Origin: Alphaproteobacteria bacterium
Lineage (GTDB): Bacteria > Pseudomonadota > Alphaproteobacteria > UBA8366 > GCA-2717185
Assembly: GCA_040905865.1 (NCBI GenBank)
Contig: JBBDQU010000040.1
Coordinates: 70,534-114,498 of the forward strand
Reading direction: 5' to 3'
Length of the DNA stretch: 43,965 bases
Below the pieces are notes generated by a model. The model had not been told where the DNA came from, ran no database searches, and saw nothing but the letters and a program-made list of their open reading frames with translations. How positions within the stretch are numbered: position 1 is the stretch's first letter; every line of letters begins with the position of its first letter. Position numbers and translations under genes: made by a program. This document shows, in pieces, positions 1 to 43,965 of the stretch.

Positions 1-92
1 TCGAAAGCAAGCTGGGCGTCGGCAGCCGGTTTACCGTGTATCTGCCGCATGACGGGACCGGCGCGCGATCGAAACCCGCCAACGCCCCGTGA
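1..92 (+). CDS. C-terminal end of a sensor histidine kinase, probably PhoR (partial)
   Basis: Only the last 29 codons are in the window, read in the frame starting at base 3 and ending at TGA 90-92. The visible residues, S-K-L-G-V-G-S-R-F-T-V-Y-L-P, match the end of the HATPase_c domain of histidine kinases (G-x-G-S-x-F-x-V-x-L-P), followed by a short unstructured tail. The next genes on the same strand are phoU and phoB, so by context this should be the phosphate-regulon kinase PhoR, which phosphorylates PhoB. The identification as a kinase comes from the motif; the PhoR assignment is inference. If correct, no pst transporter genes lie between phoR and phoU here. Confidence 0.7.
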   Translation, partial: ESKLGVGSRFTVYLPHDGTGARSKPANAP

Positions 93-110
93 CCCGCGTC
101 AAGCCGGCGC

Positions 111-139
111 TTGTCATATTACGGTAACAAAAGTGTTAT
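111..139 (+). promoter_or_regulatory. Pho box, three tandem 11-bp repeats (PhoB operator)
   Basis: Three 7-bp half sites are separated by 4-bp A/T spacers: TTGTCAT (111-117), ATTA, CGGTAAC (122-128), AAAA, GTGTTAT (133-139), then AAAA. This matches the known PhoB operator architecture (CTGTCAT-type repeats on an 11-bp period). It lies about 200 bp upstream of the phoU start, in the gap after the kinase gene. It implies that the phoU-phoB unit has its own PhoB-controlled promoter, so PhoB would regulate itself. No convincing -10 element was pinned down. Confidence 0.75.
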
Positions 140-338
140 AAAAGAGCAGTGAGTCAGATCTAGGTTACCCTGCGTTTGGACAGGCCATCCGGCAGGAGCA
201 AGGAAAGAGCAATCAACTCGGGCGCCGGTGTCGACACGCCTGACATCACCAATGCCTCGCGCCCGATCAAGAAGCCCGAAGACAAACGAACCGCATCCTG
301 TAATACCGGCCGGATCGTCCAGAAGGAAAGAAGCAGAA

Positions 339-1085
339 ATGGCAGCAGATCATATTGTCCGCTCGTTCGACGAGGATCTGACCAGGCTCGATAACATGAT
401 CGTCGAAATGGGCGGTCTCGCGGAAATGCAGCTGTCGCAGGCAATCGAGGCGCTGGTGCGCCGCGACGTGAATCTGGCCGAATCGGTCGCCGCGGGCGAT
501 GCCCGGATCGACGCGCTGGAACGCGAAGTGGATATCTTTACCGTCGACGTGCTGGCCCGACGGCAGCCGATGGCGGCCGACCTTCGGCTGGTGATTTCCG
601 CCCTGAAGGCGGCGAACGATCTGGAGCGGATCGGCGATCTGTCCCGCAATATCTGCAAGCGGACCATGGCGCTGGCGCGGACTCCGCCGATGGGCAGCGC
701 CATGAATACGGTCGCCCGGATGAGCCGTCTGGTGCAGGAAATGATCCGTAACGTGCTGGACGCCTATATCAAGCGGGATGTCGATATGGCGAACGACGTC
801 TGGGCCCGCGACCAGGAAGTCGACCAGTTGCATACCAGCCTGTTCCGCGAATTGCTGACCTATATGATGGAAGATCCGCGCAATATCACCGCATGCACGC
901 ATCTGCTGTTCATTGCCAAGAACGTCGAACGCATGGGTGACCACGTGACGAATATCGCCGAATACATCCGGATGATGGTCCTGGGCGAAATGCATGATGA
1001 AATGCGGCCCAAGGATGACCAGAGCAGCATGACGGTCATTTCATCGGATGCGGTTGACGCCAGGAAAAGTACGGAATCCCCATGA
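339..1085 (+). CDS. phoU: Phosphate signalling complex protein PhoU
   Basis: A 248-residue, all-helical protein of the usual PhoU length, built of two repeated three-helix units. Each unit carries the family's metal-binding signature: L-E-R-I-G-D-L-S-R-N in the first half and V-E-R-M-G-D-H-V-T-N in the second. PhoU is cytoplasmic and links the Pst phosphate transporter to PhoR, repressing the Pho regulon when phosphate is plentiful. I start at ATG 339, which has an AGAAGGAAAG ribosome site just upstream. The reading frame stays open back to a GTG at 228, but the extra 37 residues are not family-like. The stop overlaps the phoB start by 4 bp (ATGA), so the two are probably translationally coupled. 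Confidence 0.95.
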   Translation: MAADHIVRSFDEDLTRLDNMIVEMGGLAEMQLSQAIEALVRRDVNLAESVAAGDARIDALEREVDIFTVDVLARRQPMAADLRLVISALKAANDLERIGDLSRNICKRTMALARTPPMGSAMNTVARMSRLVQEMIRNVLDAYIKRDVDMANDVWARDQEVDQLHTSLFRELLTYMMEDPRNITACTHLLFIAKNVERMGDHVTNIAEYIRMMVLGEMHDEMRPKDDQSSMTVISSDAVDARKSTESP

Positions 1086-1774
1086 AACCCTTTATCCTGA
1101 TTGTCGAGGACGAACCGCCCCAGGCGGAACTGCTGTCCTATAACCTGGAGCGCGAGGGGTATCGGACCCGCGTCGCCAGCGACGGCGACGAGGCGCTCGC
1201 GCTGGCGTCGGAGGACCCGCCGGACCTGATCGTGCTGGACTGGATGATGCCGGAAATATCCGGTATCGAGGTCTGCCGTCAGTTGCGCCGGCGGGCCGAT
1301 GCGAAAAACCTGCCGATCATCATGCTGACGGCGCGCGGCGAGGAAGCGGACCGCGTTCGCGGGCTCGATTCCGGCGCCGACGACTACATGGTGAAACCCT
1401 ATTCGCCGGGTGAAATGGTGGCGCGGATCCGCGCATTGCTGCGCCGCACCCGCCCCGGGTTCAGCGACGAGACGCTGGAATATGGCGGCGTCGTCATGGA
1501 CCTGGCGGCCCACAAGGTCACCTGTAACGGTAAACCGGTGCGGCTGGGCCCGACGGAATACCGGCTGCTGCTGACCCTGATCGAACGTCCCGGCCGGGTG
1601 TTCTCGCGCGAGCAGTTGCTGGACCTGGCCTGGGGCCGGGAAATCTATGTGGAGCAGCGCACGGTGGACGTACATATCCGGCGGCTGCGCAAGGCGCTGT
1701 CCGATGCCGGCAGCGAGGACCTGATTCGCACCGTTCGCGGCGCGGGATATTCGCTCGACACCGATAATTGCTGA
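1082..1774 (+). CDS. phoB: Phosphate regulon response regulator PhoB (OmpR family)
   Basis: The 230 residues form a receiver domain (about 1-120) followed by an OmpR/PhoB winged helix (about 130-228). The acidic pocket V-E-D-E is at the N-terminus. The phospho-acceptor is D53 in L-I-V-L-D-W-M-M-P, and the conserved Lys of the receiver lies in Y-M-V-K-P-Y. The C-terminal region shows the effector signature (L-G-P-T-E-Y-R-L-L, then R-T-V-D-V-H-I-R-R-L-R-K-A-L). Phosphorylated PhoB binds Pho boxes and activates phosphate-starvation genes. Position after phoU, with a 4-bp overlap, and the Pho box upstream make PhoB far more likely than another OmpR-type regulator. It is convergent with the symporter gene, with only 6 bp between the stops. 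Confidence 0.93.
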   Translation: MKPFILIVEDEPPQAELLSYNLEREGYRTRVASDGDEALALASEDPPDLIVLDWMMPEISGIEVCRQLRRRADAKNLPIIMLTARGEEADRVRGLDSGADDYMVKPYSPGEMVARIRALLRRTRPGFSDETLEYGGVVMDLAAHKVTCNGKPVRLGPTEYRLLLTLIERPGRVFSREQLLDLAWGREIYVEQRTVDVHIRRLRKALSDAGSEDLIRTVRGAGYSLDTDNC

Positions 1775-1780
1775 TTGTCG

Positions 1781-3181
1781 TCAGGAGTGTTGCAGCCGGG
1801 TTGTCCGGGTCATCGCGCCCAGCGCGAAGGCGGCGAAACCGAGCCCCAGCACCGCGCCGCATATCCACAGCAGCAGCGTGTATTTGTGGATCCCGCCGCT
1901 CAGGGCCTGCACCGCCGGGTGCCCGTTGAGGAAATACAGCGCCGCCCCGGCAATCGCCACGGCGAAGGCGATCAGGTAACTCCATAGCGGGATATCCCGC
2001 CCGCCGAACAGCGAGAAGACGATCACCGGGGCCAGGAACATCGACGCGGTGCCCGAAACGGCGACCGCCGCATAGAGGTCTTCCGTCCCGGCCAGCAGGA
2101 ACAGCAGCCCGCCCAGCATGAACAGCGCCATCGCGATCCGCCCGTTGGCGGCGGTGACCGCGCCCAGCCGCATTTCGACAACCGCCAGCCGCGCCGCCGA
2201 GGACAGCGCGGAATCGAGCGTGGACATGGCCGATACCAGCAATGCGGCATTCAGACAGAAGATGACGGCGGGGTTGAACATGCGCATCCAGACCGCCGCC
2301 ATCGCCTCGCCTTCCTGCGCGACAAGCCCGGCCTGCGCGCCGAACAGCCCGAACAGGAAGATGCAGCCGGCGGAAATCCAGAACGCATGCAGAAACGACA
2401 GCCTTGTCGTCCGCCGGTCCGCCAGGAAGCCCCGGTCGATCATCACCGGGTCATGCGCCGGGTAGCTGAGCACCTGCAGCGCGGCGACGGCCAGCAATAT
2501 CCAGCCAGGGGCCGGGCCCGATACGCCGGGCGCGGACAGCGCCGTCGCCAGTTCGAATTCGGGTGCGGCGAACAGGGCTACCGCCGCGACCGCCAGAACA
2601 ACGAGGAACAGCAGCATCTGCGCGACATCGGTCCGCAGGGAGGCGCGCAGCCCGCCCATCATCGAATAGGTCAGCCCGACCAGCACGAATGCGGTGATGG
2701 CGAGTTCGCGGGCATAGGCGTAGCCGGAAAAGGCGGCGGCGAAGATCACGCCGACCACCAGCAGGTTGGCGAAGACTTCCGACATCAGCCGCAGGGCGAC
2801 CACGGCGTTGTAGCAGGCGACGCCGGCCGCGCCGAACCGGTCGCGCAGGAAGTCCTGCAGCGACGCGGCGCCATGGCGGAACCGGACGCGGTCGACGATG
2901 ACGGCGCCAGTCAGGAAGGATGCGTAATAGGTCGTATAGGCCAGCACGCCGGCGATGCCGTAATAGAATCCCAGGATCGCCGCGTTCATCAGCGATCGGG
3001 CGAATATCCAGGTCGTGACCTGGCTGAGCACCAGCGTCCACAACCCAGGCGCACGGCCGGTTTCGTCGCGTCCGGAAAAGAAACCGTCCACGCCCGTTAC
3101 CCGCGGCGACAGCACAAGGCTGACCACGGCGATGACGGTCACAAAGGCGACGAGCGCCAGGGGATCGGCAAAATAGGACAA
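1781..3181 (-). CDS. Sodium:solute symporter (SSS family)
   Basis: A 466-residue, very hydrophobic protein with about 12-13 predicted membrane helices, somewhat shorter than PutP/PanF-type members. Features recalling the SSS family are the early G-x-D-x-F-F-S-G-R segment, G-G-L-R-A-S-L-R-T-D-V-A-Q in the middle, and S-A-M-S-T-L-D-S-A-L-S-S-A-A-R, which matches the conserved Na+-site helix with its Ser/Thr/Asp residues. It probably takes up a small organic solute with Na+; the substrate cannot be told from sequence. The start is TTG at 3181, the only start codon in this frame before an upstream stop at about 3212-3214. A 28-bp palindrome lies 32 bp upstream and may control it. Confidence 0.88.
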   Translation of the reverse strand: MSYFADPLALVAFVTVIAVVSLVLSPRVTGVDGFFSGRDETGRAPGLWTLVLSQVTTWIFARSLMNAAILGFYYGIAGVLAYTTYYASFLTGAVIVDRVRFRHGAASLQDFLRDRFGAAGVACYNAVVALRLMSEVFANLLVVGVIFAAAFSGYAYARELAITAFVLVGLTYSMMGGLRASLRTDVAQMLLFLVVLAVAAVALFAAPEFELATALSAPGVSGPAPGWILLAVAALQVLSYPAHDPVMIDRGFLADRRTTRLSFLHAFWISAGCIFLFGLFGAQAGLVAQEGEAMAAVWMRMFNPAVIFCLNAALLVSAMSTLDSALSSAARLAVVEMRLGAVTAANGRIAMALFMLGGLLFLLAGTEDLYAAVAVSGTASMFLAPVIVFSLFGGRDIPLWSYLIAFAVAIAGAALYFLNGHPAVQALSGGIHKYTLLLWICGAVLGLGFAAFALGAMTRTTRLQHS

Positions 3182-3213
3182 GACAACAACTTTCTGAAGC
3201 AGAACTGAGGATC

Positions 3214-3241
3214 ACAGATAACCCGTGCACGGGTTATCTGT
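3214..3241. promoter_or_regulatory. 28-bp perfect palindrome, candidate operator
   Basis: The left half is ACAGATAACCCGTG and the right half is its exact reverse complement, with no spacer. It sits between the divergent symporter (start 3181, minus) and split-barrel protein (start 3374, plus) genes. Symmetry this long suggests a homodimeric regulator's site, or a hairpin in the symporter leader. No regulator gene is adjacent and I do not recognise the motif as a named operator. Confidence 0.6.
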
Positions 3242-3373
3242 CGCCTCACATTCGCGCGATTCCGCCGCCGTTCCGCGTGACGGGATTGGTGCCGTTCGAA
3301 TGGCGCGTTTGGACCCTGCGGGGGTACGTTCGATAGTCTAAAGAAGAGAAAGGTTTATTAGCGGAGGAAACGG

Positions 3374-3850
3374 ATGCTGACCGACGACATGAAACGCGTG
3401 ATCCGCGAACAGAAACTGGGCTTCCTGGCGAGCGTCAATGCGGACGGCACGCCCAACCTTTCGCCCAAGGCGACCTATATCGTCCTCGACGATACCACGA
3501 TTGCCTTCGTCGAACTGCGGTCGCCGAACACGATGCGCAACCTTGCGCGCAATCCCTCGGTGGCGCTGAATTTCGTCGATCCCTTCGTGCGCAAGGGCTA
3601 CCGGTTCCAGGGGCGCGCCACCGCCGTGATGCGGGGCGCCGACGGCTTCGATGCGCTGTTCGCCCGGTTCGGCGATCTGGGCGGACTGGCGGAGGCGGTG
3701 CGCGCGGTCGTGCGCATCGACCTTGAGGAAGCCGACGCCCTGATTTCCCCCGCCTATGACCGGGGGGCGACCGAACATTCCCTGCGACAGGACTGGACCC
3801 GGAAATTCCGCGACATGCAGCCCGGCGGTATCTTCGACACGGGCGTTTAG
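3374..3850 (+). CDS. Pyridoxamine 5'-phosphate oxidase-family FMN-binding split-barrel protein
   Basis: The 158-residue protein has the N-terminal pattern of the PNPOx-like split barrel: a helix, then L-G-F-L-A-S-V-N-A-D-G-T-P-N-L-S-P-K, a strand pair, and L-R-S-P-N-T-M-R-N-L-A-R-N-P-S-V-A-L-N-F. The F-L-A-S-V and P-N-L-S-P-K segments are where FMN phosphate is normally bound. Members are small cytoplasmic flavin-dependent reductases or oxidases with varied substrates; true PdxH function is unlikely because PdxH is longer and has distinct active-site segments. A clear GGAGGAAA ribosome site precedes ATG 3374. It stands alone between the symporter and an intergenic repeat region, with no operon partner. 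Confidence 0.85.
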   Translation: MLTDDMKRVIREQKLGFLASVNADGTPNLSPKATYIVLDDTTIAFVELRSPNTMRNLARNPSVALNFVDPFVRKGYRFQGRATAVMRGADGFDALFARFGDLGGLAEAVRAVVRIDLEEADALISPAYDRGATEHSLRQDWTRKFRDMQPGGIFDTGV

Positions 3851-4045
3851 GCGCTTACCGAATGCGCGGCGTACCCGGAAAATCTTGGATGAGCTCCGGT
3901 GGCGGGTACTTGAAACTGGAAGTGAAAGCATTATATTCCTATTATTCGGTTGTGGCCATGATCCGCCGCCCGATATCGGAAAATGCAAATAAAAGCCAAC
4001 CATTGCCAATGAAATCAGGATATCGCCAGGGGCAGCACCGCCAAT

Positions 4046-4085
4046 CGATGTTAACCGATGTTAAGGGATGTTAAGGGATGTTAAT
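4046..4085 (+). repeat. Four tandem 10-bp repeats (GATGTTAA core)
   Basis: Units cgatgttaac (4046-4055), cgatgttaag (4056-4065), ggatgttaag (4066-4075) and ggatgttaat (4076-4085) share a GATGTTAA core at exactly one helical turn. They lie 36 bp before the start of the small MmgE/PrpD-like gene. The phasing suggests cooperative protein binding on one DNA face. The spacing is TTAA-N6-TTAA, one base short of the CtrA consensus TTAA-N7-TTAA. The rest of the 3851-4120 gap shows no convincing gene. Confidence 0.7.
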
Positions 4086-4120
4086 CCGCGCGTAATTTTT
4101 ATGCCGGGAGGAATCGACCG

Positions 4121-4417
4121 ATGGATGGTGTAACGGGGCGGCTGGCCGGATTCGTGGCGGAGACCGGGTTCGAGGACCTGCCGGCGGCGATTGTCGCGCG
4201 GGTGACGGTGCGGGGCGAAACCCATGAGGCCTTTGTCGAAGCGCCAAAAGGCGGGCCCGGAAATTTCATGGATGAATCCGAATTCATGGATGAATTCAAT
4301 ACATTATGCGGGCATTATATGTCGAAACCGGCCATGGACCGCTTCGCCAGGGGCCTTCTGACGCTGGACCAGGCGAACAGCGTGGCGTCTGTGCCGGGCT
4401 TCGGCCAGGCCCATTGA
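4121..4417 (+). CDS. Internally deleted MmgE/PrpD-family remnant (98 residues)
   Basis: Residues 1-27 (V-T-G-R-L-A-G-F-V-A-E-T, F-E-D-L-P-A-A-I-V) look like the extreme N-terminus of MmgE/PrpD proteins. Residues from about 28 (V-T-V-R-G-E-T-H-E-A-F-V-E-A-P-K-G-G-P) look like their C-terminal domain, which is followed by acidic helix text and a tail. Full-length members are around 450 residues, so roughly 350 residues appear to be missing with the frame kept. A good GGGAGGAA ribosome site precedes ATG 4121, so it may still be expressed. A short duplication encodes F-M-D-E twice at about 4266-4296. MmgE/PrpD enzymes are dehydratases of the 2-methylcitrate type; this fragment would lack the catalytic core. 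The family call is from motif memory. Confidence 0.6.
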   Translation: MDGVTGRLAGFVAETGFEDLPAAIVARVTVRGETHEAFVEAPKGGPGNFMDESEFMDEFNTLCGHYMSKPAMDRFARGLLTLDQANSVASVPGFGQAH

Positions 4418-4500
4418 CCGGTGGCGTTCTCCGCGATTGCTTCGAACCCGATCCACGCCTATGTTCCGCCCGGAATTAGGCCGTATCCGGTAAGAAATCG

Positions 4501-6303
4501 ATGACTGATCAAAGCCATATCCGCAATTTTGCGATCATTGCCCATATCGACCATGGCAAATCGACGCTGGCCGACCGGCTGATCGAGAAGGCCGGGTCGC
4601 TGGCGGCGCGCGAGATGAAGGAACAGTTCCTCGATTCGATGGATCTGGAGCGCGAACGCGGCATCACCATCAAGGCGCATGCGGTCCGCCTGGAATACAG
4701 GGCGAAGGACGGCGAGACCTATATCCTCAACCTGATGGACACGCCGGGCCATGTCGATTTCGCCTATGAGGTGAGCCGCAGCCTGGCCGCCTGCGAGGGA
4801 TCGATCCTGCTGGTCGACGCCAGCCAGGGAGTCGAGGCGCAGACGCTGGCGAATGTCTATCTGGCGCTGGACGCCGACCATGAAATCGTCACCGTCCTGA
4901 ACAAGGTCGACCTGCCCTCCGCGGAGCCGGACCGGATCCGCCAGCAGATCGAGGATGTGATCGGGCTGGACGCCAGCGACGCCATTGCCGTTTCCGCCAA
5001 AACGGGGCAGGGCGTGGACGACGTGCTGGAGGCGCTGGTGAAGCATCTGCCGCCGCCCGCCGGCGATCCGAAAGCGCCGCTGCGCGCCTTGCTGGTCGAC
5101 AGCTGGTATGACGCCTATCTCGGCGTCGTGGCGCTGGTTCGCGTCGTCGACGGCACCCTGACCAAGGGCCAGCGTATCCGCATGATGGCCACCGGTACCG
5201 CCCATCCGGTGGAGCGCGTCGGCATCTTCACGCCGAAGGGCGTCATGATCGACGCGCTGGGCCCCGGCGAGATCGGCTTTATCACCGCCTCGATCAAATC
5301 GGTCGCGGATTGCAAGGTCGGCGATACGCTGACCGACGACCGCGTGCCGGCGCTCAAGGTGCTGGCCGGGTTCAAGCCGTCGGTGCCGGTCGTGTTCTGC
5401 GGGCTGTTTCCCGTCGACGCGGCGGATTACGACGATCTGCGCGAGAGCCTGGCGCGGCTCGCGCTGAACGATTCGAGCTTCCATTACGAACCGGAAACCT
5501 CCGCCGCGCTGGGCTTCGGGTTCCGCTGCGGCTGCCTCGGCCTGCTGCATCTGGAAATCGTCCAGGAACGGCTGGAGCGGGAATTCGACCTTGACCTCAT
5601 CACCACCGCCCCCTCCGTCGTCTACCGGATCGCGCTGACCAATGGCGAACAGATCGAACTGCACAACCCGGCGGATTATCCCGAACCGATGCGGATCGAC
5701 ACCATCGCCGAACCCTGGATCAAGGCGACGATCATGGCGCCGGACGAATATCTCGGCGGGATTCTGTCGCTGTGCACGGAACGGCGCGGGGAGCAGGTGG
5801 AACTGACCTATGTCGGCGACCGGGCCATGGTCGTTTACAGGCTACCGCTGAACGAGGTCGTGTTCGATTTCTACGACCGGCTGAAATCGATCAGCCGCGG
5901 CTACGCCAGCTTCGATTATGAAATTTCCGGATACCGCGAAGGCGACCTGGTCAAGGTCGGCATTCTGGTGAACAACGAACCGGTCGATGCGCTGGCGCTG
6001 ATCACCCATAAATCGCAGTCGGAACGGCGCGGCCGGCAGCTCTGCGAACGATTGAAGACTCTGATCCCGCGCCAGTTGTTCAAGATCGCCATCCAGGCCT
6101 CGATCGGCGGCAAGGTGATTGCCCGGGAAACCGTCAGCGCGCTGCGCAAGGACGTGACCGCGAAATGCTATGGCGGCGACATTACCCGCAAGCGCAAGCT
6201 GCTGGAAAAGCAGAAGAAGGGCAAGAAGCGGATGCGCCAGTTCGGCCAGGTGGAAATCCCGCAATCGGCCTTCCTCGAAGCGCTGCGGATGGAGGACCGC
6301 TAG
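4501..6303 (+). CDS. lepA: Elongation factor 4 (LepA), translational GTPase
   Basis: The 600-residue length is typical for LepA. The G-domain motifs are clear: [10 protein letters not shown] (G1), R-G-I-T-I-K-A (G2, with the LepA-style I-T-I-K), D-T-P-G-H-V-D-F (G3), N-K-V-D-L-P (G4) and V-S-A-K-T-G (G5). Domain II and the EF-G-like domains III and V follow, with [13 protein letters not shown] typical of LepA. The LepA-specific C-terminal domain ends with the conserved [17 protein letters not shown]. LepA is a ribosome-associated GTPase that affects translocation and 30S biogenesis. It starts at ATG 4501 and is convergent with the next small gene, one base apart. Confidence 0.98.
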
Positions 6304-6304
6304 A

Positions 6305-6652
6305 TCAGCGCCGCAGGCCCCTGGGTCGCGGCGGCCGCCGGCCGAGACGCAGGAACAGCCCGCCAAGCATCAGGAACAGCACGAACAGGATCGTGAACGA
6401 TTCCCAGGTCGGCCGCAGCAGAAGATACGGGACGATGACCGAGTCCCACAGCGCCGGCAGGTGCAGGTGACGCTGGATGACGACCTGTATCATGTTCAGG
6501 CTCTCGATATCCGCGCTGGCCCAAGCCTGCCCCGCGACCGCCGTGACATCCGTGCCCACCAGCCAGATCGCCACCCCCGACAGCAGGGTAATCAACGACA
6601 GTGCGACGAACAGACGGCCCAGAAAACGCAAAATCGACACGCGGAATACCAT
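6305..6652 (-). CDS. Small membrane protein of unknown function
   Basis: A 115-residue protein with two clear hydrophobic helices: about residues 9-32 (L-G-R-L-F-V-A-L-S-L-I-T-L-L-S-G...) and about 85-103 (F-T-I-L-F-V-L-F-L-M-L-G-G-L-F-L). A soluble loop of some 50 residues lies between them, and a basic, proline-rich tail (R-R-P-P-R-P-R-G-L-R-R) probably stays in the cytoplasm. I do not recognise a named family. It starts at ATG 6652 and ends one base from the lepA stop in convergent orientation. The real-gene call rests on the membrane pattern and on the fit between lepA and the tRNA gene. Confidence 0.7.
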   Translation of the reverse strand: MVFRVSILRFLGRLFVALSLITLLSGVAIWLVGTDVTAVAGQAWASADIESLNMIQVVIQRHLHLPALWDSVIVPYLLLRPTWESFTILFVLFLMLGGLFLRLGRRPPRPRGLRR

Positions 6653-6770
6653 CCTGTTTCAAGCAATGCGGGGCACCCTAACACGCATGGGTTTCGGCGG
6701 GAACCACTGGCTTGCGTACGGGAAAGCAAGAATGTAGTGTCCGCCGCGCCGACCGGGACGGTTCGGCCGT

Positions 6771-6858
6771 GGAAGGGTGGCCGAGTGGCTTAAGGCGCAC
6801 GCTTGGAAAGCGTGTTTAGGGAAACCTAACGCGGGTTCGAATCCCGCTCCTTCCGCCA
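6771..6858 (+). tRNA. tRNA-Ser (anticodon GGA)
   Basis: A full class II cloverleaf can be drawn. Acceptor GGAAGGG pairs with TCCTTCC (one G-U), the D arm includes GCCGAGTGGCTTAAGGC, and the anticodon stem CACGC/GCGTG carries loop TTGGAAA, giving anticodon GGA. The long variable arm TTAGG-gaaa-CCTAA is typical of serine tRNAs. The T arm is GCGGG-TTCGAAT-CCCGC, the discriminator is G and a CCA end is encoded. It reads UCC and UCU codons. Confidence 0.97.
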
Positions 6859-6872
6859 TTCCTCCCGTATCA

Positions 6873-7340
6873 TCAGCCAATTTCCCAGGCGCCGTTGCGG
6901 ATCCGGCAGGCCGTGCTCTGCCGTTCGACGGTTGCGCTTTCGCCCATGGCACTGGCGATGAATTCCCGGCAGTCGCGGCCGTCGGACGCCTGGAAGCTGC
7001 GCAGAATCCGGAAACTGCCGGCCGAACCGGTGTCCTCGTTCTCCCAATAGACCGTCGATCCCTCAGCCGCGCTGTCCAGGCTCAGAAAGGCCGCGCGCTC
7101 CATCTTCTGCTTGTCCATCCGGATGATGTAGTCGGCCGCGTAATAGCCGCCGGCGCCGCCGGCCGCCGCGCCGAGGATGGTCATGACGGTCTGCCCGGTG
7201 CCGCTGCCCAGGATGTTGTAACCGACGAAGGCGCCCAGAAACATGCCGGAAAGCGTCGCGCTGGCCCGCTGGTTGGCGGGGTCGCCGGTCTGACAGGCGG
7301 TGAGGCCGGCAAGCAGGACAAGCACGGCGATACGCTTCAT
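6873..7340 (-). CDS. Glycine-rich outer-membrane lipoprotein (surface-antigen/glycine-zipper type)
   Basis: The 155-residue protein begins M-K-R-I-A-V-L-V-L-L-A-G-L-T-A-C, a type II signal peptide with lipobox L-T-A-C and lipidation at Cys16. A glycine-zipper-like hydrophobic stretch follows (G-M-F-L-G-A-F-V-G-Y-N-I-L-G, G-A-A-A-G-G-A-G-G-Y-Y). The C-terminal half (about 90-155) is a soluble domain with Y-W-E-N-E-D-T-G-S-A-G, D-C-R-E-F and A-C-R-I-R-N-G-A-W-E, resembling the end of 17-kDa surface-antigen lipoproteins. It is likely envelope-associated. I start at ATG 7340 because the signal peptide begins there; the frame is open upstream to 7412 but the added residues would mask the signal. 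Confidence 0.8.
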   Translation of the reverse strand: MKRIAVLVLLAGLTACQTGDPANQRASATLSGMFLGAFVGYNILGSGTGQTVMTILGAAAGGAGGYYAADYIIRMDKQKMERAAFLSLDSAAEGSTVYWENEDTGSAGSFRILRSFQASDGRDCREFIASAMGESATVERQSTACRIRNGAWEIG

Positions 7341-7439
7341 GAAATTACATCCCCATCGGGCCCGTTGCGTTGACGGCGCAGTCGCGCGAGGCTCGCATCG
7401 AAAGGTTAACAAACTATTGAAAGGGTCATGTCGCCGGAC

Positions 7440-7459
7440 ACGCCGGGCGCCGCCGGCGT
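7440..7459 (-). terminator. GC-rich hairpin after the small 7461-7718 gene
   Basis: ACGCCGG (7440-7446) and CCGGCGT (7453-7459) form a 7-bp stem with a 6-nt loop directly after the TAA stop of the minus-strand gene at 7461. No T tract follows on the minus strand, so it may be a weak terminator or an mRNA-protecting hairpin rather than a classical intrinsic terminator. Confidence 0.35.
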
Positions 7460-7460
7460 C

Positions 7461-7718
7461 TTACGTGTTGGCGGAGTTGCCGGCCAGGGGGCTGTATCCG
7501 AGCGCGGTCCGCATTTCCTCGATATCCTTCCGGGATCCCGCGCGCTCCAGAATGACGAGGACGGCGTCATTCATCGGCGATGTCGAGGCGGCGCGCCAGC
7601 CGACCGACAGCAGATCGTTCAGTGCCCGAATGTCAGCCGCTTTTTGGATAATGACCGCATGTTGCACGCGCACGAGTTCGGGTTCGTCGCTTGCGATATC
7701 CTTACCAGACGTAGTCAT
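7461..7718 (-). CDS. Small hypothetical protein
   Basis: An 85-residue soluble protein of alternating helices, with no signal peptide, membrane segment or motif I recognise. Charged and hydrophobic residues are spaced as in a folded domain (I-I-Q-K-A-A-D-I-R-A-L-N-D-L-L, then D-A-V-L-V-I-L-E-R-A-G-S-R-K-D-I-E-E-M), which supports a real gene. It starts at ATG 7718 with an AGGGATA-like ribosome site a little far upstream. It could form a unit with the downstream lipoprotein gene on the same strand, though about 120 bp and a hairpin separate them. Function is unknown. Confidence 0.6.
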   Translation of the reverse strand: MTTSGKDIASDEPELVRVQHAVIIQKAADIRALNDLLSVGWRAASTSPMNDAVLVILERAGSRKDIEEMRTALGYSPLAGNSANT

Positions 7719-8021
7719 GATCGAATATCCCTATCGATGAGACAGGCTACCTAACATTACCGGCGCCGGAAGGCAAGAATCGTCGGCGCCGGATGCGGCA
7801 GCGACATGCCCCGCCCGTAACGATATCTTCCGGCCGCACGCGAATAGTGGGGAACATCGCGTTGACCGGAGTCGTTTCCTGCGCAGGAGAATATTCCGGT
7901 CATGGAACCGTGATGCATATTGGCTGTCTTTTTGCCACAGTTCTGTCATATTCAATGGGTTCCGTGGTCCGGGTACGCCGGAGAAGGCGGGTACCGACCG
8001 AACTGAAAAAGGAGGGCTGCT
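7719..8021. other. Intergenic region upstream of tldD, with a 12-bp palindrome
   Basis: About 300 bp between divergent genes. It holds a perfect 12-bp palindrome, TCCTGCGCAGGA (7877-7888), and moderately AT-rich text near 7920-7960 that may include the tldD promoter. No convincing small gene or structured RNA was seen. Confidence 0.4.
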
Positions 8022-9455
8022 GTGTCCGACCTTGCGACGACAGACAACCTGTTTTTCGAAAAGGCTGGGCTCAACCAGTCGCGAACGCAGAAGATCGTCG
8101 ATGACGCCCTGACCGGGGCCGATGATGGTGAACTCTACCTGGAGTACTGTCAGGCGGAGAGCATTTCCTATGATGACGGCCGCGTCCGCAACGCCAGCTT
8201 CGATACGATGCAGGGGTTTGGCCTGCGCGCCATCGCCGACGAGGCGACGGGATATTCGCATTCGGCGGAACTGAATGAAGACGCCATCAAACGGGCGGGC
8301 GATACGGTTCGCGCGGTGCAGTCGGGCCATGGCGGCACGATGGCCGGCGCGCCCGTTGGCCGAAACCAGAGCCTGTACAGCGACGAAAACCCGCTCGGCC
8401 AGATGGATTTCGCCGCCAAGGTAAAGCTGCTGGCCGATATCGATGAATATGCCAGGTCCCGCGATTCCCGTGTGCGGCAGGTGTCTGCGTCGATATCGGG
8501 CGAATGGCAGGCGGTGCAGATCATCAGGTTGGGCGGTTTCCGCGCTGCCGATATCCGGCCACTGGTCCGGCTCAATGTCTCCGTCATCGTCGGTGAGGGC
8601 GACCGCATGGAAAGCGGCAGCCATGGCGTTGGCGGCCGGGTGTCCTACGACGCCTTCGTCGACCCGGCAGCCTGGCAGGCGCAGACCGACGAGGCGTTGC
8701 GGCAGGCGCTGGTGAACCTGGAATCCGTCGCCGCGCCCGCCGGCGAAATGACCGTCGTGCTCGGCCCCGGCTGGCCCGGTATCCTGCTGCATGAAGCGGT
8801 CGGGCACGGGCTGGAAGGCGATTTCAACCGCAAGAAGACCTCGGCTTTCGCCGGCCTGCTGGGCGAACGCGTCGCGTCCCCCGGCGTGACGGTGGTCGAC
8901 GACGGCACGCTCAACGACCGCCGCGGTTCGCTGACGATCGATGACGAGGGAACCGCGACCTCCCGCACGGTCCTGATCGAAGACGGCATTCTCGTCGGCT
9001 ATATGCAGGACCGGCTGAACGCCCGCCTGATGGGCGCCGCACCGACCGGCAACGGGCGGCGGCAATCCTTTGCCCATGCGCCGATGCCGCGGATGACCAA
9101 TACCTACATGCCCAACGGTAACGCCGATCCGGAGGAGATCCTGCGCTCGGTCAAGAACGGGCTGTACGCCGTGTCCTTCGGCGGCGGCCAGGTCGATATC
9201 ACCAGCGGCAAGTTCGTCTTTTCCTGCACCGAGGCCTACAAGATTGAGAATGGAAAAATTGGCGCGCCGGTAAAAGGGGCGACGCTGATCGGCAACGGCC
9301 CGGACGTGTTGACCCGTGTTTCCATGATAGGCAACGACACGAAGCTCGATCCCGGCATCGGCACCTGCGGCAAGGACGGTCAGGGCGTGCCGGTCGGCGT
9401 CGGCCAGCCAACCCTGCGGATTGACGGGCTGACAGTCGGCGGCACAGCGGCGTGA
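8022..9455 (+). CDS. tldD: Metalloprotease TldD
   Basis: The 477-residue protein is of typical TldD length. The zinc-protease signature H-E-A-V-G-H-G-L-E-G-D is present, with H257, E258 and H262; a further conserved Cys lies in F-V-F-S-C-T-E-A-Y-K-I-E-N-G, the family's third zinc ligand. The N-terminal half has the usual R-x-x-G-x-x-x-R-A pattern (M-Q-G-F-G-L-R-A-I). TldD works with TldE (PmbA) as a heterodimeric protease that degrades unfolded peptides and matures some peptides such as microcins and CcdA. No tldE is visible in this window. The start is GTG 8022, with a GGAGG ribosome site 6 bp upstream. Two exported-protein genes follow closely, probably as one transcription unit. Confidence 0.97.
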   Translation: MSDLATTDNLFFEKAGLNQSRTQKIVDDALTGADDGELYLEYCQAESISYDDGRVRNASFDTMQGFGLRAIADEATGYSHSAELNEDAIKRAGDTVRAVQSGHGGTMAGAPVGRNQSLYSDENPLGQMDFAAKVKLLADIDEYARSRDSRVRQVSASISGEWQAVQIIRLGGFRAADIRPLVRLNVSVIVGEGDRMESGSHGVGGRVSYDAFVDPAAWQAQTDEALRQALVNLESVAAPAGEMTVVLGPGWPGILLHEAVGHGLEGDFNRKKTSAFAGLLGERVASPGVTVVDDGTLNDRRGSLTIDDEGTATSRTVLIEDGILVGYMQDRLNARLMGAAPTGNGRRQSFAHAPMPRMTNTYMPNGNADPEEILRSVKNGLYAVSFGGGQVDITSGKFVFSCTEAYKIENGKIGAPVKGATLIGNGPDVLTRVSMIGNDTKLDPGIGTCGKDGQGVPVGVGQPTLRIDGLTVGGTAA

Positions 9456-9462
9456 CAATCAC

Positions 9463-9888
9463 ATGAACCGGTATGCGACGATATTCTGCACGACCCTGCT
9501 GGCACTGAGTGCCTGTGATGGCGCCGAACCGGTCGCCGAGGCCGCCGAGAAGGCACAGGTGCGCCTGGACCTGATCGAATTTACCTATGAATTCGCCGCG
9601 GGGCGGCACCGCTACAACCATCGCCGGCTGTTTACGGAGACCGCCGGCACCGGCGTCACCGTCACGCGCGGCAAGGTGTGCGTCCTGAATGGCGAAGAGT
9701 GCGCCGATGCGCTTGTCAATTACCGGATCGAAGCATTGCAGACCCTGGAACAGAAGGGCCACTACGTTGCGACCCCGGTGGGAAAAGACCGGATTACGCT
9801 GCAATACTGGGCCGAGGACGACGCCGGCAACAGGTTCGAATTCACGAAAATTGTGACGACCGACGGCCGGATTGCCGTTTCGGAATAA
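9463..9888 (+). CDS. Small lipoprotein of unknown function
   Basis: The 141-residue protein starts M-N-R-Y-A-T-I-F-C-T-T-L-L-A-L-S-A-C, a lipoprotein signal with lipobox L-S-A-C and lipidation at Cys18. The mature part (about 19-141) looks like a small beta-rich domain with two cysteines (K-V-C-V-L-N-G-E-E-C) that could form a disulfide in the periplasm. I do not recognise the family. It begins 7 bp after tldD and ends 5 bp before the next exported protein, so the three are very likely co-transcribed. The link to TldD may be functional or only positional. Confidence 0.75.
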   Translation: MNRYATIFCTTLLALSACDGAEPVAEAAEKAQVRLDLIEFTYEFAAGRHRYNHRRLFTETAGTGVTVTRGKVCVLNGEECADALVNYRIEALQTLEQKGHYVATPVGKDRITLQYWAEDDAGNRFEFTKIVTTDGRIAVSE

Positions 9889-9893
9889 CAACA

Positions 9894-10562
9894 ATGGCGC
9901 GACGGTGTTTGTCCGTAGCCCTGATTGCCGCGGCGCTGATCGCGGTATCGTGCCGCATAGCGCCGGCCTTGGCGTCCGATATTACCGGCGTGCCCGATGG
10001 CGGGATGTTGAATTTCGCCATCCTGCGGAACGGCGAGGCAATCGGCTCGCATGTCATCCGCTTCGAAAGGAACGGGAGCGACCTGGAGGTGCGCATCGAG
10101 GCAAAGGTCGATTACCGCTTCGGCTTCATACCGCTTTACCGGTTCGAGCATCAGGCGCTGGAAGTCTGGCGCGACGGCAGTCTACAGCGGATGGCAGCCA
10201 CGACGAACGATAACGGTGCGCCATACCAGATTGCCCTGCATCGCGAAGAGGGCGGCATGGTGCTGGCGATCAATGGCGTCGAAACGGCGGAGGACCCGGA
10301 TCTCCAGCCGGCGAGCCTGTGGAGTGTCGCGATCGTGACGCAACGCCGCATTCTGGATCCGGCCGATGGCGAATTGATGTCGGTCGAAATCGCCGACGCC
10401 GGCATGGAATCAATCCGGGTCGCGGGGCGCGATATCCAGGCCCGGCACTATGTGATGACCGGCGATTTCGAACGCGACCTCTGGTACGACAGCCGGGGCG
10501 TGCTGATGCAGGTTCGCTTCCACGGCGATGACGGATCGGAAATCCGCTACGATCTGCGTTAG
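9894..10562 (+). CDS. Exported DUF6134-like protein
   Basis: A 222-residue protein with an N-terminal signal peptide (A-R-R-C-L-S-V-A-L-I-A-A-A-L-I-A-V-S-C..., likely cut near A-L-A-S). The mature domain has the pattern L-N-F-A-I-L-R-N-G-E-A-I-G-S-H-V-I-R-F and Y-R-F-E-H-Q-A-L-E-V-W-R-D-G-S-L, which I associate with the DUF6134 family: periplasmic beta-rich proteins of unknown role that resemble a half beta-barrel or lipocalin-like sheet. The family name is from memory. I start at ATG 9894, 5 bp after the lipoprotein gene; the frame is open further upstream but would remove the signal peptide. It is convergent with the TRAP permease gene, 4 bp away. Confidence 0.75.
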   Translation: MARRCLSVALIAAALIAVSCRIAPALASDITGVPDGGMLNFAILRNGEAIGSHVIRFERNGSDLEVRIEAKVDYRFGFIPLYRFEHQALEVWRDGSLQRMAATTNDNGAPYQIALHREEGGMVLAINGVETAEDPDLQPASLWSVAIVTQRRILDPADGELMSVEIADAGMESIRVAGRDIQARHYVMTGDFERDLWYDSRGVLMQVRFHGDDGSEIRYDLR

Positions 10563-10566
10563 ATGG

Positions 10567-12456
10567 TTAGTCCCGAACGGTCACCGGTGCGGCGGTTTCC
10601 GTTTCCGTCGCCGAGCGCGGCCAGATGAACAGCTGCAATGCGATGATGCCGGTGATGATGCAGCCGCCGACGATATCCGTTGTCAGGCCGGGCTTGATCA
10701 GCGTAAAGGCCGCCGCCGCCAGCAGCAGGCGCTCGATTACATTGGCGCGGCGCAGGAAGTATCCGTGCAAGCCGGCGGCAAGGCAGCAAACGCCGATAAC
10801 CGAGGTCACGCAGGAAATTGCGACCGTGACGGCGTCGCCGATCATCAGCAGCGACGGTCCGTAGACAAACATGAACGGTATTATGTAGCCGGTCGCGGCC
10901 AGTTTCATCGCAGCGAGGCCACCATCCCAGATCCCCGCGCCGGACAGGCCGTTCGCCGCGTAAAGCGTGATCGCCACCGGCGGCGTAATGGCCGAGAGGA
11001 TGGCGAAATAGAACACGAACATATGCGCGGCTTCAAGCGGGACCCCCAGCTTGATCAGCGCCGGCACCAGCAACGCCACCTGTACGATATAGGCGGGCGT
11101 CGTCGGCAGGCCCATGCCCAGGATGATGCCGGCGATCGCGGTCAGGATCAGCGCCAGCAACAGGGTCTCCTGCGACAGTTGAATGACGAAGGAGGTGAAC
11201 TCGATGCCGATGCCGCTGAGGGAAATAATGCCGATGACGATACCGGAGCAGGCGCAGGCGACGGCGACCTGCAGCGAGTTGCGAATGCCTTCGATAAGGG
11301 CGTTGATGACGCCCATGAAGCTGATCTCGGAACGTGTCGTCTTGCGCATCAGGGCAACCGGAACGACGGAAAACAAACCGCATGTCGCCGCATAGGGCGC
11401 GCTGTATCCGGCGACCAGAACGCCAATGATGATTGCCAGGGGGAGAAACTGATGGCCACGGTCGCGCAGGACCTTGCCCATTGCGGGAAGGTCGGCGCGC
11501 GGCAGCCCCTTCAGGCCGACGCGTTTCGCTTCGAAATGGACCGCGATAAAAACCGCAAGGAAATAGAGCAGCGCCGGCAGGATGGCGAGCGAGATAACCG
11601 TCAGGTAACTCACGGCCATGAATTCGGCCATGACGAAGGCGGCGGCGCCCATAATCGGCGGCATGATCTGCCCGCCGGTCGATGCAACCGCTTCGACCGC
11701 GCCGGCAAAGGCGGGCCGGTATCCGATCCGTTTCATCAGCGGAATCGTGAATGTACCCGTGGTCATGACATTGGCGGTGGAACTGCCGGAAATCGTGCCG
11801 AACATGGCGCTGGTCATGCAGGCGACCTTGGCGGGTCCGCCGGCGGTGTGCCCGGCAAGTGCCAGCGCGAAATCCATGAACAGTTTGCCGGTGCCGGTTT
11901 TTTCAACCAGGGCGCCGAATACGATAAACAGGACGAGATATGTGGCGGACACATTCAGCGGGATGCCGAAAATGCCTTCCGTCGTCAGGTACATCTGATC
12001 GATGACTTCGCCGGGTCGCAGGCCGGCGACAAAAAAGCCGTAGCCGAGAAATATCAGGGACGTGATCGGCAGCGCCAGACCAATGGTGCGGCGGGTCGCC
12101 TCCAGGACAATGACAATGATCAAGACACCGAAGGTGAAGTCTGTCGGCCGCAATTCATCGACATAGGCGAAGCGGTCCAGAATGTAATCGTGCTCCACAA
12201 AAAGGTAGGAGATGACCGCGACGGATCCGGCGAGAAGTGCCGTATCCCACAGGGCGCCGAAGATTGCCTTGCCGCGCGTGGCGTCGGCCAGCGTCGGAAA
12301 CCAGAGATAGATCAGGACCAGCGCAAACAGCAGATGCGTGCCGCGAAAATGAAAGACCTCCGGCGCACCGGTGAAGACGACCCAGAGATGGAATCCCAAC
12401 ATCGCAAGCGCGATGGCGGATGAAACGGCGATACCGATCTTGTTGCTGGCCAGCAT
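10567..12456 (-). CDS. TRAP transporter fused permease (4TM/12TM, TAXI type)
   Basis: The 629-residue protein has many membrane helices. The N-terminal part (about 1-110) corresponds to the small DctQ-like subunit and the rest to the large DctM-like subunit, fused as usual for TAXI-TRAP systems. DctM hallmarks include G-P-A-K-V-A-C-M-T-S-A-M-F-G-T-I-S-G-S-S-T-A-N-V with T-G-T-F-T-I-P-L-M-K, and G-G-Q-I-M-P-P-I-M-G-A-A-A-F. A second repeat near I-L-G-M-G-L-P-T-T-P-A-Y-I contains the mirrored motif. It should drive Na+-coupled uptake of an organic anion captured by the adjacent binding protein. Start is ATG 12456. The gene lies downstream of the binding-protein gene, separated by a strong hairpin. 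Confidence 0.95.
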   Translation of the reverse strand: MLASNKIGIAVSSAIALAMLGFHLWVVFTGAPEVFHFRGTHLLFALVLIYLWFPTLADATRGKAIFGALWDTALLAGSVAVISYLFVEHDYILDRFAYVDELRPTDFTFGVLIIVIVLEATRRTIGLALPITSLIFLGYGFFVAGLRPGEVIDQMYLTTEGIFGIPLNVSATYLVLFIVFGALVEKTGTGKLFMDFALALAGHTAGGPAKVACMTSAMFGTISGSSTANVMTTGTFTIPLMKRIGYRPAFAGAVEAVASTGGQIMPPIMGAAAFVMAEFMAVSYLTVISLAILPALLYFLAVFIAVHFEAKRVGLKGLPRADLPAMGKVLRDRGHQFLPLAIIIGVLVAGYSAPYAATCGLFSVVPVALMRKTTRSEISFMGVINALIEGIRNSLQVAVACACSGIVIGIISLSGIGIEFTSFVIQLSQETLLLALILTAIAGIILGMGLPTTPAYIVQVALLVPALIKLGVPLEAAHMFVFYFAILSAITPPVAITLYAANGLSGAGIWDGGLAAMKLAATGYIIPFMFVYGPSLLMIGDAVTVAISCVTSVIGVCCLAAGLHGYFLRRANVIERLLLAAAAFTLIKPGLTTDIVGGCIITGIIALQLFIWPRSATETETAAPVTVRD

Positions 12457-12520
12457 GAACAGACACTCCTCCCGGTGCCGTCCGGTTCCATTTTTTTCGG
12501 GGCCCGGTTCGGCTATGAAT

Positions 12521-12549
12521 TCGGGTCCGGGCTAACGGCCCGGACCCGA
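12521..12549 (-). promoter_or_regulatory. Hairpin between TAXI binding protein and permease genes
   Basis: A perfect 12-bp stem (12521-12532 with 12538-12549) closes a 5-nt loop. No U tract follows on the minus strand, so complete termination is unlikely. Such hairpins often protect the upstream message or cause partial termination, giving more binding protein than permease. Confidence 0.6.
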
Positions 12550-12568
12550 TATCGATGGTCGCCCGGCT

Positions 12569-13522
12569 CTAGAGCGCGCCGGCTTCCTTGTAGGCCTTGG
12601 CCGAACCGGGATGCAGCGGCACGCCGATATCGGTAGCCATGTCCTTCGCCGTAATGTTGCTCAGCGTCTTCACGATGGCGCCGAGTTCCTGACCGCGATT
12701 GATAAGCGCCTTGGTCATGTTATAGGCCGACTCTTCCGAAACCGTTGAGCAGTTCAGGATCAGATGCGCGGGGAAGCCGGCAATCTCAACCGGTTCCGTC
12801 TGGTTCGGATAGCTGTTTGCCGGAATCGTCAGGCGGCCCCAGCCGGCATTTTCCTTTTTCATCGCGGCGAACTGTTCGTCCGTGATCGACAGAAACTTGA
12901 TCTTGCGCGAATTGGTGAGGTCGAGCAGCGAGCCGTTCGGCACAGAGGTGATCGTCATCATCACATCGGCCTGGCCGTCCTTCAACATGTTCACGCCATC
13001 GCTGATGGACGCGAAATTCACCTTGCTCATGTCGTCATAGCCGAGACCGGCGGCCTTGAGCAGCGCCCGGGCGCCAAGTTCGGTTGTGTTGCCGCGCGGC
13101 AGGGTGACAAGTTTCTTGCCCTTCAGGTCGGCGGCGGAGTTGAACGAAAAATCCGTCGTCGGAATCTGCAGGAAGTTATTGTACAGGGAACCCAGATTGC
13201 AGATGTCTCCCAGTTTCTCTTCGAATGGCGGCTTCCCATTCAGGCCGTCGACCGCGGACATGACCAGGCTGAAGCCCATATGCGCCTTCCCGCCGGATAC
13301 GCCCTTCAGGTTGATCAGGCCGGCGCCGGGGCGGATAGTGACGTTCATCCCGGGAACTTCGGCTTCCAGAATATTCTTGATGGCGCCGCCCAGCGGGTAC
13401 CAGCTGCCGCCGGCCGGGCCGGTCATGAATACGATATCTTCCGCCACGGCTGGTGCGGCGGTCACACCCAGCGAACCGGCAAGTGCAAGGGCTGCAATGG
13501 ATAATGTTGGTTTCTTGAACAT
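12569..13522 (-). CDS. TAXI-family TRAP solute-binding protein
   Basis: A 317-residue protein with an N-terminal Sec signal (K-K-P-T-L-S-I-A-A-L-A-L-A-G-S-L-G-V-T-A, probable cleavage after A-V-A). The mature start I-V-F-M-T-G-P-A-G-G-S-W-Y-P-L-G-G-A-I-K is the TAXI signature: glycine-rich loop, then S/T-W-Y-P-x-G. The C-terminus ends L-H-P-G-S-A-K-A-Y-K-E-A-G, also typical. It acts in the periplasm and delivers a ligand (TAXI members bind glutamate, dicarboxylates or other organic acids) to the fused permease. I start at ATG 13522 because an excellent GGGAGGAAC ribosome site precedes it and the signal peptide begins there. It is divergent from an FAD-linked dehydrogenase that may act on the imported compound. 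Confidence 0.94.
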   Translation of the reverse strand: MFKKPTLSIAALALAGSLGVTAAPAVAEDIVFMTGPAGGSWYPLGGAIKNILEAEVPGMNVTIRPGAGLINLKGVSGGKAHMGFSLVMSAVDGLNGKPPFEEKLGDICNLGSLYNNFLQIPTTDFSFNSAADLKGKKLVTLPRGNTTELGARALLKAAGLGYDDMSKVNFASISDGVNMLKDGQADVMMTITSVPNGSLLDLTNSRKIKFLSITDEQFAAMKKENAGWGRLTIPANSYPNQTEPVEIAGFPAHLILNCSTVSEESAYNMTKALINRGQELGAIVKTLSNITAKDMATDIGVPLHPGSAKAYKEAGAL

Positions 13523-13857
13523 TTTTGTTCCTCCCGTGAAAGGCCAGTTCTGCTGGCCCGTTAAATTGGCGGAATTCGCTGTATTTCCGGCTTGCCGGGC
13601 ACTGCGATCAGCCCGCGCTCCCATGCTCCGGACATGACAGGCGCCGGTGCGAAACCCAACGGAGCGTACCCTTGGCGCTTGGTCAAGGGAAGGGAAAATT
13701 ATGTGGCTCGATCAAAGGGATAAATAGGGTTCGGTTGCAATAAATAGGCGAAATTCTAGCGCATGACCGGGTATTTTGCGGCCAGTACGTGTAGTTGAAG
13801 GGGGAACCTGCGCGGAGTAGGTTACGGGCTGAACGTGCGCCGTCCGGAGAAAATTTC
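13523..13857. promoter_or_regulatory. Divergent promoter region with ATAAATAGG direct repeats
   Basis: This 335-bp gap separates the divergent TAXI gene and FAD-dehydrogenase gene. Two ATAAATAGG copies (13720-13728 and 13740-13748) are 20 bp apart, about two helical turns, inside the most AT-rich stretch. Candidate regulator site; no further elements assigned. Confidence 0.4.
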
Positions 13858-15255
13858 ATGGCCCCTGAAAATACGGCAAACCAGATCGCGCCGACGGTTC
13901 TTGAACAGCTGCGCGCCGTCATCGGCGACCGGGTATCGACCGCGGCTGCCGTGCGCGATCACCATGCCAGCGGCGAAGACTATATGACGCCCATGCCGCC
14001 CGATGCCGTATGCTTCGCGCAGTCGACCGAAGAAGCCAGCGCCATCGTCCGGATTTGCGCCGCATACGGGATACCGGTCATTCCGTACGGCACGGGAACG
14101 TCGCTGGAAGGGCATGTCATCGCGCTGCATGGGGGCGTCTGTCTCGACCTGTCCCGGATGAACGCCGTGCTGGAAGTGAACGCGGAAGACCTGGACTGCC
14201 GGGTTCAGGCCGGCGTCACCCGCAAGCAGATCAACGAACACCTGCGCGATACCGGGCTGTTCTTTCCCATCGATCCCGGCGCGGACGCCTCACTGGGCGG
14301 CATGGCGGCGACGCGGGCCAGCGGCACGAACGCGGTGCGGTACGGCACGATGCGCGAAAACGTTCTGGGGCTGACGGTGGTCCTGGCGGATGGCCGGGTT
14401 ATCCGTACCGGCGGCCGGGCGCGCAAATCCGCAGCCGGTTACGACCTGACGCGCGTTTTCGTCGGTTCGGAAGGAACGCTTGGCGTCATCACCGAGGTGC
14501 AGTTGCGCCTGTATGGCATACCCGAGGCGATGTCGACGGCGGTCTGCCAGTTTCCGACCCTGGCGGATGCGGTGAATACCGTGATCCTGACGATCCAGTC
14601 CGGCATTCCCGTGGCGCGCATCGAACTGCTCGACGATGTACAGATGGATGCCTGCATCAGATATTCCAGGCTGGAAGGCTACGAAGCAAAACCGACCCTG
14701 TGGTTCGAATTTCACGGGACCGAGGCGTCGGTCAAGGAACAATCGGAAATGGTCGGCGCCATAGCTGCGGATTTCGACGGCGGCCGCTTTCAGTGGACGA
14801 CCCGCAGTGAGGAACGCAACCAGCTCTGGCAGGCGCGTCACGACGCCTATTTCGCTGCCCTGGCCCTGCAGCCGGGCAAGAAGGGAATCGCGACCGATGC
14901 CTGCGTACCGATTTCCCGCCTTGCCGAGTGCCTGCTCGACACCCAGCGCGACATCCAGGAAACCGGCATGATCGCGCCAATTGTCGGTCATGTCGGCGAC
15001 GGGAACTTCCATCTCGTGATCCTGATCGATCCGGAAAGGCCCGAGGAACTGAAGAACGCCAAGGCGCTAATCGAGCGGATGAACCACCGCGCCATCGCCA
15101 TGGGCGGAACCTGTACGGGAGAACACGGTATCGGGCTCGGCAAACGCGACTTCCTGACCGCCGAACATGGCGAGGCCGTCAGCGTCATGCGCGCGATCAA
15201 GTTCGCGCTGGACCCCGCGAATATCATGAATCCCGGAAAAATATTGCGTAAATGA
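13858..15255 (+). CDS. FAD-linked oxidase, D-lactate/glycolate dehydrogenase type
   Basis: The 465-residue protein has the two-part layout of GlcD/DLD enzymes. A PCMH FAD-binding domain (about 38-215) carries I-P-Y-G-T-G-T-S-L-E-G-H, I-D-P-G-A-D-A-S-L-G-G-M and F-V-G-S-E-G-T-L-G-V-I-T. A FAD-oxidase C-terminal cap (about 225-463) ends G-T-C-T-G-E-H-G-I-G-L-G-K, then M-R-A-I-K-F-A-L-D-P-A-N-I-M-N-P-G-K. Vertebrate and bacterial D-lactate dehydrogenases (cytochrome-type) look very similar, as do D-2-hydroxyglutarate and glycolate subunits. The lack of neighbouring glcE/glcF favours a single-chain D-lactate or D-2-hydroxyacid dehydrogenase. Start ATG 13858 follows a GGAGA site. The divergent TAXI transporter may supply its substrate. 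Confidence 0.88.
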   Translation: MAPENTANQIAPTVLEQLRAVIGDRVSTAAAVRDHHASGEDYMTPMPPDAVCFAQSTEEASAIVRICAAYGIPVIPYGTGTSLEGHVIALHGGVCLDLSRMNAVLEVNAEDLDCRVQAGVTRKQINEHLRDTGLFFPIDPGADASLGGMAATRASGTNAVRYGTMRENVLGLTVVLADGRVIRTGGRARKSAAGYDLTRVFVGSEGTLGVITEVQLRLYGIPEAMSTAVCQFPTLADAVNTVILTIQSGIPVARIELLDDVQMDACIRYSRLEGYEAKPTLWFEFHGTEASVKEQSEMVGAIAADFDGGRFQWTTRSEERNQLWQARHDAYFAALALQPGKKGIATDACVPISRLAECLLDTQRDIQETGMIAPIVGHVGDGNFHLVILIDPERPEELKNAKALIERMNHRAIAMGGTCTGEHGIGLGKRDFLTAEHGEAVSVMRAIKFALDPANIMNPGKILRK

Positions 15256-15263
15256 GCAGTTCT

Positions 15264-15287
15264 GAATCACGCCGCACCGCGTGACTC
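15264..15287 (+). terminator. Possible hairpin terminator after the FAD-oxidase gene
   Basis: TCACGC (15267-15272) pairs with GCGTGA (15279-15284), and two more pairs form beyond one mismatch. It lies 8 bp after the stop. The following sequence is only mildly T-rich, so termination is uncertain. Confidence 0.35.
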
Positions 15288-15399
15288 ATAATTTGACACC
15301 GATCCGTAGACGCACCAGTTACAATAGCAGGCTGACGTTGACTACTTTCGGTCTTATTGCCTTGTCCGGCGCGGTCCAGCCGGCCATCGGAGCATTCGC

Positions 15400-18300
15400 G
15401 TGAAAAAAATTGTCCTTTCTTCGCTGGGCGGATTGATCGTCCTGCTGGTTGCGGCGGTACTGATTGTACCGGGCTTCATAGACTGGAATGCCCATAAGGG
15501 GCGTATCGTGTCCGTCATCCAGGAAAAAACCGGCCGAAGCGCCGCCATAGAGGGCGATATCGATCTGGCAATCCTGCCGGCGCCGGCGCTGCGCGTTGCG
15601 GGCGTACGGCTCGCCAATTTCGAGGGCGCCGCCACGCCGGACATGCTGCGCCTGAAGGAAGTCCACCTTCGTCTTTCCATCGGTGCGCTGCTTGGAGGCC
15701 GTATCGTGATCGAACAGCTTGACCTGGTGGAACCGGTCATTGCGCTGGAAGTTGCCGCGGACGGCCGGGCGAGTTGGGATTTCCAGCCTTCCGGCGCCAC
15801 CCCGGGCCCGGATAGCGGCGTGGCGGGGACGACAGGGGACGGGGAGTCGGCGGTCGATATCTCGCTTGCCAGCGTTACCATCCGAAACGGATCCGTCACC
15901 TATCACAACGCCGGCGCGGCACAAACGGACGCCATTACCGGATTGGACATGGCGATATCCGCGCCGTCGCTGTATGGCCCGTTCACCGTCTCCGGCGACG
16001 CGCAGTATCGCGGGTTACCGGTTACGGTGGACCTGAAAACCGGCCCCGTCATCGAAGGGCGCCCGATCAGCGTTGCCCTGAATCTGGAGCTGCCGGAAGC
16101 CGGCGCGTCGGTCTCGTTCAACGGTGCGGCTTCGGATACCGGCCCGGACGCGCAGATTACCGGCGAGTTCGTCATGACCGGTGACAATGCAGACCGCCTC
16201 GCGGCGATGGCGACGGGGGCGGGCGTCTCGCCGATACTGAATCGGCCGGTTTCCGTCGAGGCCGCGCTTTCCGCATCCCGCAACTCGGTAACGCTGAATG
16301 ACGCCAGGATCCGGTTTGGCGAAACGCTGGGCAACGGTGCGGTCAGTATTGTGCTGGGCGATGTCATCGGCGTCGATGTCGCCATTTCCATGAACCGGAT
16401 CGATCTGGACAAGATGCTGGCGGATTATGCCGCCGGCCCCGGCAAGGCGTCCACACCGGCTGCGCAAAGCGATGGGGCCGCATCGCCAGCCGCACCGGGC
16501 ACGCCGGCGGCGCCGACCGGGTTTACCCTGCCGCAGAATGTCGATGCATCGCTCGATCTCGGGATCGAGGCGATCCAGTACAATGGCGGGGTGATCCGTC
16601 AGGCCGGAATCCGGGGCGGCCTGGCCAACGGCGCTGTAACGCTCGACCATGCCTCGGCACTGTTGCCCGGCGGTTCGGATATCTCCCTCGTCGGGTTTCT
16701 GCAGCCGGTCAAGGGGCAGCCGAAATTCGATGGCGATGTCGCCATTGCGTCCGACAGCCTGCGCTCCCTGCTGCAGTGGATCGGCGTCGATACCGCCGCG
16801 CTGCCGGCGGACAGGCTGCGGGGCTTTTCCTACACGGGCAAGATATCAGCTACGCCGGATGCCGTTCAGGCGCCCGATTTCAACGTTCGCCTCGACGCGA
16901 GCACAATGCATGGCGGGCTGGTTGTGGCGTTGCGCGACCGGCTGGGATTCGGTCTGCGGCTGGATATCGATCAGCTCAATCTTGATGCCTATTTTCCGGA
17001 ATCAACCGCCGCCGCGCCGAAAGCGGGCGATGGCGCTGCGACGGCGGCCCGTCCGGCGCCATCGGGCGCCGCCACTGCAGCTGCTGCGCCGCTCGCTTTT
17101 CTGGAAAAATTCGATGCGAATGTCGATTTGCGGCTGGACCGCATCACCTATCGGAAGTCTATCGCGCGAAAATTTGCCTTCGACGGGCAGCTTGTCGGCG
17201 GCGCCCTGACGATCCGGAAGTTCGGCATTGCCGATATTGCCGGCGCCAGCCTCGGCGCAACGGGAACAGTTCAGGGATTTGCGTCAACCCCGGGTTTTGC
17301 CGTCGATTTCGACATCGCCGTCGCCGATCCGGAGCGCCTGTTTCTCTTCCTCGACATGCCGCCACCGATCCCACTGGCGCAGTTGGGCAAGCCAACCGCC
17401 AGGGGCCGGGTCGCGGGCAATCTTTCGGCGGTGACGCTGGACACGAACCTGACGGGCGCCGGGGCGGCCGTTCATCTTCAGGGTCCGCTGGATATGGCCG
17501 CCGCCGCGCCGGGTTTCGACTTCAGGGTAGCGCTGAGCCATCCCGAATTGTCGGATTTTGTACGCCTGTTCATGCCCGATTTTCATCCTGCAGCGGAAAA
17601 GCTGGGCGCGCTGAAGGGCGGTTTCGCCGTGAAGGGTACGCCGGCTGCGCTGGACCTCTCGTCGCTTGACATGGCGGCGGGACCTGTCGCGGTAAAGGGA
17701 AAACTGTCGCTGGCGCTCGATGGTCCCCGGCCGAATATCACGGCTGACCTCGCCACCAGCGAGGTTCTGATGGACCTGTTTCAGCCGGTTCGGCAACCGA
17801 CGGGGTCCGCCACGGCGCGCGGCCGCCAGCAACGTGCCGTGGGGTCGGCTCCGGGCGGGGCGGATGCCGGCAACGCCGCCGCCGACCGCTGGTCGCGGGA
17901 ACCGATCGATCTTTCCGCAATGCAGGCGCTGGATGCGAATATCCGCCTGGTGATGGGTAAGCTGATCTCCGGCAATTTTCAGTTCGACAAGCCGCAACTG
18001 GATGTGGCGCTGACGGCGGGGCGCCTCGACCTGAAGCAGGTGACGGCGGGGTTTTTCGGCGGCACCGTTTCCGGCAAGGGAAGTATCGACTCCGCCACCG
18101 GCGGCCCGAAAGTCGATATAACGCTGACGGCAGCCGGGATAGACACCGCGCGCGCGGCAACGGCGTTCGGCGGGGAGCCTCGCGTCTCCGGGCCCGTGTC
18201 GGTGAACGCGACTGTAACCGCCGCCGGCACATCGGAGGCCGCGCTGGTCTCCGCGCTGTCCGGCCAGGGCGATATAGCCGGAAAGCTCCGTGTGCTGGCG

Positions 18301-18810
18301 ACCGGGAACGAACAGCAGGCCATCGGCGCGGTTGGTATCGCCGCGGCGCTGTTCGGGGACAAGGTCAGGGAAATACAGCAGATCGGCGGGCTGGCCACGG
18401 TTCTCGTCCGGGCCTTCGGCGATGCGCCCGCCGACCTGTCGGGCAATTTCGAGATTCAGCAGGGCGTTCTGCGGACTCAGGACACCGTCCTGACCGGCGC
18501 GGGGGCGCGTGCGATCACCGTGGCGACGGCTGACCTTCCCCGCTGGACGATTGATTCGACGACATCGGTATTGCGCGGCGGCGACGCGGCGGCCGAGCCC
18601 TATATCAGTATCGGTCTCAGCGGCCCGTTGGACTCGCCGAATGTGCGTGCCGGCGGCACCTTTCTGAGCCGCGACAATGCCGGTGCAGCGGAACCGTCGG
18701 ATCCGATTGGCAAGATTTTGCAGGGTGTGACGGGCGGCGACGGCCAGTCGCAGGAAAAAGTAAAGCCGGAAGATGTGCTGAAGGGATTGCTGAAAGGACT
18801 CGGCAGATAG
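15400..18810 (+). CDS. AsmA family protein
   Basis: A 1136-residue envelope protein with one N-terminal membrane helix (about 4-27) followed by a large periplasmic part. The N-terminus is classic AsmA: V-P-G-F-I-D-W-N-A-H-K, then T-G-R-S-A-A-I-E-G-D-I-D-L-A-I-L-P-A-P and V-R-L-A-N-F-E-G-A. The C-terminal region (about 850-1090) has the AsmA repeat with V-T-A-A-G-T-S-E-A-A-L-V-S-A-L-S-G-Q-G. Two Ala/Pro-rich linkers near 350-375 and 535-565 separate beta-rich blocks. AsmA-like proteins are thought to form long grooves that carry phospholipids across the periplasm. The start is GTG 15400, and the first residues are lysine-rich, as for an inner-membrane anchor. It stands as a single gene. Confidence 0.93.
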   Translation: MKKIVLSSLGGLIVLLVAAVLIVPGFIDWNAHKGRIVSVIQEKTGRSAAIEGDIDLAILPAPALRVAGVRLANFEGAATPDMLRLKEVHLRLSIGALLGGRIVIEQLDLVEPVIALEVAADGRASWDFQPSGATPGPDSGVAGTTGDGESAVDISLASVTIRNGSVTYHNAGAAQTDAITGLDMAISAPSLYGPFTVSGDAQYRGLPVTVDLKTGPVIEGRPISVALNLELPEAGASVSFNGAASDTGPDAQITGEFVMTGDNADRLAAMATGAGVSPILNRPVSVEAALSASRNSVTLNDARIRFGETLGNGAVSIVLGDVIGVDVAISMNRIDLDKMLADYAAGPGKASTPAAQSDGAASPAAPGTPAAPTGFTLPQNVDASLDLGIEAIQYNGGVIRQAGIRGGLANGAVTLDHASALLPGGSDISLVGFLQPVKGQPKFDGDVAIASDSLRSLLQWIGVDTAALPADRLRGFSYTGKISATPDAVQAPDFNVRLDASTMHGGLVVALRDRLGFGLRLDIDQLNLDAYFPESTAAAPKAGDGAATAARPAPSGAATAAAAPLAFLEKFDANVDLRLDRITYRKSIARKFAFDGQLVGGALTIRKFGIADIAGASLGATGTVQGFASTPGFAVDFDIAVADPERLFLFLDMPPPIPLAQLGKPTARGRVAGNLSAVTLDTNLTGAGAAVHLQGPLDMAAAAPGFDFRVALSHPELSDFVRLFMPDFHPAAEKLGALKGGFAVKGTPAALDLSSLDMAAGPVAVKGKLSLALDGPRPNITADLATSEVLMDLFQPVRQPTGSATARGRQQRAVGSAPGGADAGNAAADRWSREPIDLSAMQALDANIRLVMGKLISGNFQFDKPQLDVALTAGRLDLKQVTAGFFGGTVSGKGSIDSATGGPKVDITLTAAGIDTARAATAFGGEPRVSGPVSVNATVTAAGTSEAALVSALSGQGDIAGKLRVLATGNEQQAIGAVGIAAALFGDKVREIQQIGGLATVLVRAFGDAPADLSGNFEIQQGVLRTQDTVLTGAGARAITVATADLPRWTIDSTTSVLRGGDAAAEPYISIGLSGPLDSPNVRAGGTFLSRDNAGAAEPSDPIGKILQGVTGGDGQSQEKVKPEDVLKGLLKGLGR

Positions 18811-18840
18811 CCTTCCGGCGCTATGGCGGAACTCCCTGCG

Positions 18841-19113
18841 CTACGACGCCTGAAGTGAATACAGGACATAAAGACGGATGGCGCTGGAAAGGTTTCCGGA
18901 TCGTTTCCCGTCTATTTCGGTGACAATCTGGTTGACCGTACTGCCGCTCGTGACGGCGATCGCCTTCAATTCCGCCCAAAAAGCGTTTTCCAGCGATACA
19001 CTGGTGCGATGCCCCGCAATGACAACCGACCGTTTCTGCATCTTCCACGGGGCCACGTCGACATCAAGCGCAGGGGTCTCCCCAGTCGATTTGTCTAAAT
19101 CGAGTTCTTTCAT
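18841..19113 (-). CDS. Ribbon-helix-helix domain protein (RHH_4 type)
   Basis: A 90-residue protein whose C-terminal 60 residues match the alphaproteobacterial RHH_4 pattern: a ribbon strand R-S-V-V-I-A-G-H-R-T-S-V-S-L-E, helix one A-F-W-A-E-L-K-A-I-A, then T-V-N-Q-I-V-T-E-I-D and the conserved N-L-S-S-A-I-R-L-Y-V-L. The first 28 residues are polar and variable. Such proteins are presumed dimeric DNA-binding regulators; the targets are unknown. Start ATG 19113, stop TAG. It is convergent with the AsmA gene. An AT-rich leader with an inverted repeat lies upstream and could be its own operator. Confidence 0.85.
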   Translation of the reverse strand: MKELDLDKSTGETPALDVDVAPWKMQKRSVVIAGHRTSVSLENAFWAELKAIAVTSGSTVNQIVTEIDGKRSGNLSSAIRLYVLYSLQAS

Positions 19114-19183
19114 TGCCCATGTTGGTTTTTAATTTCAGATATTTGAATATATCGAAGGAAAAAATACGGGACAAATGCTGTTT

Positions 19184-19215
19184 ATCAACAAATGGCTGTA
19201 TCACGAATTGTTGAT
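19184..19215. promoter_or_regulatory. Inverted repeat ATCAACAA-N16-TTGTTGAT
   Basis: Two perfect 8-bp half sites (19184-19191 and 19208-19215) lie in the AT-rich gap upstream of the RHH gene. Half-site spacing of 24 bp would suit a dimeric regulator. It may be a promoter/operator for the minus-strand RHH gene; the assignment is tentative. Confidence 0.35.
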
Positions 19216-19287
19216 CGCGGTATTTTAGGCGCCGATTGTCATATGTCCATGTATTTTACGCGCTTGCGATGGCCGCGTGGCCGGCGG

Positions 19288-21381
19288 TCAATCGCCTTCG
19301 CGTCGCCAGGCGATGGCGGTTGCGCCGAGCGCGAGCAAAAGGACCAGCAACGCGGGTAACAGCGGGAGTGTCGTCAGTCCGGTAACGATGTAATCGCCAT
19401 TGGCCACGAGGCCGATCCAGCCGCGGCCCGATGTATCGCGTTCGGGCGCGACGAGGCGGAGGTTCGGAACACTGTCCGCGAGCCAGTGAATGGCGCTTCC
19501 GGTTGCTTCGACTGTGGGTTGCAGCGGTTCCGGCGATGCGAGGACATTGCTGAATTCCAGCGGATTCAGCGCCCCGACTGCAGCCATGAACACCGCCGCG
19601 CCGTCGCTGACCCGATACAACCCGCTCTCGGATACGGTAATCGATCCCGTGAAGACGCCCTCTCCTGTGCGCTCCATCGGTACCGTGACGGTGCTGCCAT
19701 CCGGTCCCGTGACTTCCACCGGGGTCAATTCGTCGTCGATATTCCGCCGGGTGACCTCCAGAACGTCGCCGCGTGTGGCGGCGCGAAGGTCGTTTTCCTC
19801 CAACTCCGGTTCCTTCATCAGCCAGTGCGAGACGCGGCGCAACAATTCCGCCTGGGGGCCACCCCCTTCGAACCCGCGCGCCCACAGCCAGATATGGTCG
19901 CTGTTGATCTGCGCGACCCGGCCGGTGCCGACCCGGTCGAGGATCAACAGCGGCCGGCCGTCCGCGCCGTCCATCAGGACATGCCCCTGCTTGACCGTGA
20001 CGTCGATCTGACGGAACCAGCGGCCCCAGTTACCCTCACCGGATGTCGCGTCAGGGCCGATTGTCTCAACGCCGCCGGGCAGGTCCGCGGTCACGGGATG
20101 ACGCAATCCAAGCCGGGTCGTGGCGGGCCTGTAGCCCCGGGTGATGATCTCGCCAGTGGGTTCTCCGGGCAGCATGGCGCCGAGGGGCGTGCGGTAGATA
20201 CTGAACGGCCCGGCGAAACTGGGGCCTGCCGCTTCCAGCAATGCGCCGCCTGCGGTGACGTAATCGACGATATTCTGCAGGTAAATCGACGGCAGTACGC
20301 CGCGGCGGCGATATCGGTCCAGAATCACCAGGTCGAATTCCGCGAGCTTGACCTCGAACAGTTCCCGGGTCGGAAACGAAATCAGCGACAATTCGTCAAT
20401 CGGCGTGCCGTCCTGCTTTTCCGGCGGCCGCAGGATCGTGAAATGCACCAGATCCACCGACGGATCGGATTTCAGCAGGTTGCGCCAGGTTCGCTCGCCC
20501 TCATGCGGTTCGCCGGAAACCAGCAGCACCCGCAATCGGTCGCGGACGCCATTGATCGAAACGACCGCACGGTTATTGATCTCAGTCAATTCGTCCGGAA
20601 TGGGGTCGACCGCGAGTTCGAAGACCGTCTGTCCAGCATGGTCCAGCGTGAATTCGAGCGTATGCTCCTCGCCCACCGGCGCCGACAGCACCAGTTCGTC
20701 GCCGCCGTTGCGCCGGATGCGCAGGTTCGCCGCGGGGTCGGGCGCGGCAGTGCTGTCCTCGATCCGGACCGTCATCTGCATTTTCTTGCCGACGATGCCG
20801 AAGGTCGGCGCCTTTACGATGACGAGTCGCCGGTCCACTTCGTCGCGCCGGCCGGTCAGCAGTACGTGCAGCGGGCGCGGCAGGGACTCGGCTTCCGGAT
20901 TCGGCAGCGCATCGTGCACCTGGCCGTCGGTCAGCAGGATAGCACCGGCAACGCGGCGCTCCGGCACGTCGCTCAGGGCGCGCTGCAGCGGTTCCAGAAG
21001 CCGCGTACCCTGGTTTTCCGTATCCAGCCCTTCCCGGCCGACATGGATGACACGCAGGTCCAGCGTGGCCCGCAGGGCATCCGCTTCGGCCCGGATTTTT
21101 TCCAGCGCGGCCGCCGTCCGCTCCGGCCGGTCGCCGATGCGCTGGCTGGCCGATTCATCGACGACGACGACGGCGACGTCGCGCAACGGTTCGCGTTGTT
21201 CGTTGACCAGCGACGGATTCAGCAGGGTTGCGATCAACGCGGCAAAGGCGATGCTTCGCCACAGCGCGCCTCGGGCGCGGGCATAAAAACCGGCGCCGGC
21301 GACGAGCAGGGCCATGCCGCCCAGCCCCGCAATCAGGAACCAGGGCAGCAATGGCGCGAATTCGATGCTGGTTCCCGCCAT
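19288..21381 (-). CDS. Membrane-anchored protein with vWA/glutamine-amidotransferase-like region
   Basis: A 697-residue protein with two N-terminal helices (about 10-32 and 39-56), a long periplasmic part and a C-terminal helix (L-L-P-A-L-L-V-L-L-L-A-L-G-A...). The region after the second helix (V-A-V-V-V-V-D-E-S-A-S-Q-R, later G-A-I-L-L-T-D-G-Q) resembles a von Willebrand A-like fold with a degenerate metal site. The middle (L-R-V-L-L-V-S-G-E-P-H-E-G, later L-V-I-L-D-R-Y) resembles the class-I glutamine-amidotransferase-like domain found in these proteins. It is the last gene of the moxR operon, starting 3 bp after the DUF4159 gene. It is likely part of a MoxR-dependent envelope complex; its exact role is unknown. 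Confidence 0.8.
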   Translation of the reverse strand: MAGTSIEFAPLLPWFLIAGLGGMALLVAGAGFYARARGALWRSIAFAALIATLLNPSLVNEQREPLRDVAVVVVDESASQRIGDRPERTAAALEKIRAEADALRATLDLRVIHVGREGLDTENQGTRLLEPLQRALSDVPERRVAGAILLTDGQVHDALPNPEAESLPRPLHVLLTGRRDEVDRRLVIVKAPTFGIVGKKMQMTVRIEDSTAAPDPAANLRIRRNGGDELVLSAPVGEEHTLEFTLDHAGQTVFELAVDPIPDELTEINNRAVVSINGVRDRLRVLLVSGEPHEGERTWRNLLKSDPSVDLVHFTILRPPEKQDGTPIDELSLISFPTRELFEVKLAEFDLVILDRYRRRGVLPSIYLQNIVDYVTAGGALLEAAGPSFAGPFSIYRTPLGAMLPGEPTGEIITRGYRPATTRLGLRHPVTADLPGGVETIGPDATSGEGNWGRWFRQIDVTVKQGHVLMDGADGRPLLILDRVGTGRVAQINSDHIWLWARGFEGGGPQAELLRRVSHWLMKEPELEENDLRAATRGDVLEVTRRNIDDELTPVEVTGPDGSTVTVPMERTGEGVFTGSITVSESGLYRVSDGAAVFMAAVGALNPLEFSNVLASPEPLQPTVEATGSAIHWLADSVPNLRLVAPERDTSGRGWIGLVANGDYIVTGLTTLPLLPALLVLLLALGATAIAWRREGD

Positions 21382-21384
21382 CGG

Positions 21385-24099
21385 TCAGTTCCCCAGCCGT
21401 TCGAGGATCGCCGGCACATGGACCTGATCCGACTTGTAGTTACCGGTCAGCGTGTACATCACAAGGTTGACGCCGAACCGGTAGGCCATTTCTCGCTGCC
21501 GCGCGCCGCCGGGGACGACGGCGAACATCGCCTGGCCCCTGTCGTCCACGGCCCAGGCGGATGCCCAGTCATGGCCGCCGATCACGATACTCGATACACC
21601 GTCATTGACGCTGCTGCCCGGCTGCTCGACCCAGACCCGGCCTCCCGTCCAGCGGCCGGGGAAATCCTGCATCAGGTAGAAAGCCTTGGTCAGCACATGA
21701 TCCGGCGGCACGGGCGTCAGCGGCGGAATCGCGATGTCCCGGGTCAGTTGCTGCAGGATCTCGGTATTGGCGCCGCTGCCGGAGGGATCCTGCAGATCGA
21801 ACAGGATTGTCCCGCCCGTTGCAAGGTAACGGTTCACGCGGCTGTTGGCTTCGGGCGACAGGGGCGCCTGTCGCGCCGTGACAGGCCAGTAGATCAGCGG
21901 AAAGAACACCATGGGATTGCGTTCGAGGTCGACGCCGATGGGCGACGAGGCCTCGATGGCGGTTCGGCGGTTCAGCATTTCGGTAAGCCCGACCAGTCCG
22001 CGCTCACTGGCTTGATCAATCGCCGCGTCGCCTGTGATCACATAGGCGAGCCGCGTGTCCAGAGTTGCCTTCAGGGCAAAGTCATCCGCCGCATCCTGCG
22101 CCCGCGCCTCGTGTCCCGGCAGGAACGCGGCGACCAGTGCCGCGGCAATGGCGATCCCGGCGGCAGCGCCCCGGCGGCGCGGCAGCAGGCCGCGCATTAT
22201 AAGGGTCGCGATAGCATCGATCAGGAGCAGGACAAGTGCGGCGGCGAGCAGCCAGGGCTTGAAATCGAATTCGTCCGTCCGGGCGTATCCCTCTTTGGAA
22301 ACCCCGTCCGGCACGGCGCCCAGAACGGCGATGGGCCCGGCCTGTGGCCCTAAATTCAGGGCGCGGCGCGTCGAGGCGTCGCCATACAGCCCTGGCGGAT
22401 TAGCGGGCCCGACGCGGGCTTCGGCGAACTGGCCGGCGCTGATGGCGCGGGTCGCGGGACCGGCGTCGGCGGGGCGGCCGAATCCATCAAGCAGTTCCAG
22501 CGGCGCCAGCAGGCGCTCGCCCAGTGCGGCGCCCGACACCCCGCGGCTCGTCGAGACGATCCGCTGCATCATTTCGACGAACAGGCCCGACAGCGCCAGG
22601 TTCGACCACGCCGCGTTCGAGGTTGTGTGCACGAGAACCAGCCAGCCATCCCCCTGCCGGGTCGCGGTTACCAGCGGGGTACCGTCGGTCAGTCGCGCCC
22701 ATGTCTTTTCGCCAAGGGTCAGGGACGGCTCGGCCAGGACCTGCCGGAATATCGTCACGTCGTCCGGAAGTTCCAGATCGTGGAACGGACTTGCCGCCTC
22801 AAACGGGGCCAGACGCGCGGGCTCCGACCACAGCATCGCCCCGCCAAGCGTCCTTCCGCCGCGGCGCAGCAGGACCGGCACCAGCTGGTCGTCGGTGTTC
22901 TGCGCCAGCCGCGGGCCGGCGAAGCGAAGCAGCAGCCCGCCCGCCGACGCCCACGCTTCGAGCCGCTGGCGCTCCGCCGTTTCCAGCGGTACGCCGTCCG
23001 GCAGGATAATGACCGCAAGCGTGCCGTCCAGCAGCGTATCGACCGTGCCGCGTCGGATATCGCTGTACGGCAGCAACGCGCGCTCCACATAATACAGTTC
23101 CGACAACAGGGACGGACCGTCGTCCAGCGGCGTTTCCGACACCAGCCCGACCGGCCGGCGGCGCCAGCGGGTATCCAGCAGCGCCGTCGCGCCTGCAGTG
23201 GATTCGCTTTCAATCTCCAGCCGGGCCACCGCGTTGCGCAGTTCCAGCGGCAGGTCGAGCGCCACCGCCGCCGACGTACGATCCGGGTCGAAGGCAAGGG
23301 TCTGGCGGGCGATGAGCCGGCCATCTTCGCCGAGCGCGCGAACCGTTGCGGGCGCGGATCCGTCGCCCGGGGCACGTTGCACGGCCACAGTGAACTGGCT
23401 GTCACCCGGTTCCGGCGGCAGAAGGAGGCGCGGCAAGGTATCCGGGATCCGTATTGTCAGCGGGCCCAGCCGCTGCAACTGCCCGGCCAGTTCGGCGACG
23501 CTACCGTCATCCAGCCCGTCGCTCAGCCAGTATACCGCCGCGGCGCTTTCCACACCGATTGACTGCACCGCCTGCAGGGCGGCCTCCCGGTCCGTCGGCC
23601 ACGGCTTGGGCGCGATTGCCCCGACCGTGTTGCGGGCCTCGTCGGGGCGCAACAGACCGCTGGCTTCCGGCGCCGCGCCGCGCGTGTCCGCCGCCGTCGT
23701 CAGGATGATGACCGCGCGTCCTTCGCGGTCCGCCTGAATGATCGCCTGATCCGCTATCGCCTGGCGCGCAGGCCAGTCACGGGCCGCAGCCCAGCCATCG
23801 TCGATAACCAGCACGATCGGTCCCTGCCGCGCCAGATTGGCGCCCGGGTGCAACAGCGGGTGCGCCAATCCCAGGATCAGCAGCGCCGCGGCGAGCAGGC
23901 GCAGGATAATGAGCCATAGCGGCGCGGTATCGGGCGTCTCGTCTTCGCTGCGCAGGCCGAACAGCAGCCGGATCGCGGGAAACCTCACCGATTTCGGCGA
24001 TGGCGGCGTGAAGCGCAGGAGCCACCAGAGAACGGGCAGCGAAGCCAGCGCGGTCAGCAGCCAGGGGGATGCAAATGCGAAGGCGCCAAATTCCAGCAC
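21385..24099 (-). CDS. BatA-like membrane protein with C-terminal DUF4159
   Basis: A 904-residue protein. The N-terminus is the double-helix BatA motif (F-A-S-P-W-L-L-T-A-L-A-S-L-P-V-L-W-W-L-L-R, then L-W-L-I-I-L-R-L-L-A-A-A-L-L-I-L-G). It is followed by a vWA-like segment beginning I-V-L-V-I-D-D-G-W, lacking the canonical D-x-S-x-S metal motif. Helices near 640-690 lead to the C-terminal DUF4159 domain (about 700-904), with L-A-Y-V-I-T-G-D, L-F-D-L-Q-D-P and the amidotransferase-like I-V-I-G-G-H-D-W. The start is GTG 24099, 4 bp after the DUF58 stop, so the genes are coupled. It is conserved beside moxR and DUF58 genes in Alphaproteobacteria; its molecular function is not established. Confidence 0.9.
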   Translation of the reverse strand: MLEFGAFAFASPWLLTALASLPVLWWLLRFTPPSPKSVRFPAIRLLFGLRSEDETPDTAPLWLIILRLLAAALLILGLAHPLLHPGANLARQGPIVLVIDDGWAAARDWPARQAIADQAIIQADREGRAVIILTTAADTRGAAPEASGLLRPDEARNTVGAIAPKPWPTDREAALQAVQSIGVESAAAVYWLSDGLDDGSVAELAGQLQRLGPLTIRIPDTLPRLLLPPEPGDSQFTVAVQRAPGDGSAPATVRALGEDGRLIARQTLAFDPDRTSAAVALDLPLELRNAVARLEIESESTAGATALLDTRWRRRPVGLVSETPLDDGPSLLSELYYVERALLPYSDIRRGTVDTLLDGTLAVIILPDGVPLETAERQRLEAWASAGGLLLRFAGPRLAQNTDDQLVPVLLRRGGRTLGGAMLWSEPARLAPFEAASPFHDLELPDDVTIFRQVLAEPSLTLGEKTWARLTDGTPLVTATRQGDGWLVLVHTTSNAAWSNLALSGLFVEMMQRIVSTSRGVSGAALGERLLAPLELLDGFGRPADAGPATRAISAGQFAEARVGPANPPGLYGDASTRRALNLGPQAGPIAVLGAVPDGVSKEGYARTDEFDFKPWLLAAALVLLLIDAIATLIMRGLLPRRRGAAAGIAIAAALVAAFLPGHEARAQDAADDFALKATLDTRLAYVITGDAAIDQASERGLVGLTEMLNRRTAIEASSPIGVDLERNPMVFFPLIYWPVTARQAPLSPEANSRVNRYLATGGTILFDLQDPSGSGANTEILQQLTRDIAIPPLTPVPPDHVLTKAFYLMQDFPGRWTGGRVWVEQPGSSVNDGVSSIVIGGHDWASAWAVDDRGQAMFAVVPGGARQREMAYRFGVNLVMYTLTGNYKSDQVHVPAILERLGN

Positions 24100-24103
24100 C
24101 GTC

Positions 24104-25009
24104 TCAGATCCTTTGCGTGTTGGGCGCCAGCGCCGCGTAAAGCGTCAGCAGGGCCGATTCCGGCGAATGATCCGTTTCATGGCGCAGATAGACCCAGCCG
24201 GCCCGCCGCGTCAATTCCCGAAGGCTGTCGCAATGCCGTTCGAACCGCGACCGGTATTCCTCGCGCGTCGTCTCGACACGGCCGAGCAGCGTATCGCCTT
24301 CATTCTCGAATCCCTCGAAGCGGACCCGGCCGCGAAACGGCAGGCTGCGTTCCGCCGGGTCGATCACCTGTACAAGCAGTCCCGAAACGCCGCGTGACGC
24401 CAGCGCCGCTACCCGGTCATGAACTTCTTCCGGGGTGGCCAGGAAATCGCCGAACAGAATGACCTGGGAATAACGCGGCAAGGGTTCGAAGGGCGGCAGC
24501 CCGGTTTCGCTGCCCGTGTTGCGCGCGATCATCTCCGCCAGCTGGTCGTAGCCCCGGCGTCCTATGCCGGCGCGTCCGCCGCCGCCAAGCAGCGTAAATC
24601 GTTCGCCGGCCCGCATCAGCAACGACGCGGCGGCAAGCAGCAGCAGGTCGGCGCGCTCCGCCTTGGTCGGCAGGCGCCGGTCCGAACTGTAATGCATCGA
24701 CGGCGAAGTGTCGCGCCACAGCCAGGCTGTCTGCGCGGCTTCCCATTCGTTCTCCCGGACAAAATAATGCCGCGACTTTGCCGATTGTCGCCAGTCGATG
24801 GACGTTGCCGTATCGCCATTCTGGTAGCGGCGGAACTGCCAGAAAGTCTCGCCCTGGCCGACACGTCGTCGACCGTGGACGCCTTGCGCCACCGTTGCGG
24901 CAACCCGTTCCGCCGCAATCTGCAAGGGCGGCAGCCGGCCCGACGCGCGTTCCGCCTCGTGCTGTAACCGAAGTTGCCGTTCGGTGGCTGTCATGTCGCT
25001 TTGCGGCAC
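24104..25009 (-). CDS. DUF58 domain-containing protein
   Basis: The 301-residue protein carries the DUF58 core: G-R-R-R-V-G-Q-G-E-T-F-W-Q-F-R-R-Y-Q-N-G-D near residue 50, followed by S-I-D-W-R-Q-S-A-K-S, then the vWA-like acid motif R-D-T-S-P-S-M. Family members are soluble or membrane-linked partners of MoxR ATPases. This copy has no membrane helix. The start chosen is GTG 25009, 22 bp after the moxR stop; ATG 24994 is an alternative 15 bases downstream. MoxR/DUF58/BatA gene sets are thought to help assemble or activate protein complexes, sometimes linked to stress or virulence. Confidence 0.92.
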   Translation of the reverse strand: MPQSDMTATERQLRLQHEAERASGRLPPLQIAAERVAATVAQGVHGRRRVGQGETFWQFRRYQNGDTATSIDWRQSAKSRHYFVRENEWEAAQTAWLWRDTSPSMHYSSDRRLPTKAERADLLLLAAASLLMRAGERFTLLGGGGRAGIGRRGYDQLAEMIARNTGSETGLPPFEPLPRYSQVILFGDFLATPEEVHDRVAALASRGVSGLLVQVIDPAERSLPFRGRVRFEGFENEGDTLLGRVETTREEYRSRFERHCDSLRELTRRAGWVYLRHETDHSPESALLTLYAALAPNTQRI

Positions 25010-25031
25010 GGGTCTCGGCGTCCGGTTCGTG

Positions 25032-26048
25032 TCAGCGCAGCGGCGCGCATAAAAGGTCGATTACCGAATCCAGCGTGACTCCTTCGGCGCGGGCGGCGAA
25101 GTTCAGCGCCATGCGGTGGCGCAGCACCGGGTTCGCCAGCGCCAGGACATCGTCCACCGACGGGGCCAGCCGCCCGTCGATCAGCGCGCGGGCGCGGCAG
25201 GCCAGCATCAGCGCCTGGCTGGCGCGGGGCCCCGGCCCCCAGGACACATGGTCGACCACCGCCGGGATGCTGCTGATTTCCGGGCGTCCGGCGCGGACAA
25301 CCCGCAGGATGGCGTCGACCACGTGTTCGCCAACCGGCAGGCGGCGGACCAGCCGCTGCGCGTCCATCAGCGATTTCGCGGAAAATACCGCCTCCGCCCT
25401 GTTGTGGGAAACACCGGTTGTCGCCAGCAGCATCTGGCGTTCGTCCGCGTCGCCGGGATAGCCCACATCGATTTCCAGCAGGAAGCGGTCGAGTTGCGCT
25501 TCCGGCAGCGGATAGGTGCCTTCCAGTTCCAGCGGATTCTGCGTCGCCAGTACGTGGAACGGTTCCGGCAGCGGCAGATTCTTGCCCGCGATGGATACCT
25601 TGCGCTCCTGCATCGCCTGCAGCAGCGCGGACTGGGTTCGCGGACTGGCGCGGTTGATTTCATCCGCCATGAGAAGCTGGCAGAAAACGGGTCCTTCGAT
25701 AAACCGGAAGGCGCGCTTGCCCGTTTCATCCTCTTCCAGGACTTCGGACCCCAAGATATCGGCCGGCATCAGGTCCGGGGTGAACTGGACACGGTTGTCG
25801 TTCAGGCCGAGCACCGTTCCCAGCGTTTCCACCAGCAGGGTTTTCCCCAAGCCGGGTACACCGATCAGAAGCGCATGGCCGCCGGATAGCAAGGTTGTGA
25901 GGGTCAGATCGATGACATTTGTCTGGCCGTAGATGATGCGGCCAATATTTTCGCGGGCGGAAGTCAGCTTTTCGCCCAGTTTTTCGATCTCGCCGGCAAG
26001 GTTTTCGGGCTCGCTACTGTCTGTAGTACTGGCATCGGACAGGCTCAA
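25032..26048 (-). CDS. MoxR-family AAA+ ATPase
   Basis: The 338-residue protein has a Walker A G-V-P-G-L-G-K-T-L-L, a Walker B region M-A-D-E-I-N-R-A-S-P-R-T-Q-S-A-L-L-Q-A-M, and the sensor-1 segment V-L-A-T-Q-N-P-L-E-L-E-G-T-Y-P-L-P-E-A-Q-L-D-R-F, all classic for MoxR. The C-terminal lid spans about 250-338. It is a cytoplasmic chaperone-like ATPase, probably oligomeric. It is first in a minus-strand operon followed by DUF58, BatA/DUF4159 and a second membrane protein, all within 25 bp of each other. The start is ATG 26048. It is divergent from the DUF1285 gene, with only 57 bp between the starts. Confidence 0.96.
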   Translation of the reverse strand: MSLSDASTTDSSEPENLAGEIEKLGEKLTSARENIGRIIYGQTNVIDLTLTTLLSGGHALLIGVPGLGKTLLVETLGTVLGLNDNRVQFTPDLMPADILGSEVLEEDETGKRAFRFIEGPVFCQLLMADEINRASPRTQSALLQAMQERKVSIAGKNLPLPEPFHVLATQNPLELEGTYPLPEAQLDRFLLEIDVGYPGDADERQMLLATTGVSHNRAEAVFSAKSLMDAQRLVRRLPVGEHVVDAILRVVRAGRPEISSIPAVVDHVSWGPGPRASQALMLACRARALIDGRLAPSVDDVLALANPVLRHRMALNFAARAEGVTLDSVIDLLCAPLR

Positions 26049-26105
26049 GGCTTATCTCCTATGAATATGTCAGCCAAATGATAACATGGCGGGGGTAGGT
26101 GCAGC

Positions 26106-26669
26106 ATGCAATCACGTAATCCGGGCGTTCTCGAAAAAATGATCGCGGGCGGATTTCGCCCGGATGATGCACAGGAATGCGGCAATTTTGAGATGCGGAT
26201 TGCGCGCGACGGCACCTGGTACCATCAGGGCAGGCCAATCCGCCGCATGGCGCTGGTAAAACTGTTCTCCACCGTGTTGCGGCGCGATGAATCCGGAGGG
26301 TACTGGCTGGTTACGCCTGTCGAACAGGGCCGGATCGAGGTGGAGGACGTGCCCTTTACCGCGGTCGAGTTGCAGGCGGAAGGCAGCGGTCGGGACATGA
26401 TGTTGACCTTTCGCACCAATCTCGACCAAATGGTGACCGTGGATGCGGCGCACCCGATCAGGGTGGCGGAAGACACGGCGACCGGGGAGCCCGCGCCCTA
26501 TGTTCTGGTGCGCGACAATCTTGAAGCGTTGATCGTACGTTCTGTATTCTACGAACTGGCGGAACTGGCCGAGGAACGGGCCGGTGATGAAGGTCCGGAA
26601 ATGGTCGTGTGGAGCGGCGGTATCCCCTTTGTCCTGGGACCGGCGGATGATGAAAACGGGGAAGGGTGA
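26106..26669 (+). CDS. DUF1285 domain-containing protein
   Basis: A 187-residue soluble protein with the DUF1285 pattern: F-E-M-R-I-A-R-D-G-T-W-Y-H-Q-G-R-P-I-R-R-M-A-L-V-K-L-F-S-T-V-L-R-R-D near residues 27-61, then G-Y-W-L-V-T-P-V-E and the second half with A-V-E-L-Q-A-E. Structures of the family show a two-domain beta fold of unknown ligand. It is the first gene of a run with the NUDIX hydrolase, DUF6111 and CCA-transferase genes, starting at ATG 26106 after GGGGGTAGG. The stop is 7 bp before the NUDIX start. Function is unknown; conservation next to tRNA- and CoA-related genes is recalled from Alphaproteobacteria. Confidence 0.9.
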   Translation: MQSRNPGVLEKMIAGGFRPDDAQECGNFEMRIARDGTWYHQGRPIRRMALVKLFSTVLRRDESGGYWLVTPVEQGRIEVEDVPFTAVELQAEGSGRDMMLTFRTNLDQMVTVDAAHPIRVAEDTATGEPAPYVLVRDNLEALIVRSVFYELAELAEERAGDEGPEMVVWSGGIPFVLGPADDENGEG

Positions 26670-26676
26670 CGCCGGA

Positions 26677-27309
26677 ATGATGCGTCAACGGATTACCGAG
26701 CGGTTTGCGGCGCTGAACGCCGCCAAACGCCCGGCGGGCGAGGACAAGGCCGTTCGCTGGTCGGGGTTCCGGGGCGATCATGACCTCAATCCCGACATGG
26801 CGAAGCATGACACGCTGATTCCCGCCGCGGTCCTGGTGCCGCTGGTTGACCGGCCCGGCGGATTGACGGTGCTGCTGACGCAGCGTACCGCGCATCTGAA
26901 CGCCCATGCCGGGCAGATCAGTTTCCCCGGCGGGCGCGTCGAACCCGAAGACCTCAGCCACGAGGCCGCCGCGCTGCGCGAGGCGGAAGAAGAAGTCGGT
27001 CTGTCGCCCGGCCGGGTCGATATCGTTGGTCGGCTGGATTATTACGTGGTGCGCAGCGGTTACCAGGTGACGCCGGTCGTGGGTTTCGTCAATCCGCCCT
27101 TCGAGGTGAAGGCCGACCCCTTCGAGGTGGCGGAGGTGTTCGAGGTACCGCTCAGCTTCGTGCTGGATAAGCGGAACCATGAAACCGGCACGCGCTTGCA
27201 TAACGGGCAGGAGCGGTCCTTCTACGTATTGCCGTATGAAAACCGGTATATCTGGGGCGCCACGGCGGGCATGCTGGTCAATTTCTGCGAAGTGCTGGCG
27301 GACCGATGA
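26677..27309 (+). CDS. CoA pyrophosphatase-like NUDIX hydrolase
   Basis: The 210-residue protein contains the NUDIX box G-G-R-V-E-P-E-D...A-A-L-R-E-A-E-E-E-V-G-L near residues 87-110, matching G-x5-E-x7-R-E-x-x-E-E-x-G. Just before it lies V-L-L-T-Q-R-T-A-H-L-N-A-H-A-G-Q-I-S-F-P-G, the CoA-pyrophosphatase (NudL) signature that distinguishes this group. These enzymes hydrolyse CoA and its derivatives to phosphopantetheine and 3',5'-ADP. I start at ATG 26677, 7 bp after the DUF1285 stop. The frame is open further upstream but overlaps that gene. The stop overlaps the DUF6111 start by 4 bp (ATGA). Confidence 0.92.
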   Translation: MMRQRITERFAALNAAKRPAGEDKAVRWSGFRGDHDLNPDMAKHDTLIPAAVLVPLVDRPGGLTVLLTQRTAHLNAHAGQISFPGGRVEPEDLSHEAAALREAEEEVGLSPGRVDIVGRLDYYVVRSGYQVTPVVGFVNPPFEVKADPFEVAEVFEVPLSFVLDKRNHETGTRLHNGQERSFYVLPYENRYIWGATAGMLVNFCEVLADR

Positions 27310-27602
27310 CCCGTCAGGTCCTCACCATAGTCCTGCCGCTGCTGACCCCCTTCGTGGTGTATTACATCTGGCACTGGTTCTACCGGCGCCACCAGCTGGC
27401 CGAAGCGGAAGGACGCAGGATACCGCAGTGGCAGGAACTGCCCTGGACATGGCTGATCATTTCGGGGGCGGTGCTGGTTTCCATTGTCTTCGTCCTGCTG
27501 GCGATTTTCAGCATGGATCTGGACGGTTCGAATGTCGGCGGTACCTACCGGACCCCGCATATGGAAAACGGCGTCCTCGTACCGGGCCGGATCGAGCGTT
27601 GA
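27306..27602 (+). CDS. DUF6111-like small membrane protein
   Basis: A 98-residue protein with two membrane helices: residues about 5-22 (L-T-I-V-L-P-L-L-T-P-F-V-V-Y-Y-I-W) and about 48-68 (W-L-I-I-S-G-A-V-L-V-S-I-V-F-V-L-L). A charged loop with two conserved tryptophans lies between. The C-terminal tail G-T-Y-R-T-P-H-M-E-N-G-V-L-V-P-G resembles the motif I associate with DUF6111, a small alphaproteobacterial family found beside NUDIX and CCA-transferase genes. ATG 27306 overlaps the previous stop. Function is unknown. Confidence 0.85.
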   Translation: MTRQVLTIVLPLLTPFVVYYIWHWFYRRHQLAEAEGRRIPQWQELPWTWLIISGAVLVSIVFVLLAIFSMDLDGSNVGGTYRTPHMENGVLVPGRIER

Positions 27603-27606
27603 TCCC

Positions 27607-28836
27607 TTGACCGTGGACAGGATTGAACCGCAATCCTGGATGCGCGCGCCGGAAACGCTTGCTGTCATGAAGGTGCTGCATGATGGCGGCGCGGCGGCGC
27701 GTTTCGTCGGCGGTTGCGTGCGCGATGCTTTGCTTCATCGCCCCATTCGCGATATCGATATCGCCACAGATGCCCCCCCGGAACGGGTGATGTCCCTGAT
27801 GCGTGAGGCGGGTTACGCGGCTGTGCCGACGGGCGTGGCGCATGGCACGGTCACGGCCGTTATCGGCGGCGTGGCATTCGAGGTCACGACGCTGCGGCAT
27901 GACGTCGAAACCGATGGCCGCCACGCCACGGTTGCCTTTACCGGCGACTGGGAGGCGGACGCCGCCCGCCGCGACCTGACGATGAATGCGCTGTCGCTCG
28001 AAGCCGACGGCACGCTGCACGATCCCTTCGGCGGCCGCGCGGATCTGCTGGCCGGGCGGGTGCGGTTTGTCGGCGATCCCGTCCTGCGGATCACGGAAGA
28101 CGTGCTGCGGCTATTGCGGTTCTTCCGGTTTCAGGCCCATTACGGAAAGATGCCGCCGGATGACGCGGCGCTCGCCGCCTGCCGGAACATGGCGCCGATG
28201 CTGAAGACCCTGTCCGCGGAGCGTGTTCGCGCGGAATTGCTGAAGCTGCTGGACGCACCTGACCCGGTGGCGACGCTGACGCTGATGCGCGACCTTGGCG
28301 TCCTGGCGCATTTCCTGCCCGAGGCATCGAATATCGACCGCCTGACGCGGCTGCTGCGAATCGAGGCGATAATGGCGCCGGCCGATCCGCTGCGGCGTCT
28401 GGCGGCATTGCTGCGGGTGGGTCTTGAGGGGGTCAAGGCCATTGCCGGCCGCCTGCGCCTGTCCAATGCGGAACGCGACTATCTGGCGATGAGCGTACGG
28501 CTGGATATTGTGCCGCCGCTCGATCCCGCCGCGCGCCGCCGCTATCTGTACCGGTTCGGCGTATCGGTGTTTCGCGAGCGGGTTCTGCTGGGCTGGGCCG
28601 ATGCACCGGATCCGGTGGACGCCGACTGGCGCGATCTCCTGGCGGCCGCTGAGGACTGGCGGCCGGTCGTGTTCCCGCTGACGGGCAAGGATGTCCTGGC
28701 GCGGGATGTGCCGCGGGGACCCGATATCGGCGCGCTGCTGACGGCGGTGGAGGACTGGTGGATCGCCGGCGATTTCCAGGCGGACCGGCAGGCCTGTCTG
28801 ACGCGGCTCGACCAGGAAATTGCGTCGCGCCGCTGA
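27607..28836 (+). CDS. CCA tRNA nucleotidyltransferase
   Basis: The 409-residue protein has the class II nucleotidyltransferase head: R-F-V-G-G-C-V-R-D-A-L-L near residue 30, followed by the metal-binding D-I-D-I-A-T-D. Next come the helix E-R-V-M-S-L-M-R-E-A-G-Y, the strand G-T-V-T-A-V-I, then R-R-D-L-T-M-N-A-L and the downstream E-D-V-L-R-L-L-R-F-F-R-F region that selects C and A. It adds or repairs the 3' CCA of tRNAs. The start is uncertain: TTG 27607 lies 4 bp after the DUF6111 stop and gives a family-like N-terminus; ATG 27640 would be 11 residues shorter. It ends near an orphan fragment. Confidence 0.93.
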   Translation: MTVDRIEPQSWMRAPETLAVMKVLHDGGAAARFVGGCVRDALLHRPIRDIDIATDAPPERVMSLMREAGYAAVPTGVAHGTVTAVIGGVAFEVTTLRHDVETDGRHATVAFTGDWEADAARRDLTMNALSLEADGTLHDPFGGRADLLAGRVRFVGDPVLRITEDVLRLLRFFRFQAHYGKMPPDDAALAACRNMAPMLKTLSAERVRAELLKLLDAPDPVATLTLMRDLGVLAHFLPEASNIDRLTRLLRIEAIMAPADPLRRLAALLRVGLEGVKAIAGRLRLSNAERDYLAMSVRLDIVPPLDPAARRRYLYRFGVSVFRERVLLGWADAPDPVDADWRDLLAAAEDWRPVVFPLTGKDVLARDVPRGPDIGALLTAVEDWWIAGDFQADRQACLTRLDQEIASRR

Positions 28837-28891
28837 CGCGCGGTCCAGGCTTCTGCGGCCAACCTACACCATACCCTTGATATACAAATCC

Positions 28892-29233
28892 ATGGGACGG
28901 ATGGAAGCGGAAATGATCCGGATACTGCACCCGATGCTGGCTTCCGTGAAAAGCGATTACGGCTTCGCATTCGACCAGGAGCCCACCCTGAAATACCGGC
29001 TGTCATATCTGGAGTCGAGCTACCGTCCGATCTGGTTGCGCAAATACAGCTACCGGATCCGGCACCGCAAGCCGGCGACTTTCCCGTACTTCCTGTCGCA
29101 ACCCTATCTGGCGCGGGTGATGGATACATCCTTTCCGCATATGTCAAAATTCTTCCACGTCGACCGGGTTTTCGATGTGGAGGCGTATAACCGAGTGGCG
29201 ACCATGGAATACATCATGCAGAACTGGAATTGA
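28892..29233 (+). pseudogene. Orphan C-terminal fragment, possibly asparagine-synthetase-like
   Basis: About 113 residues from ATG 28892, or fewer from the ATG codons at 28901 or 28913. The text S-Y-R-P-I-W-L-R-K-Y-S-Y-R-I-R-H is followed by S-Q-P-Y-L-A-R-V-M-D-T, F-P-H-M-S-K-F-F, then V-D-R-V-F-D-V-E-A-Y-N-R-V-A-T-M-E-Y. It resembles the ends of some AsnB-like amidotransferases, where a similar phrase closes the last helices. No catalytic domain precedes it, since the CCA-transferase gene ends at 28836. Base composition is visibly lower in GC than the neighbours. It could instead be a small gene of an unknown family. The remnant reading is inference, and I am not certain of the family. Confidence 0.35.
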
Positions 29234-29270
29234 CGCCGGATTATTTTCCTGTAAAGGCCAGTTCTCCGCA

Positions 29271-30518
29271 TCAGGGCGCGGCGGGCCGGTTCCGTCGCCA
29301 GAGTTCCGGCCAGATCAGGGCGCAGGCAACGACACAGGCCAGGCCTTCCAGCCCGATGATGGTCAGCGCATTCTGCGCGCCGAACCATTTTGCCATGAGT
29401 CCAACATGCAGGACGCCGATTGGTCCGGCGCCGATGCACATGGTAAGGACGCCCATCACGCGCGACCGGATTTCCGGCGGCGCCGTGGAAAAAATCAGGA
29501 CGCTCTGCATTGCAGCGAATCCGGACACGCCTAATCCCGCGGTCAACAGCAACGCCATCGAAATGCCGAACTGGGACGACAGGGAGAACATGATCGTCAT
29601 ACTCAGGAAAATCACCGCACCGCCCATATAGATTCGCGCAAAATACCGGGGGCGTGCGGCGACCGTCAGCAGCAGGGCGCCGGTAAACGACCCCATCCCT
29701 TCGGCCGACATCAGGAACCCGACCGGGATCGGGCTCAGTCCCAGGACATCCTTGCCGATGACCGGCACCATGCTGGTGAACGGGAAGCCGAACAGATTGA
29801 CAAAAACGGTGACGAGCAGGATACCGACAAGCCGCCGGTTCGTTCGGATATAGCGCAGGCCTTCCGCGATCGAGGTAAACAGCCCGATTGCGCTGGTGGG
29901 GCTCACCCGCCTGTAGCGGACCCCGGTAATCAGCAAAAAGCCGGTTGCATAAAAGCCTGCGGCCATGAAATAGGCGCCATGCAAACCGACCGTTTCGAAC
30001 AGTATGCCGCCGATGACCGGCCCGATCATGCGGGTGGCATTGTTCGATGCGGAATCGAGCGACAGGGCGGCGCCGATCCGTTCCTGCCCGGCGATTTCCC
30101 CCAGGATCGTCCGGCGGACCGGAAATTCGGAGGCAAAAAACAGCCCCGTAAGGAAAGCTCCGATGGCGATTTGCCAGATTTCTATCGCCCCGCTGAGGGC
30201 GAGGGCGCCCATTATGGCCGATACCGTCGTCATGATCGCCAGGCCGGATAGCAGGATGGTCCGGCGGTTGAACCGCTCGGCCAGCGCGCCGACCGCGGCG
30301 CCCAGCAGCATCGGCGCCATCCGGGCCGCCATCATCACCGCGACCAGGAAGGCCGATTCGGTAACCTCGAACACATAGACGCTGACCGCCAGCGTTTCCA
30401 GCCAGCGCATGCTGCCGGACGCGCTGCCGGTCAGCCACAGGCGGACAAAATTGGAGTCGCCGAACAGGCTGCGGACACCGGACTCCGCCGTATCCTTCTG
30501 CGACACAGGTTTGGTCAC
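29271..30518 (-). CDS. MFS transporter (drug/siderophore exporter type)
   Basis: A 415-residue protein with about 12 predicted helices. It shows the MFS motif A variant G-A-L-A-E-R-F-N-R-R-T-I-L-L between helices 2 and 3. The N-terminus (F-V-R-L-W-L-T-G-S-A-S) and L-D-S-A-S-N-N-A-T-R-M-I-G-P resemble the EntS-like exporter branch. It probably exports a hydrophobic small molecule; the substrate is unknown. Start is GTG 30518, which overlaps the stop of the upstream RND gene by 4 bases (GTGA), so the two are translationally coupled. Ends about 37 bp from the orphan fragment on the other strand. Confidence 0.9.
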   Translation of the reverse strand: MTKPVSQKDTAESGVRSLFGDSNFVRLWLTGSASGSMRWLETLAVSVYVFEVTESAFLVAVMMAARMAPMLLGAAVGALAERFNRRTILLSGLAIMTTVSAIMGALALSGAIEIWQIAIGAFLTGLFFASEFPVRRTILGEIAGQERIGAALSLDSASNNATRMIGPVIGGILFETVGLHGAYFMAAGFYATGFLLITGVRYRRVSPTSAIGLFTSIAEGLRYIRTNRRLVGILLVTVFVNLFGFPFTSMVPVIGKDVLGLSPIPVGFLMSAEGMGSFTGALLLTVAARPRYFARIYMGGAVIFLSMTIMFSLSSQFGISMALLLTAGLGVSGFAAMQSVLIFSTAPPEIRSRVMGVLTMCIGAGPIGVLHVGLMAKWFGAQNALTIIGLEGLACVVACALIWPELWRRNRPAAP

Positions 30519-33500
30519 CGGAAGCCTCTGCGCTCCAGCGTTCCGACAACAACGATAAGCAGCGGCGGTACGATAGCCAGCGTCAATACCGCCGAAAGTG
30601 ACAGCCCCCCTACCACAACCGACCCCAATCCCCGATACAGTTCAGAACCCGCCCCCGAAAACAGGACAAGCGGCAGCATGCCGCCTATGCTCGTCAGGGT
30701 CGACATGAAAATGGGCCTGATCCGATTGCCGGTCGCCTCGACGACGGCTTCGGTCGGCGGCATTTTATCGACCCGGACGTGATGAAGCGTCTGGTGAACC
30801 AGAAGTATCGCATTATTGACGACAATACCGACCAGGATCACGAAGCCCAGGAGCGTGAGCATATCCATGGGCTGAAAGCTGTACAAATTCAATATCGTAA
30901 AGCCGACAAACCCACCCGCAACCGCGACCGGAACCGAGAGGACGATGATCAGCGGATATATGAAATTCTCGAACAGCACCGCCATCACCAGGAAGACGAT
31001 GACAAAGGCGAAAACCAGGTCGAGCCGGATTTCCGCGGCCGCGGCCGTAAGTGCGTCTGCGACGCCGCCAAGCCGAAGCTGTATATCGTCCGGCAGTCCA
31101 TCCGCGCGCAACCTGTCTACGACCTTGCCGCGCAGCAGGTCCAGGGCGGTTTCCATGGCGATTTCCGGTGGCGGGCCGATGCGGAGGACCGCCGCGCGCA
31201 GCCCTTCCTCATGCCGGATAGCGGTCGGGCCGGCGGTCAACCCTACTGTCGCCAGCAGCGATACGGGCACGATACTGCCGTTCCGGGTAATGATCGGCAG
31301 GTCTCCAATGCCCTGGGTACGCGGCAATTCTGCCGTTTGACCCGCCAGGGTCAGGTTCATAAGCCGGCCATCGACGTAAATTTCATCCACCCGGATACCG
31401 TCATTATAGGCGTCGATCGTAAGGCCGAGTTCGCGGGCGCTGATGCCGTTATCCGCCAAACGCGCCGCATCGGGCCGCACGCGGATTTCCGGCGCGCCAA
31501 ACACGAGCCGCGGGGTCGTGGTTGTGTTCGTCCCGCCGCTTTGGGGCAGGATTTCGGACACATGGTTTCGGGCGCGCTCTATGACGTTGAAGATGGTTTC
31601 GAATTCCGTTCCGCTGACGGTCAGCCGGATGGTGCGCCCGCCATCGACATTGGGAAACAGCGATGGTCTGTATGAGTACGCCGTGACGTCCGGGATGCCC
31701 AGCATGGCGTCCCGGATCAGGAACTTCAGGTTTCCGGCGCGGTCCGGCTCTACGCTTCGTGCCATGACGCGAATTCTGTCGCGCTGGATATTGAGCGCAA
31801 CATAGTCCGCGGCAGGGGCGTCATGCGAAAGGGGCGCCCGTGCCGTCTTCGTCGCCAGCAACGGCAGCAGTTTCTTTTCGATCCTGTCTCCCAGCAGTTG
31901 CGCGGTTTCAAAATTGTAGCCCGATGATGGCGCGGCAACGCCGATAATCAGGTTCCGGTCGCCTTCCGGCAGGTACTCGAGCGGCGGCATCAGCCACCAG
32001 CTTGCCGTGATCGCGGTCGCGACGGCGATGGCCCTGCGGCGGCTGTTGACGATTATCCGGGTAGACCGGATGGTTCCGGCGACGAAGGCGCGGGCGAGGT
32101 CGTCAATGATGAAGACATTGCGTTTCTTCGGCGGGCTGTCGCCCGTCAGCATCCGGCTGGCGAGGGCGGGAATAACCGTGACCGAAACCAGCAGGGACAT
32201 GCTGACGGCAACCGTGATGGCGACTGCGATGTCGCGAAACAGCTTGCCCACGGCGAGATCCATGAGCAGCAGGGGAATGAAGACGAGCACCGTTGTCAGG
32301 GAGGATATCAAGATAGCGCCCCAGACCTGGTGCGTGCCGTGCAGCGCCGCCTGACGCGCCGATTCCCCCTGTTGCCGCAACCGGTATATGTTTTCCAGCA
32401 CAATGATTGCCGCATCTACGACCATGCCAACGGCAAAGGCGATCCCGGCCAGCGACAGTACATTGATGGATCCGCCCGATGCCGCCATCGCCACGAACGA
32501 AGCCACGACGGATGTCGGAATGGCCAGTGCGACGATGACCGTCGCACGGGCGGAGCGCAGAAAGAGCAGCAGGATTACGACGGCAACCGTGCCGCCCAGC
32601 CAGATATTCCGCAGCACGAGGTCGATGGCCGAATCGATATAGCCCGTTTCGCCATATTTCTGTTCCAGGACCAGGCCTTCCCGGGCGACGGGGCCGGACT
32701 GAAGCTCCGCGATGGCCTCCCGGACTTCCCGCATGGTCTCGATGACATTGGTGTCCGTCTGGTTCTGGATTCCGATATCGATTGCCGGGCGGCCGTTCAT
32801 CCGGACAATCGATTCCTTCTGGCGGTAGTGAAAGGCGACATCGGCGACGTCGGCGACCGTCACCCGGCCGATCCCGCCGCCGGCGGCGTCCGTCGCGCTG
32901 CGCAGAACGATGCGGTTGATATTTTCAATTGTATTCAACTGCCATTCCGCGCGAACGACGTAGCGGCGCTTTCCTTCGATAATGTCGCCGGCCGTAATCG
33001 CCACTCGCGCCGACCGCAGCCGGTCGAGAAGTTCGGAGATCGTGAAGCCATACCGAACCAGTCTGGCAGGATCGAAAGCGATCCGAATTTCCCGGTTCCG
33101 TCCGCCACCTATGGCTATATGTCGAATGCCCGGAACCCGTTCCAGCCGCTCGCGAATGACATCGCGGGCAAAGTCGCCGTAATCGCCGATCGGGCGGGCG
33201 TTCCCTTCGGCCGTCCGTAAATATAGCCAGGCGATATAACTGCCGCGCGGCTCCTCGGCACGGAACGACGGCGCCCTGGCTTCCTCCGGATAATCGGTGA
33301 CCCTGTCCAGGCGGTTGGCGACCAGCAGCAGCGCCTTTTCCATATCATGCCCGACGGGGAAGCCGAGGCGGACATTGCCGGCGCCTTCCTGAGAGGTGCT
33401 GATCAGGCTTTCCAGCCCGGTCAGGCCGCGTAACGCCTCTTCCTGGGGGTTGACGATTTCACGTTCAACCTCTGCCGGCGCGGCGCCGGGCCATGCCGTC

Positions 33501-33643
33501 CATATGTGGATGGCGGGCTGTGCGATGCTGGGGGAAAGTTGTATCGGGATCGATAACAGGGCCAGCCAGCCGAACAACATGATTAACGCCACCGCCGCGA
33601 AGATTGCGATCGGTCGCTCGATTGAGTACCGGATCAGGTCCAT
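30515..33643 (-). CDS. RND efflux pump inner-membrane subunit (AcrB/HAE family)
   Basis: A 1042-residue protein with the RND layout: helix 1, large periplasmic loop, helices 2-6, helix 7, second loop, helices 8-12. Helix 4 contains A-F-A-V-G-M-V-V-D-A-A-I-I-V-L-E-N, keeping one of the two proton-relay aspartates found in AcrB (D-D becomes D-A). The helix 10 counterpart reads V-G-I-V-V-N-N-A-I-L-L-V, without the AcrB lysine; this variant is common in distant branches. The porter-domain phrase W-P-G-A-A-P-A-E-V-E-R-E-I-V is clear. No membrane-fusion or outer-membrane partner is in the window. Start ATG 33643; coupled to the MFS gene. Proton-driven export of an unknown substrate is likely. Confidence 0.93.
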   Translation of the reverse strand: MDLIRYSIERPIAIFAAVALIMLFGWLALLSIPIQLSPSIAQPAIHIWTAWPGAAPAEVEREIVNPQEEALRGLTGLESLISTSQEGAGNVRLGFPVGHDMEKALLLVANRLDRVTDYPEEARAPSFRAEEPRGSYIAWLYLRTAEGNARPIGDYGDFARDVIRERLERVPGIRHIAIGGGRNREIRIAFDPARLVRYGFTISELLDRLRSARVAITAGDIIEGKRRYVVRAEWQLNTIENINRIVLRSATDAAGGGIGRVTVADVADVAFHYRQKESIVRMNGRPAIDIGIQNQTDTNVIETMREVREAIAELQSGPVAREGLVLEQKYGETGYIDSAIDLVLRNIWLGGTVAVVILLLFLRSARATVIVALAIPTSVVASFVAMAASGGSINVLSLAGIAFAVGMVVDAAIIVLENIYRLRQQGESARQAALHGTHQVWGAILISSLTTVLVFIPLLLMDLAVGKLFRDIAVAITVAVSMSLLVSVTVIPALASRMLTGDSPPKKRNVFIIDDLARAFVAGTIRSTRIIVNSRRRAIAVATAITASWWLMPPLEYLPEGDRNLIIGVAAPSSGYNFETAQLLGDRIEKKLLPLLATKTARAPLSHDAPAADYVALNIQRDRIRVMARSVEPDRAGNLKFLIRDAMLGIPDVTAYSYRPSLFPNVDGGRTIRLTVSGTEFETIFNVIERARNHVSEILPQSGGTNTTTTPRLVFGAPEIRVRPDAARLADNGISARELGLTIDAYNDGIRVDEIYVDGRLMNLTLAGQTAELPRTQGIGDLPIITRNGSIVPVSLLATVGLTAGPTAIRHEEGLRAAVLRIGPPPEIAMETALDLLRGKVVDRLRADGLPDDIQLRLGGVADALTAAAAEIRLDLVFAFVIVFLVMAVLFENFIYPLIIVLSVPVAVAGGFVGFTILNLYSFQPMDMLTLLGFVILVGIVVNNAILLVHQTLHHVRVDKMPPTEAVVEATGNRIRPIFMSTLTSIGGMLPLVLFSGAGSELYRGLGSVVVGGLSLSAVLTLAIVPPLLIVVVGTLERRGFR

Positions 33644-33739
33644 GGCAAATATATACTACCGGCGGGCCCAGGTGTCGCATGGATGAACTTGCGACGGGGA
33701 TGCTATCCTGTTGTGACACGCCATTGCGGGAGGAACTGA

Positions 33740-35362
33740 ATGGCTGCGAGCGAAGACGAATATACCTATATCATCGCCGGTGCGGGGTCGGCGGGATGCG
33801 TGCTGGCGAACCGGTTGTCGGCGGACCCGAAGAACCGGGTGTTGCTGCTGGAAGCGGGCACCAGGGACAGCTATCCGTGGATTCACATTCCGGTCGGCTA
33901 TTTCAAGACCGCGATGAACCCGAAAACGGACTGGTGCTTCGAAACCGAAATCGACCCGGGGCTGAACGGCCGATCCATTCCCTATCCGCGCGGCAAGGTG
34001 CTGGGGGGCTCCAGTTCCATCAATGGGCTGGTCTATATCCGCGGACAGAGCCGCGATTACGACCAGTGGCGGCAGCTTGGCAATGCCGGCTGGTCCTGGG
34101 AGGATGTTCTGCCCTATTTCAGGAAGTCGGAAGACCAGCAGCGCGGGGAAAGCGAAACCCACGGTGTCGGGGGACCGATTGCGGTGTCGGATATCTCCTT
34201 CACGCGCGGCTTTTCCAGCGCCTTCATCGCCGCGGCGGAAGAGGTCGGCATTCGGCGGACCGATGATTTCAATTCGGGCGACCAGGAGGGCGTGGGCTTT
34301 TATCAGTTGACGACCCGCAACGGACGCCGCTGCAGCGCCGCCGTCGGTTACCTGAATCCCGTGAAGCACCGGAGCAACTTGACCATCACGACGGAAGCAC
34401 TGGTCCACCGGGTGATCTTCGACGGCAAACGCGCCACCGGCGTCGAGTTTTCGGTTGGCGGGCAGAAGCGCGTCGCGCGCGTCACGCAGGATGGCGGCGA
34501 GGTGCTGCTGTCCTGCGGCGCCGTTGCCTCGCCCAAGGTATTGCAGCTTTCCGGCGTCGGGCCGGCGCCAGTGCTGCGGGAATTCGGCATCGACATCGTG
34601 CACGAACTGCCGGGAGTCGGCATGAACCTGCAGGATCACCTTGCGGCGCGCTCCGTTTACAAGACCAACGAACCGTCGCTCAACAACGAGGTCAACAGCA
34701 TTCTCGGCAAGATGCGCATCGGGCTGGAATACGCGCTGTTCCGCAAGGGGCCAATGACCATCGCGGCCGGCCATGTGGGGATGTTCGCCAGGACGCGGCC
34801 GGATCTCGAAACGCCGGATGTGCAGTTCCACGTCATCCCGCTCAGCATTACCGGCGTCGGCAAGGCATTGCACAAGTTTGCCGCGTTTACCGCATCCGTT
34901 TGCCAGTTGCGCCCCGAATCGCGCGGCTATGTGGTGATACGGTCGACGGACCCGTCCGTCGATCCGGCGATCCATCCGAACTACCTGTCGACGGTGACCG
35001 ACCAGCAGACAATCGTGGACGGGCTCAAGCTGTCGCGGAAGATCATGTCGACGCCGACCATGAAGAAGCTGGTGATCGAGGAATTCGCCCCCGGTCCGGC
35101 CGCGCAGACCGATGAACAGTTGCTGCAGTTCGCGCGCGATACGGGGTTGACCGTCTATCACCCGGTCAGCACCTGCAAGATGGGCCCGGATTCCATGGCC
35201 GTGGTCGATGAACGGCTGCGCGTACACGGCATGCGGGGGCTGCGGGTTGTCGATGCCTCGATCATGCCGACGCTGAATTCCGGCAATACGAACGCGCCGA
35301 CGATCATGATCGCCGAAAAAGCCGCCGACATGATCCTGGAGGATGCCCGTAGCGCGGCATAG
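33740..35362 (+). CDS. GMC-family FAD oxidoreductase (choline-dehydrogenase-like)
   Basis: The 540-residue protein opens with the FAD dinucleotide motif [17 protein letters not shown] and E-A-G-T near residue 45. GMC signature 1 is present ([18 protein letters not shown]), and signature 2 follows at [16 protein letters not shown]. The catalytic end shows [10 protein letters not shown] with the active His, and S-G-N-T-N-A-P with the second active residue as Asn. Such enzymes oxidise primary or secondary alcohols to aldehydes or ketones. An excellent GGGAGGAACTGA site precedes ATG 33740. It is divergent from the RND pump and is followed by the selenoprotein gene after 45 bp, so they probably share a transcript. 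Confidence 0.96.
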
Positions 35363-35381
35363 CCGGCTTTGGCTATAGTCA

Positions 35382-35390
35382 GGTCAGACC
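35382..35390. promoter_or_regulatory. GGTC-A-GACC inverted repeat, GntR-like half-sites
   Basis: A short perfect inverted repeat lies 18 bp before the start of the UGSC gene, in the 45-bp gap after the GMC gene. It resembles the core of FadR/GntR-subfamily operators (TGGTC-N-GACCA), but no regulator gene is nearby and 9-bp matches occur by chance. Confidence 0.25.
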
Positions 35391-35407
35391 ACAGGGAGAT
35401 TGGGACA

Positions 35408-37138
35408 ATGGACGCACTGGAAGTATTCGATCCCAGCGGCGCGACGGAGGTCAGCGTGTTGCACGCGCCCCGGCTGCAGTCGCTGAATGGCAAGACCGTG
35501 GCGTTGCTCAGCGACGATATGTGGCAGGCGCACCGCATGCTGCCGATGATCCGTGAGAAGCTGCAGGCGCTTTACCCGGACGCGACCTTCATACCCGAAA
35601 CCGAATTCCCGATGGGAACGCGGCAGATGGATACCGAGGAAACCGTGGACATGCTGATCGAACGGGGCGTCGAAGCGGTCATTGTCGGAAACGCCTCCTG
35701 AGGCGCCTGCGCGACAGCATGCGGCCGTGTCGCCGCTCGTATCGAAAGCAGGGGTATCCCGACCGTTATTCTGACCCGCGAGGATTTCGTGGGCGTGGTG
35801 CGCAATTCCGTGGCCGGACTAGGCTTCGACCAGGATGCGTCCATGGTGATCTTTCCGATTTCGCCCTTCCTCGTCGACAGCGATATTTCGCCGGTCGAAC
35901 GCGACGTCCATAAATTCGCCGAGGGGCTGACCGAGTGGAAGCCCGCGAGTACCGAAACCGGTATCCAGTACCCGCCCAGGGTGCGGATCGAAGCCAATGG
36001 CTACGAAGCCGCCTATGACAAGATGAACCGGCAGTTCATCACCAGCACCTGGGGCGACGGCCTGCCCCTGAACCCGCCGACTGAAGAGCGGGTGTCCTGG
36101 ATCCTGCAGGGGACCGACCGGCCACGGGATTCTCTGATCGGCAAGGTGATGCCGCGCGGCGGCATCGCCACGGTGGAAACCCTCGCGGTGTCGCTGGCCA
36201 TGTCCGGCGGACGGCCGGAATACCTGCCGGTCATGATCGCGGCGATCGAATGCATCCTCGATCCGGAAATGGAGCACGACAAGTTCCAGGCGACATCCGG
36301 CAGCACCTACCCGGTGGTGATCGTCAACGGGCCGATCGGCAAGGATATCCGGCTCAATTCCGGCTTTGGCCTGCTGGGTCCCGACCCGCAGCATCCGGCT
36401 GGCGTCGCCATCGGCCGCGCCATCCGGCTGATCCAGCAGAATGTCGGCGGGGCGCTGCCCGGGGTCGGCACCATGTCGATCTATGGCGCGATGCGCACGA
36501 CCAATGTGGTCATCGCCGAGGACGAGGAAGGCCTGCCCGAAGGCTGGGGGCCGGTTGGCGCCGATTTCGGCGGTGTCGGGCCTGGCAGGAACGGCGTTAC
36601 GGTGCTCGTATCGACGGGGGCTTCCAATATCGTGCGCCGCGGCGTCGGCAAGGAAACGCTGGAAGACGAGGCGCTGCAGAGCCTGTACCGGGTGGCAGCC
36701 TATCTGCGCAGCCCGTCGGCGCATTACGTCTGGGGCCATGCCAAGGGCACGCCGGGCGCGCTTTTGATGCCGCGGGTCGTGGCGGGGCAATTGGCGTCGC
36801 TCGGCTGGACCAAGCAGAAGATCAAGCAGTTCCTGTGGGATAACTCGAAAATCCCGCATGAGGAGGTCGTCCGCACCGGCCTGCTGCAATGGATCGAAAC
36901 CGGGGTCGATCCGGCAACGGTGGCATCCTCGAACGATCCGATGTGGCCGATCTGCCGCGATCCGTCGCAGATCGTCCTGGCGGTCGCGGGCGGGGCGCAT
37001 CCGACGCATAATTTCTGGATGCAGGGCGCGACACCGAAAGTCGCCACCGCGGCGATTGATGTGCCGAAGGACTGGTACGGGCTGCTGGCGCAGGCGGACG
37101 ACGATCTCGGCCCAAGCGGCGATATGTGCCTGATCTGA
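35408..37138 (+). CDS. UGSC-family selenoprotein with in-frame TGA (Sec98) and long C-terminal domain
   Basis: One frame stays open for 576 residues except for a single TGA at 35699-35701 (residue 98). Residues 1-97 ([23 protein letters not shown], then [10 protein letters not shown]) and 99-150 ([27 protein letters not shown]) match the UGSC family, in which U-G-S-C is the redox motif. Here it reads U98-G-A-C101. The C-terminal part (about 190-576), with [25 protein letters not shown] and A-E-D-E-E-G-L-P, is not a domain I can name. The start is ATG 35408 with GGGAGAT before it. If TGA were a stop, a 97-residue stub would end just before its active site. A nonsense mutation is the main alternative. 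The enzyme's substrate is unknown. Confidence 0.82.
35702..35740 (+). promoter_or_regulatory. Candidate bacterial SECIS hairpin downstream of the in-frame TGA
   Basis: GCGACA (35711-35716) pairs with TGTCGC (35728-35733). Two more G-C pairs form beyond a bulged C, giving an 11-nt loop that starts with G, 15 nt after the TGA. A competing hairpin pairs GCGGC (35721-35725) with GCCGC (35732-35736) around loop CGTGTC. Either would place a short stem with a G near the loop start where SelB-binding elements are expected. The fold is by eye only. Confidence 0.5.
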
Positions 37139-37157
37139 GGAAACGAAACGATAGGGA

Positions 37158-38108
37158 CTATTCGCCGGACGGCGGCAATTGCCGTTGGCGGCGCACCATG
37201 TCGATCTGGTCGCGGATCCGCTGCCGCAGGGGCGGAGGCGTATAAGCCACGTCGCGCTCCAGTCGCGCCCCGCTAATCCGGTTGACCTGCACAAATCCCC
37301 TGGCCTCGGGGCTGAACGATATGTCTCCATCCGGCAGCAACTCGCGGACGATATCCGCAATTTCGCCAAGCGACGCCGTGTGCGCGCTGGCACAATACAC
37401 ATCCCGGGTCAGTATTTCGGCGAAGGCCGTGCGGACCATCAATGCCGCGACATCGTCGACATAGATATAGGCGGATGTCTGTTCCGGCGGAACCGGGCTG
37501 ACATAGGCCTCGCCGGCCGCGGCGCGTGAAATCATCGCGGAGGCCGCCGCGCTGCGGCCCGTCGCGCGGCCATGACCGAACACCGTGCCGATCCGAAGGC
37601 CCCGGCAGTCCAACCCGTGCCGCGCCGTAAACGCCCTTGCGGCGAATTCATTGGCCAGCTTGGAAACCCCGTACAGGGAGAACGGCTGCTGCCGGGACTC
37701 TTCGTCGAGCACGACGTCGCCATAATCGGACTGGTCTCTATAGGTCGCAATGGAACTCGGATAAACCACCCGCCGGACCCCGTTCCGCCGCGCCGCCTCG
37801 AACAGGTTGTTCGTGCCGCCGATATTGATGCTGTAACCCAGGACGGGGTCTTCCTCGGTCACTGGCGGCAGGACGGCGGCAGTGTGGATGACCCGGTCGA
37901 CGCCATTTTCCGCAATCGCCGTCGTGACAGCGGCTATATCGGTGATATCGCCCTCCAGCGCAATAATCCTCCCTTCCGACATCACGTCGTCAAGCCGCCC
38001 GGTCCGTAACGTGCGGTCGAAGCCGATGACTGTCTCGCCGCGATCCAGCAGTTGCCGCACGATGCGCGACCCGATGAGCCCGGCGGCCCCCGTTACCAGT
38101 ATCGGCAT
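37158..38108 (-). CDS. NAD(P)-dependent epimerase/dehydratase (extended SDR)
   Basis: The 316-residue protein starts I-L-V-T-G-A-A-G-L-I-G-S-R-I-V-R, the extended-SDR glycine motif G-x-x-G-x-x-G, with G-D-I-T-D following. The catalytic pair is Y-G-V-S-K with Ser in Y-P-S-S-I. These are typical of nucleotide-sugar epimerases and uronate dehydrogenases; the substrate cannot be told. I start at ATG 38108, preceded by GGGGAGGGG; the open frame upstream has no family match. It is the only minus-strand gene within the oxidoreductase cluster and is convergent with the selenoprotein gene, 19 bp away. It is divergent from the 2-hydroxyacid dehydrogenase, with 183 bp between the starts, where shared control is possible. 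Confidence 0.9.
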   Translation of the reverse strand: MPILVTGAAGLIGSRIVRQLLDRGETVIGFDRTLRTGRLDDVMSEGRIIALEGDITDIAAVTTAIAENGVDRVIHTAAVLPPVTEEDPVLGYSINIGGTNNLFEAARRNGVRRVVYPSSIATYRDQSDYGDVVLDEESRQQPFSLYGVSKLANEFAARAFTARHGLDCRGLRIGTVFGHGRATGRSAAASAMISRAAAGEAYVSPVPPEQTSAYIYVDDVAALMVRTAFAEILTRDVYCASAHTASLGEIADIVRELLPDGDISFSPEARGFVQVNRISGARLERDVAYTPPPLRQRIRDQIDMVRRQRQLPPSGE

Positions 38109-38291
38109 GCATTCCCCTCCCCGAAATTGGCTCCTACTGCCGCATGCCTTCCGCAACGGAGTCAAGGGCGGATGCGCCGACAGCAGGGGTGACTATTCAC
38201 CGTTCCCCTTGCGCGGAAGCCGCGCCTGTCTTTAGGGTTGCGACCGAGTTTCATCGTGCGCGGAAACAAAATCAACATTTGGGGGAAGTCC

Positions 38292-39257
38292 ATGGATCCG
38301 AGGATCGTTTTTGTCACCAATTTTCCGGATGCGGCCGATGTGGCGCGCGAGATGGCGCCGTCCGGCTTCGAACTGTCGATCGTGCCGGCGCGCAGCCCGG
38401 AATACAAGGAAGCGATGAAGGATGCCGAATACCTGGTCGGTTTCGTCGACAGCCTTGTCGATGAACAGCTGTTCAGGGACGGGCCGAAGCTGAAGCTGAT
38501 CCAGTTGCTCAGCGCCGGGTATGACAGCGCCGACCTGGAAGCGACAAAACGCGCTGGCGTGCCGCTGTGCAACAATGGCGGCGCCAATTCCCCGGCGGTG
38601 TCGGAACATGCGATCCTGCTGATGCTGGCGGTCTCCCGCCAGCTCGTCCGCCAGCACAAGAGCGTGTCCAGCGGCAACTGGCGCGGCAACAGCACGCCCC
38701 GCGTGCATGAGGTCGGCGGCAAGACTCTGGGCATCATCGGGCTGGGCACCATCGGCAAGAAGACCGCGCGGCTGGCCCGGGCCTTCGGCATGCAGGTCAA
38801 CTATTACGACATCGCGCGGCTGACCGCCGACCAGGAAGACGCGCTGGGCGTGCGCTTCCGGCTGCTGCGGGAACTGCTGCGCACCTCCGATATCGTGTCG
38901 CTGCACACGCCGCTGAACGCCTCCACCCATCACCTGATCGGGGCCGAGGAACTGAAGCTGATGCAGCCCCATGCGATCCTGGTCAACACCGCGCGCGGCC
39001 CCGTGATCGACGAGGACGCGCTGTACACGGCGCTAACCGACGGCACCATCACCGCCGCCGGGCTGGACGTGTTCGACCAGGAGCCGCCGAAGCCCGACAA
39101 CCCGCTGTTCACGCTGGACAACGTTATCCTGACCGCGCATCTGGCCGGGCCGACCTTCGAAAGCAACACGGCGCGGGTGCGCAATTCCTTCGACAACGTG
39201 CAGCGCGTCGCCCGGGGCGAGGAACCGCTGTGGATTGCGCCCGAACTGTCGGAATAA
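38292..39257 (+). CDS. D-isomer-specific 2-hydroxyacid dehydrogenase
   Basis: A 321-residue protein with the usual two-domain build. The NAD-binding Rossmann motif is L-G-I-I-G-L-G-T-I-G-K-K-T-A near residue 155. The catalytic Arg lies in N-T-A-R-G-P-V-I-D-E, Glu in L-D-V-F-D-Q-E-P-P, and His in L-T-A-H-L-A-G. The N-terminal catalytic segment is S-A-G-Y-D-S-A-D-L-E. It interconverts a 2-hydroxyacid and 2-ketoacid (phosphoglycerate, glyoxylate or similar). Start ATG 38292 follows GGGGGAAG; the upstream extension of the frame is not family-like. The LLM monooxygenase gene begins 30 bp after its stop, so it likely opens a five- or six-gene operon. Confidence 0.94.
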   Translation: MDPRIVFVTNFPDAADVAREMAPSGFELSIVPARSPEYKEAMKDAEYLVGFVDSLVDEQLFRDGPKLKLIQLLSAGYDSADLEATKRAGVPLCNNGGANSPAVSEHAILLMLAVSRQLVRQHKSVSSGNWRGNSTPRVHEVGGKTLGIIGLGTIGKKTARLARAFGMQVNYYDIARLTADQEDALGVRFRLLRELLRTSDIVSLHTPLNASTHHLIGAEELKLMQPHAILVNTARGPVIDEDALYTALTDGTITAAGLDVFDQEPPKPDNPLFTLDNVILTAHLAGPTFESNTARVRNSFDNVQRVARGEEPLWIAPELSE

Positions 39258-39287
39258 ACCGCCGGGAAACCTGAAGAGGCAGCCAGC

Positions 39288-40460
39288 ATGAACGCCGTTT
39301 CGCCCGTCCTTCCCAGTACCGCGCCGGATCTCGCGGCCAGGGACGGGTTGAGCGCCCTGCAGCGCGCCATGCGGCAACCGCTCATGATGGGATTGTTCCT
39401 GCCGATCCAGAATGGCGGCTGGACGCCGTCATCCGCGCCGCGCGGGACGGACTGGACGTTCGACTATAACGCCCGGCTGGTGGTGCGGGCGGAGGAAATC
39501 GGCTTCGATCTCGCCTTTGGGCTGGCGCAGTGGCTGGGCGCGGACGGCCATGGCGGGCGAATCAAATACCGCAAGAACACCATCGATCCGCTGCTGGTCA
39601 CCTCCGGCGTGGCCGCCCTGACCCGCAACATCATCCTGATTTCCACGGTGCATGTGCTGTATGGCTGGCACCCGCTGCAACTGGCCAAGATGGCGGCGAC
39701 GCTGGACCACATGTCGCGCGGCCGCTGGGGGCTCAACCTCGTGGCCGGCTTCCGCCCGAACGAGGTCGGCATGTTCGGGCTGGCTCCGATCCCGCATGAC
39801 GACCGCTACGCCATGGCCGAGGAATTCACCGAAATCATGGAAGCCCTGTGGCGCGAAGACACAAATCTTACCTGGAACGGCAAATACTGGCGGCTGAAGG
39901 ACGCCTACGCCTCGCCAAAGCCGGTCAACGGCCGGCCTATCATGGTCAATGCCAGCGCCTCCGATGTCGGCCTTGCCTATGCGGCGAAGCATTCCGACCT
40001 GATCTTCATCACCAGCCCCGGCGGCGCGGATATCGACGCCGCCGTCGAATCCCTGCCGCCGCATACGAAGCGGATCAAGGAACTGGCGGCAGCGGAGGGG
40101 CGCGAGGTCCGCACGATCATCAACCCGCATGTGATCTGCCGCGACACCGAAGCCGAAGTCCGGCAGATCGTGCAGGCGATCCTGGACGGCGAGGACGCCG
40201 AAGCCGTCGACGCGATGGTCGGCAGCCAGAAGCAGAGCGACGCGCAGTCCTGGCGGGGCCATCAGCGCCAGCAGCGCATCATCGGCGGCAATGTCCATGT
40301 CTTCGGCACGCCGGAACAGGTCGTCGAACAATTCGTGAAGTTGAAGGCGGCCGGCTGCGATGGCGTGCAGATCAACTTCTTCGACTACGAACCGGATATG
40401 GAATATTTCGCCGCGCGCGTCCTGCCGCTGATGAAGCAGGCCGGGTTGCGGATCGATTGA
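39288..40460 (+). CDS. LLM-class flavin-dependent monooxygenase
   Basis: A 390-residue protein of the bacterial luciferase-like TIM-barrel superfamily. Residues about 31-110 (L-M-M-G-L-F-L-P-I-Q-N-G-G-W, A-E-E-I-G-F-D-L-A-F-G-L-A-Q-W) and the later G-R-W-G-L-N-L-V-A-G-F-R-P-N-E-V-G-M-F-G resemble the RutA, SfnG and alkanesulfonate monooxygenase group. These use reduced FMN from a separate reductase and O2 to cleave C-N or C-S bonds or to oxidise ring carbons. A flavin reductase gene is not visible nearby. The start is ATG 39288. The next gene, an isopenicillin-N-synthase-like dioxygenase, follows after 24 bp. Confidence 0.93.
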   Translation: MNAVSPVLPSTAPDLAARDGLSALQRAMRQPLMMGLFLPIQNGGWTPSSAPRGTDWTFDYNARLVVRAEEIGFDLAFGLAQWLGADGHGGRIKYRKNTIDPLLVTSGVAALTRNIILISTVHVLYGWHPLQLAKMAATLDHMSRGRWGLNLVAGFRPNEVGMFGLAPIPHDDRYAMAEEFTEIMEALWREDTNLTWNGKYWRLKDAYASPKPVNGRPIMVNASASDVGLAYAAKHSDLIFITSPGGADIDAAVESLPPHTKRIKELAAAEGREVRTIINPHVICRDTEAEVRQIVQAILDGEDAEAVDAMVGSQKQSDAQSWRGHQRQQRIIGGNVHVFGTPEQVVEQFVKLKAAGCDGVQINFFDYEPDMEYFAARVLPLMKQAGLRID

Positions 40461-40484
40461 CAGGAACTGAAAACGGAGCGGGAG

Positions 40485-41531
40485 ATGGCTACACATCTGT
40501 TTCGGGAGAATGCGCCGCGGGATCCGGCGGCGGCGCTGGCGGGATTGCCGGTGCTGGATCTCGCGCCGTTTCTGCGGGGCGAGAACGGCGCCCTGGAGCG
40601 GCTGGCGGATGACATCCGCCGCGCCTGCGAGGCCACCGGGTTTTTCTACATTGAAAATCACGGTGTGCCGGATGACCTGATCGACAACGCCTTCGCGCAG
40701 TCCCGGCGCTTCCACGCCCTGCCGCTGGCGGAAAAGCGGAAAATTCCGCAGGACGCGCACAACATCGGTTACCTGCCGATCAACGCCAGCATGCAGCGGC
40801 ACTCCACCGTGCATCAGGCAACCCGGCCGAACCAGAACGAATCCTATTTCGTGACCCATGACCGGGGGCCGGAGCACCCCGACGTCATTAACAAGACGCC
40901 CCTGCGCGGCGGCAATTACTGGCCGGAGAACCTGCCGGGATTCCGCGCGGGCGTAATGGCCTATTTCAACGCCCTGAACGCGCTGGGGCAGCGACTGGTG
41001 CCCGCATTCGCCGTCGCGCTGGGCATGCCGCGGGACTGGCTGGACGACGATTTCGCCGATGAAAACAATGCGAAACTGCGCATGCTGCACTACCCGCCGA
41101 CCCGGATCGAGGACAATGATTTCGGCACCGGGCCGCATACGGACAATTCCTTCCTGACCATCCTGGCGCGCGACAGCGTGCCGGGGCTGGCGATCCGCCT
41201 GCCGTCGGGCGAATGGCTGGAACCGCCGGTGCTGCCCGGCACGTTCCTGGTCAATATCGGTAATATCCTGCGGCGCATGTCGAACGACCGGTTCCTGTCC
41301 ACGCCGCACGGCGTCATCGTGGACGGCGAAACCGACCGCTACGCCATGGCCTATTTTCACAGCCCCAATGTGGACCGCATCATCCGCGTCGCCGATTCCT
41401 GCATCGATGCCGGCAACCCGGCAAAATATGAGCCGACGCCCTATCGGGAACTCATCACCGAATACTCCAGGGCCAACTATTTCCACCAGGACGGCTTTGG
41501 CCAGGGTGAAATCCGGCATCGCTACAAGTAG
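40485..41531 (+). CDS. Isopenicillin-N-synthase-like 2-oxoglutarate/Fe(II) dioxygenase
   Basis: The 348-residue protein has the N-terminal DIOX_N segment (L-P-V-L-D-L-A-P-F, A-C-E-A-T-G-F-F-Y-I-E-N-H-G-V-P). The Fe(II) facial triad is H218-x-D220 in G-P-H-T-D and H275 in S-T-P-H-G-V. The 2-oxoglutarate-binding site reads R285-Y-A, where the more usual motif is R-x-S. Such enzymes hydroxylate or oxidise small organic substrates, with 2-oxoglutarate as cosubstrate in most members. The substrate is unknown. It sits in the operon between the LLM enzyme and the SDR, suggesting that two oxygenases act on the same pathway. ATG 40485 follows GAGCGGGAG. Confidence 0.94.
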   Translation: MATHLFRENAPRDPAAALAGLPVLDLAPFLRGENGALERLADDIRRACEATGFFYIENHGVPDDLIDNAFAQSRRFHALPLAEKRKIPQDAHNIGYLPINASMQRHSTVHQATRPNQNESYFVTHDRGPEHPDVINKTPLRGGNYWPENLPGFRAGVMAYFNALNALGQRLVPAFAVALGMPRDWLDDDFADENNAKLRMLHYPPTRIEDNDFGTGPHTDNSFLTILARDSVPGLAIRLPSGEWLEPPVLPGTFLVNIGNILRRMSNDRFLSTPHGVIVDGETDRYAMAYFHSPNVDRIIRVADSCIDAGNPAKYEPTPYRELITEYSRANYFHQDGFGQGEIRHRYK

Positions 41532-41630
41532 GCGTTCCGCCGTTTGAAAACCACCGCCCCCGGCCCGCTTGTGCGCGCCGCGCCTGCCCCGCATAATTGG
41601 CGGCAGAAACAAAGGGTTGGGGAGCCGATT

Positions 41631-42422
41631 TTGCGAGCTGAGAATGAGGAATTCCGTGACCGGCCGGTGGCCGTGTTTGGCGCCGCGTCGGGAATCGGAC
41701 GGGCAACCGCGCTGGCCTTCGCGGCGCGGGGCGCCCGTGTTGCGGCGCTTGACGTCAATGCAACGCTTCTTGAAGGGTTAGCCGATGAAATGCGCGCCGC
41801 GGGTGCGGCGATGGCGCTGACCGCCGCCGCCGATGTGCGCGACAGCGCATCCGTGGCACCCGTCCTGCAAATGGCGGCGGCCGAACTGGGCGGTCTGGAT
41901 CATCTGGCATTTACCGCCGGCATCCTGCGGGTCGGACAGCTGACCGATATGTCGGAAAGCGATTTCGACGATGTCTTCGCCGTCAACATGCGCGGTTTCT
42001 GGATCGCCATGCGGGCGGCGCTGCCCCTGCTGCAGGGCGGGCCGGCGCGGCGGCGCGCCGTTACCGCCATCTCCTCCGCCGCCGCGATCCGGCCGAAGGC
42101 GTCCAGCGGCGCCTATGCCGCCTCGAAGGCCGCGCTGTCGCATCTGGTGCGGGTGTTTTCAGTCGAACTGGCGGCAAGCGGGATCACCGTCAACGCCATC
42201 GCCCCGGCTACGGTGGATACGCCGATGGTCGCCCCCTACATGGGCCGGACCGCCGGCAATCACGGCTACCGCCTGACCGGTACTTCGCCGATGGGCCGCA
42301 TCGCGCAGCCGGCCGATATCGCCGATGCCTGCCTGTTCCTGAGTTCCGCCGCGTCGTCCTACATCACCGGCATCACCATGCCGGTCGATGGCGGCTCGAC
42401 CGCCGCATTGCCCGCCAGCTGA
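41631..42422 (+). CDS. Short-chain dehydrogenase/reductase (SDR)
   Basis: A 263-residue protein with the classical SDR plan. The cofactor motif V-F-G-A-A-S-G-I-G-R-A is at residues 15-25, D41-V follows strand 2 and suggests NAD over NADP, and the catalytic Y162-A-A-S-K166 with upstream serine S148/S149 is present. The usual N-A-G reads T-A-G (T95). The start is unclear: TTG 41631 (GGGGAG 8 bp upstream) gives the normal SDR length, while the frame extends to a TTG at 41544 with no family match. It likely oxidises or reduces an alcohol or ketone in the same pathway as its neighbours. Its stop overlaps the start of the flavoprotein remnant (TGATG). Confidence 0.92.
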   Translation: MRAENEEFRDRPVAVFGAASGIGRATALAFAARGARVAALDVNATLLEGLADEMRAAGAAMALTAAADVRDSASVAPVLQMAAAELGGLDHLAFTAGILRVGQLTDMSESDFDDVFAVNMRGFWIAMRAALPLLQGGPARRRAVTAISSAAAIRPKASSGAYAASKAALSHLVRVFSVELAASGITVNAIAPATVDTPMVAPYMGRTAGNHGYRLTGTSPMGRIAQPADIADACLFLSSAASSYITGITMPVDGGSTAALPAS

Positions 42423-42712
42423 TGCCCATGCCGGACAACCGGGATATCGAAGCCGATATCGTCGTCGTCGGCTTCGGCGCGGCGGGCGTGGCCGCATCGG
42501 TCACCGCCTGCGAACCGGGCGCGGATGTCGTAATCCTGGAAAAGGCGCCGGAAGGGCGCGAAGGCGGCACGCCGATCCCCCGGCTGTACAGCGCGGGCGA
42601 GTTGGGTTCGATATACAGCTACCTGTATCAGGGCACGGGCAATATCGGCGAATGCCTCGCCTTCGGCCGCATCGCCGCACGCGAAGCGGTGGCGGAAACG
42701 GTTTGGGGCTGA
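42422..42712 (+). CDS. Internally deleted FAD_binding_2 flavoprotein remnant (96 residues)
   Basis: Residues 10-48 (E-A-D-I-V-V-V-G-F-G-A-A-G-V-A-A-S, V-V-I-L-E-K-A-P-E-G-R-E-G) are the FAD-binding N-terminus of a fumarate-reductase/ketosteroid-dehydrogenase-like flavoprotein. From residue 50 (T-P-I-P-R-L-Y-S-A-G-E-L-G-S-I, G-N-I-G-E-C-L-A-F-G-R-I-A-A-R) the sequence is the family's C-terminal FAD-contacting end. In full enzymes of about 450-550 residues these parts are hundreds of residues apart. The join is near 42566-42570 and the frame is kept. The start overlaps the SDR stop. It may encode a small FAD-contacting peptide, or be a decaying gene or assembly artefact. No enzyme activity is expected. 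Confidence 0.65.
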   Translation: MPMPDNRDIEADIVVVGFGAAGVAASVTACEPGADVVILEKAPEGREGGTPIPRLYSAGELGSIYSYLYQGTGNIGECLAFGRIAAREAVAETVWG

Positions 42713-42741
42713 GGGTGACGGATTAACGGAGGAGAAAGACC

Positions 42742-43167
42742 ATGAGTGGCAGCAACCCGGCATTTAAATTCGACCATGTGCATATCATCAGTGAAACCCC
42801 GCATGAATCGGCGCAGTGGTATGTGGACACCTTCGGCGCGGTGATCGCCGCCGACACGATGGCGCGCGGCGCGCCGCAGATCTTCGTCGAACTGGGCGGG
42901 GCGAATATCATCATCCGCGGCAAACGCCCTGGCGAGGCCCCGACGAAGACCAACCCGATCGGCGAATTTGCCGACTACGCCAGCCATAACGAATGGGGCA
43001 CCGACCATTTCGGATTTCTGTATGAAGGCGACCTGAAGGCCTATTGCGGCGAACTGGCAGCCAAGGGCGTACAGTTTCCCGTGCCGCTGAAGGAAGGCGT
43101 GAACGGCATGCGCCTGTGCTATGTCTCGGCCCCGGACGGCGTGAGCATCGAGATCATGCAGTGCTGA
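42742..43167 (+). CDS. VOC/glyoxalase-superfamily protein
   Basis: The 141-residue protein begins F-D-H-V-H-I-I-S-E-T-P-H-E-S-A-Q-W-Y-V-D-T-F-G-A, the standard VOC start with the first metal His. The second metal site falls at G-T-D-H-F-G-F and the third, a Glu, at V-S-I-E-I-M-Q-C. It has two beta-alpha-beta modules of about 60 residues each. VOC members act as lyases, isomerases, dioxygenases or resistance proteins; with this cluster, a ring-opening or isomerase role is possible. GGAGGAG precedes ATG 42742, and it follows the remnant gene by 29 bp, ending the plus-strand run. Confidence 0.92.
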   Translation: MSGSNPAFKFDHVHIISETPHESAQWYVDTFGAVIAADTMARGAPQIFVELGGANIIIRGKRPGEAPTKTNPIGEFADYASHNEWGTDHFGFLYEGDLKAYCGELAAKGVQFPVPLKEGVNGMRLCYVSAPDGVSIEIMQC

Positions 43168-43212
43168 TCTGATACTGACCGGCGCGCGCCGCTATTTTGC
43201 CGCATTCCGGGA

Positions 43213-43358
43213 ATAGATCGGTGCGCGGACTGGATCGGATGGTGTTTGCCTGGAATCGCCTCTGGCGATCCAACCAACGTGTGAATCCGATCTATCTTGT
43301 TGAAAAAATAACACCTTCGCAGGTTTGAATGGAGCCTGTTGCGGTTCCATTCAAACCT
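43213..43358. other. Structured intergenic segment with nested inverted repeats
   Basis: ATAGATCGG (43213-43221) pairs with CCGATCTAT (43287-43295). Between them a 9-bp hairpin with one bulge forms (43251-43260 with 43264-43272, loop TCT). Downstream, a 13-bp perfect stem (43321-43333 with 43346-43358), extendable to 16 with one G-U, closes a 6-nt loop. No U tract follows on either strand. It occupies the 233-bp gap between the VOC and DUF2937 genes and could be an RNA leader or terminator-like region. I match it to no known family. Confidence 0.45.
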
Positions 43359-43400
43359 GATGTGCTATATGGCAAATGCGCTTGATCATGACGAGGCAGA

Positions 43401-43937
43401 ATGAACTGGTTCCTGGCGAAGATCGACAACCTGGCCGGCACACTGATCGCCGCGGTTTTCGGCCTCGCGGCAGCGCAGATATTCGCCTTCATCCATGCCT
43501 ATCTGCAGCGGCTTGGCGGGCATCTGGACGAGGCGCGCCATGGGCAGGGCGCCCTGCTGAACGGTCAGACGGGTGCGGTGATCCGGGACGAGGCCTTACG
43601 CAGTCAGGTTACCGCGCTGACCCAAGCGCGCATAGATGCGCTGGATCAGGCCTACCGGGCCATCGACCAGGCCGGCGGGTTTACGAAACCCTTCGTGTTT
43701 TTCCGGCATTTCGACTACGACATTGCCGCCGCCACGGCGCAGCGTTTCGTGCCGGCGCTGCCGCTGGATTTGCCCAGCCTGGTGTATGGCTTCGCGGGTA
43801 TCGTACTGGGGTGGCTCCTGTGGGAACTCGTGAAATCGCCCTTTGCGATGGTCGCCCGCCGCCCGCCGCCCGCGCCGAAACCGCCCCGCCGGGATCCGGA
43901 TTTTCCGCGATTAGTCCGAATTTCTCACGAAGGATAG
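43401..43937 (+). CDS. DUF2937 family membrane protein
   Basis: A 178-residue protein with an N-terminal membrane helix (about 10-31: L-A-G-T-L-I-A-A-V-F-G-L-A-A-A-Q-I-F) and a second near residues 130-145 (L-V-Y-G-F-A-G-I-V-L-G-W-L-L-W). The middle is helical, with R-H-F-D-Y-D-I-A-A-A-T-A-Q-R-F-V-P-A-L-P-L just before the second helix, a phrase I associate with DUF2937. The C-terminus is basic and proline-rich. Function is unknown. The start is ATG 43401, and the preceding 233 bp hold the structured segment. It is the last gene of the window. Confidence 0.85.
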   Translation: MNWFLAKIDNLAGTLIAAVFGLAAAQIFAFIHAYLQRLGGHLDEARHGQGALLNGQTGAVIRDEALRSQVTALTQARIDALDQAYRAIDQAGGFTKPFVFFRHFDYDIAAATAQRFVPALPLDLPSLVYGFAGIVLGWLLWELVKSPFAMVARRPPPAPKPPRRDPDFPRLVRISHEG

Positions 43938-43965
43938 GTGCATCGGGGCTCTGAATCGGCGATAA

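Follow-up and report, generated by a model that had tools for sequence, protein, structure and literature searches.

A UGSC-domain fusion gene with an in-frame TGA in an alphaproteobacterium: probable selenocysteine insertion and an apparent distant relation to GrdB/PrdB

The locus examined here raises the question of whether a TGA codon inside an otherwise open frame ends a gene or is read as selenocysteine (Sec) and, if it is read, what kind of protein results. The window, i.e., the whole stretch of 43,965 nucleotides of alphaproteobacterial DNA that was analysed, contains a plus-strand frame at positions 35408-37138 that translates to 576 residues. Its sole internal TGA is codon 98 (35699-35701) and its closing stop is also TGA (37136-37138), bearing out the original prediction of a single TGA in an open 576-residue frame. 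The motif at this codon reads U-G-A-C with a further Cys at residue 105, again as had been stated. Without recoding, the frame yields a stub ending at 35701, of 97 aa from ATG 35408 or of 110 aa from an upstream TTG in the ORF list, and a 449-aa ORF from GTG 35789. This is the split into a 97-residue stub and a 449-residue ORF that conventional annotation had been expected to produce; the ORF list agrees, and mis-annotation of this kind shows in two out of five plasmid records that were opened. The features discussed below are as follows.

33740-35362 (+): GMC oxidoreductase gene (choline-dehydrogenase-like), adjoining the fusion gene upstream and possibly co-transcribed with it (ORF list, profile match)
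35393-35398 (+): Shine-Dalgarno-like AGGGAG, purine-rich, before ATG 35408 (sequence)
35408-37138 (+): UGSC/large-domain fusion selenoprotein gene, 576 aa, with TGA codon 98 probably read as Sec and a TGA stop
35408-35950 (+): UGSC domain, residues 1-181, with PF24696 at residues 5-143, predicted to be Rossmann-like
35696-35743 (+): peak synonymous constraint of the gene (codons 97-109), candidate bacterial SECIS after the TGA (comparative; the hairpin in the window alone is not distinctive)
35699-35701 (+): putative Sec codon 98, the in-frame TGA (translation; TGA in 77 and Cys in 3 of 80 relatives)
35699-35722 (+): active-site motif U-G-A-C-A-T-A-C with U98, C101 and C105 (translation, alignments of relatives)
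35993-37135 (+): large C-terminal domain, residues 196-576, unassigned in Pfam and NCBIfam and without a clear PDB match
37127-37129 (+): Cys574, a possible shuttle thiol in the low-confidence C-terminal tail (68 of 80 relatives have a Cys among their last six residues)

The in-frame TGA among relatives and the Sec machinery

Within the same order, 20 of 43 genomes were found to carry the fusion, giving 25 matches at E <= 1e-60 including the window's own. All 25 contain exactly one TGA in an otherwise open frame, the other 24 being 47-98% identical to the window (100% for its own), and the TGA falls in one alignment column in the 24 that were aligned (L056, which holds an N, was left out). In a scan of GTDB genomes, from which the best 80 of 103 relatives were kept, the motif codon was TGA in 77 and Cys in 3, and the frame was open beyond this codon in all 80; this set and the order-level set share many organisms, and their counts are not additive. 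The Cys-type loci belong to two near-identical Rhizobiales isolates (L105 and L107) and a Variovorax MAG (L112), and the Sec/Cys state changed twice on the tree of the 80 relatives and the window. The comparison that had been proposed for the residue-98 column thus recovered both Sec-type and Cys-type homologues. Homologues that end at the TGA, which would speak for termination, were absent from the 80; this holds only in part, however, as the scan used peptide patterns downstream of the TGA, which such homologues would escape. In an even sample of the class, a strict search (E <= 1e-100) found the fusion in 2 of 289 genomes including the window's own, the other copy also having one TGA, and the fusion is rare in this sample at that threshold. 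Against nine relatives picked from the 80, dN was far lower than dS both before and after the TGA, indicating that purifying selection acts on both sides.

The original prediction had also described the motif as a Ser-to-Ala variant. Ala is indeed present, but it does not distinguish this gene: among 81 rows the third motif residue is A in 28, S in 47, N in 5 and R in 1, and it changed at least seven times on the tree. The idea of a novel variant was rejected, since the residue varies this widely and L039, from the same genus, has UGSC. U/C98, G99 and C101 are invariant in 57 alignment rows (the window, 54 of the 80 loci, and L057 and L059). C105 is present in 78 of 80 relatives and falls just short of strict conservation, which leaves U/C-G-x-C as the core motif. 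Two observations were made in passing on the same tree and loci. Five genomes (G032, G033, G040, G041 and G042; L052-L061) carry a tandem pair of different fusion selenoprotein genes with the motifs UGNC and UGRC. MAG records titled Bordetella parapertussis or Chitinophaga pinensis (L083, L092, L101, L114, L121, L123, L124, L134 and L138-L140) group with betaproteobacterial environmental MAGs, and these titles look wrong.

The host genome (4.37 Mb in 85 contigs, listed as 100% complete) was found to contain the sel genes for which a search had been suggested. Profile scores were 563 bits for selA, 461 bits for selB and 300 bits for selD, selA lies 33 nt away from selB on contig C32, and a tRNA-Sec with anticodon TCA was identified by an Rfam match and by ARAGORN. 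A second tRNA-Sec candidate over the Rfam cut-off, on contig C54, was discarded as it is a tRNA-Ser by ARAGORN. The tRNA-Sec gene lies on C25 (about 7380-7471), apart from selAB, and about 1.05 kb upstream of one of the split UGSC pairs described below (8518-10228), with a divergent LysR regulator gene in between. For 45 of the 80 loci the relative's genome was searched for selA; most of these genomes are MAGs of unstated completeness. The gene was over cut-off in 38 of 42 Sec-type genomes, the exceptions being L077, L126 (a short fragment at a contig start), L127 and L133, and in one of three Cys-type genomes (present in L112 and not found in L105 and L107).

These data bear on two readings in which Sec is not incorporated. 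Plain read-through or a changed code could place another residue, e.g., Trp or Cys, at the TGA, a possibility that arises from the indirect nature of the Sec assignment itself. However, TGA also ends the same gene, which speaks against a simple code change; some relatives have Cys at this codon, two of them without selA, and the genome has a tRNA-Sec, and we regard this reading as highly improbable. The remaining reading, a recent nonsense mutation or base-call error in a pseudogene or in two genes, takes its appeal from the interrupted frame and from annotation that splits such genes, but with TGA or Cys at the codon in every one of the 80 relatives, purifying selection downstream of the TGA and a full Sec machinery it is refuted in practice by the comparative data, its probability being negligible, and a base-call error in particular is very unlikely because 77 other relatives carry the TGA. 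The earlier claim of a real selenoprotein in a host with Sec machinery is supported by the PF24696 match (see below), the Sec/Cys column and the sel genes. The gene is almost certainly a real, conserved selenoprotein gene, for which we infer Sec insertion in vivo.

Synonymous constraint and a candidate SECIS

In 69 sequences, obtained by thinning the 77 TGA-bearing ones without N at 90% nucleotide identity, the excess of synonymous codon identity over expectation peaked at codons 97-109, and the top eight 12-codon constraint windows all lay within codons 93-113 (385 informative columns). A peak at and after the TGA is what an embedded SECIS would cause. A candidate 7-bp stem with a CGGC loop starts 13 nt after the TGA; across 48 sequences 86.0% of cells are paired, and the loop and spacing of this stem fit the bSECIS model as given in the available part of a recent review (PMC13188914). 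Five to seven of the seven pairs are kept in all 77 Sec genes and four to five in the three Cys genes. Three stem pairs show double changes; in the divergent L133, four of the seven pairs differ, three of them on both sides, with all seven pairs kept. In a control of 500 shuffles, the observed value was reached by 33 for the covariation score, 158 for cells paired and 5 for both-side changes, and covariation of the stem is modest in this control. RNAalifold favoured another stem, without compensatory change.

The stability of the hairpin was not distinctive. In the window's own sequence many other parts of the gene fold at least as stably (z -0.71; 55 of 200 comparison windows), and the comparative 18-nt hairpin, at -2.7 kcal/mol, is equalled by 725 of 1710 18-mers of the gene; the published bSECIS model, in the text consulted, is more stable at -7.5 kcal/mol (PMC13188914). 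Proof of a SECIS from the window alone was accordingly rejected. For the 42 nt after the TGA, folded in isolation, the number of windows out of 200 that were at least as stable was 19, 119, 42 and 67 in the four split UGSC genes and 62, 19 and 7 in three GRDB-like genes, and in most of these seven other selenoprotein-type genes of the genome the segment is not unusually stable. The comparative data suggest that a SECIS is likely embedded after the TGA, with the stem above as its candidate.

Predicted fold and distant relatives

The combination of a UGSC selenoprotein domain with an uncharacterised conserved domain has a precedent in a UGSC/Unknown_1 fusion reported in 2008 from GOS metagenome data, and in the portion of that paper available the 255 UGSC proteins of the set are counted among the commoner aquatic-metagenome selenoproteins (PMC2398784). 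The present protein probably has the same architecture, as judged by description; a Trx-like fold is suggested there, in that portion, whereas our model is Rossmann-like. A 2026 review, as far as its accessible text goes, places UGSC among families of largely uncharacterised function (PMC13188914).

The N-terminal domain matched Pfam PF24696 at 75.9 bits (cut-off 25) over residues 5-143, so that the suggested search against UGSC-family models returned a match over a curated cut-off. With the NCBIfam equivalog NF041046 (UGSC_fam) it scored 44.5 bits over model positions 2-113 of 147, and the cut-off of 125 was not reached. The gene thus resembles the PF24696/NF041046 family in its N-terminal domain and in Sec at the first motif position, but differs in lying far under the NF041046 cut-off, in its fusion to a large domain and in Ala at the Ser position. 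The 380-residue large domain matched no Pfam or NCBIfam family.

AlphaFold2 modelled the whole protein, with Sec98 entered as Cys, at a pLDDT of 90.8 and a pTM of 0.91. In the model, strands and helices alternate, and residue 98 lies between strand 90-96 and helix 99-113. A Foldseek search of the PDB with the whole protein gave no match at E <= 0.001 (best 1.2e-3). With VIA-align 2, residues 24-181 returned a designed protein first and then Rossmann-like, PurE, receiver and B12-binding structures, with Z of 8.5-11.0 over the 50 rows listed, middling values that the tool's own note calls common. No thioredoxin was among those 50 rows, although a family missing from the list may still match. The UGSC domain is predicted from these models to have a Rossmann-like fold and does not look thioredoxin-like in them. 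The large domain modelled alone had a pLDDT of 88.1; against the PDB, Foldseek gave nothing at E <= 0.001, VIA-align Z was at most 5.2 in all rows, and the sequence search gave a chance-level match (E 0.44). An identity as a fumarase or amide hydrolase was set aside for this domain, the Foldseek matches starting from E 1.1e-3 with a TM of about 0.2. Separately, the UGSC-domain profile matched the complex II flavoprotein 4ysx over residues 58-117 at E 7.2e-6, with the E. coli homologue 1nek at E 1.6; this match was treated as spurious, as a matter of judgement.

Searches with other members pointed toward the selenoprotein B components of glycine and proline reductases. The UGSC protein on contig C37 matched sarcosine, glycine and betaine reductase component B models at E 9.3e-5 to 4.6e-3 over the Sec region, in a list that also held an unrelated SDR model at E 3.8e-4. 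The fused L085 matched PrdB and other models at E 7.1e-4 to 4.4e-2 over the same region, the weak NCBIfam matches of the relatives being to PrdB, GrdF and GrdB, scoring 19.1 bits with TIGR04483 (cut-off 300). Such single-protein matches appear to be near noise; the C25 UGSC protein had no Grd/Prd match at E <= 1, and the window protein had no NCBIfam Grd/Prd match at E <= 0.001 and no PF07355 match up to E 10. The host genome, in addition, carries three PF07355 (GRDB) genes over the family cut-off (on C10, C5 and C36; L142, L143 and L144), and in each of them an in-frame TGA falls within a U-P-x-C motif. All three proteins matched PrdB TIGR04483 (best E 1.4e-35; the one listed score was 103.3 bits vs a cut-off of 300). 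The MFE fold of these genes places a hairpin about 10 nt after the TGA. When a profile of 16 UGSC domains was aligned with the three PF07355 proteins by hhalign, a single comparison, the probability was 91.4 with E 8.9e-7 over 55 columns, Sec falling on Sec.

From these profile data, the UGSC Sec domain is probably a distant relative of the GrdB/PrdB Sec domain and not a member of that family. The likeness to GrdB/PrdB (PF07355, TIGR04483) consists of the kinship around Sec and the UxxC motif, GrdB itself having UxxCxxC according to the part of the review consulted, in which thioredoxin is also stated to take part in glycine reductase (PMC13188914). In contrast to GrdB/PrdB, this protein falls under every curated cut-off and is fused to another partner domain; the large domain did not match GrdE/PrdA models, and no GrdE/PrdA-like or pyruvoyl-type partner was recognised. 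A link between UGSC and GrdB/PrdB was not found in those parts of the literature that were available to us. In a study of a Synergistota monofluoroacetate operon, GrdB-related proteins are linked to reductive cleavage of a non-amino-acid substrate (PMC10838667). That system serves anaerobic dehalorespiration and is likened to ours by description and not by sequence. What looks new here is the predicted Rossmann-like UGSC domain, the apparent distant relation to GrdB/PrdB and the four split sets in the genome.

Split copies, gene neighbours and a proposed function

UGSC genes occur at five places in the host genome, one of them fused and four split, and every copy contains one TGA. On contigs C25, C37 and C85 the large-domain gene is directly upstream of the UGSC gene; on C8 the two are about 3.6 kb apart (5866-11547) with a TctA transporter gene and an unassigned 381-aa ORF between them, and substrate uptake may be linked to this pair through the transporter. 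The motif of the split copies is UGSC three times and UGAC once. Two of the four were scored with NF041046, one passing at 128.7 bits and the other, at 122.3, just short of 125. Their large domains align with that of the window at 26-30% identity, and the NCBIfam run for these split large-domain proteins covered that of C37. An N-terminal CxxC domain with a weak, below-cut-off resemblance to thioredoxin-like families is present in three of the four split partners (C8, C37 and C85).

Related genes also occur on plasmids, of which five of 24 records were opened. The IncP plasmid p2-T1 of Acidovorax sp. T1 has the fused Sec form, with an IS1071-family transposase gene on the same stretch; its record lists only the stub ending at the TGA and no gene beyond, and the PLSDB table is incomplete. 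Plasmid pFER4 of Paracoccus ferrooxidans has the split Sec form about 3.3 kb from selB, and the annotation breaks it into two fragments around the TGA. Split Cys forms were observed in two haloarchaea and in Variovorax SRS16, where trxB lies 1.9 kb upstream of the pair in the same cluster, with a TctC receptor gene and an SDR gene between. Such genes can be split or lost in annotation, and their active site is then missing from databases because annotation splits or drops them, as in p2-T1 and pFER4.

The neighbourhood was defined as ORFs within 6 kb of the fusion at 81 loci (the 80 and the window; 723 ORFs), many loci ending early at contig ends. Recurring clusters, named from one representative each and given as raw counts, were the TctC receptor (36 loci), CoA-transferase III (13), SBP_bac_11 (13), SDR (12), GMC (9), TauD (9), acyl-CoA dehydrogenase (8) and MmgE/PrpD (5). 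In 9 of the 81 loci a GMC gene of this cluster lies no more than 400 nt from the fusion gene. TctC receptors are abundant in Betaproteobacteria in general, and some recurring neighbours, named by eye, are non-catabolic (LepA-like, RND and DNA polymerase IV-like ORFs). The neighbouring genes point to a part in catabolism and not to one in stress defence.

Considering these data, we propose the following scheme. SelB and tRNA-Sec would recode the TGA at 35699 as Sec98, aided by an RNA element in the coding sequence just downstream. In the predicted fold of the UGSC domain, Sec98 is presented where a helix begins, behind a strand of a Rossmann-like sheet, and the large domain probably forms the substrate site. 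The Sec98 selenolate would attack a small organic substrate held by the large domain, reducing it or cleaving it reductively, and would leave the enzyme as a Sec98-Cys101 selenenylsulfide. Thioredoxin-type thiols would then re-reduce this bond, with Cys574 as a possible shuttle; a supply of such thiols as the electron donor is suggested because of the CxxC domain in three of the four split partners and trxB near the Variovorax SRS16 pair. A catabolic role is proposed because the neighbours include GMC, CoA-transferase III, TctC, TauD, acyl-CoA dehydrogenase and MmgE/PrpD. The reductase mechanism of the fusion protein may hold or fail with about equal chance, while the explanation as a whole, Sec98 recoding together with a reductase of a small organic substrate in catabolism, is one that we somewhat favour.

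If Sec is incorporated, the protein could instead be a thiol or peroxide redox enzyme, i.e., a thioredoxin- or peroxiredoxin-like antioxidant. The UxxC motif would fit such an enzyme, and in the passages available to us UGSC is stated to have, or likely to have, a Trx-like fold (PMC2398784, PMC13188914). However, strands and helices alternate in the AlphaFold2 model, the 50 VIA-align rows listed are without a thioredoxin (an absence that is not exclusive), several recurring neighbours are catabolic and the sequence kinship points to GrdB/PrdB, and we consider an antioxidant role unlikely. Less probable still is a non-catalytic Sec domain that binds selenium or a metal through U/C-G-x-C ligands while the large domain carries out an unrelated reaction, e.g., one that is hydratase- or amide-hydrolase-like. 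In keeping with that idea, class I fumarases and cyclic amide hydrolases are the best Foldseek matches of the large domain, at non-significant scores, but these superpose at an rmsd of about 13-19 A with VIA-align Z at most 5.2, and Sec serving purely as a metal ligand would be unusual in an arrangement of this kind.

The favoured catabolic reductase would be a two-part enzyme and may perform a reduction like that of glycine reductase in bacteria that break down organic compounds, and the GrdB/PrdB link, the steady partner domain and the catabolic neighbours provide a testable enzyme hypothesis for UGSC. More tentatively, and with some doubt, UGSC plus the large domain might represent a widespread class of selenolate-dependent reductases in its own right, which would be the counterpart to GrdB/PrdB in catabolism by free-living bacteria of marine, freshwater and soil habitats and in which one type of thioredoxin-fed Sec domain would serve several substrate domains; this last point is suggested by the one fused and four split copies in the genome. 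Elsewhere in the window, a 96-aa ORF at 42422-42712 (+) matches only the start of FAD_binding_2, while its end resembles a flavoprotein end, as if the middle were missing through an internal deletion, a pseudogene or an assembly fault.
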